Source: Phycisphaeraceae bacterium (GTDB taxonomy: Bacteria; Planctomycetota; Phycisphaerae; Phycisphaerales; UBA1924). From it: a stretch of DNA of 64,000 nucleotides. Location of the stretch: NCBI GenBank assembly GCA_019636615.1, contig JAHBXF010000001.1, forward strand, positions 186,001-250,000. The letters run 5' to 3'. Below are positions 1-64,000 of this stretch, piece after piece. How positions within the stretch are numbered: the stretch's first letter is position 1; every line of letters begins with the position of its first letter. Below the pieces are notes generated by a model, which was not told the DNA's origin, made no database searches, and saw nothing but the letters and a program-made list of their open reading frames with translations. Both the position numbers and the translations under genes were made by a program.

Positions 1-1176
1 GTCAGGATGCGCTGCAGATGTGATTTCACGGCGACATCCGCCGCGGTGGCCTGCGCCTGCAGAATCTCCACCTCGTGGGCGATATCTTGCAGGGGCTCGT
101 CGAGTTCCACCGCCACCCGTCCGCTGAGGGTCTGGTTTGTCGTGCTGCGTTCGACCACCAGAAGATCGAGCAGGTTGATGGCCAGCGCGATGTACCGCGC
201 AAAGATCTCGCCCAACTGCCTGTCTTCGTCAGAGAACGAAGCCGCCGCGAGGCTCTCGACGTTCATCACACCGATCACCTTGTCGTGAACGCGCAGCGGG
301 ATCGTCAGCGAACTCTTCGCCCCCTCTACGCCGGGCAGATACAGCGGGTCTTTGGTGATGTCGTGGCAGATGTAGGAACGCCCCGACGCGGCAACGTGCC
401 CCGTGATGCCGTGCCCCTCCAGGGCGGGCTTGATCACGAACGAGTCGTAATCCTCCCCCACCTTGTGACCGATCACCAGTTCAAGCCGCCCGCTGCGTTC
501 ATCGAGCAGCCTGATGGCGAAATGGTCAAAGTGCAGCAGCCCGCTGGCGTACTTGATGATCTTGTCTTCGAGCAGTTTCAGCCGCTCGTGCGCGTTGTGC
601 CGCCGCACCACGTCGGCATCAAACCGCACCAGTTCGCTGCCCGCCATGTCGATCGCGTCGATCTTCTGCTGAAGCCGCCGCGTGCTGGTCACATCGGTCA
701 GCACCAGCACGAGCGCCGCCGCCAACTCGGCAGCCAGCACCTCGGCGCCAGCGGCCCCGTCTCGCCCCAGCGCTGTCGCTGTCACTTCGTACACACGCTC
801 GTCGTCGGCGAGCACCGCCTTCTCTCGCGCGGCCTTGGCCGCCCGCTGCCCGGCTTTGCCCACGCTCGCCGGCGGCAACGGGTGCTCGCGGTCAAACTGC
901 CGGCACACCCCCGAGAGCCGCTCCTGCATCACGCCGCCCAACGACTGCATCGTCTCGTTCGCCCACAACACCTCCCCGGAGCGCGTGTACAAAGCCACAC
1001 CCTCGCCGATCGCATTGAGAAGGTGCGTCGAGAGCCCACTGATCAAGTCTTTGCGGTCCGACGCCGACACGACGAGCAGTTGCCTCCATCTTGCTCTACG
1101 CGCGTTGAAGACCTCCGCGAGACGCGCGGCGTGCCCAACGCCCGTCGGCCTTGCCCGCCCGTTTGAACTCGGGCAT
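1..1176 (-). CDS. GAF-domain sensory protein, 3' end off window, apparent frameshift near the start
   Basis: The long minus-strand frame that leaves the window at base 1 translates to a PAS-like segment (ISGLSTHLLNAIGEGVALY, then LWANETMQSLGG), a short helical linker and a GAF domain (LLEDKIIKYASGLLHFDHF, GHGITGHVAASG, SLTIPLRV, GVMNVES), followed by a helical end. Such proteins sense ligands or serve as input modules of signalling proteins; no output domain is visible. The best start is ATG at 1176, with AGGAGG at 1185-1190 and an 8-nt gap. That frame, however, hits TAG at 1096-1098 after 26 codons, while the GAF frame is open through the same stretch one base out of register. Either a +1 shift or sequencing error lies between 1176 and 1096, or translation begins at GTG 1070. 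The GAF assignment is firm; the start is not. Confidence 0.7.
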
Positions 1177-1450
1177 GCAAACAGCCTCCTGCCGGGGAAG
1201 AGTGTAGCCGCCGCGCCCTTCCCGCCACCCGAATAGGCAGAAGTACCCCCGCCTCTTTCCGTCACTTCTCACCGTTTCGGGGGGCTCTCGGGTCTTCCCG
1301 CAGCACCCCACCGCCCGATATACACAACGATGCGACCACCGTACCGATGATGTTTCCCGGCAGACCCCGCTACGCCCCACCACTCCAGCCACCCTATAAC
1401 CCCCTCTCGAAACGCTTCCAGGGCCCCTCGATGGCCCGAGTGATCACAGC

Positions 1451-2434
1451 ATGATCCGAGTCGAACAGGTCAAAAAGTCTTTCGGCGCAGTCCAGGCCGT
1501 GCGCGATGTCTCCTTCGAACTCGCTCCCGGCCAGGTGACCGGTCTGCTCGGGCCCAACGGCGCGGGCAAATCGACAACCATCCGAATGATCGTCGGCTTC
1601 TTCATGCCCGACGAAGGCCGCGTCCTCATCGACGGCATCGACACCCTCGCCAACGCCTCCGCCGCACGTTCACGCATCGGCTACCTCCCCGAATCCGCCC
1701 CGCTCTACCCAGAGATGAAAGTGGCCGAATACCTCGACTTCCGCGGCCGGCTCTTCTGCATGCCCCGGACCAGCCGCGTAGCCGCCATCGAGAAGGTCAT
1801 CGACCGCTGCCGCCTGGGCGAGATGCGCCGCCGCCGGCTGGCGCACCTGAGCAAGGGCTACCGCCAGCGCGTGGGCCTGGCCGCCGCGCTGCTGCACGAT
1901 CCTCCCGTGCTCGTGCTGGATGAACCCACCAACGGCCTTGACCCCGGCCAGATCCGCGAGACGCGCGAACTCATCCGCGAACTCTCGGCGGACAAAACCA
2001 CCCTCGTATCTTCGCACATCCTGCCAGAGGTCGAAGCCCTCTGCGGGCGTGTCATCGTCATCGCCGGGGGCAAGGTGCGCGCCGACGGCGCGATCGAAGA
2101 ACTCGGCCGCTCGGCGGGCGAGCGGGCCGTGTACGTGGTGCAGGCGCGTCTCTCTCGCACCAACGACGAAGAACGCTTCCTCAAAATCATGCACAACCTG
2201 CCCTTCGTAGGCGAAGTCAGCCGCGCCCCCGAAGGCCGGCGCGAGGGCGAGTGGGTCGAGTGGTGCATCTGGCCCAAGCCCGGTGCTCCAGACCTGCGAG
2301 AAGCCATCGCCACGGGCGCGACCAACGCCGGCTTCCTCCTGCGCGAACTGCGTTCTCAATCTCCATCGCTCGAGCGGCTCTTCCACTCCCTGGTTGAACA
2401 ATCTACGCCCGCCGGCGGGGGCGCCGCCGCATGA
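1451..2434 (+). CDS. ABC transporter ATP-binding protein (GldA/Nos-type exporter)
   Basis: ATPase subunit of an ABC-2 type exporter, 327 aa, cytoplasmic. Walker A GPNGAGKST lies at residues 34-42, the signature is LSKGYRQRV and Walker B is VLVLDEPTNGLDP. The ~100-residue C-terminal extension is usual for the GldA / multidrug-type branch. The ATG at 1451 is the first codon of the frame and leads straight into the usual IRVEQVKKSFG strand. The stop overlaps the start of the permease gene by 4 nt (ATGA), so the two are translationally coupled. With the next two genes it forms the three-part arrangement of Gld-like exporters (ATPase, permease, auxiliary protein). The substrate cannot be read from sequence; gliding is not implied, since planctomycetes carry such cassettes broadly. 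Confidence 0.93.
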   Translation: MIRVEQVKKSFGAVQAVRDVSFELAPGQVTGLLGPNGAGKSTTIRMIVGFFMPDEGRVLIDGIDTLANASAARSRIGYLPESAPLYPEMKVAEYLDFRGRLFCMPRTSRVAAIEKVIDRCRLGEMRRRRLAHLSKGYRQRVGLAAALLHDPPVLVLDEPTNGLDPGQIRETRELIRELSADKTTLVSSHILPEVEALCGRVIVIAGGKVRADGAIEELGRSAGERAVYVVQARLSRTNDEERFLKIMHNLPFVGEVSRAPEGRREGEWVEWCIWPKPGAPDLREAIATGATNAGFLLRELRSQSPSLERLFHSLVEQSTPAGGGAAA

Positions 2435-3150
2435 CCCGCGCCGCCGCCATCGCCGCCCGCGAACTCGCCTCCTACTTCCGCCAGCCGGCAGGGTGGATCA
2501 TCATCGCGCTCTACCTCTTCCTGGCGGGCCTCATCTTCTCCACTGTCATTCTCATCCCCGGCAGGGTCGCCAGTCTCCGCGCCTTCTTCGAACTCTCGGG
2601 CTGGCTGCTGCTGCCCGTGGCCCCGGCTATTTCCATGCGGCTCATCGCCGAGGAACTGCGCACCGGCACCATCGAGAGCCTCGTCACCACCCCAATCACC
2701 TCGCTGGGGCTGGTTCTGGGCAAATACGCCGCGGCGTGCCTCTTTCTTCTGGCGATGCTCCTGCCAACCCTGGCCTACCCGGCCGTCCTCTGGGCTTTCT
2801 CAGACCCCAAGCCCGACCCGGGGCCCGTGATGGCCGGTTACCTCTGCCTCTTTCTGCTCGGCATGCTCTACCTGGCCATCGGCACCCTCGCCTCAACCCT
2901 GACCAACAACGGCACCCTGGCCTTTCTCATCACCCTCTTCGCCATCCTCGCGCTCATGTTCGCCGGCATCGCTTCCGTCTATGTTCCCGATGCCTTTGCG
3001 CCCTTTTTCCACGCGATCTGGATCACCCCCCGAATCACCGACTTCGCGCGTGGCGTGATCGACACCTCCCACGTTGCCGTCTTCATTCTCACGTCCGCGT
3101 GGCTCCTGTGCCTCGCCGCCGCCGCGATGGAGGTGCGCCGATGGCGATAA
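2431..3150 (+). CDS. ABC-2 type transporter permease (GldF-like)
   Basis: Integral membrane permease of 239 aa with about six hydrophobic segments (for example WIIIALYLFLAGLIF and GTLAFLITLFAILALMFAG). The SMRLIAEELRTGTIESLVTTPI stretch is the conserved cytoplasmic segment of ABC-2/GldF permeases. The start codon overlaps the ATPase stop, and the gene's own end overlaps the following auxiliary gene by 10 nt, so all three are almost certainly one transcript. It would form the membrane channel used by the ATPase encoded just upstream. Confidence 0.9.
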   Translation: MTRAAAIAARELASYFRQPAGWIIIALYLFLAGLIFSTVILIPGRVASLRAFFELSGWLLLPVAPAISMRLIAEELRTGTIESLVTTPITSLGLVLGKYAAACLFLLAMLLPTLAYPAVLWAFSDPKPDPGPVMAGYLCLFLLGMLYLAIGTLASTLTNNGTLAFLITLFAILALMFAGIASVYVPDAFAPFFHAIWITPRITDFARGVIDTSHVAVFILTSAWLLCLAAAAMEVRRWR

Positions 3151-5312
3151 ACCACGCACGCCGCAGGCGGGCACGCGTCGCGATCTTCCTCTCCGTCACG
3201 CTCGCCGCCGTCAGCGCGTCGGCATACCTCCTCGCCACGCTCGCGTCACGCTTCTCGGCACGAATCGACGTGACCGCCACCGGCAGCCAGCGGCTGGCAG
3301 AACGCACGATGCGCGTGCTCGCCCAGCTCGACCGCCCCTACGAGATCGTTGTCGCCACAGACTTTTCAATGGTCGATCGACGCGCGACCGAGCGCCTGAA
3401 CGACGTGCTCAACGAGTACACCCGCTCAAGCCCCCACATCACCTTCAGTTTCATCGACACGGCCTCGGCCGCTGGCGCTCGCAACTTCCGCGACCTCGTC
3501 GGCCGCCTGGCCTCGCGTGAATCCGAGATCCTCACCCAGCAGCGCGCCGCGATCGAACTGCATATGGGCGCCATCGCTTCGCTGGCCACCTCTTTCTCCG
3601 AGTCTCTCTCCCCGCGTCTGCTCGACATAGAAGGGCAGATCCCCTCGGTCTCCGACGCTTCTCGTGCGCAGCGAGAGTTCTTCTCGCAGGCCGCCGCCGC
3701 GTCGCGCATCCTCTCCCGCGATCTGGCCGCCGCCTCGACCGCCGCCGCCGAGGCCATGCGCGCCACCGTGGCCGATGTCAACCTCCCGCAGACCGACATC
3801 GCCAGCGCTCGCCTCTCCGAGGCCCTCGCCCCGGCGATCGACCACCTGGCCTTTCTCGACCGCGAACTCTCACGCTTCGCCGCCATCCGCGATCAACAAG
3901 GCCCCGCGACAGACGCCGCCGGCGCGCTCGCCCAACTGGCCCGCCAGCAGCGCGACCGCGCCGCGGTGGTGCTCGATGCGCTGCGAAACATGCGACGCCC
4001 CAACGTGCTCCGCATCGTCGACACCCTCCGCTCCGGCAGCGCTTCCCTCGTGCTGGGCCCTTCCGAGATCGGCGCCAGCGCCATCGACCTGGCCTCGCTC
4101 CTTCCCTCCTCCGCCTGGCTCGACGCCACCGGCGCCGCCAAGGCCGACCAGAACCGCCGCGTCGAAGAACTCCTCTCCACCGCCATCGCCTCACTCCTCA
4201 ACAAAAACCCCCCCATCCTGGTCCTCATCCACGGCGAACCACAGGCCTTCCTCTCGCAGGTTCCACTTGTCACACTCCTCCGCCAGCGCCTCGAGTTCCG
4301 CGGCGTTGATCTTCTCGAGTGGCCCGCCGTTCTCACCCAGGACCCCCCCCCCACACACTCCATCGACCCTGAACAGCGCCGCCCCGTGGTCTACGCCTCG
4401 CTCTCGCCAAACACCTCGGCCCCCGCCAGCGAGCGCGGCGGCCTCACCGGCATCCAGCGCGCCCAGCGCCTCGGCGCTGTCCTCCGCTCCCTCGCCGAGA
4501 GCGGCCGCAACCTGCTCATCTCCATCAACCCTTCCGTGCTCCCTACCTACGGCGACGCCGACCCATTCTCCCCAGCCATGGCCCACTTCGGCATCACCGC
4601 CGAAACCGGTCGCCCGCTCCTGCGCGAATCGCTCACCGCAGGCGTCCGCGCTGTCGAGAACGACTTCACACTCCAGGCCGATGAGACTCAGCACCCCATC
4701 TCCGCGGCCATGCGCGGCCTGCCAACTTTCATCGCCTGGCCCATCGCCCTTTTCGCACGCGGATCGCCTGACCAGTCAGTCCGCACGACGCACACCACGC
4801 TCCTGAGCCTGCCCGCCGCGCCAAACACCTGGCTCGAATCGCAGTGGCTGCGCCTCTGGCAAACCCCGCGCGACCAGCGCCACCTGCTCTCCGATCTGCC
4901 CCGCTTCGACGACGCACGCGACGGCCGCTGGCCCGAAGGTCGCGACACCGGCCAGCCGCAGCGGTGGGCCCTGGCCATCGCCGCGGAACGATTCTCGGCC
5001 GATCGCCCCACGCAACGCGCCGTGGTCATCGGCTCGAACAACTGGTTCATCGACGCGATCACCGGCCAGCAGGTGCCGCTGGAAGGCCGGCGCGTGCCCG
5101 CGAACCCGGGCAACCTCGAACTCTTCGAGGCCGCCGTCTCGTGGCTCGCCGGTCAGGACGAACTCATCGCGCAAAGCCCCTCGGCGCGGGCCGCCCCCAT
5201 CGTCTCTCCCATCGAAGACGAAAAAGCCACGCGCATCCGCCTGGCCCTCATCGTGGGCTTGCCTCTTCTGTCGCTGTTGGCGGGCCTCTTCTACCGGCTG
5301 CTGCGCCGTTGA
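3141..5312 (+). CDS. GldG-like ABC exporter auxiliary protein
   Basis: Large periplasm-facing partner of the ABC-2 exporter, 723 aa. It has an N-terminal membrane anchor (VAIFLSVTLAAVSASAYLLA), a long extracytoplasmic part starting with the RFSARIDVTATGSQRLAERT segment typical of GldG/DUF4350 proteins, a helical region rich in Ala and Arg, and a C-terminal anchor (RLALIVGLPLLSLLAGLFY). The open frame extends upstream to 2283 inside the ATPase gene, but ATG 3141 overlaps the permease stop and is followed directly by a basic stretch and the anchor, so it is the natural start. In Gld-type cassettes this subunit is fused or adjacent to the permease; its biochemical role is poorly known. Confidence 0.85.
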   Translation: MAINHARRRRARVAIFLSVTLAAVSASAYLLATLASRFSARIDVTATGSQRLAERTMRVLAQLDRPYEIVVATDFSMVDRRATERLNDVLNEYTRSSPHITFSFIDTASAAGARNFRDLVGRLASRESEILTQQRAAIELHMGAIASLATSFSESLSPRLLDIEGQIPSVSDASRAQREFFSQAAAASRILSRDLAAASTAAAEAMRATVADVNLPQTDIASARLSEALAPAIDHLAFLDRELSRFAAIRDQQGPATDAAGALAQLARQQRDRAAVVLDALRNMRRPNVLRIVDTLRSGSASLVLGPSEIGASAIDLASLLPSSAWLDATGAAKADQNRRVEELLSTAIASLLNKNPPILVLIHGEPQAFLSQVPLVTLLRQRLEFRGVDLLEWPAVLTQDPPPTHSIDPEQRRPVVYASLSPNTSAPASERGGLTGIQRAQRLGAVLRSLAESGRNLLISINPSVLPTYGDADPFSPAMAHFGITAETGRPLLRESLTAGVRAVENDFTLQADETQHPISAAMRGLPTFIAWPIALFARGSPDQSVRTTHTTLLSLPAAPNTWLESQWLRLWQTPRDQRHLLSDLPRFDDARDGRWPEGRDTGQPQRWALAIAAERFSADRPTQRAVVIGSNNWFIDAITGQQVPLEGRRVPANPGNLELFEAAVSWLAGQDELIAQSPSARAAPIVSPIEDEKATRIRLALIVGLPLLSLLAGLFYRLLRR

Positions 5313-5781
5313 GCGCCCCGATGCACGCCGCGCAGCGGGATGTCCCCGCCGCCAACTCTGCCCGAACCCCGCACCCCACGCACCGGCGTCGCCTCACCCG
5401 CGCCGCCGCACCCGCCAGCCCGCACTCCGGGCACCTGGGGTTCTCCTCGTCGAGCCCGGCCAGTTCATACCCGCACCCGCGGCATGGCTTCTGCACACGC
5501 TCTCTGGGCAGCAGCACGATGAACATGCCCACAATGCCCACCACCCCCGCCTCTACCATCAGCAGATAATCAAAAAGCCGCACATCAGCCCCGGCCCCGA
5601 TCCCCGCCCGCTGAAACCACCGCGAGATCGAGTGAACCAGCATCGACAGCAGAAAGACGCACGCCACCCCCGCCGCGACCGACACAACCCCCATCCACTG
5701 CCGCCGCCAGCGGAAGCAGAAGTACCAGACCAGCACGGCATAAAACAGGAACAGAATCACGCGTCGTCCAGCCCGGGGCAT
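5248..5781 (-). CDS. small membrane protein with C-terminal zinc ribbon
   Basis: About 177 aa from ATG 5781. It has three to four hydrophobic segments (RVILFLFYAVLVWYFCF, VVSVAAGVACVFLLSML, LLMVEAGVVGIVGMFIVLL) followed by a zinc-ribbon pair CRGCGYELAGLDEENPRCPECG and a further CVGCG. This arrangement (membrane part plus CxxC...CPECG) is common in planctomycete proteins of unknown function. The frame is open further upstream to 6105, but that part is antisense to the cardiolipin synthase gene and has no membrane or zinc features, so it was excluded. The 3' end overlaps the end of the convergent GldG-like gene by 65 nt. Function unknown. Confidence 0.65.
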   Translation of the reverse strand: MPRAGRRVILFLFYAVLVWYFCFRWRRQWMGVVSVAAGVACVFLLSMLVHSISRWFQRAGIGAGADVRLFDYLLMVEAGVVGIVGMFIVLLPRERVQKPCRGCGYELAGLDEENPRCPECGLAGAAARVRRRRCVGCGVRAELAAGTSRCAACIGALNGAAAGRRGPPTATEEASPR

Positions 5782-5874
5782 CGCCCGATCACAATCCACG
5801 CCGCCCACCCGCGGCCCATCATACTTTCGAACGCACACCACGCTCGGACGCACCCCCCGCCGGAAGCACACCGC

Positions 5875-7329
5875 ATGGAATGGAACTCCTGGCTCGGCCT
5901 GCTCCCCTTCGGCATCGACATCGTCGTCCGCATCGCCACCGGCATCCGCGTCATCTACCGGCGTGACAAGGTCACGTCCTCGCTCTCCTGGCTCATCCTC
6001 CTCGTCTTCGTCCCCTTTTTCAGTTGGATCATCTACTTCCTCATCGGCGAACCCCGCCTCGGCCGCAGGCGCCTGGCCTCCTTCGAGCACCTCTGCCGTG
6101 AGCAACGGGCCACAACCCTTGATCTTTGGCTCTCACGCGCCCGGGTCGAGAAGCACCCCGACCCAAACCTCGGGCATGTCGCCCGCCTGTGCGAGGCCGT
6201 GAGCGACTACCCCGTGATCGGCGGCAACTCGCTGCTGCTCATGGACAGCGCGCCCAACGTGCTCGATTCGCTCATCGCCGATATCGACGCCGCCGCTCAC
6301 CACTGCCACCTTCTCTATTACATCTGGATGCCCGCCGGCGGGGGGCTGCGCGTGGCCAAGGCGCTGACCCGCGCCGCCTCGCGGGGTGTCACCTGCCGCG
6401 TGCTCGTCGACGCCGTCGGCAGCCGCGCCTTCCTCGCCAGCCAGGCCGCCGCAGAGATGCGCCGCGCGGGCGTCCGCCTCGTGCCGGCCCTGCCGGTGCG
6501 CGCCTACCGCGCCCTCCTCGAACGCGTCGACCTGCGCAACCACCGAAAACTCGCCGTGATCGACGGTCGAACCGCCTACTGCGGAAGCCAGAACATCACC
6601 GACGAAACCTACCGCTCCAGACGCCGCCGAAAAACCGGCCCATGGATCGACGCCACCGTCCGCATCGAAGGCCCCGCCGTCGCCGCCATCCAGTCCGTGT
6701 TCCTGCGCGACTGGGCCTTCGACTCGGGCGAAACCGTCACAGACCTCGACGCCTATTTCCCAAACCCCCACACGCCCGGCGAATCCGCCATCCACGTGGT
6801 TCCTTCCGGGCCCGGCCCGCAGCCGGACGCCATCCACCAGGCCGTCATCTCGCTGCTCTACGCCGCCCGTGAAGAGATCATCATGACCACCCCCTACTTC
6901 GTCCCGGACGAAGCCCTGCTCGGCGCACTCGTCAGCGCCTCGCTGCGCGGCGTGGATGTCACCCTCGTTCTGCCCGACGTGCTCGACGCCCCGATCGTCG
7001 CCGCCGCGGGCCGCTCCTTCTATGACGACCTGCTCACCGCCGGCGTGAAGATCCTGCACCACACCGACGGCCTTCTGCACGCCAAAACCGCGACCATCGA
7101 CCGAAGGCTGGGCGTCATCACCTCCGCCAACCTCGATATCCGCAGTTTCTGGCTCAACTTCGAACTCAGCCTCTTCATCTACGACAGCGATTTCGCCAGC
7201 ACGCTGCGGTTTCTGCAGATGAAGTACATCACCGAATCAGAGCCCATCACGCTCACGTCATGGGTCGCCCGCCCCGCCTGGCGCCGCTTCACCGACAACG
7301 CCGCGCAGTTGCTCGCGCCCCTCCTCTAA
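5875..7329 (+). CDS. cls: cardiolipin synthase (phospholipase D family)
   Basis: Membrane enzyme of 484 aa that condenses two phosphatidylglycerol molecules into cardiolipin and glycerol. An N-terminal pair of membrane segments (WLILLVFVPFFSWIIYFLIG, preceding the G-E-P-R-L-G motif typical of ClsA) is followed by two HKD catalytic motifs: HRKLAVID in the first half and HAKTATID in the second. Both carry the full H-x-K-x4-D signature, and the C-terminal SANLDIRSFWLNFE block is also typical of the family. The frame is open upstream to 5632, but ATG 5875 begins MEWNSWLGLLP, the usual short lead-in before the membrane anchors. The gene is divergent from the zinc-ribbon membrane gene, with 93 nt between their starts. 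Confidence 0.93.
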   Translation: MEWNSWLGLLPFGIDIVVRIATGIRVIYRRDKVTSSLSWLILLVFVPFFSWIIYFLIGEPRLGRRRLASFEHLCREQRATTLDLWLSRARVEKHPDPNLGHVARLCEAVSDYPVIGGNSLLLMDSAPNVLDSLIADIDAAAHHCHLLYYIWMPAGGGLRVAKALTRAASRGVTCRVLVDAVGSRAFLASQAAAEMRRAGVRLVPALPVRAYRALLERVDLRNHRKLAVIDGRTAYCGSQNITDETYRSRRRRKTGPWIDATVRIEGPAVAAIQSVFLRDWAFDSGETVTDLDAYFPNPHTPGESAIHVVPSGPGPQPDAIHQAVISLLYAAREEIIMTTPYFVPDEALLGALVSASLRGVDVTLVLPDVLDAPIVAAAGRSFYDDLLTAGVKILHHTDGLLHAKTATIDRRLGVITSANLDIRSFWLNFELSLFIYDSDFASTLRFLQMKYITESEPITLTSWVARPAWRRFTDNAAQLLAPLL

Positions 7330-7353
7330 TCACCTCACCCCCCTCGGCTCAGC

Positions 7354-8307
7354 CTAGCCCTCGGCCCGCCGCCCGCGCACCACCCTGGGCAGCCCGTCGA
7401 TGTCGCTGAGCACCATCACGTCCGCCATCAGCGGGTTCGCGCTCACCAGCGCGCTCGCCTCGTGCGCCTTCGCCGCCGCCACCTCGATGAGCATCAACCC
7501 ACCGGGCCTCACCAGCGACGGGCCCTCTCGCGCCAGCACGCGCACAAAGTCCAGCCCGTCCGCCCCGCCACGCAGCGCGCCGTGCGGCTCATAGTCCTTC
7601 ACGTTGGGCTCTACCCCGCCCCACTCATCATCAGGGATGTACGGCGGGTTGCTCACCAGATAGTCCAGCGATGCCACCGCCCCAGCCACCGGGTGCGACC
7701 GCAACGCCTCGAGCATGTCGCCCCGCACCAGTTCCAGGCGGTCATCGAGCCCCAGCGCCGCCGCGTTCTCTCGCGCCAGCGCCAGCGCGTCGTCGCTGAT
7801 GTCCGTCGCCACAGCGCGAGAGCCCCCGAGATTCTTCAGCAGCGCCAGCGCGATGCACCCGCTCCCGGTGCACACATCCCCGATCAGCAGCCCGCCGCCC
7901 CCGCCCGCCCCCCGCACCGCGCGGCTGTGCTGCAGCACATCCTCCACGATCGTCGCGGTCGACGGCCGCGGAATCAGCACTCGCCCATCGACCTTGATCG
8001 TCAGGCCGAAAAACTTCGCATGCCCCACCAGATACTGCACCGGCTCGTTCTTCAGCGCCCGCCCCACCAACTCGCGCAGCGCCTGCCGCTCGATCTGCGA
8101 CGCCGGGCGGTCGGGGTCCATGTACAGCCGCAGCCGATCGCAACCAAAGACATGCTCCAGCAGCATCTCGGCCTGCACACGCGGGCTGTCGAGCCCATGA
8201 CGGGCAAACGCCTCCATCATCCACGCCAGCAATCGGCGCGTGGTCCAGACATCTTGCTGTGCGGGGCGGAGTGTCACGGCGGTGGCAAGGGTACACCCCC
8301 GCCACAC
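7354..8307 (-). CDS. prmC: peptide chain release factor N5-glutamine methyltransferase
   Basis: PrmC/HemK methylates the glutamine of the GGQ motif in RF1/RF2 using SAM, in the cytoplasm. The N-terminal helical domain (TTRRLLAWMMEAFARHGLDSPRVQAEMLL), the SAM site (GDVCTGSGCIALALL) and the catalytic NPPYIP motif are all present; 317 aa against the usual ~280-300. The start used is GTG 8307, directly after the stop of the upstream permease gene (TGA then GTG). A second GTG at 8277 would remove ten unconserved residues and fits the family start equally well. Last gene of the elbB-permease-prmC minus-strand run. Confidence 0.93.
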   Translation of the reverse strand: MWRGCTLATAVTLRPAQQDVWTTRRLLAWMMEAFARHGLDSPRVQAEMLLEHVFGCDRLRLYMDPDRPASQIERQALRELVGRALKNEPVQYLVGHAKFFGLTIKVDGRVLIPRPSTATIVEDVLQHSRAVRGAGGGGGLLIGDVCTGSGCIALALLKNLGGSRAVATDISDDALALARENAAALGLDDRLELVRGDMLEALRSHPVAGAVASLDYLVSNPPYIPDDEWGGVEPNVKDYEPHGALRGGADGLDFVRVLAREGPSLVRPGGLMLIEVAAAKAHEASALVSANPLMADVMVLSDIDGLPRVVRGRRAEG

Positions 8308-10203
8308 TCAGTTCGCATGCCCATTCCCCGCCCCCTCTCCCCGCGACACGTCGGCGTCAGGCCGGCCAGACCGCACCCGCAACACAACCCCCTCGGGCAA
8401 ATGCCGCGCAACCTCCGCCACCACGTCCCCCGCCACCCTGCGAGAAAAGAGCGAACGCTTTGATTGCCCCAGGATGAGCGTGCCGCACCCGAACGTCACC
8501 GTGTAATCGAGAATTTCTCCCGCGATATCCGCCGACGTGACATAGATCGGGTAGCAGGGCACGCCGGCCTGTTTCGCCAGCAGCACCACGGTCCCCAGGG
8601 CCGCCTGCGCTTCTGGGTCTTCCTCAACGCGGGGCAGATTCTCAGGCCCCACGTCCATCACCCTCAGCACACGCACAAAGATCGTGAACAACACCCCGCC
8701 GCGCCTTCTGGCCAGGTCAACCGCATACTCGGCATTGTCCCGCCCGCGCGCCGCCAGCATGATCCTCGGCCGCCCTGGCACAATCAGCGGCCTCGCCCCG
8801 ATCTCCGACATCCATCCGGCCGCGGGCTCGGGCAAAGGCTCGCGGGGCATCAACGCCCGCACACCAGCCCTCACCGCCAGCACCGTGCCGATGACCACCC
8901 CCGCAAAGAGCGTCGCCTGCGGTTTGGCCACGATGATCGTCGCCTCGATCGCGGCCATCAGCGCCGCCAGCGCCCAAAGCCCGCGCCGTTCCCACACGCC
9001 GATGGGCAGCCGCGTGTTCCACGCGCACGACGCGACATTGATCATGATCGCGCCCACAACACCGATGGCGTAGAGCTCCCCCAGCGCCTTGGTGTCCGAC
9101 ACAAAGCACAGCACCACCACCGGCAGCACGCACGCCAGCACCAGCCCGATCCACGGCACCCCCGTGTAGTTCAGCCGCGCCATCGCACGCGGCAACTCAC
9201 GGTCCTGCGCCATCGAATACACCACCGAGACCATCGCCATGATCACCGTGTTCACCGCCGACAGCAGCAGAAGACCGAATACCACCCCGCTCACGGCCCC
9301 CACCACGCCCCCGAAGCCGCCCCCCAGCAGCCGCCCGCCCGCCTCGGCCGCCAGCACCTTCAGCGCCGTGTCGCGATACTCCTTCACCTCCTGCGGCACA
9401 TTCTCCGGGGCCGACCCGCCGATCACCTCGTGCACGATGTAGTCTGGCGTTGTAACCAGCGACAACTGCGGCAGCGCGTTCATCGCCACCACGAAGATCA
9501 TGTTCAGCAGCAGCACCTCGCCCAGCACCGGCCAGATGGTCAGTTTCGCCGTGCGCTCGACAGGCTGCTTCATCAGGCCCGTCATGTTCGCCACCGCCTC
9601 AACGCCCGAGAGCGCCAGCACAATCCGCACCAGCGATTCCCACTTCACAAGGTGCGACTCAAGCCCCGGCGAACTCACCCGCGCCGCCGCCCACCCTTCC
9701 GGCAGCATCGGCAGGCACATCAGCCCGATCCCCGCCGACACCCCGATCGCCACCACCGCGATGACGAGCGCAAACCGGCCCGCGCTCCGCGCGCCATACC
9801 AGTTCACCACCCCCAGCAGCGCGATCGTTCCCGACGACAGCCACACCACCAACGCGCTGGGAACACCCAGATAATGAAACGCCTCCACCGCCGAGAGCGA
9901 CGCCGTGACAATAAAGTCGCACAGCAGCAGCGTCCCCCCGATCACCGCCAGCGTCGGATGAACCTGGCGCGCCGCCGCATACACCCCGCCCCCCTCCGGG
10001 AAGCACCGGCACACGATCGTGTACGCCCACGCCACCGCCGCCATGATCAGCGACATCACCACCATGTACGTGATCGACGCGTGCCCCGTGTAGTAAAAGG
10101 CAAGCCCCAGCACATACAGACGGCTCGTTCCCCAGTCGCCGAACAGCAACGGGCCAGAGTGACGCCAGTGAAGGTCGCGCGGCCGATTCTGCGAGACGTG
10201 CAT
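8308..10203 (-). CDS. APC-family amino acid permease fused to a C-terminal UspA-type domain
   Basis: About 631 aa. The first ~430 residues contain roughly twelve hydrophobic segments and the features of APC-superfamily transporters (ASITYMVVMSLIMAAVAWAYT, FPEGGGVYAAARQ, SGVEAVANMTGLMKQP). The remaining ~180 residues form a cytoplasmic universal-stress-type domain (RPRIMLAARGRDNAEYAVDL ... GCGTLILGQSKRSLFSRRVAGDVV), whose G-x2-K/S...R-R-x-A-G-D ending resembles the ATP-binding loop of UspA. Such fusions are known in the APC group; substrate unknown. The frame is open to GTG 10227, but ATG 10203 lies after a GAAAGG stretch and gives a cleaner N-terminus. It abuts prmC directly. Confidence 0.85.
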   Translation of the reverse strand: MHVSQNRPRDLHWRHSGPLLFGDWGTSRLYVLGLAFYYTGHASITYMVVMSLIMAAVAWAYTIVCRCFPEGGGVYAAARQVHPTLAVIGGTLLLCDFIVTASLSAVEAFHYLGVPSALVVWLSSGTIALLGVVNWYGARSAGRFALVIAVVAIGVSAGIGLMCLPMLPEGWAAARVSSPGLESHLVKWESLVRIVLALSGVEAVANMTGLMKQPVERTAKLTIWPVLGEVLLLNMIFVVAMNALPQLSLVTTPDYIVHEVIGGSAPENVPQEVKEYRDTALKVLAAEAGGRLLGGGFGGVVGAVSGVVFGLLLLSAVNTVIMAMVSVVYSMAQDRELPRAMARLNYTGVPWIGLVLACVLPVVVLCFVSDTKALGELYAIGVVGAIMINVASCAWNTRLPIGVWERRGLWALAALMAAIEATIIVAKPQATLFAGVVIGTVLAVRAGVRALMPREPLPEPAAGWMSEIGARPLIVPGRPRIMLAARGRDNAEYAVDLARRRGGVLFTIFVRVLRVMDVGPENLPRVEEDPEAQAALGTVVLLAKQAGVPCYPIYVTSADIAGEILDYTVTFGCGTLILGQSKRSLFSRRVAGDVVAEVARHLPEGVVLRVRSGRPDADVSRGEGAGNGHAN

Positions 10204-10274
10204 ACGCCTTTCATCCCCGGCCGGCACCCCGCCCGGGGGGCCGCCTGTTTCATCGCCCCCAGCCCTGCGCCCGT

Positions 10275-10967
10275 TTACCTCGCGGCACCCTTGGCCGCCA
10301 GCACCACAGCCTCGTCGATCATCCGCCCGATGCCCTCAAAGACCTGGTGCGGGGTGGCGTCGTGCATGTACGCGGGCGTAGTCACCACCAGGTTCTTCGT
10401 GTCGGCGAAGGCCTCTGTCACACCCTTCGCCACGTTCCGCGAGCCCATCGTGGCGATGGCCCCCGCTGTCGCCTCATCTGTGCCGATCGTCACCTGCACC
10501 CCCGGGCCCCCTTCGCGCGTGCCGAGCACTTTCGCCGCCAGCACCGGCGCAATACAGCACAGCACCACCGGCTTGCGGTCGGCGTGGAAGCCCTTGATCA
10601 CCCGCACCACATCGGGCAGCACCTCACACTCAGCACCCCGCTGAGCAAAGGTGCACAGGTTCTTGGCCGCGCCAAAGCCGCCGGGGAAGACCACCATGTC
10701 AAAGTCTGCCACATTCAACCCCGACAGGGGCGAAATCTCCCCTCGGCTGATGCGTGCCGCTTCGACCAACATGTTGCGTGTCTGCGAACTGGGCATCGCT
10801 TTGCCTGTCGCATGATTGATCACGTCTGTTTGGGGCATGTCGGGGGCGAAGCATCGATACGCCACTCCGTGGCGGCTGAGATGGATGAGAATGCTCACGC
10901 TTTCGTGGATCTCGCTGCCATCCCCACGCCCGCACCCCGAGAGCACCACCGCGGCCTTCAACGCCAT
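10275..10967 (-). CDS. elbB: isoprenoid biosynthesis glyoxalase ElbB-like (DJ-1/PfpI superfamily)
   Basis: 230 aa, full family length (~217-230). Starts with KAAVVLSGCGRGDGSEIHES, the ElbB hallmark; then FDMVVFPGGFGAAKNLC, the PVVLCCIAPVLAAKVLG segment with the nucleophile-elbow cysteine, and TPAYMHDATPHQVFEGIGRM at the C-terminus. ElbB was found as an enhancer of lycopene production in E. coli and has weak glyoxalase activity; its physiological role is unclear. First gene of the minus-strand run elbB-permease-prmC (71 nt to the permease start). Upstream lies the repeat region 11293-11561. Confidence 0.92.
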   Translation of the reverse strand: MALKAAVVLSGCGRGDGSEIHESVSILIHLSRHGVAYRCFAPDMPQTDVINHATGKAMPSSQTRNMLVEAARISRGEISPLSGLNVADFDMVVFPGGFGAAKNLCTFAQRGAECEVLPDVVRVIKGFHADRKPVVLCCIAPVLAAKVLGTREGGPGVQVTIGTDEATAGAIATMGSRNVAKGVTEAFADTKNLVVTTPAYMHDATPHQVFEGIGRMIDEAVVLAAKGAAR

Positions 10968-11260
10968 GGGTCAACTCCTTGTGAACTGCCACAGCCCGTG
11001 CTGATCGCTGCCCGGGTTGTTGGCGGTCATGGCAGAACGGTACGCCACCTCATAGGCCCACCGCACCCCAAATGTTCGTATTCTGATCGTATGTCCCACC
11101 CACGATTCCCCATTTGCCGTGCCGCACCCTCGATTTCTGCACGACCCGTGGCCGGGCACCCCGCGCGCCGCAAACCCCTGTCAATCCACACGTTCCGCAC
11201 ACCCCTCGCGCCCCTTCCACACCGCGCCGCAAGTTTCTTCCGCAAAATCGTCACAAAAGG

Positions 11261-11289
11261 TTGCCGCGTCACAAACCGTGTGGCATGTT
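11261..11289 (+). promoter_or_regulatory. possible promoter of the repeat transcript
   Basis: TTGCCG (11261-11266) and CATGTT (11284-11289) are separated by 17 nt, which would place transcription start a few bases before or at the first repeat (11293). The stretch just upstream is A-rich for this genome (CAAAATCGTCACAAAAGG). Matches to the sigma70 consensus are only moderate (4 of 6 and 3 of 6). Confidence 0.3.
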
Positions 11290-11292
11290 GTG

Positions 11293-11561
11293 GGTGTCTT
11301 GTCTCTCTCCTCCTAAAAGTCGCTCGCGGGCGGAAACACGCGAGCGGCATTCAGATAGGCCCGGCCGGACTCTCTCCCGGCCGCCAGCCTTCGACGGTGT
11401 CTTGTCTCTCTCCTCCTAAAAGTCGCTCGCGGGCGGAAACACGCGAGCGGCATTCAGAAAGGCCCGGCCGGACTCTCTCTCCCGGCCGCCAGCCTTCGAC
11501 GGTGTCTTGTCTCTCTCCTCCTAAAAGTCGCTCGCGGGCGGAAACACGCGAGCGGCATTCA
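11293..11561 (+). repeat. three tandem ~104-nt direct repeats with paired hairpins and CCTCCT motifs
   Basis: Copies start at 11293, 11396 and 11501 (period 103 then 105 nt) and are nearly identical; the third stops after the first hairpin, at 11561. Each begins GGTGTCTTGTCTCTCTCC and runs through CTCCTCCTAAAAGT into a perfect 8-bp hairpin CGCTCGCG/CGCGAGCG with a 10-nt loop (11321-11346 in copy 1). Copies 1 and 2 continue to a second hairpin, CGGCCGG/CCGGCCG. The unpaired C/U-rich stretch between hairpins includes CCTCCT, the exact complement of the AGGAGG ribosome-binding site. A plus-strand terminator follows at 11585. The region reads as a tandem small-RNA gene rather than protein; see findings. 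Confidence 0.6.
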
Positions 11562-11584
11562 CACGGCAGCCAATCCTTTTCATC

Positions 11585-11623
11585 ACACGCCCGGCCTCAA
11601 CGGCATCGGGCGTGTTTCTTTTT
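11585..11623 (+). terminator. Rho-independent terminator downstream of the tandem repeats
   Basis: Perfect 9-bp stem ACACGCCCG (11585-11593) / CGGGCGTGT (11607-11615) with a 13-nt loop, followed by TTCTTTTT. The T-run is only on the plus strand. No plus-strand protein gene lies upstream for more than 1 kb; the only candidate transcript it can end is the repeat region just before it. Confidence 0.75.
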
Positions 11624-11649
11624 GTCACCGCCTCGTACCATCCGCCGCT

Positions 11650-13488
11650 GTGCGCCTCCTCCCCACGCCAACTCACGTCGAACCACTCCCCGGCACGCGC
11701 GCCGCCACCGGCCCACGCACCTTCGCCGGCACTCACCTTCCCGCGTTCGCACAGAGGCCCTGCCGCCAACTCGGCCTCACCCCGGCCCCCGCGATGACCG
11801 AGCCTTGGCTGCGCTGCGACATCACCGCCGCGCCGGCCACCCTCCCCGGCTCGCCAGCCTCGCAGGCCTACACCCTGACCATCCTGCCCGAGCAGCCTGT
11901 TTCCATCACGGCCGCCTCGCACGACGGCGCACGCCACGCCCTGGCCACGCTTGTTCAACTGCTGCGCGCCAACCCGCGCGTTCTCCCCTGCGTGCGCATC
12001 CAAGACCGCCCCGCCTTCGCCACGCGCGGCGTCATGCTCGACCTCTCCCGCGACCGTGTGCCCACCATGCGGCACCTCTACGACACCATCGACCTCCTCG
12101 CCGACCTCAAGTTCAACCACCTGCAGTTCTACACCGAGCACACCTTCGCCTACGCCGGCCACGAGCGAGTCTGGTCCGGCTGGTCTCCCATCACACCAAG
12201 CCAGGCACGCGACCTCACCTCATACGCCCGCGAACAGGGCATCGACCTCGCCGCCAACCAGAACTGCTTCGGGCACATGGTGCCCTGGCTGCGCTGCCCC
12301 GAATACGCCCACCTGGCCGAAACCCACGGCGATTGGATGTTCGATATCTGGCCCCGCAGCGGGCCCTTCTCCCTCTGCCCCACCGACCCCGCCTCCCTCG
12401 ATCTCGTCCGCGATCTTCTCTCACAACTCATCCCCTGCTACGGCTCCCGATGGGTCAACATCGGCTGCGATGAAACGTTCGATGTCGGCTTCGGCCGCTC
12501 GGCGCAGGCCGTGCAGCAGCGCGGGCGCGGCGCTGTCTACCTCGAGTTCGTCGCCAAGGTCGCACGCTTCGTGCTCGACGCCGGGAAACGACCGCAGTTC
12601 TGGGGCGATATCGCCCTTTCTCACCCCGAGTGCATCCCGCAGATCCCCGCCGATCTCACCGCACTCGCGTGGGGCTACGAGCCCGATTCCCCATTCTCCC
12701 GCTGGGGCACCATGCTCACCTCCGCCGACAACCCCCGCGACTTCTGGGTCTGCCCCGGCACCTCCACCTGGCGCGCCATCACCGGCCGCACCACCGAGCG
12801 GCGCGGCAACATCACCGCCGCCGCCGCGGCAGGCGTCGCCTACGGCGCATCGGGCTTTCTCGTCTGCGACTGGGGCGACAGCGGCCATCATCAGCAGTGG
12901 CCCATCGTCATGCACGCGCTGGCCGACGCCGCACAGGCCGCGTGGAACCCCGCCTCGCCGCGCGACAGCGCCGCCGCCTCGCTCCACCTCTTCGGCGATC
13001 CCACCGGCGCACTCTCTCAATGGCTTGACGACATTGGCGACGCCGACCTGCCCTTGCGTGAAACCTGCGGCGCGCTCTCTCACCCCAGCCGCACGCGCCT
13101 TTTGAATCAAACCGCCCTCTTCATCGACCTCTTCAAACGCACAGACGAACAGACCCACGTCGGCGCCGCCCGCGACTGGGCCGACACCCATGCCCGCCTC
13201 GATTCTCTCGCATCCTCTCGCCCAAGCGCCGCGTGCTCACTCATCAACGACGAACTCGCGCACACCGCCGCCTACGCCGCCGCCGCCGCGCGCCGTGGCC
13301 TGGCGCGCCGTGCCGGCGACCTCCCTCTCCTCCGCGATGCCCGCGATTCCCTCGCCGCCATCGCGCGCGAACACCGTCGCCTCTGGCTGGCCCGCGCCCG
13401 CGCCGGCGGCCTGACCGACAGTCTGGGATATTTCAGCCGTCTCCTCGCCGCAGACGCCGCCGCGCCGGGCATCACGCTCTTTGAGTAA
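11650..13488 (+). CDS. glycoside hydrolase family 20 (beta-N-acetylhexosaminidase-like)
   Basis: 612 aa. Residues ~1-110 form the GH20b lead-in domain (RLLPTPTHVEPLPG ... SHDGARHALATLVQLL); the catalytic barrel begins at DRPAFATRGVMLDLSRDRVPT and carries the paired catalytic residues in NIGCDETFD (Asp274-Glu275). GH20 enzymes remove terminal GlcNAc/GalNAc by substrate-assisted catalysis. The C-terminal ~150 residues are helical and unassigned. Start: GTG 11650, because the family-type segment begins immediately after it. No signal peptide, so probably cytoplasmic. It stands directly before anmK and murQ, which suggests that it releases GlcNAc from GlcNAc-anhydroMurNAc fragments in place of a GH3 NagZ; this is inference. 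Confidence 0.85.
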   Translation: MRLLPTPTHVEPLPGTRAATGPRTFAGTHLPAFAQRPCRQLGLTPAPAMTEPWLRCDITAAPATLPGSPASQAYTLTILPEQPVSITAASHDGARHALATLVQLLRANPRVLPCVRIQDRPAFATRGVMLDLSRDRVPTMRHLYDTIDLLADLKFNHLQFYTEHTFAYAGHERVWSGWSPITPSQARDLTSYAREQGIDLAANQNCFGHMVPWLRCPEYAHLAETHGDWMFDIWPRSGPFSLCPTDPASLDLVRDLLSQLIPCYGSRWVNIGCDETFDVGFGRSAQAVQQRGRGAVYLEFVAKVARFVLDAGKRPQFWGDIALSHPECIPQIPADLTALAWGYEPDSPFSRWGTMLTSADNPRDFWVCPGTSTWRAITGRTTERRGNITAAAAAGVAYGASGFLVCDWGDSGHHQQWPIVMHALADAAQAAWNPASPRDSAAASLHLFGDPTGALSQWLDDIGDADLPLRETCGALSHPSRTRLLNQTALFIDLFKRTDEQTHVGAARDWADTHARLDSLASSRPSAACSLINDELAHTAAYAAAAARRGLARRAGDLPLLRDARDSLAAIAREHRRLWLARARAGGLTDSLGYFSRLLAADAAAPGITLFE

Positions 13489-13521
13489 CCCCTCAGCCTC
13501 ACCCCCTGCGAGCCCATCGCC

Positions 13522-14643
13522 ATGCACGATCGTTTCATCATCGGCTGCATGAGCGGCACCAGCATCGACGGCCTCGACGCCGCGCTGATCCAGATCTCCG
13601 GCACGGGCCCATCGCTGCGTGCCGGGTTCATCGCCGCAGACTCAGCGCCCTTCAACGACCTCGCCCCGCGTCTGCGCGCCATCGCCTCGCAGCAGCCGGT
13701 GACCGCCGGCGACATCGCCCGCGCCGCCGCCGACCTCACGTCCCTTCACGCGGGCCTCTGCACGCGCCTGTGGAACGCGCACGCTCCCGCCATCGCGCCA
13801 ACCCCGGCGCCCAGCCTCATCAGCGTTCACGGCCAGACACTCTTCCATCAGCCCCCCCTCTCGTGGCAACTCATGCAGCCCGCCGGGCTCGCCCGCGCGA
13901 TGCGCGCCCCGGTCGTCTTTGACCTTCGCGCCGCCGACATCGCCGCGGGCGGTCAGGGCGCGCCCCTGACACCCCTGGCCGACATGTATTTCTTCCGCGG
14001 CTTTGGCGACATTGGCGAGCCGCTGGCCATCGCCAACCTCGGCGGCTTCTGCAACATCACCATGCTCCCCCCCGGCCGCGCCGACCCCGCCGCCATCACC
14101 GCCGCCGACCTCTGCCCCTGCAACAACCTTCTCGACGAAATCTCCCGCCGACTCCTGCACACCCCCTTCGATGCCGACGGCGCCGCCGCCGCGCAGGGCG
14201 ACATCAACACCGAAGCCCTCGAAGACCTCGAAGGCATCTTCATCGCCCTCTCGGGCTCACGCCGCTCTCTGGGCACGGGCGACGAAACCGGCGAGTGGAT
14301 CAGCCGTTACCGATCGCGTCTTTCCGCCCACACACTCGCCGCCACCGCGTGCGAAGCCATCGCCCAGCGCATCGCCGACGCGACGCGCGAGGCGCCCACC
14401 CTGCTCCTGGCGGGCGGGGGCGTGAAAAACCTCTCGCTCAGGCGCGCCATCGCCTCGTGCGCTTCCTCGCGCGTGCTGCTGACCGACGACGCGGGCCTGC
14501 CCGCCCCCTCGCGCGAAGCCGCGGCCTGGGCCCTTCTCGGCGCGCTCTGCCAAGACCGCCAACCCATCTCCCTCCCCGCGGTCACCGGCGCCCAAAGCCC
14601 CGCCCCAATCTGCGGCGCATGGGTCTATCCTCCACATTCATGA
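13522..14643 (+). CDS. anmK: anhydro-N-acetylmuramic acid kinase
   Basis: AnmK hydrolyses and phosphorylates 1,6-anhydro-MurNAc to MurNAc-6-phosphate with ATP, a step of peptidoglycan recycling in the cytoplasm. 373 aa, normal length. The family signature GCMSGTSIDGLDAAL opens the protein, followed by SVHGQTLFH, RAADIAAGGQGAPLTPLAD, NLGGFCNIT and the C-terminal LLLAGGGVKN block. It follows the GH20 gene by 33 nt and its stop overlaps the murQ start (ATGA). Confidence 0.95.
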   Translation: MHDRFIIGCMSGTSIDGLDAALIQISGTGPSLRAGFIAADSAPFNDLAPRLRAIASQQPVTAGDIARAAADLTSLHAGLCTRLWNAHAPAIAPTPAPSLISVHGQTLFHQPPLSWQLMQPAGLARAMRAPVVFDLRAADIAAGGQGAPLTPLADMYFFRGFGDIGEPLAIANLGGFCNITMLPPGRADPAAITAADLCPCNNLLDEISRRLLHTPFDADGAAAAQGDINTEALEDLEGIFIALSGSRRSLGTGDETGEWISRYRSRLSAHTLAATACEAIAQRIADATREAPTLLLAGGGVKNLSLRRAIASCASSRVLLTDDAGLPAPSREAAAWALLGALCQDRQPISLPAVTGAQSPAPICGAWVYPPHS

Positions 14644-15581
14644 CACAGCACAGCGAAGAACCCTCCACCCTCCCCGCCGATCGCGCCGACATCTCAACCG
14701 AGAAGCGCAACCCCCGCACCCACTCCCTCCACGCCCTCTCGGTCTCCGAGTGCGTCGATACCATCAACACCGAAGACCGGCGCGCCTTCGAGGCCGTCAA
14801 GCGCGCCGCCCACCGCGTCACCGCCTTCATCGAGGCCATCGAGCCCGGTTTCATCGCCGGCGGCCGCCTCATCTACGTGGGCGCAGGCACCTCCGGCCGC
14901 CTGGGCGTGCTCGACGCCTCCGAAGCCCCCCCAACCTTCCAACTCCCCGAAGGCCGCATCATCGGCATCATCGCCGGCGGCGATGCCTCCCTCCGCAAAA
15001 GCAGCGAATCGCGCGAAGACGACCCGCGCGGCAGTTGGCCCGACCTCGCCCCCCTCAACCTCACACCCAACGACGCCCTCCTCGCCATCGCCGCCGGCGG
15101 CACCACCCCCTACGCCCTGGGCGCCATGGAGTTCTGCAAAACGCAGTGCCCCGCCGGCGCACCCGTCACCGGCCTGCTCTGCTGCACCACCATCACGCCT
15201 CCACCCCACTGCGACCACCTCGTCACCCTGAAAACCGGCCCCGAAGTGCTCACCGGCTCGACACGAATGAAGGCAGGCACCGCCACCAAACTCGTCCTCA
15301 ACACCATCTCCACCACCCTCATGATCCGTTCCGGCCGCGTCTATCAGAACCTCATGGTCGATCTGCGCGCCACCAACGACAAACTCCGCGACCGCGCGGC
15401 ACGCATCGTCTCCACCCTCACCGGGCTCTCACGCCCCGACGCCTTCTCCCTTCTTCAAGCCGCCGATGGTTCGGTCAAAGCCGCCATCCTCATGCACCGC
15501 ACCGGCTGCGACTTTCCCACCGCCGCCGCCTCGCTCGACGCGGCGGGCGGCAACCTCGCCAGGGCCCTGGGCGAGCACTGA
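14640..15581 (+). CDS. murQ: N-acetylmuramic acid 6-phosphate etherase
   Basis: MurQ removes the lactyl ether from MurNAc-6-phosphate, giving GlcNAc-6-phosphate and D-lactate; it acts on the product of AnmK. 313 aa with one SIS domain: YVGAGTSGRLGVLDASEAPPTF, then AIAAGGTTPYALGAMEF, LKTGPEVLTGSTRMKAGTAT and NLMVDLRATNDKLRDRA are all diagnostic. The start ATG 14640 overlaps the anmK stop by 4 nt; the frame is open further upstream inside anmK, but that part is not family sequence. The GH20-anmK-murQ order makes a self-contained recycling route. Confidence 0.95.
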   Translation: MTQHSEEPSTLPADRADISTEKRNPRTHSLHALSVSECVDTINTEDRRAFEAVKRAAHRVTAFIEAIEPGFIAGGRLIYVGAGTSGRLGVLDASEAPPTFQLPEGRIIGIIAGGDASLRKSSESREDDPRGSWPDLAPLNLTPNDALLAIAAGGTTPYALGAMEFCKTQCPAGAPVTGLLCCTTITPPPHCDHLVTLKTGPEVLTGSTRMKAGTATKLVLNTISTTLMIRSGRVYQNLMVDLRATNDKLRDRAARIVSTLTGLSRPDAFSLLQAADGSVKAAILMHRTGCDFPTAAASLDAAGGNLARALGEH

Positions 15582-15608
15582 CCCCCCGCACGCTACACTC
15601 GCCCCCGA

Positions 15609-16616
15609 ATGAACCGCATCCTCCACGTCGGCGCCGGCCCCCTGGGCCAGCGCATCATCTCCGACCTTGTCCACCGCGAGGTCGGTCATCTCGTCGGCGT
15701 GGTTGACATCAACCCGGCGCTGGCCGACATGCCCCTCTCGCGCCTCGTGCCCAGCGCCGAAGACCGCCTGCGCATCCTCCCCTCCATCGACGCCGTCGAA
15801 GACTGGGACACCATCGACGCCGTCATCGTCGCCACGACCTCCGACATCCCCTCGGGCGCGCCCCTCTACCGCGAACTCCTCTCGCGCGGCAAGGCTGTCA
15901 TCAGCACCTGCGAAGAACTCATCTACCCCTGGCTGCGCCACGTCGCCCTCGCCGAAGAACTCGACGACCTCGCCCGACGCTGCGGCGGCAGAATCCTCGG
16001 CACGGGTGTCAACCCCGGCTTCCTCATGGATGCGCTCCCGGTCTACCTCACCTGCGCCAGCCGCTCCATCCGCGCGGTCTCGTGCTCGCGCGTGCAAGAC
16101 GCGTCCCTCCGCCGAATCCCATTCCAGCAGAAGATCGGCGCGGGGCTCGACGACGAGCAGTTCGAGGCCAAGGTCAAAGACGGCTCGCTGCGCCACGTGG
16201 GCCTGGGCGAAAGCCTGCACTTCATCGCGCACTACATCGGCATCCCCATCGAACGATGGGAAGAAGACATCAACCCTGTCCACGCCACGCGCAACCTCGT
16301 CTGCGGCCTGGGCGACATCCCCAAGGGGCGCGTCGCGGGCGTGCGCCAGCGCGCCCGCGCCTACCACGACGAGCGCGTTGTCGTTCAGTTAGATTTCCAG
16401 GCCGCCATCGGCCAGGACAACCCCCACGACCGCATCATCATCGACGGCGACCCCGGTTTCGACCTCACCCTCGCCGGCGGCATCCACGGCGACATCGCCA
16501 CCGCGTCCATCATCATCAACGCCGTGCCGCGCCTCGTCGAAGCCCGCCCCGGGCTGCACACCATGGCCACCATCGCCCCCCCCTCCCACTGGTCGGCCGC
16601 CTACCCCCGCCGCTGA
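15609..16616 (+). CDS. dihydrodipicolinate reductase / 2,4-diaminopentanoate dehydrogenase-like oxidoreductase
   Basis: 335 aa. The N-terminal Rossmann fold opens with ILHVGAGPLGQRIISDLV and continues DAVIVATTSDIPS and GKAVISTCEELIYPW, as in DapB-like reductases. The second half (GTGVNPGFLMDALPVYLTCA ... GLGESLHFIAHYIG ... GDPGFDLTLAGGIHGDIATA) matches the C-terminal domain of 2,4-diaminopentanoate dehydrogenase, an NAD(P)-dependent enzyme of ornithine breakdown. The real substrate here is uncertain; homologues are also seen outside ornithine pathways. It follows murQ by 27 nt and precedes an alpha-oxoamine synthase-like gene by 124 nt. Confidence 0.8.
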   Translation: MNRILHVGAGPLGQRIISDLVHREVGHLVGVVDINPALADMPLSRLVPSAEDRLRILPSIDAVEDWDTIDAVIVATTSDIPSGAPLYRELLSRGKAVISTCEELIYPWLRHVALAEELDDLARRCGGRILGTGVNPGFLMDALPVYLTCASRSIRAVSCSRVQDASLRRIPFQQKIGAGLDDEQFEAKVKDGSLRHVGLGESLHFIAHYIGIPIERWEEDINPVHATRNLVCGLGDIPKGRVAGVRQRARAYHDERVVVQLDFQAAIGQDNPHDRIIIDGDPGFDLTLAGGIHGDIATASIIINAVPRLVEARPGLHTMATIAPPSHWSAAYPRR

Positions 16617-16740
16617 CTTTTCCCCGCGCACCATTCATTGCACCGCAACAATCCATCATGCCGATGGACGTGGCCCACGCGCGCCCGAACTTCTCAATCC
16701 CCCGCCCATACACACGCCCGCACGCCACGAAAGCCAGCCC

Positions 16741-17865
16741 ATGAGCCGCCTGAACGTTGAACACGCCTCCGCGACACACCTCACCGCCGTCGGACGCCAA
16801 CTCCTCGCCTTCGCGGGCTGCAACTACCTGGGCCTCTCGCAGCACCCCGCCGTGGTGCAGGCCGCGCAGCAGGGCCTGGCCCGGTACGGCATCAGCACCA
16901 CCGCCTCACGCGAGACCACCGGCAACACCATCGAGCACGACCTGCTCGAACTCGAACTCGCCATGCTCACCCGCCGCGAGGCCGCCATCCTCCTCGCCGA
17001 GGGATACACCGCCAACTTCGCCGCCTGCCAGGCCCTCTCACGCACCCACGGCGTCGCCATTCTCGACGCCCGCGCCCACCGCAGCCTGCGAAACGCCGCC
17101 ACCGCCGCGGGAATGCAGGTCTTTGAATACGAACACCTCTGCCCAAAGTCGGCCCGCTGGCTCGTCGATCAACACGCCGACCAGGGCGTCGCCATCCTCA
17201 CCGATGGTGTCTTCGCCGCCGACGGCGCCATCGCGCCGCTGGCCGACCTCCTCGCCACCCTCCCCGAGCAGCGATCCACACTCCTCGTCGACGATTGCCA
17301 CGGCCTGTGCGTCCTGGGCCCGCGCGGCGAGGGCACCATCGCTCACCTCGCACTCCCCGACGACCCCCGCCTCTGCATGACCACAACCCTCGCCAAGGGT
17401 GTCGGCTGTTACGGCGGCGCGGTCCTGGGCTCCACCCCCTTCATCCAGTCCGTGCGCCGCGTGTCAGATGTCTACCGCCGCTCCACGCCCGTGCCCACAC
17501 CAATCGCCATGGCCGCGCGCGCCGCCATCTCGCTCATGCGCCACGATACTTCCCTCCTCACCGCGCTCCGCGAGAACATCAACGCCATGCGTCAGGCCCT
17601 CAGCGCGGCCTCTATCCCCACACACGCCGACCCCATCCCCGTCTTCACCTTCACACTCCCCTCGCAAGACCAGATGCAGGCCGTGCACGACTTCCTCCTG
17701 CGGCGCGGCATCTACGCCCCGCTCATCGAGTACCCCGGCGGCCCCGGCGAACGCTACTTCCGTCTCACCGTCAACGCCGCGCACACCCTTGAACACATCG
17801 CACTCCTGCGAGATTCGCTCTGCCTGGCCATCGAGGCCGCCGGCGCCTCACCCGCCGCCCCCTGA
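16741..17865 (+). CDS. alpha-oxoamine synthase family PLP enzyme (BioF/Kbl-like)
   Basis: 374 aa, PLP-dependent fold type I. CNYLGLSQHPAVVQAA, GISTTASRETTGNTIEHDLLE, VDDCHGLCVLGPRGEG and TTLAKGVGCYGGAVLG are the usual blocks of the group; the Lys in TTLAKG is the expected PLP Schiff-base residue, and the Asp/His of DDCHG bind the cofactor. Members condense an amino acid with acyl-CoA (8-amino-7-oxononanoate synthase, 2-amino-3-ketobutyrate CoA ligase, serine palmitoyltransferase, ALA synthase). The branch cannot be fixed by eye; no other biotin gene is nearby. ATG 16741 is used. Confidence 0.82.
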   Translation: MSRLNVEHASATHLTAVGRQLLAFAGCNYLGLSQHPAVVQAAQQGLARYGISTTASRETTGNTIEHDLLELELAMLTRREAAILLAEGYTANFAACQALSRTHGVAILDARAHRSLRNAATAAGMQVFEYEHLCPKSARWLVDQHADQGVAILTDGVFAADGAIAPLADLLATLPEQRSTLLVDDCHGLCVLGPRGEGTIAHLALPDDPRLCMTTTLAKGVGCYGGAVLGSTPFIQSVRRVSDVYRRSTPVPTPIAMAARAAISLMRHDTSLLTALRENINAMRQALSAASIPTHADPIPVFTFTLPSQDQMQAVHDFLLRRGIYAPLIEYPGGPGERYFRLTVNAAHTLEHIALLRDSLCLAIEAAGASPAAP

Positions 17866-18018
17866 CCCGCGGCCGTTCCACATCCTGCCACCCCGCGCGG
17901 CCTTCGTGGCATCGCCCTTCGGATCGATGCTTCATCCGGGCGAGGTCTGACGATCAACACCCGCAAAGTCTGATAATCTCCCGAAGTCTCCGAACAATTC
18001 GAGGAACCCGGAACTATC

Positions 18019-18029
18019 CTACGGCGTAG
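18019..18029. promoter_or_regulatory. small palindrome in front of the toxin-antitoxin genes
   Basis: CTACG-G-CGTAG lies 4 nt upstream of the toxin ATG, and a TGATAAT box lies at 17971-17977. The placement fits an operator for the HTH antitoxin, as autoregulation is usual for such modules, but the motif is short and could occur by chance. Confidence 0.25.
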
Positions 18030-18033
18030 TACA

Positions 18034-18405
18034 ATGAAGTTGACCTTCGTCGAATCCCTCGTTTTCACCACCCGATGGCATGCCCGATTGGACGACGAGC
18101 GGCTTCGGGCTCTCCAGAATGAGTTACTCGAGGACCCCGCGAAGGGCGACCCCATCCCAGGCTGCGGAATCCTGAGGAAACTGCGATTCGGGGACAGCAG
18201 CCGCGGAAAGGGCAAACGCGGCGGCGTGCGGGTGATCTACGTGCACACCCCCGAAGCCGGACGGATCGATCTTGTGACAGTGTACGGAAAGGACGAGGCG
18301 GACAACTTGAGCAAGAACGAAGTGAAAGTGCTTTGCAAACTCGCCGAAGACCTCCGGGCACAGGCCAAGGCCATGTCGCGGCGGACCAAATCGAACAAAC
18401 CCTGA
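18034..18405 (+). CDS. RelE/HigB-type toxin of a type II toxin-antitoxin pair
   Basis: 123 aa, small and basic. Begins KLTFVESLVFTTRWHARLDDE, then LQNELLEDPAKGDPIPGCGILRKLRF and GKGKRGGVRVIYVHTPEAGRIDLVTVYGKDEADNLS, the strand order and spacing of RelE/HigB mRNA-interferase-like toxins (the P-I-x-G-x-G-x-L-R-K-x-R segment is typical). In such toxins the basic residues around the second and third strands act in ribosome-dependent mRNA cleavage. An HTH gene follows 20 nt downstream, giving the toxin-first order of higBA-like modules. Confidence 0.82.
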   Translation: MKLTFVESLVFTTRWHARLDDERLRALQNELLEDPAKGDPIPGCGILRKLRFGDSSRGKGKRGGVRVIYVHTPEAGRIDLVTVYGKDEADNLSKNEVKVLCKLAEDLRAQAKAMSRRTKSNKP

Positions 18406-18425
18406 TCAAGCAGAGGAATATGGCC

Positions 18426-18818
18426 ATGAAGAAGCAGCCGGACTACGAAAAGATGAGCGTCTACGAGCAACTGCTTGAAGGTCTGAAGGAAGGCGTCGCC
18501 CACGCGCGCGGCGAACTCAACCTTAAGACCACCACGCTGCCCGCCGCCGCCCCGGCACTCTCCAAGACACGCGTCTACGCGATCCGCAAGAAGATCGGCA
18601 TGTCGCAGGCGGTCTTCGCACGCTACCTCAACGTGCCCAAGAAGACGCTGCAAAGTTGGGAGCAAGGGGCACGCACACCCAAAGCAGGCGAGGCACGCCT
18701 CCTCCAGGTCTTCGAAGCAGCCCCCGAAGAGATCATGAAGATCATGACATTCACGGTCATTTCCGGGACCGCTCCCAAAAAGGCGACCGCACGCCAACGC
18801 GCCAAACTTCGCGCATAA
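18426..18818 (+). CDS. HTH antitoxin / transcriptional regulator
   Basis: 130 aa with an XRE-type helix-turn-helix: VYAIRKKIGMSQAVFARYLNVPKKTLQSWEQGARTPKAGEARL, residues ~50-95. The N-terminal part (YEQLLEGLKEGVAHARGEL) resembles the arm of antitoxins paired with RelE-like toxins. Start: ATG 18426 is 9 nt after GAGG at 18413-18416; an in-frame ATG at 18420 is too close to that site. Expected to bind the upstream toxin and repress the promoter ahead of both genes. Confidence 0.82.
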   Translation: MKKQPDYEKMSVYEQLLEGLKEGVAHARGELNLKTTTLPAAAPALSKTRVYAIRKKIGMSQAVFARYLNVPKKTLQSWEQGARTPKAGEARLLQVFEAAPEEIMKIMTFTVISGTAPKKATARQRAKLRA

Positions 18819-18941
18819 CCGCCACTGTGCACTCTCTCCCGACCGGCCGGCACGGAACATAGAGCAGACCCGACTCCACCACCACCCGCCGCCCCGCCCC
18901 ACCACACTTGAAGCGCCCTGCGCGCGGTGATAGATTTCGCG

Positions 18942-21530
18942 ATGCGCATGCATCTGTTCGCCGTGATCGGGGCCATAGCCCTCGCCTTCGCCCGCGCCGC
19001 CGCCGCCCAGGACGCACTCCCCGAGCCCCACGCCAACCAGCGCGCCAACCCCAGCCGCGCCTTCGCCGAGCAGACCCGCGCGATGCAGGCCCGCTGGGAA
19101 GACCTCGTGCTCAACGCGAACATCGCCCCCGAGTGGCTTCACAGCACACGCCTCATCTACCGCCTCGATGAGCCCGCCGGTCGCTGGCGCTTTGTCGTCT
19201 GCGATGCGCTCACCGGAACCGTCACCCCCGCCTTCGACCACGCCCTCATCGCCGCGCACCTGGGCCGCTATCTCTCTCGCGACATCGATCCCGCGCGGCT
19301 CCCCTTCGCGCGCCTCGCCGCGGGCCGCGACAACGACACGACCGACTTCGTCGCCATGCTCAGCCCTGAGGCCGCGACGGGCGCCCCCTGGCCCGTGGTG
19401 CACCTCTCGCAGCAGGGCATCACCGCCGAGCGCACACCCCCGCCCTCTTTCCTTGCCCGCCACGTGCGCCGCAACACCTCGGGCAACGGTCCCGCGACAT
19501 ATCTGCTCATCCGCAACTCAACCGCCGCGCCGGTGCGCCTCTTCTGGCTCGAAGGCAGCGGCAACGCGCGAGCCTACGAAACCATCGACGCCGGCGCGTC
19601 GCGCGTCCGCACCACCTTCGCCGGCCACGTCTGGTCGATCCGCGCCGACGAGAACGAACTCGCCCGGGTTGTGGCCGACGCGCGCCCCACGTTTGTCGAT
19701 GTCGCAGAGCGCGCCCAGCCGCCCGCCGAGCAAAACGCCAGCGAACCCGAGCCCCCATCGCCGCCAGATGCCCCGCCGGCCGCGCCCCGCGTCACCTTCC
19801 GGGGCGGCAACATCGTCTTGACCGACGCCACCGGTGATCGCCGGCTCACCACCGACGGCACCGAGGACCACGGCTTCTCCGGCCCGGCCTGGCTCTCGCC
19901 CGATGCCGCCCGCTTCGTCGTGATGAAAACAGCCCGGGTCACCCGGCGGCAGGTTCACTTCGTCGAGGCTCGCCCCGGCGATCAGGCGCAGCCCAAACTC
20001 CACTCCTTCGACTACCCCAAGCCCGGCGACGCGATCGACGACGCCCGCCCCTGGCTCTTTGATGTCGCCACCGGCGAGGGCCGCCCGCTCGACACAACCC
20101 TCATCCCGAATCCCTGGAGCCTCACCCGGCCGCACTGGGCCGACACCTCCCGCTTCCGTCTGCTCTATAACGAACGCGGGCACGCCCTGGTGCGCATCGT
20201 CGAGTTCAACACCGACGACGGCTCTTCGCGCACCCTCGTCGAAGAATCAAGCAGCACCTTCGTCGACTACCCCAATAAAATCTATCACCACCGCCTCCGC
20301 GACGGCCAACTCCTCTGGATGTCGCAGCGCACAGGCTGGAATCACCTCTACCTGCTCGACGGCGAGCGCGCCCAGGTCATCCGCCCCCTCACCCACGGTC
20401 AATGGCTCGTCCGCTCGGTCGAACACATCGACGAAGACGCCGGCACACTCCTGCTGCGCGTCATGGGCATCCACCCAGACCAAGACCCCTACCACCACCA
20501 CTTCATCCGCGTCGATCTCAACTCCGGAACTCACACCATCCTGACCGACGGCGACGGAACACACGAGATCGACCGCTCCCCGTGCGGCCGCTTCTACATC
20601 GCGCGATTCGCACGTGTTGACCTGCCGCCGGTCACCGAGCTGCGACGCTGGCACGACGGCGCACGGCTCGCCACGCTCGCCGCGGCCGATGCCTCCGAAC
20701 TGCTCTCGCGCGGCTGGCGTCCCCCCGAACGCTTCGTCGCCAAAGGCCGAGACCAGACGACCGACATCTGGGGGGTTCTTTTCTACCCCACAGACTTCGA
20801 CCACGCCCGCACATACGCCGTCATCGAAAATATCTACGCCGGCCCGCACGGCCACTTCGTTCCCAAAGATTGGAACACCTGGCACGGCCACCGCGAGTTG
20901 GCCGAGCGCGGCTTCATCGTCGTGCAGATCGACGGCATGGGCACCAACTGGCGCAGCAAAGCCTTTCACGATGTCGCCCATAAAAACCTGGGCGATTCCG
21001 GCTTCCCAGACCGCATCGCATGGCTGCGCGCCGCGGCCGCCACTCGCCCCTTCATCGACCTCACCCGCGTGGGCATCTACGGCGGCTCCGCCGGTGGCCA
21101 GAGTTCCACCCGCGCCCTGCTCGCCCACGGTGATTTTTATAAAGCCGCCGTCTCAGACTGCGGCTGCCACGACAACCGCGTCGACAAAATGTGGTGGAAC
21201 GAACTGTGGATGGGCTACCCCATCGGCCCCCACTACGAAGATCAGTCCAACGTCTCCCACGCGCAAAACCTCACCGGCGATCTCCTGCTCATCGTCGGCG
21301 CTCTCGACCGGAACGTTGACCCCGCCAGCACCATGCAGGTCGTCGATGCGCTCATCAAGGCCGACAAAGACTTCGAACTCCTCGTCATCCCCGACGCGGG
21401 CCACGGCGCGGCCGAATCACCATACGGCCGCCGTCGCCGCGCCGAGTTCTTCCAGCGAGTCCTCGGCCCACCCACCGCCATCCATCACATCGACGTGCAA
21501 CCACAAACCACCGGCTCACTCGGCCAATAG
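18942..21530 (+). CDS. secreted S9-family (prolyl oligopeptidase/DPP IV-like) serine peptidase
   Basis: About 862 aa. A signal peptide (MRMHLFAVIGAIALAFARAAAAQ) indicates export. The middle is a beta-propeller of the DPPIV_N kind (GFSGPAWLSPDAARFVVM, DDARPWLFDVATGEGRPLDT, WMSQRTGWNHLYLLDGE); the C-terminal alpha/beta-hydrolase domain has GIYGGSAGGQSSTRALL with the catalytic Ser, GALDRNVDP with the Asp and DAGHGA with the His. These enzymes cut short peptides, often after Pro. The frame opens at GTG 18927, but ATG 18942 places the signal peptide at the N-terminus. It follows the toxin-antitoxin pair without evident link. Confidence 0.9.
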   Translation: MRMHLFAVIGAIALAFARAAAAQDALPEPHANQRANPSRAFAEQTRAMQARWEDLVLNANIAPEWLHSTRLIYRLDEPAGRWRFVVCDALTGTVTPAFDHALIAAHLGRYLSRDIDPARLPFARLAAGRDNDTTDFVAMLSPEAATGAPWPVVHLSQQGITAERTPPPSFLARHVRRNTSGNGPATYLLIRNSTAAPVRLFWLEGSGNARAYETIDAGASRVRTTFAGHVWSIRADENELARVVADARPTFVDVAERAQPPAEQNASEPEPPSPPDAPPAAPRVTFRGGNIVLTDATGDRRLTTDGTEDHGFSGPAWLSPDAARFVVMKTARVTRRQVHFVEARPGDQAQPKLHSFDYPKPGDAIDDARPWLFDVATGEGRPLDTTLIPNPWSLTRPHWADTSRFRLLYNERGHALVRIVEFNTDDGSSRTLVEESSSTFVDYPNKIYHHRLRDGQLLWMSQRTGWNHLYLLDGERAQVIRPLTHGQWLVRSVEHIDEDAGTLLLRVMGIHPDQDPYHHHFIRVDLNSGTHTILTDGDGTHEIDRSPCGRFYIARFARVDLPPVTELRRWHDGARLATLAAADASELLSRGWRPPERFVAKGRDQTTDIWGVLFYPTDFDHARTYAVIENIYAGPHGHFVPKDWNTWHGHRELAERGFIVVQIDGMGTNWRSKAFHDVAHKNLGDSGFPDRIAWLRAAAATRPFIDLTRVGIYGGSAGGQSSTRALLAHGDFYKAAVSDCGCHDNRVDKMWWNELWMGYPIGPHYEDQSNVSHAQNLTGDLLLIVGALDRNVDPASTMQVVDALIKADKDFELLVIPDAGHGAAESPYGRRRRAEFFQRVLGPPTAIHHIDVQPQTTGSLGQ

Positions 21531-21613
21531 CCGCGCTTCGCGGCGTACATCCGTCGGCTGGTGGCGCACCACCACCCGCGCCATCGAACTGAAGCCCCTC
21601 CCCTTCCCAAGTC

Positions 21614-21642
21614 CATCGAAGTCGGACCCTCCGACTTCGATG
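21614..21642. repeat. perfect 13-bp inverted repeat
   Basis: CATCGAAGTCGGA and its exact reverse complement are separated by CCC, 84 nt after the S9 peptidase stop. There is no T-run, so it is not a canonical terminator, but the placement would suit transcript 3'-end protection or factor-dependent termination. Confidence 0.6.
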
Positions 21643-21804
21643 CAGCGAGTGAGATCATCGCCGCGCGATCACCGCACTCTTCCCCGAGCGCCGTGCAGGT
21701 TGCACTCAGCCTCATGCGCCTTCACACCATCGCGGCTGCGGTTGCCCGCGCCCAGCGCAAGCCGCGCGGCCCGCTTCACCTTCGCACTGCCCGCATCAGC
21801 CCGC

Positions 21805-22047
21805 TCAGCACCCGCCCTGATCCAACGAGGCAAAGAAGACTTCAACACCCCCGCCGTCGATGCCCCCGTCGGCGTTCACATCCGCATCGCACAGACCAGC
21901 CGCCACGCCGCACACCCCAGCCCCACACGCCGCGATCCCCTTTCGCTTGGCCCACCAGTCAACCCCAAAGTCTAAAACATCCTGGCCGATTGGCGGAGCC
22001 CCGCCGCCGCCCATAACCTCCTGCAAACAAAGATCCTGCGCCCTCAA
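21805..22047 (-). pseudogene. possible remnant of a dockerin-like exported protein
   Basis: The 80-codon minus-strand frame ends in CDADVNADGGIDGGGVEVFFASLDQGGC, the same kind of C-terminal calcium-binding-like motif as in the exported protein at 60905-61951 (DFNLDGGVDGADIEAFFLAW). The preceding ~50 residues have no signal peptide or recognisable domain, and there is no good ribosome-binding site at the ATG. It is best read as the surviving 3' end of a decayed gene, though a short genuine protein cannot be excluded. Confidence 0.35.
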
Positions 22048-22191
22048 TCGACCACCGGCGGTTCATCCCTGGGAAACGGCACCCCCACCACCCCGGCAGG
22101 CGCGCTTCCCCCGCCACGATTCCTAGCCCCTTTCGCACCCGCGACCTACTCTTGTGCCCCCCGGGCTACGCCCCGAGGAATCGGACTTTGT

Positions 22192-22644
22192 ATGGAAGAC
22201 CACGCGCCGGCCATCCGCATCTCGCTCTTGCCCCTCGCCGGGGGTTTGACGCTCGCCTGCGCGCTCGGCGCGGCCGCCGGTCTTCTCCTCGCCTCTTTCA
22301 TGAAGTGGGAGGGCGGCCCCTGGAGCGCCCCGCTCACCGCCGCCGCCGGCGCGGCATGCTTCCTGCTGGGCAGCATTCTCGGCGTCATCTTCGCCAACGC
22401 CTTCACCGGCGGCCTGGTTCACAAACTGCCCACGGCCATCTTGATCTCTTCCGGCGTGCGCGCGGCCATCGCGCTCTTTGATGCCCTGGCCGTCGCCCTG
22501 GTCTTCCGTCCAGATTCCAAAACGTTCTGGTTCTCGTTCCTCATCAGCGGCCTGGCCTGTCTCGCCTTCGAGACGCGCTGGTCCCTCTCTGCCATCCGGC
22601 GTGCGACCGCCCAGCACGCCCCCGCCACCCTCGGAGCGGCGTAA
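22192..22644 (+). CDS. AtpI-like small membrane protein at the head of the atp operon
   Basis: 150 aa with four hydrophobic segments (LPLAGGLTLACALGAAAGLLLASF, AGAACFLLGSILGVIFANAF, TAILISSGVRAAIALFDALAVALVF, FWFSFLISGLACLAFE). Position (3 nt before atpB) and topology match the AtpI/ATP synthase protein I slot, whose product helps c-ring assembly in some bacteria, but the sequence itself is too diverged to identify. Confidence 0.6.
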   Translation: MEDHAPAIRISLLPLAGGLTLACALGAAAGLLLASFMKWEGGPWSAPLTAAAGAACFLLGSILGVIFANAFTGGLVHKLPTAILISSGVRAAIALFDALAVALVFRPDSKTFWFSFLISGLACLAFETRWSLSAIRRATAQHAPATLGAA

Positions 22645-22647
22645 CCC

Positions 22648-23565
22648 ATGATGACCTTTCCCTCCTTCTTCACCCTCGCCGCCGACAGCCCCGTCGGGCA
22701 CGTCGTCAACCACCCCTTCACGCAGACCGAATCGGGCCTGTGGCTCTGGTCCGCCCAGACCGGCAACCTGATCCTCGCGGGCATCCTCACCGTGCTCCTG
22801 CTCATGTGGGCCGCCAAGCACATCGGCACCGGCCCCGAGAGCACCGGCAACGACCGCTTCATCACCACCAACCCCTTCGCCCACATGATCGAGGTCATCT
22901 GCCAGGGCCTGCGCGAAAAGATCGTGCGCCCCCTGCTGCACGAGCGCACCGACGGCTTCATGCCCTTCCTGTGGTCCATCTTCTTCTTCATCCTCATCAA
23001 CAACCTGCTGGGCATGGTCCCCATCCTCGACCTTCTCCACGTGATCAACGGCGACTGGAAGGCCAGCGGGCGCGCCCCCTTCGGCGGCACGGCCACCCAG
23101 AACCTCTTCGTCACCGCCGCGCTGGCCCTTGTCGCCGCCCTGGTCATCAACATCGCCGGCGTCCGTGCCCTGGGCATCGGCGGCTACCTCAAGCACCTCA
23201 CCGCCGGCACGCCCTGGTACCTCTGGCCCATCATGATCCCCATCGAGATCATGGGCACGGTCATCAAGCCCGTCGCGCTGGCCCTGCGTCTTTTCGCCAA
23301 CATGACCGCCGGGCACATCCTCGTCGCCGTGGTCTTCTCCTTCGCCGGCGCGGGCCTCAGCGGCAAGATGAACTTCCTCATCGGCGTGCCCGTCTCCCTC
23401 ATCTCCGTCGTCGCCAACATCGCCATCTACTTCCTCGAAATCTTCGTGGCCTTCCTGCAGGCCTTCGTCTTCACCTTCCTCACCACCGTGTTCATCTCAC
23501 AACTCAGCCATCATCACGACCACGAGCATGATGAAGGCCACGGTCACGAGCACGCCCACGCGTGA
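22648..23565 (+). CDS. atpB: ATP synthase Fo subunit a
   Basis: 305 aa. Membrane stator subunit forming the proton half-channels. The essential arginine lies in KPVALALRLFANMTAGHILV, preceded by IMIPIEIMGTVIKP; NNLLGMVPI and QAFVFTFLTTVFIS are the other family blocks. The protein ends in a His/Asp/Glu-rich tail (SHHHDHEHDEGHGHEHAHA), which could bind metal and is not a normal feature of subunit a. First standard gene of the Fo cluster. Confidence 0.96.
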   Translation: MMTFPSFFTLAADSPVGHVVNHPFTQTESGLWLWSAQTGNLILAGILTVLLLMWAAKHIGTGPESTGNDRFITTNPFAHMIEVICQGLREKIVRPLLHERTDGFMPFLWSIFFFILINNLLGMVPILDLLHVINGDWKASGRAPFGGTATQNLFVTAALALVAALVINIAGVRALGIGGYLKHLTAGTPWYLWPIMIPIEIMGTVIKPVALALRLFANMTAGHILVAVVFSFAGAGLSGKMNFLIGVPVSLISVVANIAIYFLEIFVAFLQAFVFTFLTTVFISQLSHHHDHEHDEGHGHEHAHA

Positions 23566-24012
<447 letters not shown>

Positions 24013-24028
24013 GCCGCACGCTCTTTCA

Positions 24029-24066
24029 ACCCGCGCCGGGCCCACCGGCCCCGCGCTGGGCTTTTT
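24029..24066 (+). terminator. attenuator-like terminator between atpE and atpF
   Basis: An imperfect GC-rich stem (CCCGCGC, then GGGCC-ACC-GGCCC, then GCGCTGGG, with one C-C mismatch and a bulged T) is followed by CTTTTTCC. It sits 17 nt after the atpE stop inside the operon. Partial termination here would give more subunit c than b or delta mRNA, in line with the high copy number of c in the ring. Confidence 0.5.
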
Positions 24067-24140
24067 CCGTTTGCGATTCCCCCTGCGGGCCCCCGCCCAT
24101 GCCGCGGCTCCCGTCACTCACCGTTTGAAAGGCCCTCGCG

Positions 24141-24755
24141 ATGTCATCACCCACTCGTAAGCCCTCCGCCCTTCTCGCGACCCTCGCCGCGGGCGCGGCC
24201 CTCTCGGCCTGCCCCGCCCTCGCCCTCGCCGCCGGCGGTGAAGACGCGCCCGGCGTCATCCCCACGTTCAACCAGGGCCTAATCTCCGGCCTGGCCGCGC
24301 TGCTCGTCTTCGGCATTGTCTTCGCCATCCTCGCAACCCAGGTGTGGCCCCGCATCCTCAAAGGCCTGCGCGACCGCGAAGAAAAGATCCGCACCGAGAT
24401 CGAGTCTGCCGAGATGGCCCGCCAGCAGGCCAAAGACGCACTGGAGCAGTATCAGCGCTCTCTGGCCGAGGCCCGCGCCGAAGCCGCCAAGATGATCGAG
24501 CAGACCAAGGCACAGCAGGCCGCGCTCGCCGCCGAACTCCGCGCCAAGGCCGACACCGAAGTCGCCCAGATGAAAGAGCGCGCCCTCCGCGACATCGAGG
24601 CCGCCAAGCGTGCCGCCGTCACCGAGATCTACGCCGGCGCGGGCGAACTCGCCTCCCTCATGGCCTCCAAGATCCTCCGCCGCCAGGTCAACCCGGGCGA
24701 CACGCAGCAACTCGTGGATGAATCCCTCTCGCAACTGGCCGCGACGCGCAACTGA
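24141..24755 (+). CDS. atpF: ATP synthase Fo subunit b
   Basis: 204 aa. After a signal-like N-terminal segment (LLATLAAGAALSACPALALAAG) comes the membrane anchor GLISGLAALLVFGIVFAILATQVWPRI, then a long charged coiled coil (LRDREEKIRTEIESAEMARQQAKDALEQYQR and onward) that forms the peripheral stalk. The additional N-terminal extension relative to the ~160-aa E. coli subunit resembles that of atpE here. 67 nt separate it from atpH. Confidence 0.94.
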   Translation: MSSPTRKPSALLATLAAGAALSACPALALAAGGEDAPGVIPTFNQGLISGLAALLVFGIVFAILATQVWPRILKGLRDREEKIRTEIESAEMARQQAKDALEQYQRSLAEARAEAAKMIEQTKAQQAALAAELRAKADTEVAQMKERALRDIEAAKRAAVTEIYAGAGELASLMASKILRRQVNPGDTQQLVDESLSQLAATRN

Positions 24756-24823
24756 TCAGCGCCCCGCCCCTTCCTCATTCACGCGCTCCCCCACACACCG
24801 GCCACCCACGCGAGCACGCACCC

Positions 24824-25432
24824 ATGCCCCTCATCGATTCTCCCCCCGACGCCCTGGCACGCATCTACGCCCGAAGCCTCCTCGAACTCGCCGAGGCCGC
24901 CGGCGGCCGCGCTCAGGTCGAGTCCGTGCAGTCCGAACTCGAAGACATCCTCGAGATGGGCCGCTCAGACGCCCGCTTCGGCGAGTTCCTCTCCTCGCGC
25001 GTGATCAACGCCGCCGAGCGCGCCGCCAGCATCGAACGCATCTTCAGGGGCCGCATCACCGATGTCACCCTGCGCTTCCTGCTCGTGGTCAACCGCAAGG
25101 GCCGCACCCCGCACCTGCCCGCCATCTCCGCCGCCTACGACGCGATGGTGCAGGAGAAGTTCGGCCGCATCGAGGTCGATGTCTTCACCGCCGAGCCCCT
25201 CCAGGGTGACGAACTCCGCGCCATGCGCGAACGCTTGGGCGCCGCCCTCAAGCGCGAAGTCGTCATGTACCCCTACACCGACGCTTCCATGATCGGCGGC
25301 GTCAAGTTCCGCATCGGCGACAGTCTCATCGACGCCTCCATCGCCACCCGCCTGCGCCAACTCCGCGACCAGATCGAGCGAGAAGGCACCGCACGCCTGC
25401 GCGGCCGCCTGGGCGACGCCATCAACGACTGA
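24824..25432 (+). CDS. atpH: ATP synthase F1 subunit delta
   Basis: 202 aa. DALARIYARSLLELAEAAGG opens the OSCP/delta fold; RAASIERIFRGRITDVTLRFLLVVNRKGR and the C-terminal GVKFRIGDSLIDASIATRLRQLRDQI are standard. It joins the b stalk to the F1 head. The usual next genes (atpA, atpG, atpD, atpC) do not follow; pgk does, 48 nt later. Confidence 0.94.
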   Translation: MPLIDSPPDALARIYARSLLELAEAAGGRAQVESVQSELEDILEMGRSDARFGEFLSSRVINAAERAASIERIFRGRITDVTLRFLLVVNRKGRTPHLPAISAAYDAMVQEKFGRIEVDVFTAEPLQGDELRAMRERLGAALKREVVMYPYTDASMIGGVKFRIGDSLIDASIATRLRQLRDQIEREGTARLRGRLGDAIND

Positions 25433-25480
25433 CCGCCCTTCACCCGCCCGCCAACATCACCAACACCACAGGGGAGAACC

Positions 25481-26686
25481 ATGCCAACCAAAAACATCGC
25501 CTCAACCGACGTCGCCGGCAAACGAGCCCTCATCCGCGTCGATTTCAACGTGCCCATCAAGAACGGCGTCATCACCGACGACCGCCGCATCGCCTCCTCG
25601 GTGCCAACCATCCGCAGCGTGATCGACCGCGGCGGACGCGCGATTCTCATGTCGCACCTGGGCCGCCCCGAGGGCAACGGCTACGCCCAGGCAGACTCTC
25701 TCAAGCCCTGCGCCGAGCGCCTCGCCGAACTGCTCGGCCGCCCCGTCGCCTTCCCCAGCACCGATTGCACCGACGATGCCGCCGCCGCCGGCGTGGCCGC
25801 CATGAAGAACGGCGACGTGCTGCTGCTCGAAAACCTCCGCTTCCACGCGGGCGAGAAAACCGGCGACGCCGCCTTCGCCGCTCGACTGGCCGCGCTGGGT
25901 GACCTCTACGTCAACGACGCCTTCGGCACCAGCCACCGCCCCGACGCCTCGATGGTCGCCCTCCCCCGCGCCATGCAGGGCAAGCCCCGCGTCGCCGGCC
26001 TGCTCCTCGAGAAAGAACTCAAGTTCCTCTCCGAGTCTCTCGCCAGCCCCGCCAAGCCCTTTGTCGTCGTCCTGGGCGGCGCGAAGGTCAGCGACAAACT
26101 CGGCTGCATCGAGCACCTCCTTCCCAAGGCCAGCGCCATCCTCGTCGGCGGGGCCATGGCCTACACCTTCCTCAAGGCCCTGGGCCGCAAGGTGGGTTCC
26201 AGCCGCGTCGAAGACGCCCGAATCAACGACGCCAAACGCATCATCGACCTCGCCGCCAACCTCAAGTGCGACCTGCACCTGCCCAAAGACCACGTCTGCG
26301 GCGATTCCTTCGTCGAGCGTCCCGCCACCATGCAGGTCTTCGATGACGACATCCAGGACGGCTTCCTGGGCCTCGACATCGGCCCCAAAACACAGACCGA
26401 CTACGTCCTCGTCCTCCGTCGCGCCAAGACCATCGTCTGGAACGGCCCCATGGGCGTCTCCGAGTGGGGTTTCTTCGCCACCGGCACCCAGCAGGTCGCC
26501 AAGGCCATCGTCGATGCCACCAAGGCCGGCGCGCTGAGCATCGTCGGCGGCGGCGACTCGGCCGCGGCCGTCGAGAAACTCGGCATGGCCGACCAGATGA
26601 CCCACGTCTCGACCGGCGGCGGCGCCAGCCTCGAAATGCTCGAAGGCAAAGCCTTCGAGAGCGTCGAAGTGCTCGACAAGGCCTGA
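25481..26686 (+). CDS. pgk: phosphoglycerate kinase
   Basis: 401 aa, full length. Catalyses 1,3-bisphosphoglycerate + ADP to 3-phosphoglycerate + ATP in glycolysis. KRALIRVDFNVPIKNG, SHLGRPEG, LLENLRFHAGEK, KPFVVVLGGAKVSDK, WNGPMGVSEWG and SIVGGGDSAAAVEKLG are all diagnostic. GGGGAG lies 5 nt before the ATG. It follows the truncated atp cluster closely and ends in a strong terminator at 26716, so it may be the last gene of the same transcript. Confidence 0.97.
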   Translation: MPTKNIASTDVAGKRALIRVDFNVPIKNGVITDDRRIASSVPTIRSVIDRGGRAILMSHLGRPEGNGYAQADSLKPCAERLAELLGRPVAFPSTDCTDDAAAAGVAAMKNGDVLLLENLRFHAGEKTGDAAFAARLAALGDLYVNDAFGTSHRPDASMVALPRAMQGKPRVAGLLLEKELKFLSESLASPAKPFVVVLGGAKVSDKLGCIEHLLPKASAILVGGAMAYTFLKALGRKVGSSRVEDARINDAKRIIDLAANLKCDLHLPKDHVCGDSFVERPATMQVFDDDIQDGFLGLDIGPKTQTDYVLVLRRAKTIVWNGPMGVSEWGFFATGTQQVAKAIVDATKAGALSIVGGGDSAAAVEKLGMADQMTHVSTGGGASLEMLEGKAFESVEVLDKA

Positions 26687-26715
26687 GCCCAACACGCTCA
26701 CTCCACCAGAAAACA

Positions 26716-26761
26716 ACGCACGCCGCGCCCCTCCTGATGGTGCGCGGCGTGCGTCTTTTTA
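26716..26761 (+). terminator. strong Rho-independent terminator after pgk
   Basis: Perfect 13-bp stem ACGCACGCCGCGC (26716-26728) / GCGCGGCGTGCGT (26742-26754), then CTTTTTAT. It marks the end of the atp-pgk transcript. Confidence 0.9.
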
Positions 26762-26879
26762 TCCCCCGCGCTTCCGGGCAGCGCCGTCTTCGCCGGCCCA
26801 AACCCGCGGGCCTGTCAAGCCCGAGGCCAGCCTTTCAGCACCCGCCGTTCTCCCACACGCCGCACGCCTCATCACGATG

Positions 26880-27545
26880 ACCGAATCACGCCTGTGGAGT
26901 CACGACTGCCGGCTGTCAGTTCGAACACCGACTGCCGCCTTCACTCCCCCTTGCCTCTTTCGAAACTATTGCATCCTCTGCATCTTCTGCTTTGTCCCGG
27001 CAGCACAGGCCTCCCGCCTGCGCGCCTCTGCCTTCCCTCGCACCAGAGGTGCGAAGGGCTGGGTGCCGCGGTGTGGCGCTTCGCCATGCCGCGCAAGACG
27101 CTGCGTTGCACACTTCCCTCCGGCCACGGCGAAGCCGTGGAGGTCAATCGCCGGGGGTAGCCGCGCCAGCGGCACCCCCGGTACGCATCCTCAAAACCCT
27201 CTCAGCGCCGCGAAGCGGCGCGGCCGAACACAAGGCCTTCCGGTGAACCTCCGCCTTCATCCAAACACCGACTGCACAGGTGCCGCGGTGTGGCGTCTTC
27301 GCCATGCCGCGCAAGACGCTGCGTTGCGCCGCTTGTGCCAGCGGCACCACAACGCTCACCATGCACCTTCTTCCGAACGCCAAACGCTCCGTGTCTTCCG
27401 TCTTCCCCCTCCTGCCATCCCTCGCACCGAAGGTGCGAAGGGCTGTAGCCACGGGTGAAGCGCAGGTCGCCGCCAGGCGACCGAAGCGCAACCCGTGGAT
27501 AGCGTCGAAAAACCTTCTGCCCCGGAGGGGCAGCGGAGTTCCACA
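26880..27545. repeat. palindrome-rich intergenic repeat cluster
   Basis: This lies in a 909-nt stretch without a credible gene (26687-27595). A ~48-nt segment starting GGTGCCGCGGTGTGGCG and ending GACGCTGCGTTGC occurs twice (about 27061 and 27279). Nested palindromes with GAA or GCCA loops recur: CGCACC-AGA-GGTGCG, CCACGGC-GAA-GCCGTGG, CCGGGGGT...ACCCCCGG enclosing GCCGC-GCCA-GCGGC, GCGCCGC-GAA-GCGGCGC, CGCACC-GAA-GGTGCG, and CCACGGGT...ACCCGTGG (27449-27498) enclosing GGTCGCC-GCCA-GGCGACC. The shared architecture indicates copies of a small palindromic repeat family of REP/MITE type. No transposase gene is present. Confidence 0.6.
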
Positions 27546-27595
27546 ACATCCACCCGCCCCACTTCCCCCCTCCACCCCGCCAACCATACCCCCGC

Positions 27596-30500
27596 ATGGC
27601 ACTCTCAACCTCCTGCCTCTCCCTCGCCCTCCTCGCACTCGCTGGTGGCACTGCCGCCGCGCAGCCCGCCCCCGCACCTGCTGCCGCAACCACGCTACCA
27701 ACACCTTCCCCCCAACCCCCCGCCCAGCCCGCCCCCCAGCCTCCCAACGGCGACGAAGCCAACACCCCACCACTCATCGAACCCGCGCCAGACTCTAAAC
27801 CCGACGCTGCTTCCGACAAGTGGGACGTCTCCACCCTCCGCGGCACCACGTCCTCCGTTGACATCACCGTCTCCGAGGGCACCTGGCTCTCCCTCGATGT
27901 CAGCCCCGACGGCCGCACCATCGTCTTCGATCTGCTCGGCGACCTCTACACCATCCCCATCGAAGGCGGCGACGCCGCGCCCCTCACCTCCGGCCCCGCG
28001 TGGGACATGCACCCCCGCTTCAGCCCCTGCGGCCAGTGGGTCGCCTTCACTTCCGACCGCACCGGCGACAACAACAAAGGCGGCGACAACATCTGGATCA
28101 CCCGCCTCGACGGCACCGAATCCCGCCAGATCACGCGCGAATCCTTCCGCCTGCTCACACAGCCCACCTGGTCGCCCGACGGTCAGTACATCGTCGCCCG
28201 CAAGCACTTCACCGGCCGCCGCTCGCTGGGCGCTGGCGAAATGTGGATGTACCACGTCAACGGCCGCACCGACGGCCTGCAACTCACCACGCGCCAGAGC
28301 GACCAGAAAGACGCCGGCGAACCCGTCTTCTCGCCCGACGGCCGCTACCTCTACTACTCCTTCGACGCCGCGCCGGGCCAGAACTTCGAATACGACAAAG
28401 ACTCCAACGCCGGCATCTACGCCATCAACCGCCTCGACCTCGTCGAAGGGCGCACCGAGCGCTTCATCGCCGGGCCCGGCGGCGCGTGCCGCCCCACGCC
28501 AAGCCCGGACGGCGCTTCCATCGCCTTTGTCCGCCGCGTGCGCTATCAAACCGCCCTCTTCGTCATGGATATCGCCTCGGGCATCGCCCGCCAGGTCTAC
28601 GGCAACCTCGAACGCGACAACCAGGAAACCTGGGCCATCCACGGCGTCTATCCCGGCATCGCCTACACGCCAGATTCCAAAGCCATCGTCTTCTGGGCCG
28701 GGGGCAAGATCCACCACCTCGATCTCGAATCCGGCCGCGCGGCCCCGATCCCCTTCCGTGTCAACACCTCCCGCCAGTTCACACAGGCCCACCGCCTGCC
28801 CGTCGAAGTCGCACCCGAAACCTTCAACGTCAAGATGCTGCGCAGCGTCACACGCTCGCCCAACGGCGACGCCGTCGCCTTCCAGGCGCTGGGCCACATC
28901 TACACCGCGCGCATCGAAGGCGATGCCCCCGACTGGCGCATCGTCGGCGAGCCGCGCCGCCTCACCACCGCCGCCGATGAGTTCGAGTTCTTCCCCTCGT
29001 GGTCGCGCGACGGGGCGCACATCGTCTATGTCGCGTGGAACGATGAACGCCTGGGCGCGGTGCGCATCGCCCGCGCCGACGGCGCGGGTCAGCCCGTCAC
29101 CGTCACCGAAAACCCCGGCCATTACGCCGACCCCGTCTTCAGCCCCGACGGCGCCTGGATCGTCTACGGCAAAGGCTCGGGCGGTTACCTCACCCACCCC
29201 GCGTGGAGCGCCAACCCCGGCCTCTACGCCGCGCCAAACCCCGCCGCCAATGGCGGCACGCCCGGCCCGTCGCGCTTCCTCACGCGGCGCGGCACCAACC
29301 CCCACTTCGGCGCAGACTCCGCCCGTGTCTTCCTCACCATGCGCGAGGGCGGCGCCGACTCTGACCGCGTGAGCCTCATCAGCCTCGACCTCGCCCGCGC
29401 CGCCGACGAGCGCACGCACTACCGCAGCGACTGGGCCACCGAGATGGCCGTCAGCCCCGACGGCCGCTGGCTCGCCTTCGCCGAACGCTTCAACGTCTTC
29501 GTCACCCCCTTCCTCGCCACAGGCCGCGACATCAACATCGGGCCCAAAGCCAGCGCGGCGCCGGTGGTGAAGGTCTCAAGCGAGGCCGGCATGAACCTGC
29601 ACTGGTCCGGCGACAGCGCCTCCCTCTGCTGGTCGCTGGGCCCCACGCTCATGGCCCAGCCCGTGTCGCACGCGCTCATCCCCGCGCCCAGAGGCAGCGA
29701 GAAAACCGCCGGCGAAAGCGCCGCGCAGAGCGAAGTGCCCAAACCGCCCTACGCCCTGCCCATCACGTTCACAGCCAAGCACGATCTCCCGCGCCGCGCC
29801 GACGGCGGCGAATCTGTCATCGCGCTCACCAACGCGCGCATCCTCACGATGCAGACCGACCCCGCCGGCGGCCCCCGCGCCGGACGCATCATCGACAACG
29901 GCGTGATCATCGTGCGTGCCAACCGCATCGCCGCCGTGGGCCCGCAGGCCACGACGCCGATCCCCGCCGGGGCGCAGCGCATCGACCTGCGCGGCGCCAC
30001 CGTCGCCCCAGGCCTCGTCGATGTTCACGCCCACGGCGCGCAGGCGTCCGCGGGCGTCACGCCGCAGAAAAACTGGATCGACTTCGCCAACCTCGCCTTC
30101 GGCGTCACCACCATCCACGACCCTTCCAACAACACCGAGGCTATTTTCTCCGCCGCGGAACTCGCCCGCACCGGCCTCGTTCTCAGCCCGCGCACGTTCA
30201 GCACGGGCACCATCCTCTACGGCGCGGCGGGCAACTTCAAGGCCGAGGTCGAATCGCTCGACGACGCGCTCTTTCACCTGGGCCGCATGAAGGCCGTGGG
30301 CGCGATCTCGGTGAAGAGTTACAACCAGCCGCGCCGCGACCAGCGCCAGTTCGTGATGGAGGCCGCGCGAAGGCTGGGCATCATGGTCGTGCCCGAGGGC
30401 GGCGCGCTCTACCAGCACAACCTCACCATGGTCATCGACGGGCACACCTCCGTCGAGCACACGCTGCCCGTTGAGAATATCTACAGCGATGTCGCCGCGC

Positions 30501-31216
30501 TGTGGGGCGCCACGCAGGTCGGCTACACGCCGACGCTGGGCGTCGCGTACGGCGGCATGGGCGGCGAGAACTACTGGTACGCCCGCACGAACGTGTGGGA
30601 GAACCAGCGCCTGATGAACTTTGTGCCTCGCTACGTGGTTGACCCTCGCTCGCGCCGTCGCACCGACGCGCCGGACGAAGAATGGAACCACATCAAGGCC
30701 GCGGGCATCGCCAAGCGGCTGCTCGACGCGGGCGTGCGCCCGACCATCGGCGCGCACGGCCAACTCGCCGGCCTCGCCGCGCACTGGGAAATGTGGATGT
30801 TCGTGCAGGGCGGCATGACGCCCTTCGAAGCGCTGCGCGCGGCGACGATCGACGGCGCGTGGTACGTGGGCCTCGACGGCGACATCGGCTCGATCGAGCC
30901 GGGCAAACTCGCCGACCTTGTCGTCTTCGAGCAGGACCCCACCGAGGACATCCGCCGCAGCGAGCACATCCGCTTCACGATGCTCAACGGCCGCCTCTTC
31001 GACGCGCTCTCGATGCAGCCGCTGGCGCCCGTCGCCGGCGAGCGCCCGCGGTTCTTCTTCGAAGAACTGCAGTCGGGCGCTTTCGGCGGCATCGCCGCCG
31101 CCAACCTCGCACGCTTCGCCGCGGGGTGCGTGGGCTGCGGGCGGCCCGGCGCGGCGTGCGGCCCGGTGCGCGACGAGCACGACCCGCTCAGCCACGGCCC
31201 CAGCGGTTACCGCTGA
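27596..31216 (+). CDS. exported amidohydrolase with N-terminal TolB-like propeller
   Basis: 1206 aa. A signal peptide (LSTSCLSLALLALAGGTAAAQ) and a Pro-rich linker precede a PD40/TolB-type beta-propeller with repeated F/LSPDGR blades (LDVSPDGRTIVF, RFSPCGQWVAF, VFSPDGRYLYYS, AVSPDGRWLAF) over residues ~80-690. The C-terminal ~450 residues are an amidohydrolase: ATVAPGLVDVHAHGAQ with the metal-binding HxH, EHTLPVENIYSD, GAHGQLAG, and the usual closing GSIEPGKLADLVVFEQDP. Related proteins are annotated as imidazolonepropionase-like or peptidase-associated amidohydrolases. A Cys-containing tail (CVGCGRPGAACG) follows. The top-strand GC skew reverses within this gene. Confidence 0.88.
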   Translation: MALSTSCLSLALLALAGGTAAAQPAPAPAAATTLPTPSPQPPAQPAPQPPNGDEANTPPLIEPAPDSKPDAASDKWDVSTLRGTTSSVDITVSEGTWLSLDVSPDGRTIVFDLLGDLYTIPIEGGDAAPLTSGPAWDMHPRFSPCGQWVAFTSDRTGDNNKGGDNIWITRLDGTESRQITRESFRLLTQPTWSPDGQYIVARKHFTGRRSLGAGEMWMYHVNGRTDGLQLTTRQSDQKDAGEPVFSPDGRYLYYSFDAAPGQNFEYDKDSNAGIYAINRLDLVEGRTERFIAGPGGACRPTPSPDGASIAFVRRVRYQTALFVMDIASGIARQVYGNLERDNQETWAIHGVYPGIAYTPDSKAIVFWAGGKIHHLDLESGRAAPIPFRVNTSRQFTQAHRLPVEVAPETFNVKMLRSVTRSPNGDAVAFQALGHIYTARIEGDAPDWRIVGEPRRLTTAADEFEFFPSWSRDGAHIVYVAWNDERLGAVRIARADGAGQPVTVTENPGHYADPVFSPDGAWIVYGKGSGGYLTHPAWSANPGLYAAPNPAANGGTPGPSRFLTRRGTNPHFGADSARVFLTMREGGADSDRVSLISLDLARAADERTHYRSDWATEMAVSPDGRWLAFAERFNVFVTPFLATGRDINIGPKASAAPVVKVSSEAGMNLHWSGDSASLCWSLGPTLMAQPVSHALIPAPRGSEKTAGESAAQSEVPKPPYALPITFTAKHDLPRRADGGESVIALTNARILTMQTDPAGGPRAGRIIDNGVIIVRANRIAAVGPQATTPIPAGAQRIDLRGATVAPGLVDVHAHGAQASAGVTPQKNWIDFANLAFGVTTIHDPSNNTEAIFSAAELARTGLVLSPRTFSTGTILYGAAGNFKAEVESLDDALFHLGRMKAVGAISVKSYNQPRRDQRQFVMEAARRLGIMVVPEGGALYQHNLTMVIDGHTSVEHTLPVENIYSDVAALWGATQVGYTPTLGVAYGGMGGENYWYARTNVWENQRLMNFVPRYVVDPRSRRRTDAPDEEWNHIKAAGIAKRLLDAGVRPTIGAHGQLAGLAAHWEMWMFVQGGMTPFEALRAATIDGAWYVGLDGDIGSIEPGKLADLVVFEQDPTEDIRRSEHIRFTMLNGRLFDALSMQPLAPVAGERPRFFFEELQSGAFGGIAAANLARFAAGCVGCGRPGAACGPVRDEHDPLSHGPSGYR

Positions 31217-32616
31217 TCACCGTTCTCGGCACGCTCGCCGCCCGCGGGCGCGAGCCGCTTCTCGCTCGCGGCGATCATCACCGCCGTCATCGCGTCGCCG
31301 CCGGTGTTCACCACCGTGCGGCACATGTCGAGCAGGCGGTCCATGCCCAGGATGATCGCGATGCCCTGCGGGGGCACGTTGATCGACTGCAGCACGACGA
31401 TCATCAGCACGATGCTCGCGCCGGGGATGCCCGCCGAGCCGATGGAGACAAGCGTGGCGGTGAGCACGATCATGGCCTGGTCGCCCAGAGTGAGGTCGAT
31501 GTTGTAGAACTGCGCCAGGAAGACCGCGACCACGGACTGGTACATCGCGGTGCCGTTCATGTTCATGGTGGCGCCCAGCGGCAGCACGAAACTCACGATG
31601 TCGTCGGGCACGCCCAGCCTGCGGGCGCACTGCATGTTCACGGGCAGCGTGGCGTTGGAAGAAGAACTCGAGAAGGCCAGCAACTGGGCCGGGGCCATGC
31701 CGCGGTAGAAACGCGTGAAGGTCATTCTGTTGTCGGCGGGCGTGGCCAGCCAGAGCGCGACCGGGTAGGCGACCAGGCTCATGGTGGCCAGGCCGGTGAC
31801 GACAACCGCGACGTAGACACCCAGCGCGCGCAGCACGTCGAGCCCGGTCGTGGCGATGATGGGCGCGATCAGCGCAAAGACGGCGAGGGGCGCCATGCGC
31901 ATGACCGTGTTCACGATGATCGTCATGACCTCGGTCATGGTCTCGCACATCTCGGTCACACGCCGGCTGCGCTCGATGGGCAGCAGCGTGAGGGCCGCGC
32001 CCACGGCGATGGCCAGCGCGACGACCTGGATCATCTCGGCCGTGGCGAGCGCGGCGAAGGGGTTGATCGGGACGATGTGCAGGATCTGGTCCCACGCGGA
32101 GATGGCCTTCGCCCGAGTCTCGCCGGCGGCCGCGCTCTGGGCGGCCTGCTCGGCGAACTGCGCCATGAGTTCCTCGCGGGAAGCATCTGAGACATAATCG
32201 CCGGGCTTGATCGTTCGTGTGAGGCCGATGCCCAGCACGATGGAGAGGCTCGTCATCACGAGGAAGATGAGGAGCGTTTTGCCCCCGATGCGGCCGAGTT
32301 TGCGCACGTCGCCCAGGCTCGCAGCCCCGGCAACGAGCGAGAAGAGCACGATGGGAACGGCGATGAACCGCAGCGCGCGGATGAAGAGTTTGCCCAAGAA
32401 GTCGCACCCCTCGATGAGAAACTTGACGCCCGCGGCGGCGAACCCCGCGTTGGCGTTGGCCTCGGAGGCTTCTCGAGCCAGGTACGCGGCCTTGTCGCCC
32501 ACGCCGATGGCGCTCCACGACTGCGCCGACCAGAGCAGGTTGAGCGCGACACCAACACCGACACCGAGCAGCAGGCTGATGATGATCTTGATGTGCATGG
32601 GCACGCGGCGTTTCAT
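31207..32616 (-). CDS. dicarboxylate/amino acid:cation symporter (DAACS family)
   Basis: 469 aa, inner membrane, Na+ or H+ coupled uptake of glutamate or C4-dicarboxylates. Family blocks: FIRALRFIAVPIVLFSLVAGAAS, AFSSSSSNATLPVNMQCARRLGV (the serine-rich re-entrant loop), FVLPLGATMNMNGTAMYQSV and the closing ILGMDRLLDMCRTVVNTGGDAMTA. The frame opens at 32652, but ATG 32616 (MKRRVPMHIKIIISLLLG) gives the usual short basic start. Overlaps the end of the convergent amidohydrolase gene by 10 nt. Last of a minus-strand run of six genes. Confidence 0.93.
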   Translation of the reverse strand: MKRRVPMHIKIIISLLLGVGVGVALNLLWSAQSWSAIGVGDKAAYLAREASEANANAGFAAAGVKFLIEGCDFLGKLFIRALRFIAVPIVLFSLVAGAASLGDVRKLGRIGGKTLLIFLVMTSLSIVLGIGLTRTIKPGDYVSDASREELMAQFAEQAAQSAAAGETRAKAISAWDQILHIVPINPFAALATAEMIQVVALAIAVGAALTLLPIERSRRVTEMCETMTEVMTIIVNTVMRMAPLAVFALIAPIIATTGLDVLRALGVYVAVVVTGLATMSLVAYPVALWLATPADNRMTFTRFYRGMAPAQLLAFSSSSSNATLPVNMQCARRLGVPDDIVSFVLPLGATMNMNGTAMYQSVVAVFLAQFYNIDLTLGDQAMIVLTATLVSIGSAGIPGASIVLMIVVLQSINVPPQGIAIILGMDRLLDMCRTVVNTGGDAMTAVMIAASEKRLAPAGGERAENGDQR

Positions 32617-32670
32617 ATGGCACAGGCTACAACGCTCGACGGGCCGGGGCAACCCCGCCGACGCAACGAT

Positions 32671-33231
32671 TCACAGGCCCTGCCCCGCCTCGTATTCGCT
32701 GACGCGCTGCGGCGTGTTGAGGTTCATGAGCACGCGGGGGTCGTCGACGGGCACGGCGGCGCAGTGCGCCCGCGAGATTTCGTCCAGGCGAGCGCCGGGG
32801 TCGTGCACGCGCGGCAGGATGTGCGCCTCGACGAACTCCCACGTGAGCATCAGCGGGTGGCCGCGCTGGTGGCCCACGGTCGGCGCCGCGGCCCGGCCCG
32901 CCGACGCGAGGGCATGAAAAACTTCCGCCGCCGGGACGGGGACATCCGCGGGGAGCACGAAGAGGGTGCGCGGCGGGTGCGGGCGAACGAAATCTAGGCC
33001 CGCGGCGAGGCTGGCGAACATGGGCGCGCTGTCGTCGGCGATGACAACATCGCGCGTTGGCGGCTCGGGGGCGATGGCCGAAGCGACGGCGCGGCTGACC
33101 ACCCAGACGCGGCGCAGCGAGATGCGTTCCAGCGCGGCATCCTGCGTGCGCCACCAGGGCTGGCCGTGGACCGGCATGAGCGGCTTGGGGATGCCCATGC
33201 GCGTGCCGCGCCCGGCGGCGAGGATGATCAC
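32671..33231 (-). CDS. MobA/MocA-like nucleotidyltransferase
   Basis: About 186 aa. VIILAAGRGTRMGIPKPLMPVHGQPW is the N-terminal nucleotide-binding signature of MobA/IspD-type transferases; FVLPADVPVPAAEV is the second metal-binding block, and HQRGHPLML is typical of the MocA branch that attaches CMP or GMP to molybdopterin. It follows xdhC directly, supporting a role in molybdenum cofactor maturation for a xanthine dehydrogenase-type enzyme not seen here. Start is uncertain: GTG 33231 gives the family N-terminus exactly; TTG 33259-33261 would add ten residues and overlap xdhC. Confidence 0.8.
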   Translation of the reverse strand: MIILAAGRGTRMGIPKPLMPVHGQPWWRTQDAALERISLRRVWVVSRAVASAIAPEPPTRDVVIADDSAPMFASLAAGLDFVRPHPPRTLFVLPADVPVPAAEVFHALASAGRAAAPTVGHQRGHPLMLTWEFVEAHILPRVHDPGARLDEISRAHCAAVPVDDPRVLMNLNTPQRVSEYEAGQGL

Positions 33232-33247
33232 GGCGCGATCGGCGGCG

Positions 33248-34033
33248 CTAGAGGGTGGCAAGTTTTCGAGCCTCGATGAGGATCTGCGCGGCCATGGAAA
33301 TGGCGACCATGCGCGGCTCTTTGCCGGTGTCGCCGACGCCGATGGGGCAGTGCACGCGCTGCACGGCGGCGTCGTCCATGCCCGAGGCGACAAGGCGGCC
33401 GAAGATGCAGACTCGCTTGCTGCGGCTGCCGATGAGGCCGGTGAAGGCCGGGGGCTGCGCCAGGAGTTGACGCAGGATGTCGAAGTCGGTGTCGTGCGAG
33501 CAGGTCATGACGCAGGCGAGTGTCGCGGCGGGCGATTCGTGCGCGGCGCGGACGGCCTCGTGCCATGAGAGGATGCGGCGGCAACGGGGGAAACGCTCGG
33601 GAGAGTTCCACTCGGGGCGGTCGTCGGCGATGACGATGTCGAGGGGTGCGGGGGCGAGGATGTCGGCGAGTTCTTTGGAGACGTGGCCCGCGCCGAAGAT
33701 CACGAGGCGGCGTGCGCTGCCGATGTATTCGAAGAAGACCTCCATCACGCCGCCGCAGCACTGGTCGGCGTCGGCGCCCAGGGTGTATTTCTCGATGCCC
33801 GAAGATCGCCGGCGCAGGTGCTCTCTCGCGGCGTCGGCGGCGAGGAGTTCGAACTGCCCTCCGCCGATGGTGCCCTGGACGGACTGCTCGGTGTCGGCGG
33901 GGCAGAAGATCATCTTCGCCCCGGCGTTGCGCGGGGTGCTGCCCTGCGTGCGGATGACGGTGGCCAGAACAAAGGGCGTGCCCCGGCGGGCGAGGTCGGC
34001 GGCACGAAGGAGGATGTCGGGCTCGTTGATCAC
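33248..34033 (-). CDS. xdhC: XdhC-family protein (molybdenum cofactor insertion)
   Basis: 261 aa. XdhC binds the molybdenum cofactor and assists its sulfuration and insertion into xanthine dehydrogenase. The XdhC_CoxI segment (FVLATVIRTQGSTPRNAGAKMIF, GTIGGGQFE) is followed by a CGG motif (QCCGGVMEVFFE) and a Rossmann domain (RLVIFGAGHVSKELADIL ... GLIGSRSKR, IGVGDTGKEPRMVAISMAAQIL). GTG 34033 overlaps the mgtE stop (GTGA), showing translational coupling; the frame upstream of it is antisense-like and was not used. Confidence 0.92.
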   Translation of the reverse strand: MINEPDILLRAADLARRGTPFVLATVIRTQGSTPRNAGAKMIFCPADTEQSVQGTIGGGQFELLAADAAREHLRRRSSGIEKYTLGADADQCCGGVMEVFFEYIGSARRLVIFGAGHVSKELADILAPAPLDIVIADDRPEWNSPERFPRCRRILSWHEAVRAAHESPAATLACVMTCSHDTDFDILRQLLAQPPAFTGLIGSRSKRVCIFGRLVASGMDDAAVQRVHCPIGVGDTGKEPRMVAISMAAQILIEARKLATL

Positions 34034-35466
34034 AGGAGGGTGCCCCTGAGGATGAAGATGGCGCAGGAGAAGTAGATGAGGATGCCGGTGACATCGACGA
34101 GGGTGGCGACGAAGGGTGTGGAGCTGGCGGCGGGGTCGAGGCCCAGTCGCTTGAGGATGAAGGGGAGCATGGAGCCCATGAGGCTGCCCCAGATGACGAC
34201 GCCGACGAGCGACGCGGCGATGGCCGTGGCGAGCATGATGTAGTGGTCTTGCACGTGGTTGTTGACGATGGTTTCGCCGGTGACGGGGTCGGTGCTTCTT
34301 GAAGACCACCAGCCGAGGCTGCCCCAGATGGTGATGCGCACGAAACCGAGCGCGGCGATGAGGATGCCCAGGATGCCGGCGATGAGGATTTCGCGCCTCA
34401 GGACGCGCCACCAGTCGCGGAGTTTGATCTCGCCGACGGCCAGGGCGCGGATGACGAGGGTGGACGCCTGAGAGCCGCTGTTGCCGCCCGAAGAGATGAT
34501 GGCGGGGACGAAGGCGGCGAGAACGGCGAGGCGTTCGATCTCGGACTGGAAGTGCACGAGCGTGTTGCTGGTGAGCAGTTCGCTCATGAAGAGAAGGGCC
34601 AGCCACGGGGCGCGCTTGCGCACGAGGGAGAAGACGCTGGCGTCGTCGAATGGTTCATCCAGGGCGCCGACGCCGCCGAGTTTCTGGATGTCTTCGGTGG
34701 CCTCGGCCTGGGCGACGTCGGCCACGTCATCGGCGGTGACGATGCCGACGAGCACGTTGAAGGAGTCGACCACCGGCAGCGCGGTGCGGTCGTAGCGGGA
34801 CATCATCTGCACGGCCTCTTCCTGGGGCTGGTCGGCCCGCAAGGCGTAGTAGGTGCCGTTCATGAGTTCTTCGATGCGGGTCTGCGGCTCGCTGAGGAGC
34901 ACTTTGCGCAGGTGGATGTCGTCGACGAGTTTGCCCTGGTCGTCAACGACGTAGAGGACGTTGATGGTCTCGGCGTCTTTGCCGAAGCGGCGGATGTGCT
35001 CGAGGGTGACGGCGCAGGTCCACTCGGTCCGCACGCGGATGTAGTCGGGCGTCATCAATCGGCCGACGGAGCGCGGCGGGTAGCCGAGGATGGCCTGCGT
35101 GACGCTGCGTTCTTCGGGCGAGAGGCTGGCGACGATGCGCGAGGCGACAGGGCCGGGGAGTTCATCGAGCAGACGCGCGCGGTCGTCGGCGCTCATGCCC
35201 TCGACGACGCGGGCGGCGGCCTCGTTGCCCAGTTCGCGGATGAGTTCTTCCTGTTTTTCGGGCTCGAGGTAGGAGAAGACCTCGCCGGCGTCGTCGCGCG
35301 GAAGGAAGCGGAATGCGAGCGCGGCCTGCTCGGGCTCGATGTCGGCGAGGATGTCGGCGACGTCGGCGAAGGGGAGTTCGTGCAGGATGTCGCGGAGTTC
35401 ACTCCAGCGGCCTTCGCTGACGAGTTCCACGATCTCGGGCGCGAGGAGTTGTGCGGTGGGGTTCAC
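34030..35466 (-). CDS. mgtE: magnesium transporter MgtE
   Basis: 478 aa. Domains in order: MgtE N domain of helical repeats (ADVADILADIEPEQAALAFRFLPRDDAGEVFSYLE), two CBS domains (MTPDYIRVRTEWTCAVTLEHIRR and MNGTYYALRADQPQEEAVQMMSRYD), a plug helix, and five membrane helices with AIISSGGNSGSQASTLVIRALAVGEI, the ion-pore sequence. Mg2+ binding between N and CBS domains closes the channel when Mg2+ is plentiful. GTG 35466 gives the expected N-terminus; the open frame upstream overlaps the PIG-L gene antigenically out of phase. The stop overlaps xdhC. Confidence 0.94.
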   Translation of the reverse strand: MNPTAQLLAPEIVELVSEGRWSELRDILHELPFADVADILADIEPEQAALAFRFLPRDDAGEVFSYLEPEKQEELIRELGNEAAARVVEGMSADDRARLLDELPGPVASRIVASLSPEERSVTQAILGYPPRSVGRLMTPDYIRVRTEWTCAVTLEHIRRFGKDAETINVLYVVDDQGKLVDDIHLRKVLLSEPQTRIEELMNGTYYALRADQPQEEAVQMMSRYDRTALPVVDSFNVLVGIVTADDVADVAQAEATEDIQKLGGVGALDEPFDDASVFSLVRKRAPWLALLFMSELLTSNTLVHFQSEIERLAVLAAFVPAIISSGGNSGSQASTLVIRALAVGEIKLRDWWRVLRREILIAGILGILIAALGFVRITIWGSLGWWSSRSTDPVTGETIVNNHVQDHYIMLATAIAASLVGVVIWGSLMGSMLPFILKRLGLDPAASSTPFVATLVDVTGILIYFSCAIFILRGTLL

Positions 35467-35509
35467 GGCGCATCGTATCGCCCCGTGCGCTCCGGGGGTC
35501 CGGCGTGTG

Positions 35510-36286
35510 TTACACGCCGTCGGCGCGTGTGACGCACCCGAGGCCTGTGAGGCCCAGGGGCTCACGCGAGAAGAAGGGCTCGCCGAAGGCAACGCCGATG
35601 CGCGAACCGAAGTAGGCGGCGTAGGCGATGAGACGCTCGGGGAAAGACTCGTTGACGAGCGCGCCGTGGTTCGGGGGTTGCGGCTGGTCGTCCCACGGGC
35701 CGAACTGCGAGCGGTAGGCCCGCACCGCGTCCTGCTTGATGCGCTCGAAGCCGGTGATGTCGAAGCAGAAGTCTGGCTTTGCCACGCGGCGCAGGTGCGA
35801 GATGTCGTAGTACCAGAGCCACGCCGGATAGATGGGCGGCCCGATGGAGGTGTAACCCGGGGGGGTCGGCATGTCGGCGCGGGTGAGTTTGGCGTCGAAA
35901 CGTGCATCTTCGGCGATGCGGGTGGCGGCGGCGTGGTCCGGGTGGGCGTCTTCCCAGTGAGGGACGAAGAGGATGTTGGCCTGGTGCGCACGGATGACGC
36001 CCGCCAGGGCGTGGCGCGTGTCGAGGGTGTGTTCGAGGCGGCGGTTTGGGAAGTTGAGAAGGAGCCGCTGCACACGGCCGCCGCGGGCGGAGGCGCTGTT
36101 CAGGGCGGCGAGGGCGTGCCGGGCTTCGAGCAGGCGGGAGTCCCGGTCGCCGCGCGGCGTGGGGCTGCCGTCGGTGAGGTCGACGATGAGGATGTTGTGC
36201 CCTTGAGAGGCGAGGCGCGCGATGGTGCCGCCCATGCCGATCTCGGCGTCGTCGGGGTGAGCGGCGATGATGAGGATGTTCGCCAC
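35510..36286 (-). CDS. PIG-L family deacetylase (BshB1-like)
   Basis: 258 aa, LmbE/PIG-L fold, zinc-dependent deacetylase acting on GlcNAc-type substrates. NILIIAAHPDDAEIGMGGTIARL holds the zinc-binding AHPDD; DLTDGSPTPRGDRDSRLLEA and VPHWEDAHPDHAAATRIAEDA (HPDH, third zinc ligand and catalytic His) closely resemble BshB1, which deacetylates GlcNAc-malate in bacillithiol synthesis. No bshA or bshC is visible in the window, so the pathway is inferred. GTG 36286 was chosen because it directly precedes the conserved first strand. Confidence 0.88.
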   Translation of the reverse strand: MANILIIAAHPDDAEIGMGGTIARLASQGHNILIVDLTDGSPTPRGDRDSRLLEARHALAALNSASARGGRVQRLLLNFPNRRLEHTLDTRHALAGVIRAHQANILFVPHWEDAHPDHAAATRIAEDARFDAKLTRADMPTPPGYTSIGPPIYPAWLWYYDISHLRRVAKPDFCFDITGFERIKQDAVRAYRSQFGPWDDQPQPPNHGALVNESFPERLIAYAAYFGSRIGVAFGEPFFSREPLGLTGLGCVTRADGV

Positions 36287-36329
36287 GTTGGGGGCGTCTT
36301 TCGTGCTGGCGCGGCGAAGGGCGTCGCGC

Positions 36330-36782
36330 TTATTCGTCCTGATCGAGCACCACGACCATACCGAAGAGAATGGGGTTGCCGTCGGGGCCGGCGGTTTCGA
36401 TCTCGGCGAGCACCAGCCGCTCGGGGTTCTCCCGGGCGAAGAACCCGCCGGGCGGGAAGTAGTCGGAGAACTCGTCTCGGAACTCGGTGAGGGGGATGCT
36501 GACCGACTCGCCCAGCGCGATGGCGTCGATGGGGCGAGAGAAGCGGCGGTTGAGCCAGATGGTCGAGGGGCCGAAGGCGCGTGAGGTGGTGTTGGTGAAC
36601 TCCAGGCGCGTGGGGCGTTTGAAGACCTGGATGTTGAGCGTTGCCGGGGCACGTTCTATCGAGGCGGGGTATTGGCGGGCGTAGGGAACAGGGTCGGCGC
36701 CTCGCCCGCACCCGGGCGCGGAGAAGAGTGCCAGTGCGGCGGCCCCGAGGGCCAGTGTGAGATGGGGGCAGTTGATCGCCAT
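36330..36782 (-). CDS. putative lipoprotein of unknown function
   Basis: 150 aa. The N-terminus has a hydrophobic stretch LTLALGAAALALFSAPGC that fits a lipoprotein signal with Cys25 as the lipidated residue, though proline at -2 is atypical. The mature part begins GRGADPVPYARQYPASIERAP and contains LEFTNTTSRAFGPSTIWLNRRFSRPI and FSDYFPPGGFFARENPE, with no recognised domain. ATG 36782 is preferred over the upstream ATG 36854 because it starts the signal. Divergent from the Dus gene; first of the six-gene minus run. Confidence 0.65.
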   Translation of the reverse strand: MAINCPHLTLALGAAALALFSAPGCGRGADPVPYARQYPASIERAPATLNIQVFKRPTRLEFTNTTSRAFGPSTIWLNRRFSRPIDAIALGESVSIPLTEFRDEFSDYFPPGGFFARENPERLVLAEIETAGPDGNPILFGMVVVLDQDE

Positions 36783-36870
36783 GACGGGCAGGGTACGTCG
36801 CGTGGTGGAGATGACGGGGAGAGAAGGGGGGCGAGTTCTGGGCGGGCGGGGCAATTACAATGCTGCCGCC

Positions 36871-38322
36871 GTGGCAACACCCGACCCAAACACCTCTGTG
36901 TCCGAAGGGACCACCAGCGCGGACCACGCCGAGGTGGTCGAGCGCATCCGCCGGACGCCGGCGGGCAACAACGCGACCCCCCCATCGCCGGCGATCGCCC
37001 CGGGGGCTGAAGAGATCGACGCGCGGCGGACGGCGGAAGAGATCGGCGAGCGCGGGATCGACCCGCGCATCCCCGCCTTGGTGCCGGGGTTTGATGCCCC
37101 CTTCTTCCAGGCTGGGCTGGCGGGATATTCCGACGCGGCGATGCGGATCGTGGCGCGGCGGCACGGGTGCCCCTTCTGCGTGACCGAGGCGCTGCTCGAC
37201 CGCACGCTGCTGGCGGGAGGGCGGGGGTTTGACAAGGCGGACCTTGGAGAGTTGCACGACAACATCCCGGGGGGACCGGAAGACCATCCCCTTGCGGGGC
37301 AGATCATGGGGAGTGAGCCGGGTGAGATGGCGGCGGCCGCGCTGAAGATGGTGGAGCAGCGTGCGCGGACCGATCGTGAATACCGGGTGATGGCGCTGGG
37401 AGAGAACCCGGCGGGGGATCGCGGCCCGCGGCAGCACCTTCGGCTGCCGGGCGGGAAGCAGGTTGGGTTCTGGCCGCCGGAAGAAGAGGACGAGGGCCTG
37501 CTGGAGGCCCAGGGGTGTGAAGCGTTTGTGGAAGCGCAGGAGCGGATGGCGGGAAGCGAAGAAGACGGCGCGGGTCGGGGTGGATGGGGCGGTCGCGGGT
37601 TTGAAGTGATCGACGTGAACCTCGCGTGCCCGGTGAAGAAAATTGAGCGCAAAGCGCGGGGCGGGCACTGGCTGACGGAACCGGAAGGGGCGATACGGAT
37701 CCTGGAGGCGGTGCGCGAGGCGGTGCCGGGGCACATCGCGTGCGCGGTGAAGCTTCGGCGGGCGTTTGACGACACGCCGGAGATGGCCGAGAACTTTGAA
37801 CGGATCTTTGATGCCGCGTACCGCATCGGGTATGCGTGGACGACCGTGCACGCGCGCACGGTGCAGCAGAAATATCTTGGCCCGTCGCGGTGGACGTTTC
37901 TGCGGGATCTTGTGTCGCGGCACCCCGGGCGGATTGTCTTCGGGTCTGGGGATATCTGGCGGGTGGAAGATATCTTCCGGATGATCCGGTACACGGGTGT
38001 TCACGCGGTGAGCGTGGCGCGCGGGTGCATCGGCAACCCGTGGATTTTTCGGCAGGCTCGCGAGATGATGGCGGGGCGTGCCCCCTCGGTGCCCACCCTG
38101 GAAGAACAGCGGCAGGCCCTGTTGACGCACTTTCACCTGTCGCTGGCCGTGACGCGGCGCTGGAGACAGAGCGAGGATGCCACGAGCAGGATGATGCGCA
38201 AGTTCGGCATCAAGTTCGCGCAGCATCACCCCCGGGCTGAGGAGGTTCGGCTGCGGATGATCGCGGTTTCGAGCGCGGCCGACTGGCACGCGGTGCTTGA
38301 CGAGTTTTATGGCGGGGCCTGA
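36871..38322 (+). CDS. tRNA-dihydrouridine synthase family protein with a large insertion
   Basis: About 483 aa against the usual 310-350. Dus enzymes reduce uridine in tRNA with FMN and NADPH. The TIM-barrel blocks are FFQAGLAGYSDAAMRIVARRHG, IDVNLACPVKKIERKARGG with the catalytic Cys253, AVKLRRAFDD, WTTVHARTVQQKYLGPSRW, VFGSGDIWRVED and VSVARGCIGNPWIFRQ. Between MGSEPGEMAAAALKMVEQ and FEVIDVNLACP lies an inserted segment of ~75 residues (roughly 37365-37590) that is polar and Gly/Glu-rich, and ~70 disordered residues precede the barrel. Start GTG 36871 is a choice; the frame opens at 36757 but that part overlaps the lipoprotein gene. Confidence 0.85.
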   Translation: MATPDPNTSVSEGTTSADHAEVVERIRRTPAGNNATPPSPAIAPGAEEIDARRTAEEIGERGIDPRIPALVPGFDAPFFQAGLAGYSDAAMRIVARRHGCPFCVTEALLDRTLLAGGRGFDKADLGELHDNIPGGPEDHPLAGQIMGSEPGEMAAAALKMVEQRARTDREYRVMALGENPAGDRGPRQHLRLPGGKQVGFWPPEEEDEGLLEAQGCEAFVEAQERMAGSEEDGAGRGGWGGRGFEVIDVNLACPVKKIERKARGGHWLTEPEGAIRILEAVREAVPGHIACAVKLRRAFDDTPEMAENFERIFDAAYRIGYAWTTVHARTVQQKYLGPSRWTFLRDLVSRHPGRIVFGSGDIWRVEDIFRMIRYTGVHAVSVARGCIGNPWIFRQAREMMAGRAPSVPTLEEQRQALLTHFHLSLAVTRRWRQSEDATSRMMRKFGIKFAQHHPRAEEVRLRMIAVSSAADWHAVLDEFYGGA

Positions 38323-38628
38323 GGGGCGGGGCGCGGGGGTGCGCGGTGCCGCTGCCGGGGGCTCGCTGCGCGCCGGGGGAACTGGCTGGGCGGGGGTGGG
38401 CTGCGCTGGGAGCGGGTGGGTGTGGGTGGGCGAGGGAGTTTGGGCCGGGGCGTGAAGGAAGAGGCGGGGATCGGCGCGGGCGATGGCCATCAGGGCGCGG
38501 CCACGCGGCGAGGCGAAGGCCTTTGCGACATCAATGAGGGTGACTTGGTGCTTGGCGAGGAGCGACTGGAGGGAGATTCTGGGATCGAGGCATTGTCGGA
38601 GAAGGTCGTCGCTGAGATGCGTGGTCAT
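38323..38628 (-). CDS. possible small gene whose frame continues antisense through the Dus gene
   Basis: From ATG 38628 the minus strand reads MTTHLSDDLLRQCLDPRIS, LQSLLAKHQVTLIDVAKAF and ASPRGRALMAIARADPRLF, a well-composed helical N-terminus with GGAG 7 nt upstream of the start, then a Pro/Ala-rich tail. There is no stop before the frame enters the Dus gene, where it stays open antisense to 36100 with shadow-like composition. Either a stop has been lost, the product is a long C-terminally extended protein, or the resemblance to a gene is accidental. No family recognised. Only the credible part is given here. Confidence 0.35.
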
Positions 38629-38953
38629 GGCGTGGCTCCGGGCGGGGTGAGAAAAAGCAGGGCTCTCCCGTATAACCCGTGGGAGGGGGCGCGCGCGCCG
38701 GGAAGGGAGCGCGAGGGAGGGCGCGTTTTTGACCGGCAGCGGCGTGTAAGGCGGTGCGGGGCAGGGGTTTGCAGATTTTTTTTCGTCTTGGTCCCCAAGC
38801 GGCGCGCGTGGAACAAACGCGGCGCGCTGTGAGCGAGCCGGGGGGATGGGTGTGGCGGGCGCGGGCGTGGGCGTCGGCTACGATTGGCGGTCGTGTCTGG
38901 ATTGAGCGCCGGCCTGCCCTGGGCCACCGCCCGGAGTTGGAGGTTTCGAACGC
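38323..38953. other. region between the Dus gene and the MBL-fold gene (631 nt)
   Basis: The plus strand holds no gene. The left half may carry the minus-strand start described at 38628; the right half (38629-38953) contains a T-rich stretch (GCAGATTTTTTTTCG near 38771) and otherwise nothing recognised. Confidence 0.4.
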
Positions 38954-39925
38954 ATGTTGCCCAAGCCGCCCCCGCGTGAGCCCTCGCTGGGTTTTCTTTA
39001 CTGTCCGCCGCTGCGTGTCTTTGGCCAGTCCGTGGCCGGGGAGTCGACGTGCGTGCAGATCCCCGAGTTGGATCTTGGGTTTGACATCGGGAGTTGCCCG
39101 CGGGCGATGCTGCCGAGCAAGCACCTGGCGATTTCGCACGGGCACATGGACCACATCGGTGGCCTGGCGTATTTCTGCTCGCAGAGGCGCTTTCAGGGCA
39201 TGGGAACGGCGAAGGTGGTGTGCGACGAGCGGCTGGCGCCGTCGATCAAGCGGATGATGGACGGGTATGTTGACCTTGAGCGTCAGCGGACGCCGTACGA
39301 ACTGATCGCGCTGAAGGCCGACCAGCCCCTCGAGATCAAGAACAACATGCTTTTGCGGGGCTTTCCGGTGGAGCACACGTGCCCGGCCTTCGGCTACACC
39401 GTGTGCGAGAAGCGGACGAAACTCAAGCCGGAGTTCGCGGACGTGCCGCAGGAGAAACTGCGGGAACTGAAAGAGCGCGGGGTGGAGATCACGCGGTCGT
39501 TCGAGATCCCGCTGGTGGCGTATACGGGCGACACGGCGCCGGGGCCGCACCTGATCCGCGAGGACGTGCGCAAAGCGCAGGTGCTTATCACCGAGTGCAC
39601 CTTCATGGAGCCCGACCACAAGGAGCGGGCGCGGGTAGGCATGCACATGCACGTGGACGACCTGGCGGAGTGGCTCAGGATCGTGGAGAGCCAGTGGGTG
39701 ATCGTGCTGCACGTGTCGCGCCGGACAGACATGATGATGGCGCGTCAGCGGATCGCGCAGGTGGCCGGCGAGGCGCTGGCGCAGAAGGTGCTGTTCTTGA
39801 TGGACTACAAGGCGAACCGCGAGCGGTATGAGCAGCAGTTGGCGCAGGTGACCGGCGGGCGGCCCGCGCCCGCGGCGGGCCGCGGGGGCGCTGCGGAAGA
39901 GGACGAGGCGGAAGACGAGACGTAA
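38954..39925 (+). CDS. MBL-fold hydrolase, RNase Z-like
   Basis: 323 aa. The metallo-beta-lactamase signature is HLAISHGHMDHIGGLAYF (HxHxDH); further metal ligands are plausible in FPVEHTCPAFGY, AYTGDTAPG and VIVLHVSRRTD. The overall order resembles RNase Z-type nucleases, which process tRNA 3' ends, but the long loop normally used for tRNA binding cannot be confirmed. The C-terminus is a Gly/Ala/Glu-rich tail. ATG 38954 is the first start in the frame. Confidence 0.75.
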   Translation: MLPKPPPREPSLGFLYCPPLRVFGQSVAGESTCVQIPELDLGFDIGSCPRAMLPSKHLAISHGHMDHIGGLAYFCSQRRFQGMGTAKVVCDERLAPSIKRMMDGYVDLERQRTPYELIALKADQPLEIKNNMLLRGFPVEHTCPAFGYTVCEKRTKLKPEFADVPQEKLRELKERGVEITRSFEIPLVAYTGDTAPGPHLIREDVRKAQVLITECTFMEPDHKERARVGMHMHVDDLAEWLRIVESQWVIVLHVSRRTDMMMARQRIAQVAGEALAQKVLFLMDYKANRERYEQQLAQVTGGRPAPAAGRGGAAEEDEAEDET

Positions 39926-40421
39926 CGGCGCGCGTGCGGGGTGTCAAGCGAACGAGCGGCGAACACGGCGAAAAAATTCGTCGCGCATATAAGGTGAAAA
40001 AGCGGTTTGACACTCGGCCCGCGCCCCTGTACGTTCAGGCGTTGCTTGCGCACTTTGCCGCGAACGCCCCCCACGGGCCGCGGGAGGCGGAAAAGGGCGT
40101 GGAGCGGGCCGACGGGTGTGGAGCATGGTTGTGGCTTGCGGCCGGTTCGGCCGGCGCTGGGCAAGGCTCAACCACGCCTCACACTCGCCGGGGGTGACTG
40201 GCGGGGCCGGGTTTGAAAGTGCACGGGGAAGGCGACAGGTGGAACCGTCGTCGGCCGCGTGCGGGTGGCTGGAGTGTGGTGGCGAAGGAACAAGAACGTG
40301 TGTGTGTGGGCCGCGCGCGGCTCGGGGGGTTTCGCGACTCTCCCGGGACGTGCGCACGAATCAGGGTGATGCGTCTGCCGGAAGGTTTCGGCGGGCGAGA
40401 ATGAGTCGAGGTAGATATCTG
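39926..40421. other. upstream region of dnaA (496 nt)
   Basis: No protein gene: frames here are short and Arg/Gly-rich. It contains an A-rich patch (GGCGAAAAAATTCG, CATATAAGGTGAAAAAG), a good promoter at 40007-40035 and a leader of almost 390 nt before dnaA. I saw no TTATCCACA-type DnaA box by eye. Confidence 0.5.
40007..40035 (+). promoter_or_regulatory. sigma70-type promoter upstream of dnaA
   Basis: TTGACA (40007-40012, perfect -35), 17 nt, TACGTT (40030-40035). An A-rich patch just upstream (39969-40000) would serve as an UP element in this GC-rich context. The predicted transcript would carry a leader of about 380 nt before the dnaA start. Confidence 0.5.
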
Positions 40422-42068
40422 ATGACGGACCCTGATCGCCAGGTCTGGGACGGCATGCTCGCCCACTTGCGCGTGCAACACCCCGAGGTGTGCCGGCAGT
40501 GGTTTGAGGAACTGGAACCTGTCGGCATTGCCGGCGGGCAGTTTCAGTTGCGGGCGTTGACCGTGTTTCACCGGGACTATTTGCGGGAACGGTGCACCGA
40601 GGCGTTTAATGACGCGCTGCGGAGCGTGACGGGTGCGCTGATCAATGTGCGCTTCATCGGGCCGGAGGACCCGCTGCTGCAGAGCCCAGGGCGGCGGCCC
40701 AAAGGCGAGAACGGCGCGGCGGCTGCGGCCCGCGCCAGTGGCGGCGCGGCGGGGAATGACCCGGACCGCCACGAGATAGGCGGAGCGGGCGGGGCGGAGG
40801 CGAGGGGCAGCGTGGGCGGCACGGGGATCGGCGGCACGCACGAGGCCGCCGGGCTGAGCGGGCACGCGCCGGGCGGGCCGCTGAACGGGCCGCTGAACGG
40901 GCATGTGAACGGGCACATGAACGGGCAGGCCGAGGCGCACGGCGCGGGGCGGGTTGAGTTCAAGCCCGGCATGGGCGGAACGCGCCGGGAAGACTGGCAT
41001 TCGCGGAGCGCGGCGGGGGAATCTCGCCGGCACGACTCGGTGCTGGTGAACCCGGACTATTCGTTCGAGAACTTCATCGTGGGGCCGGGGAACCGGCTGG
41101 CGCACGCGGCGGCGCAGGCGATCGCGACGAACCCGGGGCGGGTCTACAACCCGTTCTTTGTTCACGGGGGCGTGGGGCTGGGCAAGACGCACCTGCTGCA
41201 GGCGCTGTGCCTGCGGATCGCGGAGAACTATCCCGGGTCGGTCTTCTACTACACGTCGTGCGAAGGGTTCGTGACACAGTACATCGAGAGCGTGCAGCGC
41301 GGGCAGATGTCGGAGTTCCGGCACCGGTTCAGGGACGTGGACGTGCTGGTGATCGACGACATTCACTTTCTGGCGAGCCGCGAGAGTTCGCAGGAAGAGT
41401 TTTTCCACACGTTCAACGCGCTGTTCAACACGCAGAAGCAGTTGATTCTGTCGAGCGATGCGCCGCCGGAAGAGATCCCGGACCTTGAGGAGCGGCTGGT
41501 GAGCCGGTTCAAGTGGGGCCTGGTGACGAAGATCGATGCGCCGACGTATGAGACGCGCATCACGATCGTGAAGAGCAAGGCGAAGGTTCGCGGGCTGGCG
41601 ATGCCCGACGACGTGGCGTGCTACATCGCGGCGAAGATCGACACGAACATCCGCGAACTCGAGGGCGCGGTGGTGAAACTGCACATCAAGAGCGCGGTGG
41701 ACTGCCGCGACATCGACATCGCGATGGCGCGTGAAACGCTGGAGACCGACTCACCGCCGCCCTCCGGCGAGACGACGCTGCAGGCGATCATCGGTGTGGT
41801 GACGGAGTTCTACGGGGTTCGCCTGGCCGACCTTCAGAGCCGCGGGCGGCAGAGGTCGATCGCGCTGCCTCGCCAGGTGTGCATGTATCTGGCGCGTCGG
41901 TGCACGCGGCACTCGCTGGAAGAGGTCGGCGGGTTCTTCGGCGGGCGAGACCACACCACGGTGATGCACGCGGTGGACACGATCGAGAAGAGGCGCAAGG
42001 CGGAGGGAGAGTTTGACGCACTGGTGCGGTCGTTCGAGGAACGGCTGCGGGCGCCCCGCGTGGTGTGA
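40422..42068 (+). CDS. dnaA: chromosomal replication initiator protein DnaA
   Basis: 548 aa. Domain I is at residues ~1-85 (DRQVWDGMLAHLRVQHPEVCRQWFEEL). A long Gly/Ala/His linker follows with an Asn-Gly repeat (GPLNGPLNGHVNGHMNGQ). The AAA+ domain III has DYSFENFIVGPGN, Walker A GGVGLGKTH (249-257) and Walker B VLVIDDIHFL; domain IV ends in the DNA-binding signature GGRDHTTVMHAVDTIEKR. DnaA-ATP unwinds oriC and regulates genes with DnaA boxes. ATG 40422 follows GAGG by about 10 nt; ATG 40401 would add seven residues. Not flanked by dnaN, recF or gyrB. Confidence 0.95.
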   Translation: MTDPDRQVWDGMLAHLRVQHPEVCRQWFEELEPVGIAGGQFQLRALTVFHRDYLRERCTEAFNDALRSVTGALINVRFIGPEDPLLQSPGRRPKGENGAAAAARASGGAAGNDPDRHEIGGAGGAEARGSVGGTGIGGTHEAAGLSGHAPGGPLNGPLNGHVNGHMNGQAEAHGAGRVEFKPGMGGTRREDWHSRSAAGESRRHDSVLVNPDYSFENFIVGPGNRLAHAAAQAIATNPGRVYNPFFVHGGVGLGKTHLLQALCLRIAENYPGSVFYYTSCEGFVTQYIESVQRGQMSEFRHRFRDVDVLVIDDIHFLASRESSQEEFFHTFNALFNTQKQLILSSDAPPEEIPDLEERLVSRFKWGLVTKIDAPTYETRITIVKSKAKVRGLAMPDDVACYIAAKIDTNIRELEGAVVKLHIKSAVDCRDIDIAMARETLETDSPPPSGETTLQAIIGVVTEFYGVRLADLQSRGRQRSIALPRQVCMYLARRCTRHSLEEVGGFFGGRDHTTVMHAVDTIEKRRKAEGEFDALVRSFEERLRAPRVV

Positions 42069-42101
42069 GGCGTGGGCCGCAGAGGGGCGTGCGGCGTCGG
42101 A

Positions 42102-42752
42102 TCAGGCGCCGGCGCGGCGTCGGCGGCGTTCGTCGGTGACGGCGCTGACGGCGTGGGCGATGGCGGCCTGGGCGTCTTCGTTGACGAGGAAGAGGTTGTA
42201 GAGGCCGGAGGCCTTGGCGGCTTCGATCTCTCGCTTGGCCGCGGCGAATCGCTGCTCGATCTGGGGCAGGGTTTCGCGTTTGCGGTCGCGGAGGCGGCGG
42301 AGGAGTTCGTCTTCGCCGGGCGGGAGGACGAAGATGCAGAAGGCGTCGGGGAGTTGCGCCTTGACCTGGTGGGCGCCCTGCACATCGATCTCGAGGATGA
42401 CAAGGCGGCCCCGCTTGAGTTGCTCGATGACCCACGCCCGCGGGGTTCCGTAGCGTTTGCCGTAGACGCCGGCGGATTCGAGGAACTGGCCCTGGGCCTG
42501 CATTCGGGAGAACTCTTCGTCCGAGACGAAGTGGTAATCGACGCCGTCGACATCGGCGGGGGTCTGCGCGCGGGTGGTGGCGGAAACGGAGAAGACCGAG
42601 TCGGCGATGGAGCGTTCGACGCCGCGCGTGATGGTGGTTTTGCCCACGCCGCTGGGGCCGCTGATGATGAGGAGCATGCCGTCGTCGGTATCGGTGGGGA
42701 GACGGTGCTGGTGGTGCTCAAGGGGCGTGTGCTCGTGCGCGGGCTCGTGCAT
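42102..42752 (-). CDS. gmk: guanylate kinase
   Basis: 216 aa. Phosphorylates GMP to GDP. LLIISGPSGVGKTTITRGV is the P-loop; SVSATTRAQTPADVDGVDYHFVSDEEF and ESAGVYGKRYGTPRAWV bind GMP; LEIDVQGAHQVK and IFVLPPGEDELLRRLRDRKRE complete the family pattern. The first ~25 residues are a His/Pro-rich extension before the core; an in-frame ATG begins MLLIISG and could be the true start. Convergent with dnaA (33 nt apart); last gene of a four-gene minus run. Confidence 0.95.
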   Translation of the reverse strand: MHEPAHEHTPLEHHQHRLPTDTDDGMLLIISGPSGVGKTTITRGVERSIADSVFSVSATTRAQTPADVDGVDYHFVSDEEFSRMQAQGQFLESAGVYGKRYGTPRAWVIEQLKRGRLVILEIDVQGAHQVKAQLPDAFCIFVLPPGEDELLRRLRDRKRETLPQIEQRFAAAKREIEAAKASGLYNLFLVNEDAQAAIAHAVSAVTDERRRRRAGA

Positions 42753-42836
42753 GGGTGGGGAGAATAGACGCGTGGGCGGGGCGGGGTTCGGAAAGTGCGC
42801 TGGCGGAGCGTGGGAAGAGCGTGGAAAAAGCGCGGA

Positions 42837-45695
42837 TCAATCCCTGGGCATCGCGGTGCGGAGGATCATGCGCATGGGCGGGCGGGCGTTGTGGTAGCGT
42901 GCGAAGGTTTCGCGGATGTCGTCGGCCGAGAGGGACTGGGTGAGGTCCGGGCCGGCGAGGATGTCGTCGAGGTCTACGGCGTCGGAGGTGAAGAGTTCGA
43001 GCGTGTCTGACCAGAATCCGGGGTCGCGCATCATGTCGCGGTCGGAGGTTTCGGCCTGCCGCTTGGCGATGACGAGTTCTTCCTGGGTGGGGCCGTCGGC
43101 GGCGAACTCGGCGAAGATCTCGGTGATCCGGCGCGCGAGGGTGTCGGCGTCGGCGGGGATGGTCGGGGAAGAGGCGCGGACAACGCCGTAGCCCGGGAAG
43201 GTCTGGCCGAGATCGACGAAGGTGCGGATGGAGTAGGCGAGTTGCTCCTGGGCGCGGATGCGCTCGGTCATTCGGGAGGAGAGGATCTGCGCGGCCAGGA
43301 GCATGGCGCGGGTGTCTCGCCGGTTTGAGCGGTCGGGGCCGTAGAAGGCGACGTAGACGGTGCCCATGGGTGTGGTGGTTTCCATGGTGTGGTCGATGTC
43401 GCGCCCCAGCGGCGGCGGCGGTGGCAGCCTGCGGAGGTCGGCGTGGAGGGATGGAGCGGGGCGTGCGCGGGGCGGCAGCGTGCCGACATAGCGGGCGACG
43501 AGTTCGACGGCGCGCTGGCGCGGGATGTCGCCGACGATGGCGACTTCGACGGGTGAATCGGTGATGAGCCGCTGGAGCCAGGCCTGCGCCTCGTCGCGGG
43601 TGATGGACTGAGCGCGGGAGATGGGCGGGACGCGCAGGCGGGGGTCGTCGGGGAAGATCAGGTCTGCGATGAGTTTGAGGGACATCTGCGCGGGGTTGCG
43701 CCCGATGTTTTCGAGGTTGCGGATCTGCGTGGTCTGCCAGCGTGCGAAGGCGGAGTCTTCGATGCGCGGGCGCGTGAGCAGAAGGTGCGCGAGTTGCATG
43801 ACTTCTTCGAAGTCATCGGGTGAGCCGCCGATGCTGAGTTGCACAGAGTCGCGCCCGCCCCTGCCCGAAAGGCCGGCGCGCCTGCCCGACATGAGCGTGC
43901 GGATCTGCGTTGAGGAGAGGTCGTCGGTGGCGGGCTGGTTCCAGGCCTGCACGGCGGCCTGCGTGGAGAGGCGCGTGCAGGCGGTTTCGAGGAGTTCGCC
44001 GCCCAGGAGCGTGATGGTGATGTTGGCGATGTTGCGGCGGGTGTCCATCTGGCGGTGGTGAACGCGCACGCCGTTCTCGAGCCAGCCTGACCAGACACCC
44101 GAGGCCTCGTGGAACGATTCTTCGACGACGCGCGCCGGCTCTGGGAGATTGTCGATGAGCGAGGCGATGGTCTCTGACGCGGCGTGGGCGTCTGGCGACA
44201 CCCCCACCGCTTCCTGCCAGAGCGTGAGGAGGCGTTCTTCGGTCGGGAGGTCGGCGTTGGACGGCGCCTGGAGCAGGATCATGACGGAGGATGGGTCGAA
44301 CTCCGCGGCGAACCACTCGCTGCACTCGCGCGCCGAGAGGCCGTGCAGCAGCCGCTCGCCGAGTTCGTTCCGCTGCGCGGCGCTCATGATGGGCTCGCCG
44401 GCGACGATGAAGTTGTTCATGCGCTGAAGAACGCTGCGTGCCGGCAGGGTGTCTTCGGTGCCTGCGCGCTGGGCGAGGCCGGCGAGGGTGTCGCGGCGGG
44501 CGCGGTCGATCTCGTCCTCGGTGAAGCCGTGGAGGCGGGCGCGTTGCAGTTCGGCGCCCAGGTCGGCGAGCATCACGGGCCAGTGGTCGGGGTCGCCGCC
44601 GACGGCGGCCTGAACCTGCCAGAAGGTGCCGGCGGTGTTGTTGCTGAAGGCGTTGGCGGAGAGGAAGCGGACTTCCTGCGCGCGGACCTTGTCGGCCATG
44701 CGCGTGCGGAAGGCGGTGCAGGCGAGTTGGCCCAGCATCTCTCGGCGCAGGTCGCCCAGCGTGCGCAGCGGCGGGCGGCGCGCGTCGATGCGGGTCATGG
44801 CGACGGTGGCGCGGCTGATTTCGGGGTCTGCCACGACAGCGCCGAACGACTTGGAGTACGGGGCGATCGGTATGGTGCGGTGCTCGGCGGTCGGGCGCGC
44901 GGGCAGCGGGGCGAAGTGTTTTTCGATGGCGGCCACAGCCAGGGCGGGGTCGAGGTCTGCCACGATGGTGAGCACCGCGTTTGCGGGCGTGTACCAGGAT
45001 TCGTAGAAGCGGCGGAAGTCGGCCTCGGCCAGGGCATTGATGCTCTCTTCGGTGCCGATGGGCAGACGCTCGCCGAAGATGGTGCCGGGGGTCATGCGGC
45101 GGTAGACCTCTTCGAGCACGCGCTGCTGCGGGCTGCTGCGGGCGGTCTTTTCCTGCATGATGACGCGGCGTTCACGCTCGACCTCGTCGGGGTGGATGGT
45201 GAGGCGGCCCAGGACATCGGAGAAGAAGAGGAGCGCTTTGTCGAACTTCTCGGGGGAGTTGTCGGGAAGGGCGATCTGGTAGTTGGTCTGCTCGAAGCCG
45301 GTGGAGGCGTTCTGGTGACGCCCGAAGGTGAGGCCGAGCGACTCGAAGGCGGAGACAACGGTGCCGGGCGGGAAGTGCTCGCTGCCGCAGAAGGCGAGGT
45401 GCTCGAGGTAATGGGCGATGCCTCGCTCTTCGTCGGACTCCTGAAGCGAGCCGACGCGGACGTGCATCCACATCGAGATGCGCTCTGGCGGGTTGGCGTG
45501 TCGCAGGATGTGGTACCGCAGGCCGTTGGGCAGCGTTCCTGAAACAAGGCGCGGGTCTTGCTGCAGTGGTTCGCTCAGCATGGGGTCTGTGTGAGCGGCC
45601 GGCGAGGGGGGTTGCGGTGTGACAGCGCCCGGGGCCGGCGCTTGGCAGAACACAGCCGCGGCGAGGGAAAGTACGAGAGTCGCCGAGATGGACAT
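42837..45695 (-). CDS. M16-family zinc metallopeptidase, exported
   Basis: 952 aa with a signal-like start (ISATLVLSLAAAVFCQAP). The inverted zinc motif HYLEHLAF (HxxEH) lies near residue 115, preceded by GLRYHILRHANPPERISMWMHV; the matching downstream Glu is expected in the EEVYRR region. The protein has the two tandem M16 halves of pitrilysin/PqqL-like enzymes, the second half inactive (DRSNRRDTRAMLLAAQILSSRMTERIREQ-type block). Likely degrades short peptides in the periplasm. 84 nt before gmk. Confidence 0.9.
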   Translation of the reverse strand: MSISATLVLSLAAAVFCQAPAPGAVTPQPPSPAAHTDPMLSEPLQQDPRLVSGTLPNGLRYHILRHANPPERISMWMHVRVGSLQESDEERGIAHYLEHLAFCGSEHFPPGTVVSAFESLGLTFGRHQNASTGFEQTNYQIALPDNSPEKFDKALLFFSDVLGRLTIHPDEVERERRVIMQEKTARSSPQQRVLEEVYRRMTPGTIFGERLPIGTEESINALAEADFRRFYESWYTPANAVLTIVADLDPALAVAAIEKHFAPLPARPTAEHRTIPIAPYSKSFGAVVADPEISRATVAMTRIDARRPPLRTLGDLRREMLGQLACTAFRTRMADKVRAQEVRFLSANAFSNNTAGTFWQVQAAVGGDPDHWPVMLADLGAELQRARLHGFTEDEIDRARRDTLAGLAQRAGTEDTLPARSVLQRMNNFIVAGEPIMSAAQRNELGERLLHGLSARECSEWFAAEFDPSSVMILLQAPSNADLPTEERLLTLWQEAVGVSPDAHAASETIASLIDNLPEPARVVEESFHEASGVWSGWLENGVRVHHRQMDTRRNIANITITLLGGELLETACTRLSTQAAVQAWNQPATDDLSSTQIRTLMSGRRAGLSGRGGRDSVQLSIGGSPDDFEEVMQLAHLLLTRPRIEDSAFARWQTTQIRNLENIGRNPAQMSLKLIADLIFPDDPRLRVPPISRAQSITRDEAQAWLQRLITDSPVEVAIVGDIPRQRAVELVARYVGTLPPRARPAPSLHADLRRLPPPPPLGRDIDHTMETTTPMGTVYVAFYGPDRSNRRDTRAMLLAAQILSSRMTERIRAQEQLAYSIRTFVDLGQTFPGYGVVRASSPTIPADADTLARRITEIFAEFAADGPTQEELVIAKRQAETSDRDMMRDPGFWSDTLELFTSDAVDLDDILAGPDLTQSLSADDIRETFARYHNARPPMRMILRTAMPRD

Positions 45696-45761
45696 GGGCG
45701 AGAGGCTCCTGCGCGCGGCGGCGCCGCGCGAGCAGGAGTGTATGAACAGATCGGGCGTGGG

Positions 45762-47138
45762 TCAGGGGTTGCGCGGCCGCCAGGAGGGCGCGAGGGCGAG
45801 GCAGAAGAAGAAGAAGGCGGAGAGTGAGACGGTGAGGTGGAAGACGTCGAAGGGCGTGAGCAGGAGCATTCCCAGCGCGCCCATGAGGGGGGCCGCGCCG
45901 TGCCAGGCCCAGCCGGCCAGGCGAGCCTGACGCACAAGCGCGACGCCCGCGGCGGAGAGGGCGGCCAGCGAGAGAAGACCGCCCACGAGGCCCGTGGTGG
46001 CCAGGGTGTGCAGGGCGGCGTTGTGCGCGTGCTTGTGGTTGTCGGCCAGGAAGAGGTCGATCGCGCGGCGTTCGTTCTCGGGCGCGGTGTCGCGGCGCGA
46101 CTCAATGTACGGCCGCAGGCCGCCGACGCCAACGCCGGTGATCGGGCGCTCGCGAAGGGCATCGATCGCCCAGCGGACCATGATGATGCGCAGGCCGATA
46201 TTTGTCTCGTATTCGTCCCGCTCGAAGGCGCGAGCGACCTCGGCGCGGGCGTCGCGCACGCGGCGGGCTGCCGACTCGCTGGTGAGCAACAGGCCCGCGG
46301 CGAGGGTGGCCAAGAGAACCGCGGCGGCGCCGGCCGCCAGAAGAGTTCGCCGCATGGAAGCGCGCGGCACGCGCAGGCGGAGCATGACCGCCGCGGCGAG
46401 CGCGATGCCGACGAGGGCCGCGCCGGCGAGCCAGGCGCCGCGCGTGCCGGTGGCGATGATGCCGACGATGGCGGCCAGTGAGAGGCCGGTGAAGACGGCG
46501 CGGGTGAAGAAGGCCTCGCGGCGTGCGGCGTGCGGCGGTGACGGGAAGAGCGCCCCGGGAAGAAAGAGCCCCAGCGCGCCGACGAGCAGGCCGCCGCCCA
46601 CGACCTCGGGCCACCAGCCCGAGTTGCGGCCGGTGTGCGTGAAGTCGCGGGTGATGAGCCAGGGGATGCCGGCGCTCACCCCGACGCTGTTGGCGGCTTG
46701 AACGACCAGGGCCACCGCAAAGCCCAGCGCGGCGGCGATGAGCAACGGAGTGCGCTGGCGTGCCAGGGGGAAGAGCACGGGCAGGAAGAGCGCGAAACGC
46801 AGCGAGGCGGCTTCGAGGAAGCCCGCGGCGGGGTCGGCAGACCACGCGATGCTGGCGAAGCACCAGCCAACGAAGAGGAGGGCCAGGAGCCACGCGGGCT
46901 GGCGGAAGAGCAGGGCGATGCAGGTGCGGATGAACCAGAGGCGGATGAGCAATATGCCCAGTACCACCGCCCCCGCGACTTCGATGAATGACACGGGGCA
47001 CGCCACGCAGAAGGCGGCGACGAGCGCGAAGGTGAGGTGGAAGAAGTCGCCGAATCGGTCGAACCACTCACGCCTGTCGAAAGCGTGCACGGCGGCGTAT
47101 TCGCCCTTTTTCCACAGCCACAGGCCCGCGGTGTTCAT
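45762..47138 (-). CDS. O-antigen ligase/polymerase-like membrane protein (Wzy_C)
   Basis: 458 aa with 10-12 hydrophobic segments. The Wzy_C pattern is visible: IIATGTRGAWLAGAALVGIALA, the large extracytoplasmic loop with ITGVGVGGLRPYIESRRD, and ADNHKHAHNAALHTLATTGLVGGLLSLAAL, where the HN...L...G-L-x-G signature is typical of O-antigen ligases and oligosaccharide polymerases. Probably acts on lipid-linked glycans. No glycosyltransferases are adjacent, so the specific glycan is unknown. 20 nt from the DUF418-like gene upstream. Confidence 0.85.
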   Translation of the reverse strand: MNTAGLWLWKKGEYAAVHAFDRREWFDRFGDFFHLTFALVAAFCVACPVSFIEVAGAVVLGILLIRLWFIRTCIALLFRQPAWLLALLFVGWCFASIAWSADPAAGFLEAASLRFALFLPVLFPLARQRTPLLIAAALGFAVALVVQAANSVGVSAGIPWLITRDFTHTGRNSGWWPEVVGGGLLVGALGLFLPGALFPSPPHAARREAFFTRAVFTGLSLAAIVGIIATGTRGAWLAGAALVGIALAAAVMLRLRVPRASMRRTLLAAGAAAVLLATLAAGLLLTSESAARRVRDARAEVARAFERDEYETNIGLRIIMVRWAIDALRERPITGVGVGGLRPYIESRRDTAPENERRAIDLFLADNHKHAHNAALHTLATTGLVGGLLSLAALSAAGVALVRQARLAGWAWHGAAPLMGALGMLLLTPFDVFHLTVSLSAFFFFCLALAPSWRPRNP

Positions 47139-47158
47139 GGGCGATCATTGGCGGGGCG

Positions 47159-48553
47159 TCAGCGGCGCATCGGTTGGCGCTGCCAGTAGGTGAGTGAGCG
47201 CCAGAGCCACTCGGCCGGGCCGAAGCGGAAGCGGGCGAGCCAGAATGAACTCCAGGTGAGTTGAAGCGCCCAGACGGCGAAGACCACGGGCATGAGCCAC
47301 TTGAGTTGGAGCGTGCCGAAGAAACCCAGGCCCCAGCCGAAGAAGATGAAGGTGCAGATGATGGACTGCGAGAGGTAGTTCGTCAGGGCCATGCGGCCGG
47401 CGGCGGCCAGGCGTGCGCGAAGGGCCGGGAGCACGCCGGATTGACACACGAGCATGATGGCGCCGACGTGGCCCAGGGCCACCGCGACGCCGCCGACAGC
47501 GTTGATGTGCATGCCGTAGAGCATCTCGCGGACGGGGTCGAAGCCCGCCTGCACGCCGCTCCACCCGCCGTAGATGACGATGGGCAGGCCGATGCCGTAG
47601 CCGATGGCGGCGAGCCTGGTGTAGAAGCGTGAAGAGCGGGAAGCGGTGAAGACGCCCTGCTTCATGAGCCCCATGCCGATGAGCATCATGCCCAGGATGT
47701 GGAAGCCGTAGCCCATGAAGAGCATCATGAGTTGCAGGAAGAAGGCCATCGAGGCGTTGTGCTTGAGGGCCGAGAGGGCCCCGCCGCGCACGGCCTGCAC
47801 CTCCTGCTCAACCTGTTCGGCGCTGGGGTTGAGTTGGCGCAGGGTTTCCTGCCACTGGGCGATCATGTTGGTCTGTTCCTGCGTGAGTTCCTTGCCCGCT
47901 TCCTGCGCGGCCAGGGCCTCCATGGCCACGGTGCGGAAGAGCAGCAGCGCGCCGCCCATCGCCGCGCCGATGAGCACGCTCACGACGAGTGATACACCGC
48001 CCAGCGTGTAGAGCGTGCGCGGGCGGAAGTTGCGGCAGGGGTAGAGGAGCAGGCCCCACAGGCCGTACATGAAGAGGACATCGCCGAACCAGATGAAGTA
48101 GGCGTGAAAGAGGCCAAAGAGAATGAGCCAGCCGACGCGCCGGTAATAGAGGCCCGCGAGCGAGACCGCGCGCGACGAGGCACGCAGGCTGAGCACGATG
48201 AGCCCCGCGCCGAAGAGCATCGAGAAGATGTTCATCATCTTCGTGTTGAAGACGACGTACTGCAGAGCCCAGACCACGACGTTCATGCCCTCGAAGGGCC
48301 CGGCATATTTGGCGAGCACCTCGCTCACCGGGTTGCCGTACGAGGCCAGGGGCAGGGCGAACGTCATGATGTTCATCGTGAGGATGCCCAGCAGCGCGAC
48401 GCCGCGCAGGGTGTCGAGGGCCTGCGAGCGCTCGGCGGCCTCGAGGGGCACCATGTCGCCGCCGTGGGGCGGGGTGTGGGCGGAGGGGGGCGGGGTGTGG
48501 GCGGGGGTTTGTGAAGGGTGGGTTGGGTGGTCGGCGTCGGGCTGCATGGGCAT
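47159..48553 (-). CDS. DUF418-like integral membrane protein
   Basis: 464 aa. After a Pro/His/Thr-rich N-terminal stretch, the conserved opening SQALDTLRGVALLGILTMNIMTF, then YYRRVGWLILFGLFHAYFIWFGDVLFMYGLWGLLLYP and the C-terminal RMALTNYLSQSIICTFIFFGWGLGFFG ... WSSFWLARFRFGPAEWLWRSLTYWQ define the family. Members may be transporters or acyltransferase-related; no function is proven. ATG 48553 with AAGGTG 9 nt upstream is the start used; the open frame extends to 48757 but overlaps the divergent esterase gene. Confidence 0.88.
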   Translation of the reverse strand: MPMQPDADHPTHPSQTPAHTPPPSAHTPPHGGDMVPLEAAERSQALDTLRGVALLGILTMNIMTFALPLASYGNPVSEVLAKYAGPFEGMNVVVWALQYVVFNTKMMNIFSMLFGAGLIVLSLRASSRAVSLAGLYYRRVGWLILFGLFHAYFIWFGDVLFMYGLWGLLLYPCRNFRPRTLYTLGGVSLVVSVLIGAAMGGALLLFRTVAMEALAAQEAGKELTQEQTNMIAQWQETLRQLNPSAEQVEQEVQAVRGGALSALKHNASMAFFLQLMMLFMGYGFHILGMMLIGMGLMKQGVFTASRSSRFYTRLAAIGYGIGLPIVIYGGWSGVQAGFDPVREMLYGMHINAVGGVAVALGHVGAIMLVCQSGVLPALRARLAAAGRMALTNYLSQSIICTFIFFGWGLGFFGTLQLKWLMPVVFAVWALQLTWSSFWLARFRFGPAEWLWRSLTYWQRQPMRR

Positions 48554-48603
48554 GAGTATTGGCACCTTGTGGCGGGGAACGCGGCGTTCACTACAGTGTT
48601 TGC

Positions 48604-49749
48604 ATGATTCGGCAAACCCTCGTTGTGATTTTTCTGGCCCTTCTGGCGGCGGTGTCGCGGGCGCAGAGCCGTGAGTTTCACGAGTTGACACTGCGGGACG
48701 GGCGGACGCTGCGGTACGCGCTGGTGCTGCCCGACGGGTTTGACGCCGCGCGCCCATACCCGCTGCTCATCGCCCTGCCGCCGGGCAACGAGGACGAACG
48801 GATGGTGGAAGAGGGGCTGCGTCGCTATTGGGAAGCCCAGGCCCGCCAACGCGGGTGGGCGGTGCTCAGCCCTGCGGCGCCGGCGGGAAGGTCGCTCTCG
48901 TCGCTGGATTCGAGCGAGGTTCTGGCGCTCATGAAGGCGGCGCGCGAGCGGGTGAAGATCAGAGACCGCAAAGCACACCTGGCGGGGGTGAGCAACGGTG
49001 GCCGCGCGGCGTTCGAGATGGCCGCGGCCAGGCCCGAGCAGTTCGCCTCGCTGGTGGTGCTGCCGGGGGTGCCGCGCACGATCGAGACTTTTGAGTATGA
49101 CCGGCTGCGGGCGCTGCGGGTGTGGATGTTCGTGGGCGAGCGGGACGAGGGGTGGTTGGCGAACTCGCGTGCTGTTCATGCAAAGTTGCTGGCCGCGGGG
49201 GTGCAGGCGGACCTGCGGGTGCGGCCCGGCGAGGGGCACGTGCTCTCGGTGGCGCCCTCGGCCCTCTTTGACCTGCTGGAAGAGGCCGCGGCGGCGGGGC
49301 AGACCCCGCACGCGAGCGAGGCGGAGAAGGCCGCGGAAGTGCAGGCCGCGCTGGATGATTTTCACGACGCGGCGAGCAAGGCGGACGAGGCGCGTTACTT
49401 CGGGCACTTTGCGCCCGGGGCGGTCTTCCTGGGAACCGATATCACCGAACGCTGGACGGCGGAAGAGTTCAGGGCGTGGGCCAGGCCCTATTTTCAGCGC
49501 GGCACCGCGTGGACATATACACCCCTCAAGCGGCGCGTGTATCTTTCGCCGGGCGGCGATACCGCGTGGTTTGATGAAACATTAGAGAACGCGCGGCTGG
49601 GCGAATGCCGCGGGAGCGGGGTGCTCGTGCTGCGCGACGGCGTGTGGCGGCTGACGCAATATCACCTTGTGCTGCCGGTGCCGAATGAAATCGCGGATGA
49701 GGTGGTGCAGCGGACGAAGGAGTTGAGGGAGGAGAAGGGGGCGAGGTAG
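48604..49749 (+). CDS. secreted alpha/beta-hydrolase fused to a SnoaL-like domain
   Basis: 381 aa. Signal peptide MIRQTLVVIFLALLAAVSRAQ. Residues ~22-240 form an esterase fold with the nucleophile elbow GVSNGGRAAFEMAA, FVGERDEGWLANSRAVHAKL and GEGHVLSVAP holding the expected Asp/His positions. Residues ~255-375 are a SnoaL/DUF4440-type cone domain (ALDDFHDAASKADEARYFGHFAPGAVFLGTDITERWTAEEF). The combination suggests a hydrolase with an accessory binding domain; substrate unknown. Lies 58 nt before cas8e in the same direction but shows no CRISPR-related feature. Confidence 0.8.
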   Translation: MIRQTLVVIFLALLAAVSRAQSREFHELTLRDGRTLRYALVLPDGFDAARPYPLLIALPPGNEDERMVEEGLRRYWEAQARQRGWAVLSPAAPAGRSLSSLDSSEVLALMKAARERVKIRDRKAHLAGVSNGGRAAFEMAAARPEQFASLVVLPGVPRTIETFEYDRLRALRVWMFVGERDEGWLANSRAVHAKLLAAGVQADLRVRPGEGHVLSVAPSALFDLLEEAAAAGQTPHASEAEKAAEVQAALDDFHDAASKADEARYFGHFAPGAVFLGTDITERWTAEEFRAWARPYFQRGTAWTYTPLKRRVYLSPGGDTAWFDETLENARLGECRGSGVLVLRDGVWRLTQYHLVLPVPNEIADEVVQRTKELREEKGAR

Positions 49750-49807
49750 GGGGAGTGCCTACTCTCCGCGGCGTGGCATACGACTGCCCCCGAGAGGTAG
49801 AGCACCC

Positions 49808-51220
49808 ATGAACGACGCTGGCCGCTTTAACCTGCTGACTGAAAAATGGATCCCGGTGCTGCGAACCAACGGGCGCGCAGAGCGGGTAGGTGTTCTCACC
49901 GCGCTGCGGGAGGCAGGGAAGATCCGCCAGATCGCGGCGAGCAACCCGCTGGACAACGTGGCCCTGCTGCGGTTCCTGCTGGCGGTGATGCTGTGGTGCA
50001 GACCGGAGATGAGCGAAGCGGATCGAGTCTCGCTGGAAGGTGCTGCGGGCGTGCCGGGGGGGTGGCTGACAGCACTTCTTGAGCATGAGATGGCCTTCGA
50101 CCTATTGGGAAATGGAGATAGGTTTTATCAAGACCCTTCGTTGAAAGGCCAATCAATACGTCCGATTGCCGACCTCCTGGTTGAGTTCCCGGGCGCAGAT
50201 TCCGTGAACCACATGCAGCATATCAGGCATGACTCATGCGTGTTCTGCCCGGCGTGCTGCGTGCTGGGAATGCTCAGGCTGTCGGTCTGGGCTTCTGCCA
50301 ACAGGTTCTACCCTGCGTCCGTCAACCCAGGATCTGCGGCCTACGCCGTGGTTCAAGGGCGCAACCTGCTAAGCACACTCATTGAAAACCGGCCCAAACA
50401 AGAGTTGCCAACCGGCCCCGCACCATGGTTGTCCAACACACCACCCGACTCTCCGGGCACCATTGCCAACTTGGCCTGGCGGCCTCGACGGCTGTGGCTG
50501 AATGTCTCTACCACAGCGGGATTGTGCACAAACTGCGGCTGCTCTGGCGTCACAATCGCCAGCGTATGCAATGAAGGAGGTTGGCCTACTCCAACTACCG
50601 CTGGCAAAATCAAGAAGTTCTGGGCTGATGATCCGCACCTGCTATCGGATGACGAGCCGATCTCACTCCCGGGGCTCGGCACAAGTGTCGCCTCGCATTC
50701 AAGCAGGTTCTGGAAGGACGCACTGCGCCTGCGCAACGACAGAACGGGGAAGGCGGTTGCCATCGGCCCGGTCGTCAACAAGTTCATTTTTCAGGATGCG
50801 GTCTCGGTGAGCATTCCACCCTGTGAGGCCCAGAGCCATGCGTTGCTCGCGGACGAGTGCAACAGAAAAATTCGTGACCTGTTGCGCCGGGTGACGCCCA
50901 ATCCAGACCGTCAACACCCGGAGTTTGCTTCGATGCTGGCATTGATGACCGCACATACCGAAGTGAGAATCCGGGACTGCCTCAAAGAACCTGACCAGAT
51001 CGCTGATCGCTCAGCGTGGCTCTACGACATGTACAGCCCTGTGGTAGAAGGCACTGTCGCAGCAACTACTCGTGGATCGCATCTGAACAAGCGAATGATC
51101 TCATACCTCGCCACAGCCGCCTTGAAAGCAGCGATCAAGAAACTGGCATCGCAACCGAGCGGCACTGTCGTCGGCGAAGCCAAGAAACGCTCTCGAAAGC
51201 AGAAGGGCGGCGACACATGA
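49808..51220 (+). CDS. cas8e: type I-E Cascade large subunit Cas8e (Cse1/CasA)
   Basis: 470 aa, slightly short for the family (502 in E. coli). In Cascade it reads the PAM and, in ordinary type I-E, presents the R-loop to Cas3. Typical features: FNLLTEKWIPVLRTNG at the start, NPLDNVALLRFLLAVMLW, and two Cys clusters CVFCPACC (144-151) and CTNCGCSG (240-247) suited to a zinc site. The last ~130 residues should form the four-helix bundle; the end is very basic (KKRSRKQK). Base composition is markedly less GC-rich than around it (25 G+C of 60 in the line at 50101), a sign of transfer. First gene of the cas operon; stop overlaps cas11 (ATGA). Confidence 0.93.
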   Translation: MNDAGRFNLLTEKWIPVLRTNGRAERVGVLTALREAGKIRQIAASNPLDNVALLRFLLAVMLWCRPEMSEADRVSLEGAAGVPGGWLTALLEHEMAFDLLGNGDRFYQDPSLKGQSIRPIADLLVEFPGADSVNHMQHIRHDSCVFCPACCVLGMLRLSVWASANRFYPASVNPGSAAYAVVQGRNLLSTLIENRPKQELPTGPAPWLSNTPPDSPGTIANLAWRPRRLWLNVSTTAGLCTNCGCSGVTIASVCNEGGWPTPTTAGKIKKFWADDPHLLSDDEPISLPGLGTSVASHSSRFWKDALRLRNDRTGKAVAIGPVVNKFIFQDAVSVSIPPCEAQSHALLADECNRKIRDLLRRVTPNPDRQHPEFASMLALMTAHTEVRIRDCLKEPDQIADRSAWLYDMYSPVVEGTVAATTRGSHLNKRMISYLATAALKAAIKKLASQPSGTVVGEAKKRSRKQKGGDT

Positions 51221-51798
51221 GTACTGTCGCGTACATCCAACGCCTCAATGCGCTCAAAGAGGGCGAGCGGTCGCGACTGCGCTCACTCGCGGGGCAACCT
51301 CTGGACACGCGCCTCGACGGCTTCGATCTATTCACCGGCCTTTGGTGGCCACTGAGGCAGGCCAGCCCAGTAGCACCGCGGCGGGAACCCAGTTGGCTGG
51401 TGGCCAAACTTTTCGGGGCCTTTGGGTCGGAGGTGCCGCAGTTTGTGCCCGAAGGCCGCAACGTGGGGCCAACGCTGCCGGCAGTGTTGGGTGTGTGCGA
51501 ACCCCGCGATGAACACGGCCAGAAGCGATTCCGACAACGCGTTGATACGCTGCTCTGCACCCCCCTGCCCGCGCTTGAGCCGCACCTGCGGTGGGCGCTG
51601 GGGGAAGTGGCCAAGGCAATGCAAGGGCGGACCAGCCACGCGCGTGGGCTCACGGGCATCGACTGGGCGCGGCTGCTCGATGACCTTTCTATCTGGGACC
51701 GGGGGGAGGAGCATCGCCGCCGACGCGATGTCCGCGATGAATGGGCCGAGGCCTACCTGAATGCCGCTGAACGAACACACCAACAGCAAGGAGCATGA
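51217..51798 (+). CDS. cas11: type I-E Cascade small subunit Cas11 (Cse2/CasB)
   Basis: 193 aa, all-helical. Two copies line the belly of Cascade and hold the displaced strand and target DNA. Recognisable by RLNALKEGERSRLRSLAG, LFTGLWWPLRQ, VPQFVPEGRNVGPTLPAVLGV, KRFRQRVDTLL and the closing IDWARLLDDLSIWDRG...VRDEWAEAYL, all Cse2-type. ATG 51217 overlaps the cas8e stop by 4 nt. The cas7 start follows 1 nt after its stop. Confidence 0.92.
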   Translation: MSTVAYIQRLNALKEGERSRLRSLAGQPLDTRLDGFDLFTGLWWPLRQASPVAPRREPSWLVAKLFGAFGSEVPQFVPEGRNVGPTLPAVLGVCEPRDEHGQKRFRQRVDTLLCTPLPALEPHLRWALGEVAKAMQGRTSHARGLTGIDWARLLDDLSIWDRGEEHRRRRDVRDEWAEAYLNAAERTHQQQGA

Positions 51799-51799
51799 C

Positions 51800-52969
51800 G
51801 TGCTGATCGAGATCCACATGATTCAGAACCACAGCCCATCCAACCTCAACCGGGACGACCTTGGCGCGCCCAAGACCTGCATCTTCGGGGGGGCCACCCG
51901 GGCGAGGATTTCCAGCCAGTGCCTCAAGAGAAGCATAAGGCGGAGTGAACAGTTCGCCGCGGCGCTGGAGCGTGACGGCGGCGTTCGCACGCGTCGGCTG
52001 GTTGAAGACATCGCGAGAGTGGCCGCCGGCGAAGGCAATGAAGTGAAAGCCGAACACTTGAAGGCCATCAAAAAAGCCTTTGAGGCCGGCGGGGTTGGGA
52101 TGAAAGATGAAACCACATCGGACATCCTCTTTTTTCTTCCCAGGTCTGCCATCAATGAGATGGGACAGGCTGTGAAGAGTTCAACCGCCGACCTCGGCGA
52201 GAAGTTCGCCGAAAGCATCGGCAAGTTTGTCAAAACTCCAGACATCGCCCTGTGCGGCAGAATGACCGAGTTTGACGCAAAGGGACCATTCGACTCTCTC
52301 AAGGGTAAGTTCACCGTCGAGGCCGCGCTCTCGGCAGCGCACGCGGTCTCAACCCATGCCGTCGTGAACGAGGTTGACTATTTCACCGCCGCGGACGATA
52401 TCCCCGGCCAGGATGCCGGCGCGGGGCACGTCAATGAGGCGATGTACAACTCCGCGTGTTTCTACAAGCACTTCAGCATCGACTGGGATCAGTTGCTCAC
52501 CAACCTCGGCGGAGATGCCGACCTTGCCGCGCTCACGGTGAAGTGCTTCCTGGAAGGCGCTGCCATGGCAAGCCCATCGGGCAAACAACACGCCTACGCG
52601 GCCTTCAACCCGCCCGACGGCATTCTGGTCGAGGTCAAGACTGAATCCAAAACGCCGATCAGTTACGCCAACGCCTTCGCCGACCCCGTGCCCCCGCAGC
52701 CGGCGCGCGGCCTCATCGGCGAAAGCATCGCGCGCCTGGGGCAGTGCGTTCACGACATTACCACCGGGTATGGGATCAACGCCCGACGGTTTTGGTTCTC
52801 GCCGGGCCTGCGATACCCGCTCACGTTCATCGACCGTGCCGAAAGTCGTGACACCCAGAAAGAAAAGCCGGTCGTGGCTGAGAACGCAAGTCTGAGCACC
52901 TTTCCCGCGTTTGTGCAGCAAGTCATGCACGCCGTGAAGCAGCGCGGCACCGCCGGAGGCGCCTCGTGA
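51800..52969 (+). CDS. cas7e: type I-E Cascade backbone Cas7e (Cse4/CasC)
   Basis: 389 aa. Six copies form the crRNA-binding filament. The opening IEIHMIQNHSPSNLNRDDLGAPKTCIFGGATRARISSQCLKRSIR is the diagnostic start of Cas7e, and ADIPGQDAGAGHVNEAMYNSACFYKHFSIDWDQLL and NPPDGILVEVKTESKTPISYANAF are also characteristic. GTG 51800 was chosen: AAGGAG lies at 51788-51793 with a 6-nt gap and the family sequence begins directly. The stop overlaps the cas5e GTG (GTGA). Confidence 0.95.
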   Translation: MLIEIHMIQNHSPSNLNRDDLGAPKTCIFGGATRARISSQCLKRSIRRSEQFAAALERDGGVRTRRLVEDIARVAAGEGNEVKAEHLKAIKKAFEAGGVGMKDETTSDILFFLPRSAINEMGQAVKSSTADLGEKFAESIGKFVKTPDIALCGRMTEFDAKGPFDSLKGKFTVEAALSAAHAVSTHAVVNEVDYFTAADDIPGQDAGAGHVNEAMYNSACFYKHFSIDWDQLLTNLGGDADLAALTVKCFLEGAAMASPSGKQHAYAAFNPPDGILVEVKTESKTPISYANAFADPVPPQPARGLIGESIARLGQCVHDITTGYGINARRFWFSPGLRYPLTFIDRAESRDTQKEKPVVAENASLSTFPAFVQQVMHAVKQRGTAGGAS

Positions 52970-54114
52970 CCCCCGATGCCAACACCCTCTTTCTCCGGCT
53001 GGAGGGGCCCTTGCAGGCGTGGGGCGACACCTCAAAGTTTGTCATCCGCCGCAGCATGGATGCGCCGACAAAGTCCGGCGTGCTTGGCATGATCTGCGCC
53101 GCGATGGGACTTTCCCGCGCCGCCGCCCGTGAACGCTTGCCAGAACTCAACCGGCTGGCCATGGGTGCGCGCATCGACCGCCCCGGAACCCGCTGGTGGG
53201 ACTACCACACCGTCGGCGCGGGCATCGGCCTGACGACGGCCGGTGGCGGCGTCAAAACGGGTGCGCAGGGCACACTCATCACCCGCCGTGAGTACCTCGC
53301 CGATGCGAGTTTTCTGGTCGCCCTTCGGGGTGAGCCGTCACTGATCTCCCAAGTTGCCCAAGCACTCGCCACGCCGATTTGGCCGGTGTACCTCGGCAGA
53401 AAATCATGCCCGCCCAGCGTGCCCATTCTCGCCATGCCCCGCGCAGACGAATCATGGGCCAACCCCGGACACTTTAACACGTTGGATGATGCCCTGGCGG
53501 CCGTGCCATGGTGCCCGCGCTACGACCACGACCCCACGCCGCGCGGCACCGCCGACACCATCATCGAATGGCGGGCAGCGCACGATGACGACACCGCCCC
53601 CGAAGAGGCCGAGGTCTGGTATGATGCGCCGGTCTGCTTTGAGCCGCCCGTGCACGAGCCCCGCCTGGTGCTGCGCCGCGTGATCGCTGTGAACAGCGGC
53701 GGGCCCGCTCAGCAGCGCACCCCTGCACCGCCCCGCCCGCGGGCCGACTACAACAACGCCGAGTACAAAGAACGCCGCGCCCAGCGGCTCGAGGCCGACC
53801 ACGGCCTGTGCGTCTTCTGCAAAGCCCCCGGCACGACCGTGCAGCACATCACCTACCGAAGGGCCGGCGGTGATGAATCACAGGAAGACCTGCGCGCCCT
53901 GTGCCGGCTCTGCCACGACGCCGTCACCATGATCGAATACGGCACGGGCATGGGCCTGGACCGCATCGACCCCTGCCTGCCTCATTGGCGCGACGAGATC
54001 CTGCGCACGCGCGGCGAGATCCTGCGGTTTCGCTCTGAAGAAGGCCGACGGCGCGCCTTGCGGCAAGCATCCAAGCCCGTGGTGCGCGAGTTGCTGGAAG
54101 AGGAAGGGGCCTGA
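52966..54114 (+). CDS. cas5e: Cas5e fused to a C-terminal HNH nuclease (Cas5-HNH)
   Basis: 382 aa against ~225-250 for ordinary Cas5e. Residues 1-245 are Cas5e (TLFLRLEGPLQAWGDTSKF, MDAPTKSGVLGMICAAMGL, DYHTVGAGIG, TLITRREYLADASFLVAL), which caps the 5' handle of the crRNA next to Cas8. A Pro-rich linker (246-260) leads to an HNH domain at ~263-325 (nt 53752-53940): zinc ligands Cys282-x2-Cys285 and Cys313-x2-Cys316, and the catalytic core VQHITYRRAGGDESQEDL followed by LCRLCH, with His294, Asp308 and His317. A helical charged tail ends the protein. Intact motifs indicate a working DNA nuclease, which would supply cleavage in the absence of cas3. GTG start 52966 overlaps cas7e. Confidence 0.93.
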   Translation: MTPDANTLFLRLEGPLQAWGDTSKFVIRRSMDAPTKSGVLGMICAAMGLSRAAARERLPELNRLAMGARIDRPGTRWWDYHTVGAGIGLTTAGGGVKTGAQGTLITRREYLADASFLVALRGEPSLISQVAQALATPIWPVYLGRKSCPPSVPILAMPRADESWANPGHFNTLDDALAAVPWCPRYDHDPTPRGTADTIIEWRAAHDDDTAPEEAEVWYDAPVCFEPPVHEPRLVLRRVIAVNSGGPAQQRTPAPPRPRADYNNAEYKERRAQRLEADHGLCVFCKAPGTTVQHITYRRAGGDESQEDLRALCRLCHDAVTMIEYGTGMGLDRIDPCLPHWRDEILRTRGEILRFRSEEGRRRALRQASKPVVRELLEEEGA

Positions 54115-54117
54115 GAC

Positions 54118-54852
54118 GTGTACCACTCACTCCTGCTCATCGACACCGGGAACAACCCAGACCGGCCCGGCTGGAACATCGCACGCCGCTGGCTTGGCAA
54201 CCTCTACCGCGTTCACCAGCGGCTGTGCATGGGCTTTCCTACCGCGCAACGCGCTGGCGAAGATGATCCGTTCCTTCGGCCCTACCTCCCTCACGACTTC
54301 GCCCGGGGCCATGTCCACCGGCCCAGGGCGCGTCAGCAGGGTTTTCTCTTCCGCATCGACCCCCTGCCGCCCGGACGCGCGGCGATTCTTGTGCAATCTG
54401 CCATCGCGCCCGACTGGTCCTACGCCTTCCGCAACGCGCAGCACCTGCTGGCGGCGGCCCCGAACGTGCGGCCATGGGATCCGGCTTTCGCCGAGGGCCA
54501 GCACATGCGGTTTCGGCTCAGAGCCAACACGGTGCGCCGCGTCGCGCCCAAAGTGCCCGGGAAAGATGGGCCGCGCGTGCCCGTGCCGCCGACACCCGAA
54601 GCGCTGCGTGCCTGGCTCGACCAGCGTGCCGCGCGCGCGGGGTTTGTCGTTGATGAACTCGCGTGTGTGGTTCCCGGTTATGTCTCGTGGCGAAAATCGG
54701 CGAAAGACAACGGGGGGGCGCGATTGCGGTCTGTGCTCTATGAAGGCCGGCTCACCGTGCGGGATGCCGGCGCGTTCCGCACGGCTGTTGAATCCGGCAT
54801 CGGCCCCGCCAAGGCCTTCGGGTTCGGGCTGTTATCTGTGAAACCCGCGTGA
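54118..54852 (+). CDS. cas6e: type I-E crRNA endoribonuclease Cas6e (Cse3/CasE)
   Basis: 244 aa. Cuts the repeat RNA at the base of its hairpin and stays on the 3' end of crRNA in Cascade. Two ferredoxin-like folds; GNLYRVHQRLCMGFP holds the probable catalytic His33, and the C-terminal glycine-rich loop GIGPAKAFGFGLLSV is the family hallmark. Start GTG 54118, 3 nt after the cas5e stop and close behind GAGGAAGGGG. Expected to yield crRNAs with the 8-nt handle GUGAACCG. Confidence 0.92.
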   Translation: MYHSLLLIDTGNNPDRPGWNIARRWLGNLYRVHQRLCMGFPTAQRAGEDDPFLRPYLPHDFARGHVHRPRARQQGFLFRIDPLPPGRAAILVQSAIAPDWSYAFRNAQHLLAAAPNVRPWDPAFAEGQHMRFRLRANTVRRVAPKVPGKDGPRVPVPPTPEALRAWLDQRAARAGFVVDELACVVPGYVSWRKSAKDNGGARLRSVLYEGRLTVRDAGAFRTAVESGIGPAKAFGFGLLSVKPA

Positions 54853-55030
54853 TGGGGCAAGCAGAGTTCTTGGCGGCCTCGGGGGCCTGAAGTTGAGCCC
54901 TTGGCCCTGCGTGGCCGAATTGATCTTTGACATCTTCATAGCCGCCCGGCGCCGGGGCGCCAGGCTCGATCCCCTCAACCGGTGTGTGCGCCCGGCGTAT
55001 GTCCCCTTGCACAGCATCCGGGAGGCATCT
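54853..55030. other. 178-nt gap between cas6e and cas1
   Basis: This is the only sizeable gap in the cas operon. It contains a 12-bp perfect palindrome CCCGGCGCCGGG (near 54943) and a TTGACA hexamer (near 54926) without an evident -10 partner. The cas1 frame is open back to 54893, but the codons here do not look like Cas1. A separate cas1-cas2 promoter is possible. Confidence 0.4.
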
Positions 55031-55996
55031 TTGAAGACCAACCTTCTCGACATCGGCCGCTTTGATGACCGGCTCTCGTTCCTCTACATCGATCGGGCGA
55101 TCGTCAAGCACACGACCAATGCCATCGCCATCCATGAGTTTGACGGCGTCACCGAAGTGCCCGTGTCGTCGCTCGCGCTGCTCATGCTCGGCCCGGGCAC
55201 GCGGATCAGCCATCAGGCCATCAAGGCCCTGGCGGACAACAACTGCCTCGTCGTCTGGTCTGGTGAGTTTGGCATTCGGTTTTATGCCTGCGGCATGGGG
55301 GGCAGCCGCCACAGCCGCAACCTCCTGAAGCAAGCAGGGCTGGCATTGAACGATCGCACCCGCCTGCGGGTGGTGGTCCGCATGTACTGCGCCCGCTTCA
55401 CCGAAGACCGCATCGATTCTGCCCTGACGCTCGAACAACTGCGGGGCAAAGAAGGTGTCCGTGTGCGGCAGGCATACGCGAACGCATCGGCGGCCTACGG
55501 CGTGCCTTGGCACGGTCGCAACTACAAACGCAAAGACTGGTCCGCGGGCGACCCGGTGAACCGGGCCCTCTCGGCCGCCAACGCCTGTCTCTACGGGCTG
55601 GTGCACGCCGCGATTCTCTCGGGCGGTTACTCCCCCGCCATCGGTTTCATCCATTGCGGCAAGCAACTCTCATTCGTCTACGACATCGCTGATCTCTACA
55701 AGTGTGAACTGACCATCCCTCTGGCCTTTGAGATGGCCGCGCGGCATCCCGAGAACATCGAGCGCGCTGTTCGGCAGGAGGCCCGTCGCCGGTTTCACGG
55801 GGCGAAGTTGATGAAGCGCCTGTTGACGGATATCGCCGGGGTGCTTGACATCAGCGAAGACGCACCCGATGAGTTCGCCGATGACCCCGCCCTGCCGGCT
55901 CAACTGTGGGAGCCGCAGGGTTTCTCCGCCGACACGCCCATCGGAACCATTCTGGCCTTCAAGCCCGGCGACAAGGGCGGGGGGGACGCCGCATGA
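55031..55996 (+). CDS. cas1: CRISPR integrase Cas1 (type I-E)
   Basis: 321 aa. Metal-dependent integrase that inserts spacers with Cas2. The TTG at 55031 is taken as start: GGGAGG lies at 55020-55025 with a 5-nt gap, and with this start the catalytic residues fall at Glu141 (RGKEGVRVR), His208 (FIHCGK) and Asp221 (YDIAD), the same numbers as in E. coli Cas1, which supports the choice strongly. LLMLGPGTRISHQAI, NLLKQAGLAL and WSAGDPVNRALSAANACLYG are also typical. The stop overlaps cas2 (ATGA). Confidence 0.94.
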   Translation: MKTNLLDIGRFDDRLSFLYIDRAIVKHTTNAIAIHEFDGVTEVPVSSLALLMLGPGTRISHQAIKALADNNCLVVWSGEFGIRFYACGMGGSRHSRNLLKQAGLALNDRTRLRVVVRMYCARFTEDRIDSALTLEQLRGKEGVRVRQAYANASAAYGVPWHGRNYKRKDWSAGDPVNRALSAANACLYGLVHAAILSGGYSPAIGFIHCGKQLSFVYDIADLYKCELTIPLAFEMAARHPENIERAVRQEARRRFHGAKLMKRLLTDIAGVLDISEDAPDEFADDPALPAQLWEPQGFSADTPIGTILAFKPGDKGGGDAA

Positions 55997-56283
55997 TGAT
56001 CCTCATCTTGAGCAAAGTTCGCCCCGGGCTGCGTGGGCGGCTGACACGATGGCTTGTTCAGCCGCAATCAGGGGTGTATCTGGGCCATCCCTCGGCCAGA
56101 ATCCGAGAAAGACTCTGGGCGTTGGTGTGCGAGGAGATCGACACCCGTGGAGGCTCCGCGATCTTGATCGCCCCCACGCCTACCGAACAGGGATACTCGG
56201 TCGAGACACGTGGCCAAACTCCAAAAGACTTCGTAGACTTCGACGGTCTCACGCTGCCAAAAACCCGCAAGAAAGCATCGTGA
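55993..56283 (+). CDS. cas2: CRISPR adaptation protein Cas2e
   Basis: 96 aa. Starts MMILILSKVRPGLRGRLTRW, continues SGVYLGHPSARIRERLW and SAILIAPTPTEQGYSVETRGQ, matching the I-E type of Cas2 (the CasB/Cse-associated form rather than the common ferredoxin Cas2). The ATG overlaps the cas1 stop by 4 nt. The first CRISPR repeat starts 6 nt after its stop. Confidence 0.93.
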   Translation: MMILILSKVRPGLRGRLTRWLVQPQSGVYLGHPSARIRERLWALVCEEIDTRGGSAILIAPTPTEQGYSVETRGQTPKDFVDFDGLTLPKTRKKAS

Positions 56284-56289
56284 GCCAGT

Positions 56290-56992
56290 GATGTCCCCAC
56301 GCACGTGGGGGTGAACCGTAACCCGAGCAGCGGCTGAAGTGGGCAAGGTTGATGTCCCCACGCACGTGGGGGTGAACCGCGAATCACCGCAAAACAGATC
56401 AACGCGATCTGGATGTCCCCACGCACGTGGGGGTGAACCGCCCGACAAGGACAGCCCGCGCCGGGCGTGGGAGGATGTCCCCACGCACGTGGGGGTGAAC
56501 CGACGCAACCGATGGCCCAGCAAGGAGAAGACGCGATGTCCCCACGCACGTGGGGGTGAACCGGCATGATCACAGGGCAGACATCGGCGAGGGAAGATGT
56601 CCCCACGCACGTGGGGGTGAACCGAAGGGCACGCATGTTCTGATACGGTCCTATTCGATGTCCCCACGCACGTGGGGGTGAACCGCGTACGGGCTTGCGC
56701 TGTGGGCGATGTATCAGGGATGTCCCCACGCACGTGGGGGTGAACCGAACGCCCGCAAGGTGGAGGAAATGGCCCAGGTGATGTCCCCACGCACGTGGGG
56801 GTGAACCGTGAGACTCTCACGTACCCTAGGGTTGACGCTCGATGTCCCCACGCACGTGGGGGTGAACCGGCCGGTGGCTCGCTGATCTTGCAGCACGTCG
56901 AGATGTCCCCACGCACGTGGGGGTGAACCGGGGAATCGGACCCGTAGACGTTAGCCTAGGGGTGATGTCCCCACGCACGTGGGGGTGAACCG
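56290..56992 (+). CRISPR. type I-E CRISPR array, 12 repeats and 11 spacers
   Basis: The repeat is 29 nt (first copy 56290-56318, last 56964-56992), starts GATGTCCCCA and ends GGTGAACCG. Its core CCCCAC-GCAC-GTGGGG has the same layout as the E. coli type I-E repeat (6-bp stem, 4-nt loop, closing ACCG), which fixes transcription on the plus strand, the same way as the cas genes. All twelve copies are identical, including the last. Spacers are 32 nt (eight) or 33 nt (three); none is repeated. Only 6 nt separate cas2 from the first repeat, and only 67 nt separate the last repeat from the purC stop, so no normal leader is present on either side. Confidence 0.98.
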
Positions 56993-57059
56993 GCGGAGGA
57001 GCCCGCTTCGCGGCAGAAGAAGGTAATGCGGAAGAGCGGGCGTAAGGGTGCAGTTTCGC

Positions 57060-58001
57060 TCAGAGAGCCTGGCCCACCAACTTCGCGCACGCCTGGGTGT
57101 AGCGTTCGAGCGTCGCTGCGACGATCTCGGGCGGCAGCGATGGGCCGGGGCTTTGTTTGTTCCACTGACCTTTGGCGACCAGGGTTTCGAGGTATTCGCG
57201 CAGGAACTGCTTGTCGAAACTGGGCTGGGCCTTGCCGGGCTGGTGCTGGTCGGCGGGCCAGAAGCGCGAACTGTCGGGCGTGAGGGCTTCGTCGATGAGG
57301 ATCGGGTTGGGGTCGCCCGGGAGAAGGCCGAACTCAAACTTGGTGTCGGCGATAATGATGCCGCGCGACAGGGCGTATTCCGCGGCGGCATTATAAATAG
57401 ACAGGGTGAGGTCTTTCAGGCGGGCCATGAGTGGCCGGCCGACGCGCTGCGCGGCGGCGTCGAAGTCGATGTTCTGGTCGTGCAGGCCGAGTTCTTCTTT
57501 GGTGGCCGGGGTGAAGATGGGGTGCGGCAGTCGTTGGCATTGACGCAGGCCCGGCGGGAGGGGGTTGCCGCAGATCGCGCCGGTGGCGAGGTAGTCTTTC
57601 CAGCCCGAGCCCTCGATATAGCCGCGCGCGACACACTCGATGGGCACCACGCCGGCGCGCCGCGCGATCATGATGCGGCCGTGGAGTTGCTCGCGGGTGG
57701 TGCCGCCGGGGATGAAGAGGGAGTCGGGAAGGGTTGAGGCGTCGGCGGAGATGAGGTGGGTGCGGCAGAAGCCGCGCGCTTCGATCCATTGCAGCCAGAA
57801 GGTCGAGAGGGCGGTGAGCACTCGGCCCTTTCCCGGGATGGGCGTGGGCATGACGACATCGAAAGCGGAGATGCGGTCGGTGGCGACGATGAGCAGGGCG
57901 GTGTCGTCGCCGGGCATGGGGAAGACATCGCGCACCTTGCCCTGTCGCAGGGGGGGCATGGCGAGAGAGGTGGTGTGGAGGGGGGCGTGGTCTGCGGTCA
58001 T
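57060..58001 (-). CDS. purC: phosphoribosylaminoimidazole-succinocarboxamide synthase
   Basis: 313 aa. SAICAR synthetase, a step of purine synthesis (CAIR + aspartate + ATP). RQGKVRDVFPMPGDDTALLIVATDRISAFDVVMPTPIPGKGRVLT, RRAGVVPIECVARGYIEGSGWKDY, ADTKFEFGLLPGDPNPILIDEALTPDSSRFWP and SFDKQFLREYLETL are classic blocks of the longer (eukaryote-like) form. The frame is open to 58529, but ATG 58001 begins the family sequence. Its 3' end faces the CRISPR array at 67 nt. Confidence 0.96.
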   Translation of the reverse strand: MTADHAPLHTTSLAMPPLRQGKVRDVFPMPGDDTALLIVATDRISAFDVVMPTPIPGKGRVLTALSTFWLQWIEARGFCRTHLISADASTLPDSLFIPGGTTREQLHGRIMIARRAGVVPIECVARGYIEGSGWKDYLATGAICGNPLPPGLRQCQRLPHPIFTPATKEELGLHDQNIDFDAAAQRVGRPLMARLKDLTLSIYNAAAEYALSRGIIIADTKFEFGLLPGDPNPILIDEALTPDSSRFWPADQHQPGKAQPSFDKQFLREYLETLVAKGQWNKQSPGPSLPPEIVAATLERYTQACAKLVGQAL

Positions 58002-58329
58002 GGGGTTTTGGCTTTGTTGCGTGGCGCTGGGGGGCATCTCTGAGCAAGCGTACCGCGTGCGCGGGGAGGGTGAGGCCGCGAAAGGCCATGCAACGGCGGG
58101 CCGCCGAGAACGATGACGCCAGCGTGAAAAGGGTGAATCGGGATGATCAAGGGGGATAAGGGAGAGGGCCGGGCGGGCGGCCATGGGGGGTGAAGGGGCA
58201 GGGTGGGGTTTTTGCCGGGGTGTTCGACTTCCCACCCGTGGCCACGAATGATGCTGGTTCTCACCCGGCCACGGCGCCGGGGAAACACACGCGCGGGGCT
58301 GGTGGTCGCCCCCTTTGGTCTGAGGGCGC
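58002..58329. other. 328-nt region between purC and the GH10-like gene
   Basis: Upstream region of two divergent genes. No gene, promoter of good quality or repeat seen; sequence is G-rich on the top strand. Confidence 0.5.
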
Positions 58330-60054
58330 ATGCAGAGCTTTGTCGTTTTCGATACAGAAGAGATCGACGCGAGGCATTTTCCGCCGCGCCACGCGTACCT
58401 CGTGGGCCCGGACGAAACGCCGGTGCAGGGGGAGATTGTCTTCCGCGAGGGCGTGGTCGACGCGACGAAGTTTGTGCAGGCGACGGTCGGGCTGTGCGTG
58501 CAGATGGCGGTTCGGCTGCCGTCGAGCAACGGCGGCGAGGGTCAGGGCGCCGACCTGGGGGTGCTGTGCGTGCAGACGTGCCTGCTGCCCGACCGCACGC
58601 AGCCGTACCTGTTGACGATCGAGTTGGCGCGCCGCCAGATCATGATGGTGCTCAACAAGATGGAGGATTGGGGCCTCTTCGATCTCTCGGCGCAGACGCC
58701 GAGTTTCGAGCAGTTCGAGCGTGCGCGCCAGATGTTCACGCGGGCCCTGGTCGCGCAGAAGGGCGACGGGCACGAGCCCACGCGCGAGGGGTATTGCGCC
58801 AAGGCCGACGCGCTGGCGGGCGATGCGCTGGCCCTGAGCCTCTCGGCCGGCGAGGGCCTCACCCTGATCAACGCGGAACGGCAGTTGAAGCAGCGCCTGA
58901 GCGGGGCGGGGTATGAAGCGGCCGTCACGCACCTGGCGCGGCTGACCCCCGAGCGGCCGCCGGCGGGCGCGCCGATCGTGGTGCCCGGCGCGGGGCACTG
59001 CGTGCTCAGCGAGGCGCCCGCGATCGGGTGCGCGGTCTCGCCGGTGCAGTTCACCGAGGCGCAGCAGAAGGCCGTGCTGGCCACGTGCGACTTTGTGACG
59101 ATGCCCATGCGATGGATCGACATGGAGCCGACGGAGGGGCGGTACAACTTCGGCGCGACGGATCGGTGGATCGAGTGGGCCATCCGCACGGCGAAACTGC
59201 CCGTGGTGGGCGGGCCGCTGGTTGACTTCCGACCGCAGTGCGCCCCCGACTGGCTCTTCATCTGGGAGAATGATTACGAGACGCTGCGCGACCTTGTCTA
59301 TGAGCACGTGCAGGCGGTGGTGACACGCTACCGACGCACGGTGTCGCGCTGGACGGTGGCCAGCGGGCTGCACGTGAACACCAACTTCAAAATCAGTTTC
59401 GAGCAGATCATCGACCTGACGAAGATGTGCGTGCAGATCGTGCGGCGGCTGCACCCCGCGGCGAAGGTGGTGCTGGAAGTGGCCCAGCCCTGGGGTGAAT
59501 ACCACGCGCTCAACCGAAGATCGATCCCGCCCTTTGTCTATGCCGAGGCGGTGGTGCAGGTGGGCGCGGCGAGCCTGGCCTCGCACGTTGATGCCATCGG
59601 CCTGCGCATGCAGATGGGCAACGCCGAACCCGGCAACGCCACGCGCGACCTCATGGCCTTCTCGGCCGCGCTCGACCGCTACGCCAACCTGGAGAAGCCC
59701 ATCGCGATCACCGCGCTGGGGGCGCCCAGCAGCATGATCACGCCCAAGCCCTACCGCCCTCGCGCGGGCGCCGAACCGACAGACCCCTACGAGCCCGGTT
59801 TCTGGCGTCAGCCCTGGTCGGAGGCGCAGCAGGCCGAGTGGTTGGCGCAGGTGATGACCATCGCCGCCTCGAAGCCCTATGTGCAGAGCATCTGCTGGCA
59901 GGAACTGAGCGACGGGCCCGGGGGCCTGGGGCCGGAGATGCCCACGGGCGGGCTCATGCACGCGGGCGGGGTCGCCAAGCCCTCGCTGGTGCGGCTGGCG
60001 CAAGTCCGCAAGGCGATCAAAGAAGGCCGCTGGCCGCTGAACCCGGCTTCGTAA
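58330..60054 (+). CDS. GH10-like protein lacking both catalytic glutamates
   Basis: 574 aa, no signal peptide. Residues ~1-215 are an unassigned, largely alpha/beta N-terminal part. From ~235 a barrel resembling family 10 xylanases follows: FVTMPMRWIDMEPTEGRYNFGATDRWIEWA, LVVGGPLVDFR-type strand, and the segment VDAIGLRMQMG. Where active GH10 enzymes have the acid/base Glu (WDVVNE) this protein reads SRWTVASGLHVN, and where they have the nucleophile (ITELD) it reads IAITALGAP. Both glutamates are therefore missing, and it is predicted to be a binding or structural pseudo-enzyme. Homologues are plausible in other planctomycetes. Confidence 0.7.
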   Translation: MQSFVVFDTEEIDARHFPPRHAYLVGPDETPVQGEIVFREGVVDATKFVQATVGLCVQMAVRLPSSNGGEGQGADLGVLCVQTCLLPDRTQPYLLTIELARRQIMMVLNKMEDWGLFDLSAQTPSFEQFERARQMFTRALVAQKGDGHEPTREGYCAKADALAGDALALSLSAGEGLTLINAERQLKQRLSGAGYEAAVTHLARLTPERPPAGAPIVVPGAGHCVLSEAPAIGCAVSPVQFTEAQQKAVLATCDFVTMPMRWIDMEPTEGRYNFGATDRWIEWAIRTAKLPVVGGPLVDFRPQCAPDWLFIWENDYETLRDLVYEHVQAVVTRYRRTVSRWTVASGLHVNTNFKISFEQIIDLTKMCVQIVRRLHPAAKVVLEVAQPWGEYHALNRRSIPPFVYAEAVVQVGAASLASHVDAIGLRMQMGNAEPGNATRDLMAFSAALDRYANLEKPIAITALGAPSSMITPKPYRPRAGAEPTDPYEPGFWRQPWSEAQQAEWLAQVMTIAASKPYVQSICWQELSDGPGGLGPEMPTGGLMHAGGVAKPSLVRLAQVRKAIKEGRWPLNPAS

Positions 60055-60118
60055 TACAACCGTGCCGGCCCTGGTCAACCGCCGCCCTTGCCCGGGGAGG
60101 TGTGGGTATACTCACGGC

Positions 60119-60847
60119 ATGACGCCGGGCGGTGGTGTTCAATCCGGGCATGGGGGGCCCGCCTTCGCGGGGGCGGCGAAGTGGGCCGCGCTGCTCATGG
60201 TGGGCGCGGCGTGCGGCGCCGGCGGCTTTGCAACATGGACGACGTACCGAGACCGGCCCGCGGCGCGGGCGGGTGTCATGGTCGTTGAACGAGAACCACT
60301 GCCCGCGCCCACCCGGTTCGAGCCCGCGAGCGTGCCGCAGGCCGTGGGGCCGATCATTGTGCAGGTCATGCCGCAGAGCACGCCCCACAGCGGCGAGTCG
60401 GTGCACGTGTCGGTGGCGCAGGCGGGCGGGCACGAAGGCGAAGACGGGGGCTTGTTCATGGGGCCGCCCCGTCCGGCGCAGGCCGGTGAAATGCGGCCGC
60501 TGCTGCCCACGCCCGTCTCCCCCCACCACATTCAATCGCCGCAAACAACCAAGCCCGCGGTGACAGGTGTGACGGGCGTGACGGGCGGATCGGGCAAGGG
60601 CGACACACCGCAGCCCGCCCCGGCCTCTGCAACCCGACTCATCAACATCAACACCGCGCCCAAAGAAGAACTTGAACTGCTCCCCGGCGTCGGGCCGGCG
60701 ATGGCGCAGCGCATCATCGATCACAGGCAACAGCACGGGCCCTTCAAGAGCGTGCAAGCGCTCGACGACGTGCGCGGCATCGGGCCAAAGACGCTCGAAA
60801 AACTGCTGCCGCTGATCACGGTTGAGCCGGAACGAAAACCGCGGTGA
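60119..60847 (+). CDS. membrane-anchored helix-hairpin-helix protein (ComEA-like)
   Basis: 242 aa. An N-terminal membrane segment (WAALLMVGAACGAGGFATW) and a long Pro/Gly/Thr-rich region lead to a C-terminal pair of HhH motifs at ~180-240: LININTAPKEELELLPGVGPAMAQRIIDHRQQHGPFKSVQAL and DVRGIGPKTLEKLLPLI. This is the DNA-binding domain of ComEA-type competence proteins, used to bind incoming DNA at the cell surface; no other com genes are nearby. ATG 60119 is chosen over the longer frame starting at 60062. Confidence 0.82.
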   Translation: MTPGGGVQSGHGGPAFAGAAKWAALLMVGAACGAGGFATWTTYRDRPAARAGVMVVEREPLPAPTRFEPASVPQAVGPIIVQVMPQSTPHSGESVHVSVAQAGGHEGEDGGLFMGPPRPAQAGEMRPLLPTPVSPHHIQSPQTTKPAVTGVTGVTGGSGKGDTPQPAPASATRLININTAPKEELELLPGVGPAMAQRIIDHRQQHGPFKSVQALDDVRGIGPKTLEKLLPLITVEPERKPR

Positions 60848-60904
60848 GCCGTTGTCGGCCCGCCGCGGTGTGGTGCTGCCTTGGTATGTTCGTACGGGCG
60901 TGTT

Positions 60905-61951
60905 TCAGCCGTTTTCCCACGCTTCAAAGAAGGCGGCGACATCGGCCCCGTCAACGCCGCCGTCAAGGTTGAAGTCGGCGTGCTGCTCGGCGGCCTCCCA
61001 CGCCAGGAAGAAGGCTTCGATGTCGGCTCCGTCCACACCGCCATCAAGGTTGAAGTCGGCGCCCGGGTAGGCCACGACTTCGTATTCCAGCGAGGCGATG
61101 AGGCCGTTGGCCTGCGCAACCGCGTTCTCCTTCGAGAAGAACGCGGGGTAGAAGCCGGTGCCCCCACCGCCGCCGTCCGGGCCGCCGCTGGCGGGGTGCA
61201 GGCTGGTGATGATCACGGCGAGGCGGCCGTGGTCGAAGGCGCGGGCGAAGTAGCGCTGCGCGGGCTCGGTGGAAAGATCGATGTCAAAGGTGAAGGTTGT
61301 GCCCGCGGGCACCAGGTCGCCGGGCTGAACATCGAGCGTCTGCCCGATTGCCAGGGGCGAGGCCTGCACCTTTTGCCGCACCTGACGGCTGATGTCGGCC
61401 GCCGTGTCGTTCTCGTCATAGACCGCGGCGAAGACGCTGCGCACACCCTCGCGCGGCGGGAAGGGCGGGAAGATGCTGAATGGGGAGGTCTCGGTGAACG
61501 TGGCCAGGCTCTGGCCGTTGCGGAAGCCCGCGGCGAAGAGTTCGATGGGCTTGCCCAGATCGGCATCCGCGATGTACTCGGGGTCTTCGGGGTCGTACGA
61601 CGATTCGAGCGCATCGGGGGTGGGGTCGTAGATGAAGCGTTCGTCGTTGGCGATGACCGCGGTGACGGTGAGTCGCTGCACGATGTATCGCTCGCTGCCC
61701 AGTCCGGCCGGGGTGCCCGCGACGGTGTCGAAGGCGAGGAGGAACTGGGCGTCGCGGTCGTCGAAGCCCGGTTCGCGGAGGGCGGCGAAGATGGGAATGG
61801 TGGGCTCAAACCCGGGCTGCGAAGCGAAGGGGTAGACCCATCGGTCGATGGCCGGAACCGGAACCGTGGCGGTGAACGATTGTGCCAGCGCCGCCCCCTG
61901 AATGAGGGATTGGGCCGCGAGAATGCCTGCCAGAACGCGTGTGCGCATCAT
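60905..61951 (-). CDS. exported protein with two dockerin-like C-terminal repeats
   Basis: 348 aa. Signal peptide MMRTRVLAGILAAQSLIQGAALAQ, with GGAG 5-8 nt before the first two ATGs. The body (~24-300) has no recognised domain. The C-terminus has two copies of a 20-residue calcium-binding-like motif: ADFNLDGGVDGADIEAFFLAWE and ADFNLDGGVDGADVAAFFEAWE, a terminal signature widespread in Phycisphaerae and similar to one half of a dockerin repeat, presumably for sorting or anchoring. An unusual perfect palindrome lies upstream at 62017-62051. Confidence 0.82.
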   Translation of the reverse strand: MMRTRVLAGILAAQSLIQGAALAQSFTATVPVPAIDRWVYPFASQPGFEPTIPIFAALREPGFDDRDAQFLLAFDTVAGTPAGLGSERYIVQRLTVTAVIANDERFIYDPTPDALESSYDPEDPEYIADADLGKPIELFAAGFRNGQSLATFTETSPFSIFPPFPPREGVRSVFAAVYDENDTAADISRQVRQKVQASPLAIGQTLDVQPGDLVPAGTTFTFDIDLSTEPAQRYFARAFDHGRLAVIITSLHPASGGPDGGGGGTGFYPAFFSKENAVAQANGLIASLEYEVVAYPGADFNLDGGVDGADIEAFFLAWEAAEQHADFNLDGGVDGADVAAFFEAWENG

Positions 61952-62016
61952 TCTGTCTCCAGAAAACCGGGGGGATGGCGGCCGAACGCATCGCATATCA
62001 TGTGTTGGGCCGAAAA

Positions 62017-62051
62017 TCCTGCGAGACAGGAACTATTCCTGTCTCGCAGGA
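62017..62051. repeat. perfect 16-bp inverted repeat between divergent genes
   Basis: TCCTGCGAGACAGGAA and its exact reverse complement flank a 3-nt loop (CTA). It stands 66 nt before the exported-protein start and 25 nt before an ATG (62076) of the pseudopilin-like frame. No T-run follows on either strand, so it is not a simple terminator; operator or RNA hairpin are both possible. Confidence 0.75.
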
Positions 62052-62219
62052 CTATAGTTCGTCGAAGGAATGGACATGGGTTCAGACGCTCTGATTTTTG
62101 CGACATCCCGCGATTTGGGGAGTTTGCCCTGCCAGCGGCGCGAAGGCTTGGTGCGTCTTCACGCGCGCCTGGCGACCGGGCAGACCGAACGCCGCGGGGC
62201 TCCATCGGCCTGCCCGGTG

Positions 62220-63098
<879 letters not shown>

Positions 63099-63199
63099 CC
63101 CTGGCCGCGACAACGCGTGAACCGGGCGGCCTCGGGTGCGTACGACACCTGCACCGGCCCGGCCGTGGGGCCGGTGTGAACGAGGAGGGTTGCGCCGAC

Positions 63200-64000
63200 A
63201 TGCCCATCCGCCGGATCCTTCAAGCAAAGCAAGCGCAACTGCTCTTGATGCAAACATCCGGCGCGATCAACAGGCTGCGTCGCTATTCGGCCGAGGTGCC
63301 CGCGGCGGTGCGAGATCACACCGGGGCCGCGCTTGGCGCGCCGCTGGCGGTAGACCTGCCCGAACGCGTGCTGGGCAGTTCGCTCGCGGCGGCGTGGCTG
63401 GGGCACGCGACCGTGCTGGTGCGGATCGGCGGCATGTGGGTGCTCACCGACCCCGTTTTTTCGGCGCGCATCGGCGTGCCCCTGGGCCCGCTCACGCTGG
63501 GGCTGAGCCGGTTGCAACCACCCCCGGACCTTGCCACCCTGCCGCCGATCGATCTCGTGCTGCTCTCGCACGCCCACTTTGATCACCTGGACAAACCATC
63601 GCTCAAGCGCCTTGTGTCGCCGAACACGACGGTGATCGCGGCGGCGAAGACGGGGCGGCTGGTGCCGCGCGGCTTTGGCGCGGTGCACGAACTGCCGTGG
63701 GATGGCGAGATGAGCGTGGGGCCGCTGCGCGTGCGGGCCATCCGTCCCCGTCACTGGGGGGCGCGCCTCTCGCTTGATACCCACCGCGGGTTCAACGCGT
63801 ACGTGATCGATTCAGAAGAGCGCCGGGTGCTCTTCGCGGGCGATACGGCGCGCACGGATGTCTTCGGCACGCTCGCGCGCGAGCGTAAAGGCATCGACCT
63901 TTCGATTTTCGGCATCGGGGCGTACGACCCCTGGGTTCATCATCATGCCACACCGGAAGAGGCGTGGATGATGCACACCGAGAGCGGCGGGCGATTTCTC
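63200..64000 (+). CDS. MBL-fold hydrolase (UlaG/NAPE-PLD-like), 3' end off window
   Basis: At least 267 aa from ATG 63200, with GGAGGG 10 nt upstream; the frame is open to the window end. Family features: WLGHATVLVRIGGMWVLTDPVFSARIGVPLGP, LLSHAHFDHLDKPSLKRL (HxHxDH zinc motif), VRAIRPRHWGAR and VLFAGDTARTDVF. This layout is that of N-acylphosphatidylethanolamine-type and UlaG-like phosphodiesterase/lactonase enzymes. Substrate unknown. Confidence 0.85.
   Translation, partial: MPIRRILQAKQAQLLLMQTSGAINRLRRYSAEVPAAVRDHTGAALGAPLAVDLPERVLGSSLAAAWLGHATVLVRIGGMWVLTDPVFSARIGVPLGPLTLGLSRLQPPPDLATLPPIDLVLLSHAHFDHLDKPSLKRLVSPNTTVIAAAKTGRLVPRGFGAVHELPWDGEMSVGPLRVRAIRPRHWGARLSLDTHRGFNAYVIDSEERRVLFAGDTARTDVFGTLARERKGIDLSIFGIGAYDPWVHHHATPEEAWMMHTESGGRFL

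Follow-up and report, generated by a model that had tools for sequence, protein, structure and literature searches.

A putative family of tandem anti-Shine-Dalgarno small RNAs in planctomycetes

Introduction

Within the 64,000-nt stretch of a Phycisphaeraceae genome analysed here (the window), three tandem copies of a short structured repeat belong to what comparison with related genomes supports well as a small RNA (sRNA) family, termed F1, which has probably not been described before and probably silences the translation of selected messages. On the best reading of the sequence, F1 RNAs would act in trans and independently of Hfq, blocking ribosome-binding sites (RBSs). We give a probability of about two in three to this reading in its full form, in which a stand-alone array would be transcribed from a sigma-A-type promoter, its unpaired anti-Shine-Dalgarno (anti-SD) seeds would block RBSs without Hfq, and a second family with the same seed, F2, would act alongside. 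Promoter, module, hairpin, terminator, the behaviour of arrays and the shared seed can all be recognized by comparing genomes.

If expressed, F1 and F2 would represent two undescribed, lineage-wide sRNA families without an Rfam match; a 2022 review counted only 8 distinct sRNAs in the whole PVC group (PMC9029176). Expression would also mean that bacteria lacking Hfq have evolved anti-SD seeds anew, and that evolution can tune a minimal seed-plus-terminator module, as with a dial, through its tandem copy number. Since F2 is nearly universal in the same genomes, the pair would offer a clean test of how two sRNAs with a common seed share out their targets. The first-pass annotation knew of no such family in planctomycetes, and this still holds: no planctomycete anti-SD sRNA was found in the open-licence literature, and Rfam 15 returned no match in the window at the gathering score and none of value at the E-value threshold.

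Organization of the array

The locus had been described as three repeats of about 104 nt, each with a C/U-rich strand between two perfect hairpins. A repeat search of the window confirmed that the three tandem repeats are real, with spacings of 103 and 105 nt, but the third consists of a 60-nt core only. In each copy CUCUCUCCUCCU is exposed and adjoins a 10-bp hairpin, and CTCTCTCCTCCTAAAAG is identical in all three units; TCTCTCCTCCTAAAAG does not occur outside the array in its own 3.84-Mb genome. Unit 1 occupies 11294-11396 on the plus strand (found by the repeat search and by a DNA search of its own genome, and scoring 75.6 bits with the covariance model R1, see below), with its anti-SD, C/U-rich seed CTCTCTCCTCCT at 11303-11314, a core hairpin with the loop GGCGGAAACA at 11319-11348 and an inter-copy hairpin (CGGCCGG/CCGGCCG) at 11358-11389. 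Unit 2 (11397-11501, plus strand) has the corresponding elements at 11406-11417, 11422-11451 and about 11461-11494, and unit 3 (11502-11561, plus strand; 75.8 bits with R1) has its seed at 11511-11522 and its hairpin at 11527-11556. Because only the core of unit 3 is present, this unit is without a second hairpin. The unpaired seed of the earlier description stands, but the second of its two hairpins belongs to a spacer between copies, with a sequence that other genomes do not conserve. The spacers of relatives mostly fold, yet share no common sequence; of the two hairpins, the first is the conserved core.

The array region folds far better than its dinucleotide shuffles (z -4.8; 0 of 100 shuffles as good), and in the predicted ensemble the C/U motif is 91-95% unpaired and the seed 91-100% (95% in unit 1). 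A coding repeat or peptide was considered and rejected, as the two spacings are not multiples of 3 and no open reading frame (ORF) is common to the units. The long ORFs that overlap the array are rich in R, P and H and appear to be artefacts of the high GC content of the genome, in line with the earlier statement that no protein gene lies between promoter and terminator.

The putative promoter (11261-11289, plus strand) comprises a -35 element TTGCCG (11261-11266), a 17-nt spacer that ends in TGG (extended -10) and a -10 element CATGTT (11284-11289), and transcription is predicted to start near 11294-11296. Its first-pass assignment as a plausible promoter before copy 1 is borne out by conservation at 40 homologous loci, where the consensus cTGGCA (also given as TTGGCA)-N17-CA[TC]nTT, with the extended -10, is nearly invariant upstream of the first copies; GCA is invariant, the two T residues occur in 34/40 and 39/40, and TGGCA is mostly preserved. 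The distance from promoter to seed is fixed across homologous loci, and in g16 genomes the promoter is absent directly before the first copy found. The strong plus-strand terminator proposed after copy 3 was likewise recovered, at 11585-11623 (ACACGCCCG...CGGGCGTGT followed by TTTCTTTTT), as a hairpin at 11585-11615 with a T-run in the predicted fold; a simple promoter/terminator scan of the locus gave no match.

Relatives with a single copy (four genomes and others) carry complete genes of ~65 nt that consist of promoter, start, UCUUGUCUCUCUCCUCC, terminator hairpin and a T-run directly behind that hairpin. The arrays of other genomes have the T-run behind the last copy only; in the window, instead, the hairpins of copies 1-3 are without a T-run and a separate, additional terminator closes the array.

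Distribution and sequence constraint

Among 301 genomes of the order, a DNA search revealed numerous tandem arrays within the same bacterial family (f1), and R1 was built from the f1 units. R1 matched in 77 of the 301 genomes, 70 of which (64 with E<1e-4) are among the about 118 sampled members of f1; outside f1, 298 genomes of the class gave nothing convincing, though distant relatives may be missed because the model was trained on f1. The copy number of F1 ranges from 1 to 6 per genome, which is a lower bound because several arrays sit at contig ends. As the sampled genomes are related, none of these counts represents independent events. Three same-genus assemblies break inside the array (four loci), and their copy numbers are underestimated. 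A scan for exact 16-mers across genomes yielded 105 stretches from all phyla, none of them informative, and was set aside as chance matches. Elsewhere in the genome itself, C1:893197-893251 holds CTCCTCCTCTC, a hairpin with a GGCGGAAAAC loop and TTTT; it is a weak R1 match and a possible diverged copy of F1.

The conservation of the CCTCCT segment and of the hairpins had been named as a check on the annotation, which passes it: CCTCC is preserved in 49/55 genomes, and the core hairpin covaries strongly. Across 41 distinct aligned units, 90% of the cells of the core hairpin are paired, against 30-39% for slid partners, and double changes occur in 9/11 pairs, with 48 double-change cells; all five measures of covariation exceed those of all 500 shuffles (0/500 reach any). 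The six genomes without CCTCC have CTCTTCCC, CTCCTAAT, CTCCTCAT or CTCCCCT, and a pure anti-SD role is therefore not the sole constraint. The most constrained stretch is UUGUCUCUCUC, not CCUCCU; UUGUCUCUC is more conserved than CCUCC, and within F1 the seed start TTGTCTCTC varies least. In g2 genomes an intact 5' stretch of 24 nt is joined to a different hairpin, so that what selection maintains is the 5' end together with a hairpin of some kind.

A second family with the same seed

Other CTCTCTCCTCC sites in 20 relatives led to F2, a putative second sRNA with orthologues across these genomes, which is formed by a promoter, GATCTCTCTCTCCTCC, a AGCGGGGCGC..GCGCCCTGCT terminator and a T-run, and in whose stem all 209 cells are paired. 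The corresponding model, R2, finds F2 in 117 of about 118 f1 genomes, including the one studied here, with weak matches in two other families. The genome's own copy lies at C1:1843737-1843792, upstream of a gene for an NAD-dependent epimerase-like protein. F1 and F2 have only the UCUCUCUCCUCC seed at the 5' end in common, and the terminator hairpin of F2 differs.

The C/U 11-mer is enriched in these genomes: each has about 5 occurrences, compared with about 1.5 of the reversed 11-mer. The possibility that a C/U tract followed by a terminator forms a genome-wide 3'-UTR element was rejected, since the excess comes mainly from F1, F2, a few hairpin-linked sites and antisense RBS sites. One recurrent arrangement, TCTCTCTCCTCC followed by a GGTGTGCCGC..GCGGTACACTG hairpin and often placed just before ATG (eight loci), may represent either a leader or a third RNA. 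In several genera CTCTCTCCTCC also stands directly before intrinsic-terminator-like hairpins at gene ends (six loci), and these sites are possibly sRNAs derived from 3'-UTRs.

The seed and its proposed mode of action

CCUCCU had been noted as complementary to AGGAGG, the RBS used in this genome. AGGAGG at 1190-1185 (minus strand) lies 8 nt before ATG, and the 3' end of the genome's own 16S rRNA is GGATCACCTCCTTTCT, so that CCUCCU mimics the anti-SD and, at AGGAGG, the seed and the ribosome would be competitors. With two RBSs of the genome the seed is predicted to form duplexes of -24 and -30.5 kcal/mol; the 16S tail reaches -12 and -19 kcal/mol on the same two sites, about 12 kcal/mol less favourable. 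F1 shows the features of anti-SD trans-acting sRNAs, namely an unpaired, conserved, SD-complementary C/U motif, its own promoter and a terminator. Hfq (PF17209) was found in 0/16 genomes, with control genomes positive and the genome's own assembly 92% complete.

From these features we infer how transcription, processing, pairing and repression might proceed and what the targets might be. A strong sigma-A-type promoter would drive a stand-alone sRNA gene, whose transcript would contain three modules, each with a 5' single-stranded UCUUGUCUCUCUCCUCC and then a hairpin. In single-copy relatives the hairpin would double as the terminator, giving an sRNA of ~65 nt; in the window, as copies 1-3 have no T-run and an extra terminator follows, the product would be one multivalent RNA or cut units. 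The unpaired UCUCUCCUCC would then pair with AGGAGG(AGAGA) at RBSs and block binding of the 30S subunit without Hfq, tandem copies would raise dose or valency, and the near-universal F2 might act alongside F1 through the same seed.

Perfect extended targets are few: a genome has about 3 GGAGGAGAG-N1-6-ATG sites, compared with about 1 when the pattern is reversed. The best predicted targets in the genome itself are the GGAGGAGAGAGAG-ATG and GGAGGAGAGAATC-ATG RBSs of ORFs with signal peptides (C1:1386891-1386906 and C1:1830507-1830522). By a simple heuristic, a signal peptide follows 19 of 26 coding-like GGAGGAGAG..ATG sites (C1:1386891 and C1:1830507 included), against a background of 14% to at most 37% in the same genomes. 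Control sites with another strong SD (AAGGAGGT..ATG) nevertheless have nearly the same bias (25/46; difference not significant, p=0.14), so that exported proteins are only suggested, as perhaps the targets of an anti-SD RNA. Strong SDs are seemingly linked to exported proteins, and an anti-SD RNA would therefore preferentially hit those. It is doubtful whether two otherwise unrelated sRNA families with one anti-SD seed jointly act as a switch dedicated to the secreted and envelope proteins of an Hfq-less lineage, in which strong SDs would be uncommon and mostly placed before genes for exported proteins, and the tandem amplification of one family would set the strength.

Genomic context and alternative explanations

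In the window, the array is preceded by ElbB and followed by genes for a GH20 hexosaminidase, AnmK and MurQ (peptidoglycan recycling), and the GH20 ORF (11650-13488) begins 27 nt past the terminator. This proximity, and the recurrence of GH20 with AnmK or of an SSF symporter after the array in several other genomes, would suit an element that acts in cis on the gene behind it, as a leader or attenuator. The upstream genes in relatives are often RpsB (identified from sequence only), EF-Ts and an exported Fe/Mn superoxide dismutase; downstream, however, the SSF symporter, GH20 with AnmK, an oligopeptide ABC transporter on the other strand and others alternate, and the next gene is in the opposite orientation at about 7/20 sampled loci. 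Neighbours so varied and divergent favour a trans-acting RNA; moreover, complete terminators would stop the RNA before the gene, and F2, with the same seed, sits in another context. A role in cis is thus very improbable.

The RNA might instead serve as a protein-binding decoy, either as a CsrA-type sponge, through the GGA of the GGCGGAAACA loop, or by sequestering a pyrimidine-tract-binding protein via UCUCUCUCC. Conservation of the GGCGGAAACA loop is wide in the main group, an array is multivalent in the manner of CsrB, and the C/U tract persists even where CCTCC is lost. GGA in the hairpin loops of all members, as in CsrB/RsmZ-type RNAs, is not what is found: the loop is replaced in g16 copies (GCGCAAT, CCGCAAC) and in g2 hairpins while the 5' seed persists, and F2 retains the seed without such a loop. 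Promoter-driven single copies would also make poor sponges, and we consider a decoy unlikely. Less probable still is an sRNA that pairs with a few specific mRNAs through UUGUCUCUCUC, in the start-codon region or the coding sequence, with the anti-SD part incidental. The stronger constraint on UUGUCUCUC than on CCUCC speaks for such pairing, but UUGUC lies near the transcription start, a position that may itself impose constraint, and since F2 and F1 overlap in UCUCUCUCCUCC only, their common part is the C/U and CCUCC stretch. The blocking of RBSs in trans through the anti-SD seed is hence preferred.

Comparison with known systems

The cuckoo/CcsR RNAs of Alphaproteobacteria carry an anti-SD-like motif in hairpin loops, as against the 5' single strand before the hairpin in F1, and the LhrC1-5 RNAs of Listeria have UCCC motifs. 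The first-pass annotation had drawn the cuckoo/CcsR parallel by analogy, and part of it stands: CcsR RNAs, like the window array, are homologous tandem sRNAs with one promoter and one 3' terminator (PMC10253847). They are, however, co-transcribed with the DUF1127 protein CcaF1 from RpoH promoters (PMC10253847), unlike the window array with its sigma-A-type promoter; no DUF1127 (CcaF1-like) gene was found in the array or among the flanking genes, which in the loci of relatives were called from 120 aa upwards.

Yfr1 of cyanobacteria resembles F1 in being a short sRNA found throughout its lineage, whose ultraconserved C/U motif is unpaired, contains UCCU and lies beside stem-loops. Its motif, ACUCCUCACAC, lies between two stem-loops, whereas F1 has UCUCUCUCCUCC and only the first hairpin is conserved; Yfr1 is not described as tandem arrays in PMC6778093 and PMC6974561, and has no sequence match to F1. 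As defining features of both cuckoo/CcsR and Yfr1 are missing, F1 would work like these RNAs rather than be a member of either family. Yfr10 has the Yfr1 motif but not the rest (PMC6778093, PMC6974561), which parallels the sharing of a seed by F2 and F1, and Yfr1 influences the cell wall in Nostoc (PMC6778093, PMC6974561).

The LhrC RNAs resemble F1 in that they are homologous sRNAs present in several copies, whose C-rich motifs target RBSs, but are LisR-regulated and heme-induced (PMC5880928), differ in sequence and belong to a different phylum. In the rhizobial alpha-r14/NfeR1 RNA, three hairpins with varying stems carry an identical, ultraconserved anti-SD motif, CCUCCUCCC, and these motifs are redundant at translation initiation regions (PMC10746234); they lie in the unpaired hairpin regions of one alphaproteobacterial RNA, as opposed to the repeated 5' seeds between hairpins of F1, and the parallel drawn here is a functional one.

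What the first reader, a model, noticed from the sequence alone, without database searches (positions are those of the whole stretch)
49808..56992. Cas3-less type I-E CRISPR-Cas locus with an HNH nuclease built into Cas5e
Seen: a complete adaptation module (cas1, cas2), array and Cascade genes in a tightly overlapping operon, with no cas3 (no HD-helicase gene) in 49-57 kb or elsewhere in the 64 kb. Cas5e carries 137 extra C-terminal residues with a full HNH motif (Cys282/285, His294, Asp308, Cys313/316, His317) after a flexible linker. Known: ordinary type I-E needs Cas3 to cut DNA; Cas5-HNH and Cas8-HNH fusions replacing Cas3 have been described in a few lineages. Inferred: this Cascade binds and cuts its target itself, giving defined double- or single-strand breaks rather than processive degradation. 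A planctomycetal example with its own cas1-cas2 and array appears new to me.
Basis: partly seen in the sequence, partly recalled or inferred. Interest (0 to 1): 0.93.

Follow-up and report, generated by a model that had tools for sequence, protein, structure and literature searches.

The report
Type I-E2 (Cas5-HNH) CRISPR-Cas locus
A planctomycete genome carries a complete CRISPR immune system in which a small DNA-cutting domain, fused to one subunit of the guide complex, replaces the usual Cas3 shredder; it is a sound example of a rare system that was described and structurally solved in 2023-2024, so it is not new in kind.

Summary
Window 49808-56992 holds cas8e, cas11, cas7, cas5e-HNH, cas6e, cas1 and cas2 in one tight operon, then an array of 12 identical 29-nt repeats. 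Cas5e (382 aa) ends in a Pfam-recognised HNH domain (residues 282-320). The interpretation also holds: no Cas3 was found anywhere in the genome (3.84 Mb, 2 contigs, 92.5% complete). The sub-cut-off Cas3-like hits are other proteins, such as RecG, Mfd, DEAD-box and SNF2 helicases and HD phosphodiesterases. The system is already known: it is subtype I-E2. Each of the five Cascade subunits has as its best solved-structure match the published Cas5-HNH Cascade of Ca. Cloacimonetes (8yb6 and sister entries). The predicted fold of this Cas5-HNH also finds those entries first. Purified Cas5-HNH Cascade has been shown to cut dsDNA precisely. A planctomycetal example is not new among public genomes: 48 GTDB genomes in about a dozen phyla carry a near-full-length relative. 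At least 14 are Planctomycetota, several with their own cas1-cas2 and array. The zinc cysteines, H294 and H317 are invariant in 50 of 50 sequences. I file it as a new member of a known kind. Low interest.

The parts
49808..51220 (+). cas8e (cse1/casA), 470 aa, large subunit; by homology recognises the PAM and opens the target
   Evidence: PF09481 2.9e-33, TIGR02547 over cut-off; best PDB matches 8zlu_C and 8yb6_J, the Cas5-HNH Cascade Cse1
51217..51798 (+). cas11 (cse2/casB), 193 aa, small subunit; ATGA overlap with cas8e
   Evidence: PF09485, TIGR02548 over cut-off; only PDB match is 8yb6_K
51761..52969 (+). cas7e (cse4/casC), 402 aa, backbone subunit (start codon uncertain)
   Evidence: PF09344 3.3e-88; best PDB match 8yb6_D, 332 bits against 150 for the next; only copy in the genome
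52966..54114 (+). cas5e-HNH (casD with C-terminal HNH), 382 aa, GTG start; Cas5 part about residues 1-243, linker about 244-259, HNH region about 260-367
   Evidence: TIGR01868 7.3e-43 and PF01844 over cut-off; PDB 8yb6_A 7.8e-124; AlphaFold model mean pLDDT 80.7; Foldseek top hits are all Cas5-HNH Cascade entries
53809..53925 (+). HNH nuclease core within cas5e-HNH, residues 282-320 (C282, C285, H294, D308, C313, C316, H317)
   Evidence: PF01844 match 282-320; invariant Cys and His in 50 of 50 homologues
54118..54852 (+). cas6e (cse3/casE), 244 aa, crRNA-processing endoribonuclease
   Evidence: PF08798, TIGR01907; best PDB match 8yb6_B
54893..55996 (+). cas1e integrase; the open frame allows 367 aa but the real start is probably downstream (about 54989-55031), since family models begin near residue 50
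   Evidence: TIGR03638 6.1e-106 covering residues 53-318
55993..56283 (+). cas2e, 96 aa, ATGA overlap with cas1
   Evidence: PF09707, TIGR01873 over cut-off
56290..56992 (+). CRISPR array, 12 identical 29-nt repeats, 11 spacers of 32-33 nt, same strand as the operon, starting 6 nt after the cas2 stop codon

Best explanation
A complete, apparently intact subtype I-E2 (Cas5-HNH) CRISPR-Cas system. Cas6e cuts the array transcript into crRNAs. Cas8e, Cas11, Cas7, Cas5e-HNH and Cas6e form a Cascade on a crRNA with a 32-nt spacer. Cas8e reads the PAM and the complex opens an R-loop. [quoted passage not shown] No Cas3 is needed and no long-range degradation follows. Cas1-Cas2 add spacers. Shown here: gene content, domain, invariant catalytic and zinc residues, absence of a detectable Cas3 in the genome, and orthology of every Cascade subunit to the characterised complex. 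Inferred from that orthology: cleavage itself, the cut geometry, the collateral ssDNA activity, and activity in this host.
For: Gene families. Best match of all five Cascade subunits to the PDB set 8yb6/8yha/8zlu/8zp7/9jxs. Foldseek ranks 1-7 are all Cas5-HNH Cascade entries. No Cas3 over cut-off with three models, and the weak hits are ordinary helicases, ATPases or HD proteins. HNH residues invariant across 50 homologues. Published cleavage, mutant and PAM data for the Cloacimonetes system (PMC10910872), structural summary (PMC11822464), classification as I-E2 (PMC12669027).
Against: No experiment exists on this locus. No protospacer was found for the spacers tested, so neither the PAM nor recent use is documented. 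The genome is 92.5% complete by markers, so a missing cas3 cannot be excluded with certainty. The position next to H294 is Q293 rather than the Asp or His common in other HNH enzymes (own knowledge), but Q is conserved in 49 of 50 homologues and in the active Cloacimonetes protein.
Confidence: 0.95

Rival explanations
1. A degraded type I-E locus that lost cas3 and now only binds DNA (silencing), with the HNH domain an inactive passenger.
For: cas3 is absent; no protospacers found.
Against: The HNH zinc and catalytic residues are invariant in 50 homologues across about a dozen phyla, which points to strong selection. All cas genes are open and all repeats identical. The closest solved relative cuts dsDNA through this domain.
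Confidence: 0.03
2. The Cascade works with a Cas3 encoded in trans (missed in the unassembled part of the genome), and HNH is an accessory.
For: 15 of 48 relatives' genomes encode a Cas3 over the cut-off somewhere; completeness here is 92.5%.
Against: No Cas3 over the cut-off in this two-contig genome. In the three relatives examined in detail the Cas3 sits beside its own canonical cas8e, in two of them within a separate I-E operon that also has cas7. 33 of 48 relatives' genomes show none over the cut-off. Published I-E2 complexes cut without Cas3.
Confidence: 0.02

Closest known systems
Subtype I-E2 Cas5-HNH system of Candidatus Cloacimonetes (Altae-Tran et al. 2023; PDB 8yb6, 8yha, 8zlu, 8zp7, 9jxs)
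   Same: Same five Cascade genes, the same C-terminal HNH fusion on Cas5e with the same motif spacing and the Q-H motif, typically no Cas3, crRNAs with 32-nt spacers; every Cascade subunit finds it as its best solved match.
   Different: Different phylum; Cas5-HNH about 54% identical in the Foldseek alignment; Cas8e clearly similar only over residues 6-263 at this sensitivity; PAM of the present system not determined.
Subtype I-F4 Cas8-HNH (HNH-Cascade, Selenomonas sp.)
   Same: Same principle: HNH in Cascade replaces Cas3.
   Different: HNH sits in Cas8f, I-F backbone, 5' overhangs instead of 3' (PMC10910872); an independent fusion.
Canonical type I-E (E. coli Cascade-Cas3)
   Same: Cse1, Cse2, Cas7, Cas5, Cas6e, Cas1e, Cas2e and I-E repeat type.
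   Different: No Cas3; extra HNH on Cas5e.
IscB/Cas9 HNH
   Same: RNA-guided HNH; weak NCBIfam match of residues 265-319 to the IscB model.
   Different: Single-effector RuvC+HNH enzymes; the match is far below the IscB cut-off (21.5 against 175 bits).

Membership tests
CRISPR-Cas subtype I-E2 (Cas5-HNH) | Type I-E effector genes (cas8e, cas11, cas7, cas5e, cas6e) | tested here: met
CRISPR-Cas subtype I-E2 (Cas5-HNH) | HNH nuclease domain fused to Cas5 | tested here: met
   PF01844 over cut-off on residues 282-320; Foldseek and sequence matches to Cas5-HNH
CRISPR-Cas subtype I-E2 (Cas5-HNH) | Cas3 typically absent | tested here: met
   No hit over cut-off for PF18395, TIGR01587 or TIGR01596 in the whole genome; weak hits explained
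CRISPR-Cas subtype I-E2 (Cas5-HNH) | Groups with the characterised system rather than with canonical I-E | tested here: met
   All five subunits score best with 8yb6-series chains; near-full-length relatives with HNH in 48 genomes
CRISPR-Cas subtype I-E2 (Cas5-HNH) | crRNA-guided dsDNA cleavage on the PAM-distal side by HNH | not testable with these tools
   needs biochemistry; residues conserved
Canonical type I-E with Cas3 | Cas3 helicase-nuclease in the genome | tested here: not met

The most novel reading that the evidence does not exclude
With an intact cas1-cas2 and array but no Cas3, this lineage would have to acquire spacers without Cas3-generated fragments. The defined PAM-distal double-strand break made by Cas5-HNH would then itself supply prespacers, a different form of target-directed ('primed') adaptation. 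Nothing here tests it.
Probability: 0.12. Interest if true: 0.45.

Novelty: new member of a known kind. Interest (0 to 1): 0.2.

Why it matters
Type I-E2 Cascades cut DNA precisely and have been used for genome editing in human cells (PMC10910872), so further intact, well-assembled orthologues are useful as alternatives with possibly different PAMs. The survey shows that I-E2 is not confined to Cloacimonadota: it is spread thinly over about a dozen phyla with a well-kept nuclease centre. That supports a stable and horizontally mobile system rather than a dying one.

Tried and rejected
Protospacers: 11 spacers against phages and plasmids, 22-nt seeds of seven spacers in IMG/VR, and the array of relative L035 against phages all gave nothing, so no PAM could be inferred. 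A cas2-embedded leader: the array starts 6 nt after cas2 and most I-E2 relatives have gaps of 30 nt or less (25 of 35). I tested whether this is specific to I-E2 and marked by synonymous codon constraint. Non-HNH I-E-like controls also show short gaps of 16-23 nt (L138, L064, L065, L070/L130, L126), and codon constraint in the cas2 tail was not clearly above the rest of the gene, so I dropped it. HNH inactivation because Q293 replaces the usual Asp or His: rejected because Q is conserved in 49 of 50 relatives and in the active Cloacimonetes enzyme. The promoter scan found nothing.

Full report
Observation. The stretch 49808-56992 holds seven cas genes on the + strand with overlapping or nearly touching ends (cas8e/cas11 and cas1/cas2 share ATGA; cas11/cas7 overlap by 38 nt; cas7/cas5 overlap by 4 nt), followed by 12 identical repeats with 32-33 nt spacers. 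Every gene matches its expected family over the curated Pfam cut-off, and the NCBIfam type I-E models over theirs; PADLOC models agree. Cas5e has 382 residues. Residues 7-187 match Cas5 and residues 282-320 match the HNH family over its cut-off. C282, C285, H294, C313, C316 and H317 are invariant in 50 of 50 homologues, and D308 is Asp or Glu in 49.

No Cas3. The genome is held as two contigs (3.84 Mb, 92.5% complete). Cas3_C (PF18395) gives nothing. cas3_core (TIGR01587) and cas3_HD (TIGR01596) give only weak hits, all below cut-off. The proteins under those hits are RecG, Mfd (TRCF), a DEAD-box helicase, an SNF2 helicase, a type II/IV secretion ATPase, PhoH, RNase Y and HD or HDOD signalling proteins. 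The repeat and the Cas7 family occur only at this locus.

What it is. By sequence, the best solved relative of all five Cascade proteins is the Cas5-HNH Cascade of Ca. Cloacimonetes. Cas5-HNH matches 8yb6_A at 7.8e-124 over residues 3-366 in two stretches, HNH included. Cas8e matches 8zlu_C/8yb6_J, Cas11 matches 8yb6_K alone, Cas7 matches 8yb6_D with twice the score of the next and Cas6e matches 8yb6_B. A structure predicted from 50 homologues (pLDDT 80.7) has as its first seven Foldseek hits in the PDB all Cas5-HNH Cascade entries, ahead of ordinary Cas5e. The global TM-score is only about 0.5; I put this down to the placement of HNH relative to Cas5 and to two low-confidence stretches (residues 17-29 and 79-111).

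Known biology. Altae-Tran et al. 2023 (PMC10910872) described Cas5-HNH systems, most of them without cas3. They showed PAM-dependent plasmid depletion, crRNAs with 32-nt spacers and precise dsDNA cleavage 3-4 and 8 bp beyond the PAM-distal end with 3' overhangs. They also showed collateral ssDNA cleavage, editing in human cells, and loss of activity when HNH catalytic residues were mutated. Cryo-EM work (summarised in PMC11822464) places HNH between Cas6 and Cas11 in the belly of the complex. Makarova et al. 2025 (PMC12669027) name it variant I-E2. I did not read Zhang et al. 2024 (Mol Cell), the primary structure paper; it did not come up in the library searches.

Distribution. One scan of GTDB genomes returned 48 near-full-length Cas5-HNH relatives (45-73% identity) in Planctomycetota (at least 14), Desulfobacterota and other deltaproteobacteria, Nitrospirota, Armatimonadota, Chloroflexota, Cloacimonadota, Nitrospinota, Acidobacteriota, Hydrogenedentota, Sumerlaeota, Kapabacteria, Myxococcota, Pseudomonadota and Bacillota. 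Many carry the whole operon with cas1, cas2 and array. Among Planctomycetota these include L014, L023, L027, L030, L035, L039, L053 and L060. The phylum of the window was confirmed as Planctomycetota because genomes labelled 'same phylum' share identical sequence with named planctomycetal records (L085 = L023, L088 = L035, L086 = L030). The Cas5-HNH tree mixes phyla (Planctomycetota need 9 label changes). None of the listed genomes sampled from the same family or order has Cas2e. Both point to horizontal spread.

Cas3 in relatives. 15 of 48 I-E2 genomes have a Cas3 over cut-off somewhere. Four neighbourhoods were fetched; one was too short to judge. In the other three the Cas3 lies next to its own cas8e, in two of them with its own cas7 in a separate canonical I-E operon. 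This does not support a Cas3 in trans for I-E2.

Array. Degenerate repeats, where present, mostly lie at the end away from cas2 in relatives, so the cas2 end is the likely leader end. Here only 6 nt separate cas2 from the first repeat. Short gaps are common in I-E2 (25 of 35 are 30 nt or less) but also occur in non-HNH I-E-like controls, so I make nothing of it.

Verdict. What remains open is not specific to this genome: how a Cas3-less I-E system with a full adaptation module acquires spacers.

Noticed in passing
window 56281-56290: The CRISPR array begins 6 nt after the cas2 stop codon, leaving no intergenic leader; 25 of 35 measured I-E2 loci have gaps of 30 nt or less, often ending in CAGT just before the first repeat. 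Some non-HNH I-E-like loci show short gaps too.
   Followed up: yes
L090 and L132 (same genome, handle G214): A divergent planctomycetal Cas5 relative (36% identity over residues 6-366, so reaching into the HNH part) whose cas2 carries an internal TGA stop: possibly a decaying I-E2 locus.
   Followed up: no
L072: An IMG/VR viral contig (8.3 kb) carries I-E2 Cascade genes including Cas5-HNH (57% identity); this may be a virus- or mobile-element-borne copy or a misassigned bacterial contig.
   Followed up: no
L135 (G003) and L138 (G036): Genomes that hold an I-E2 locus also hold a separate canonical Cas3-type I-E locus, so the two can coexist.
   Followed up: partly
L013: The closest relative (73% identity) shows no detectable cas1-cas2 in the fetched stretch, yet has an array of about 31 repeats with near-identical repeat sequence downstream of cas6e.
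   Followed up: no
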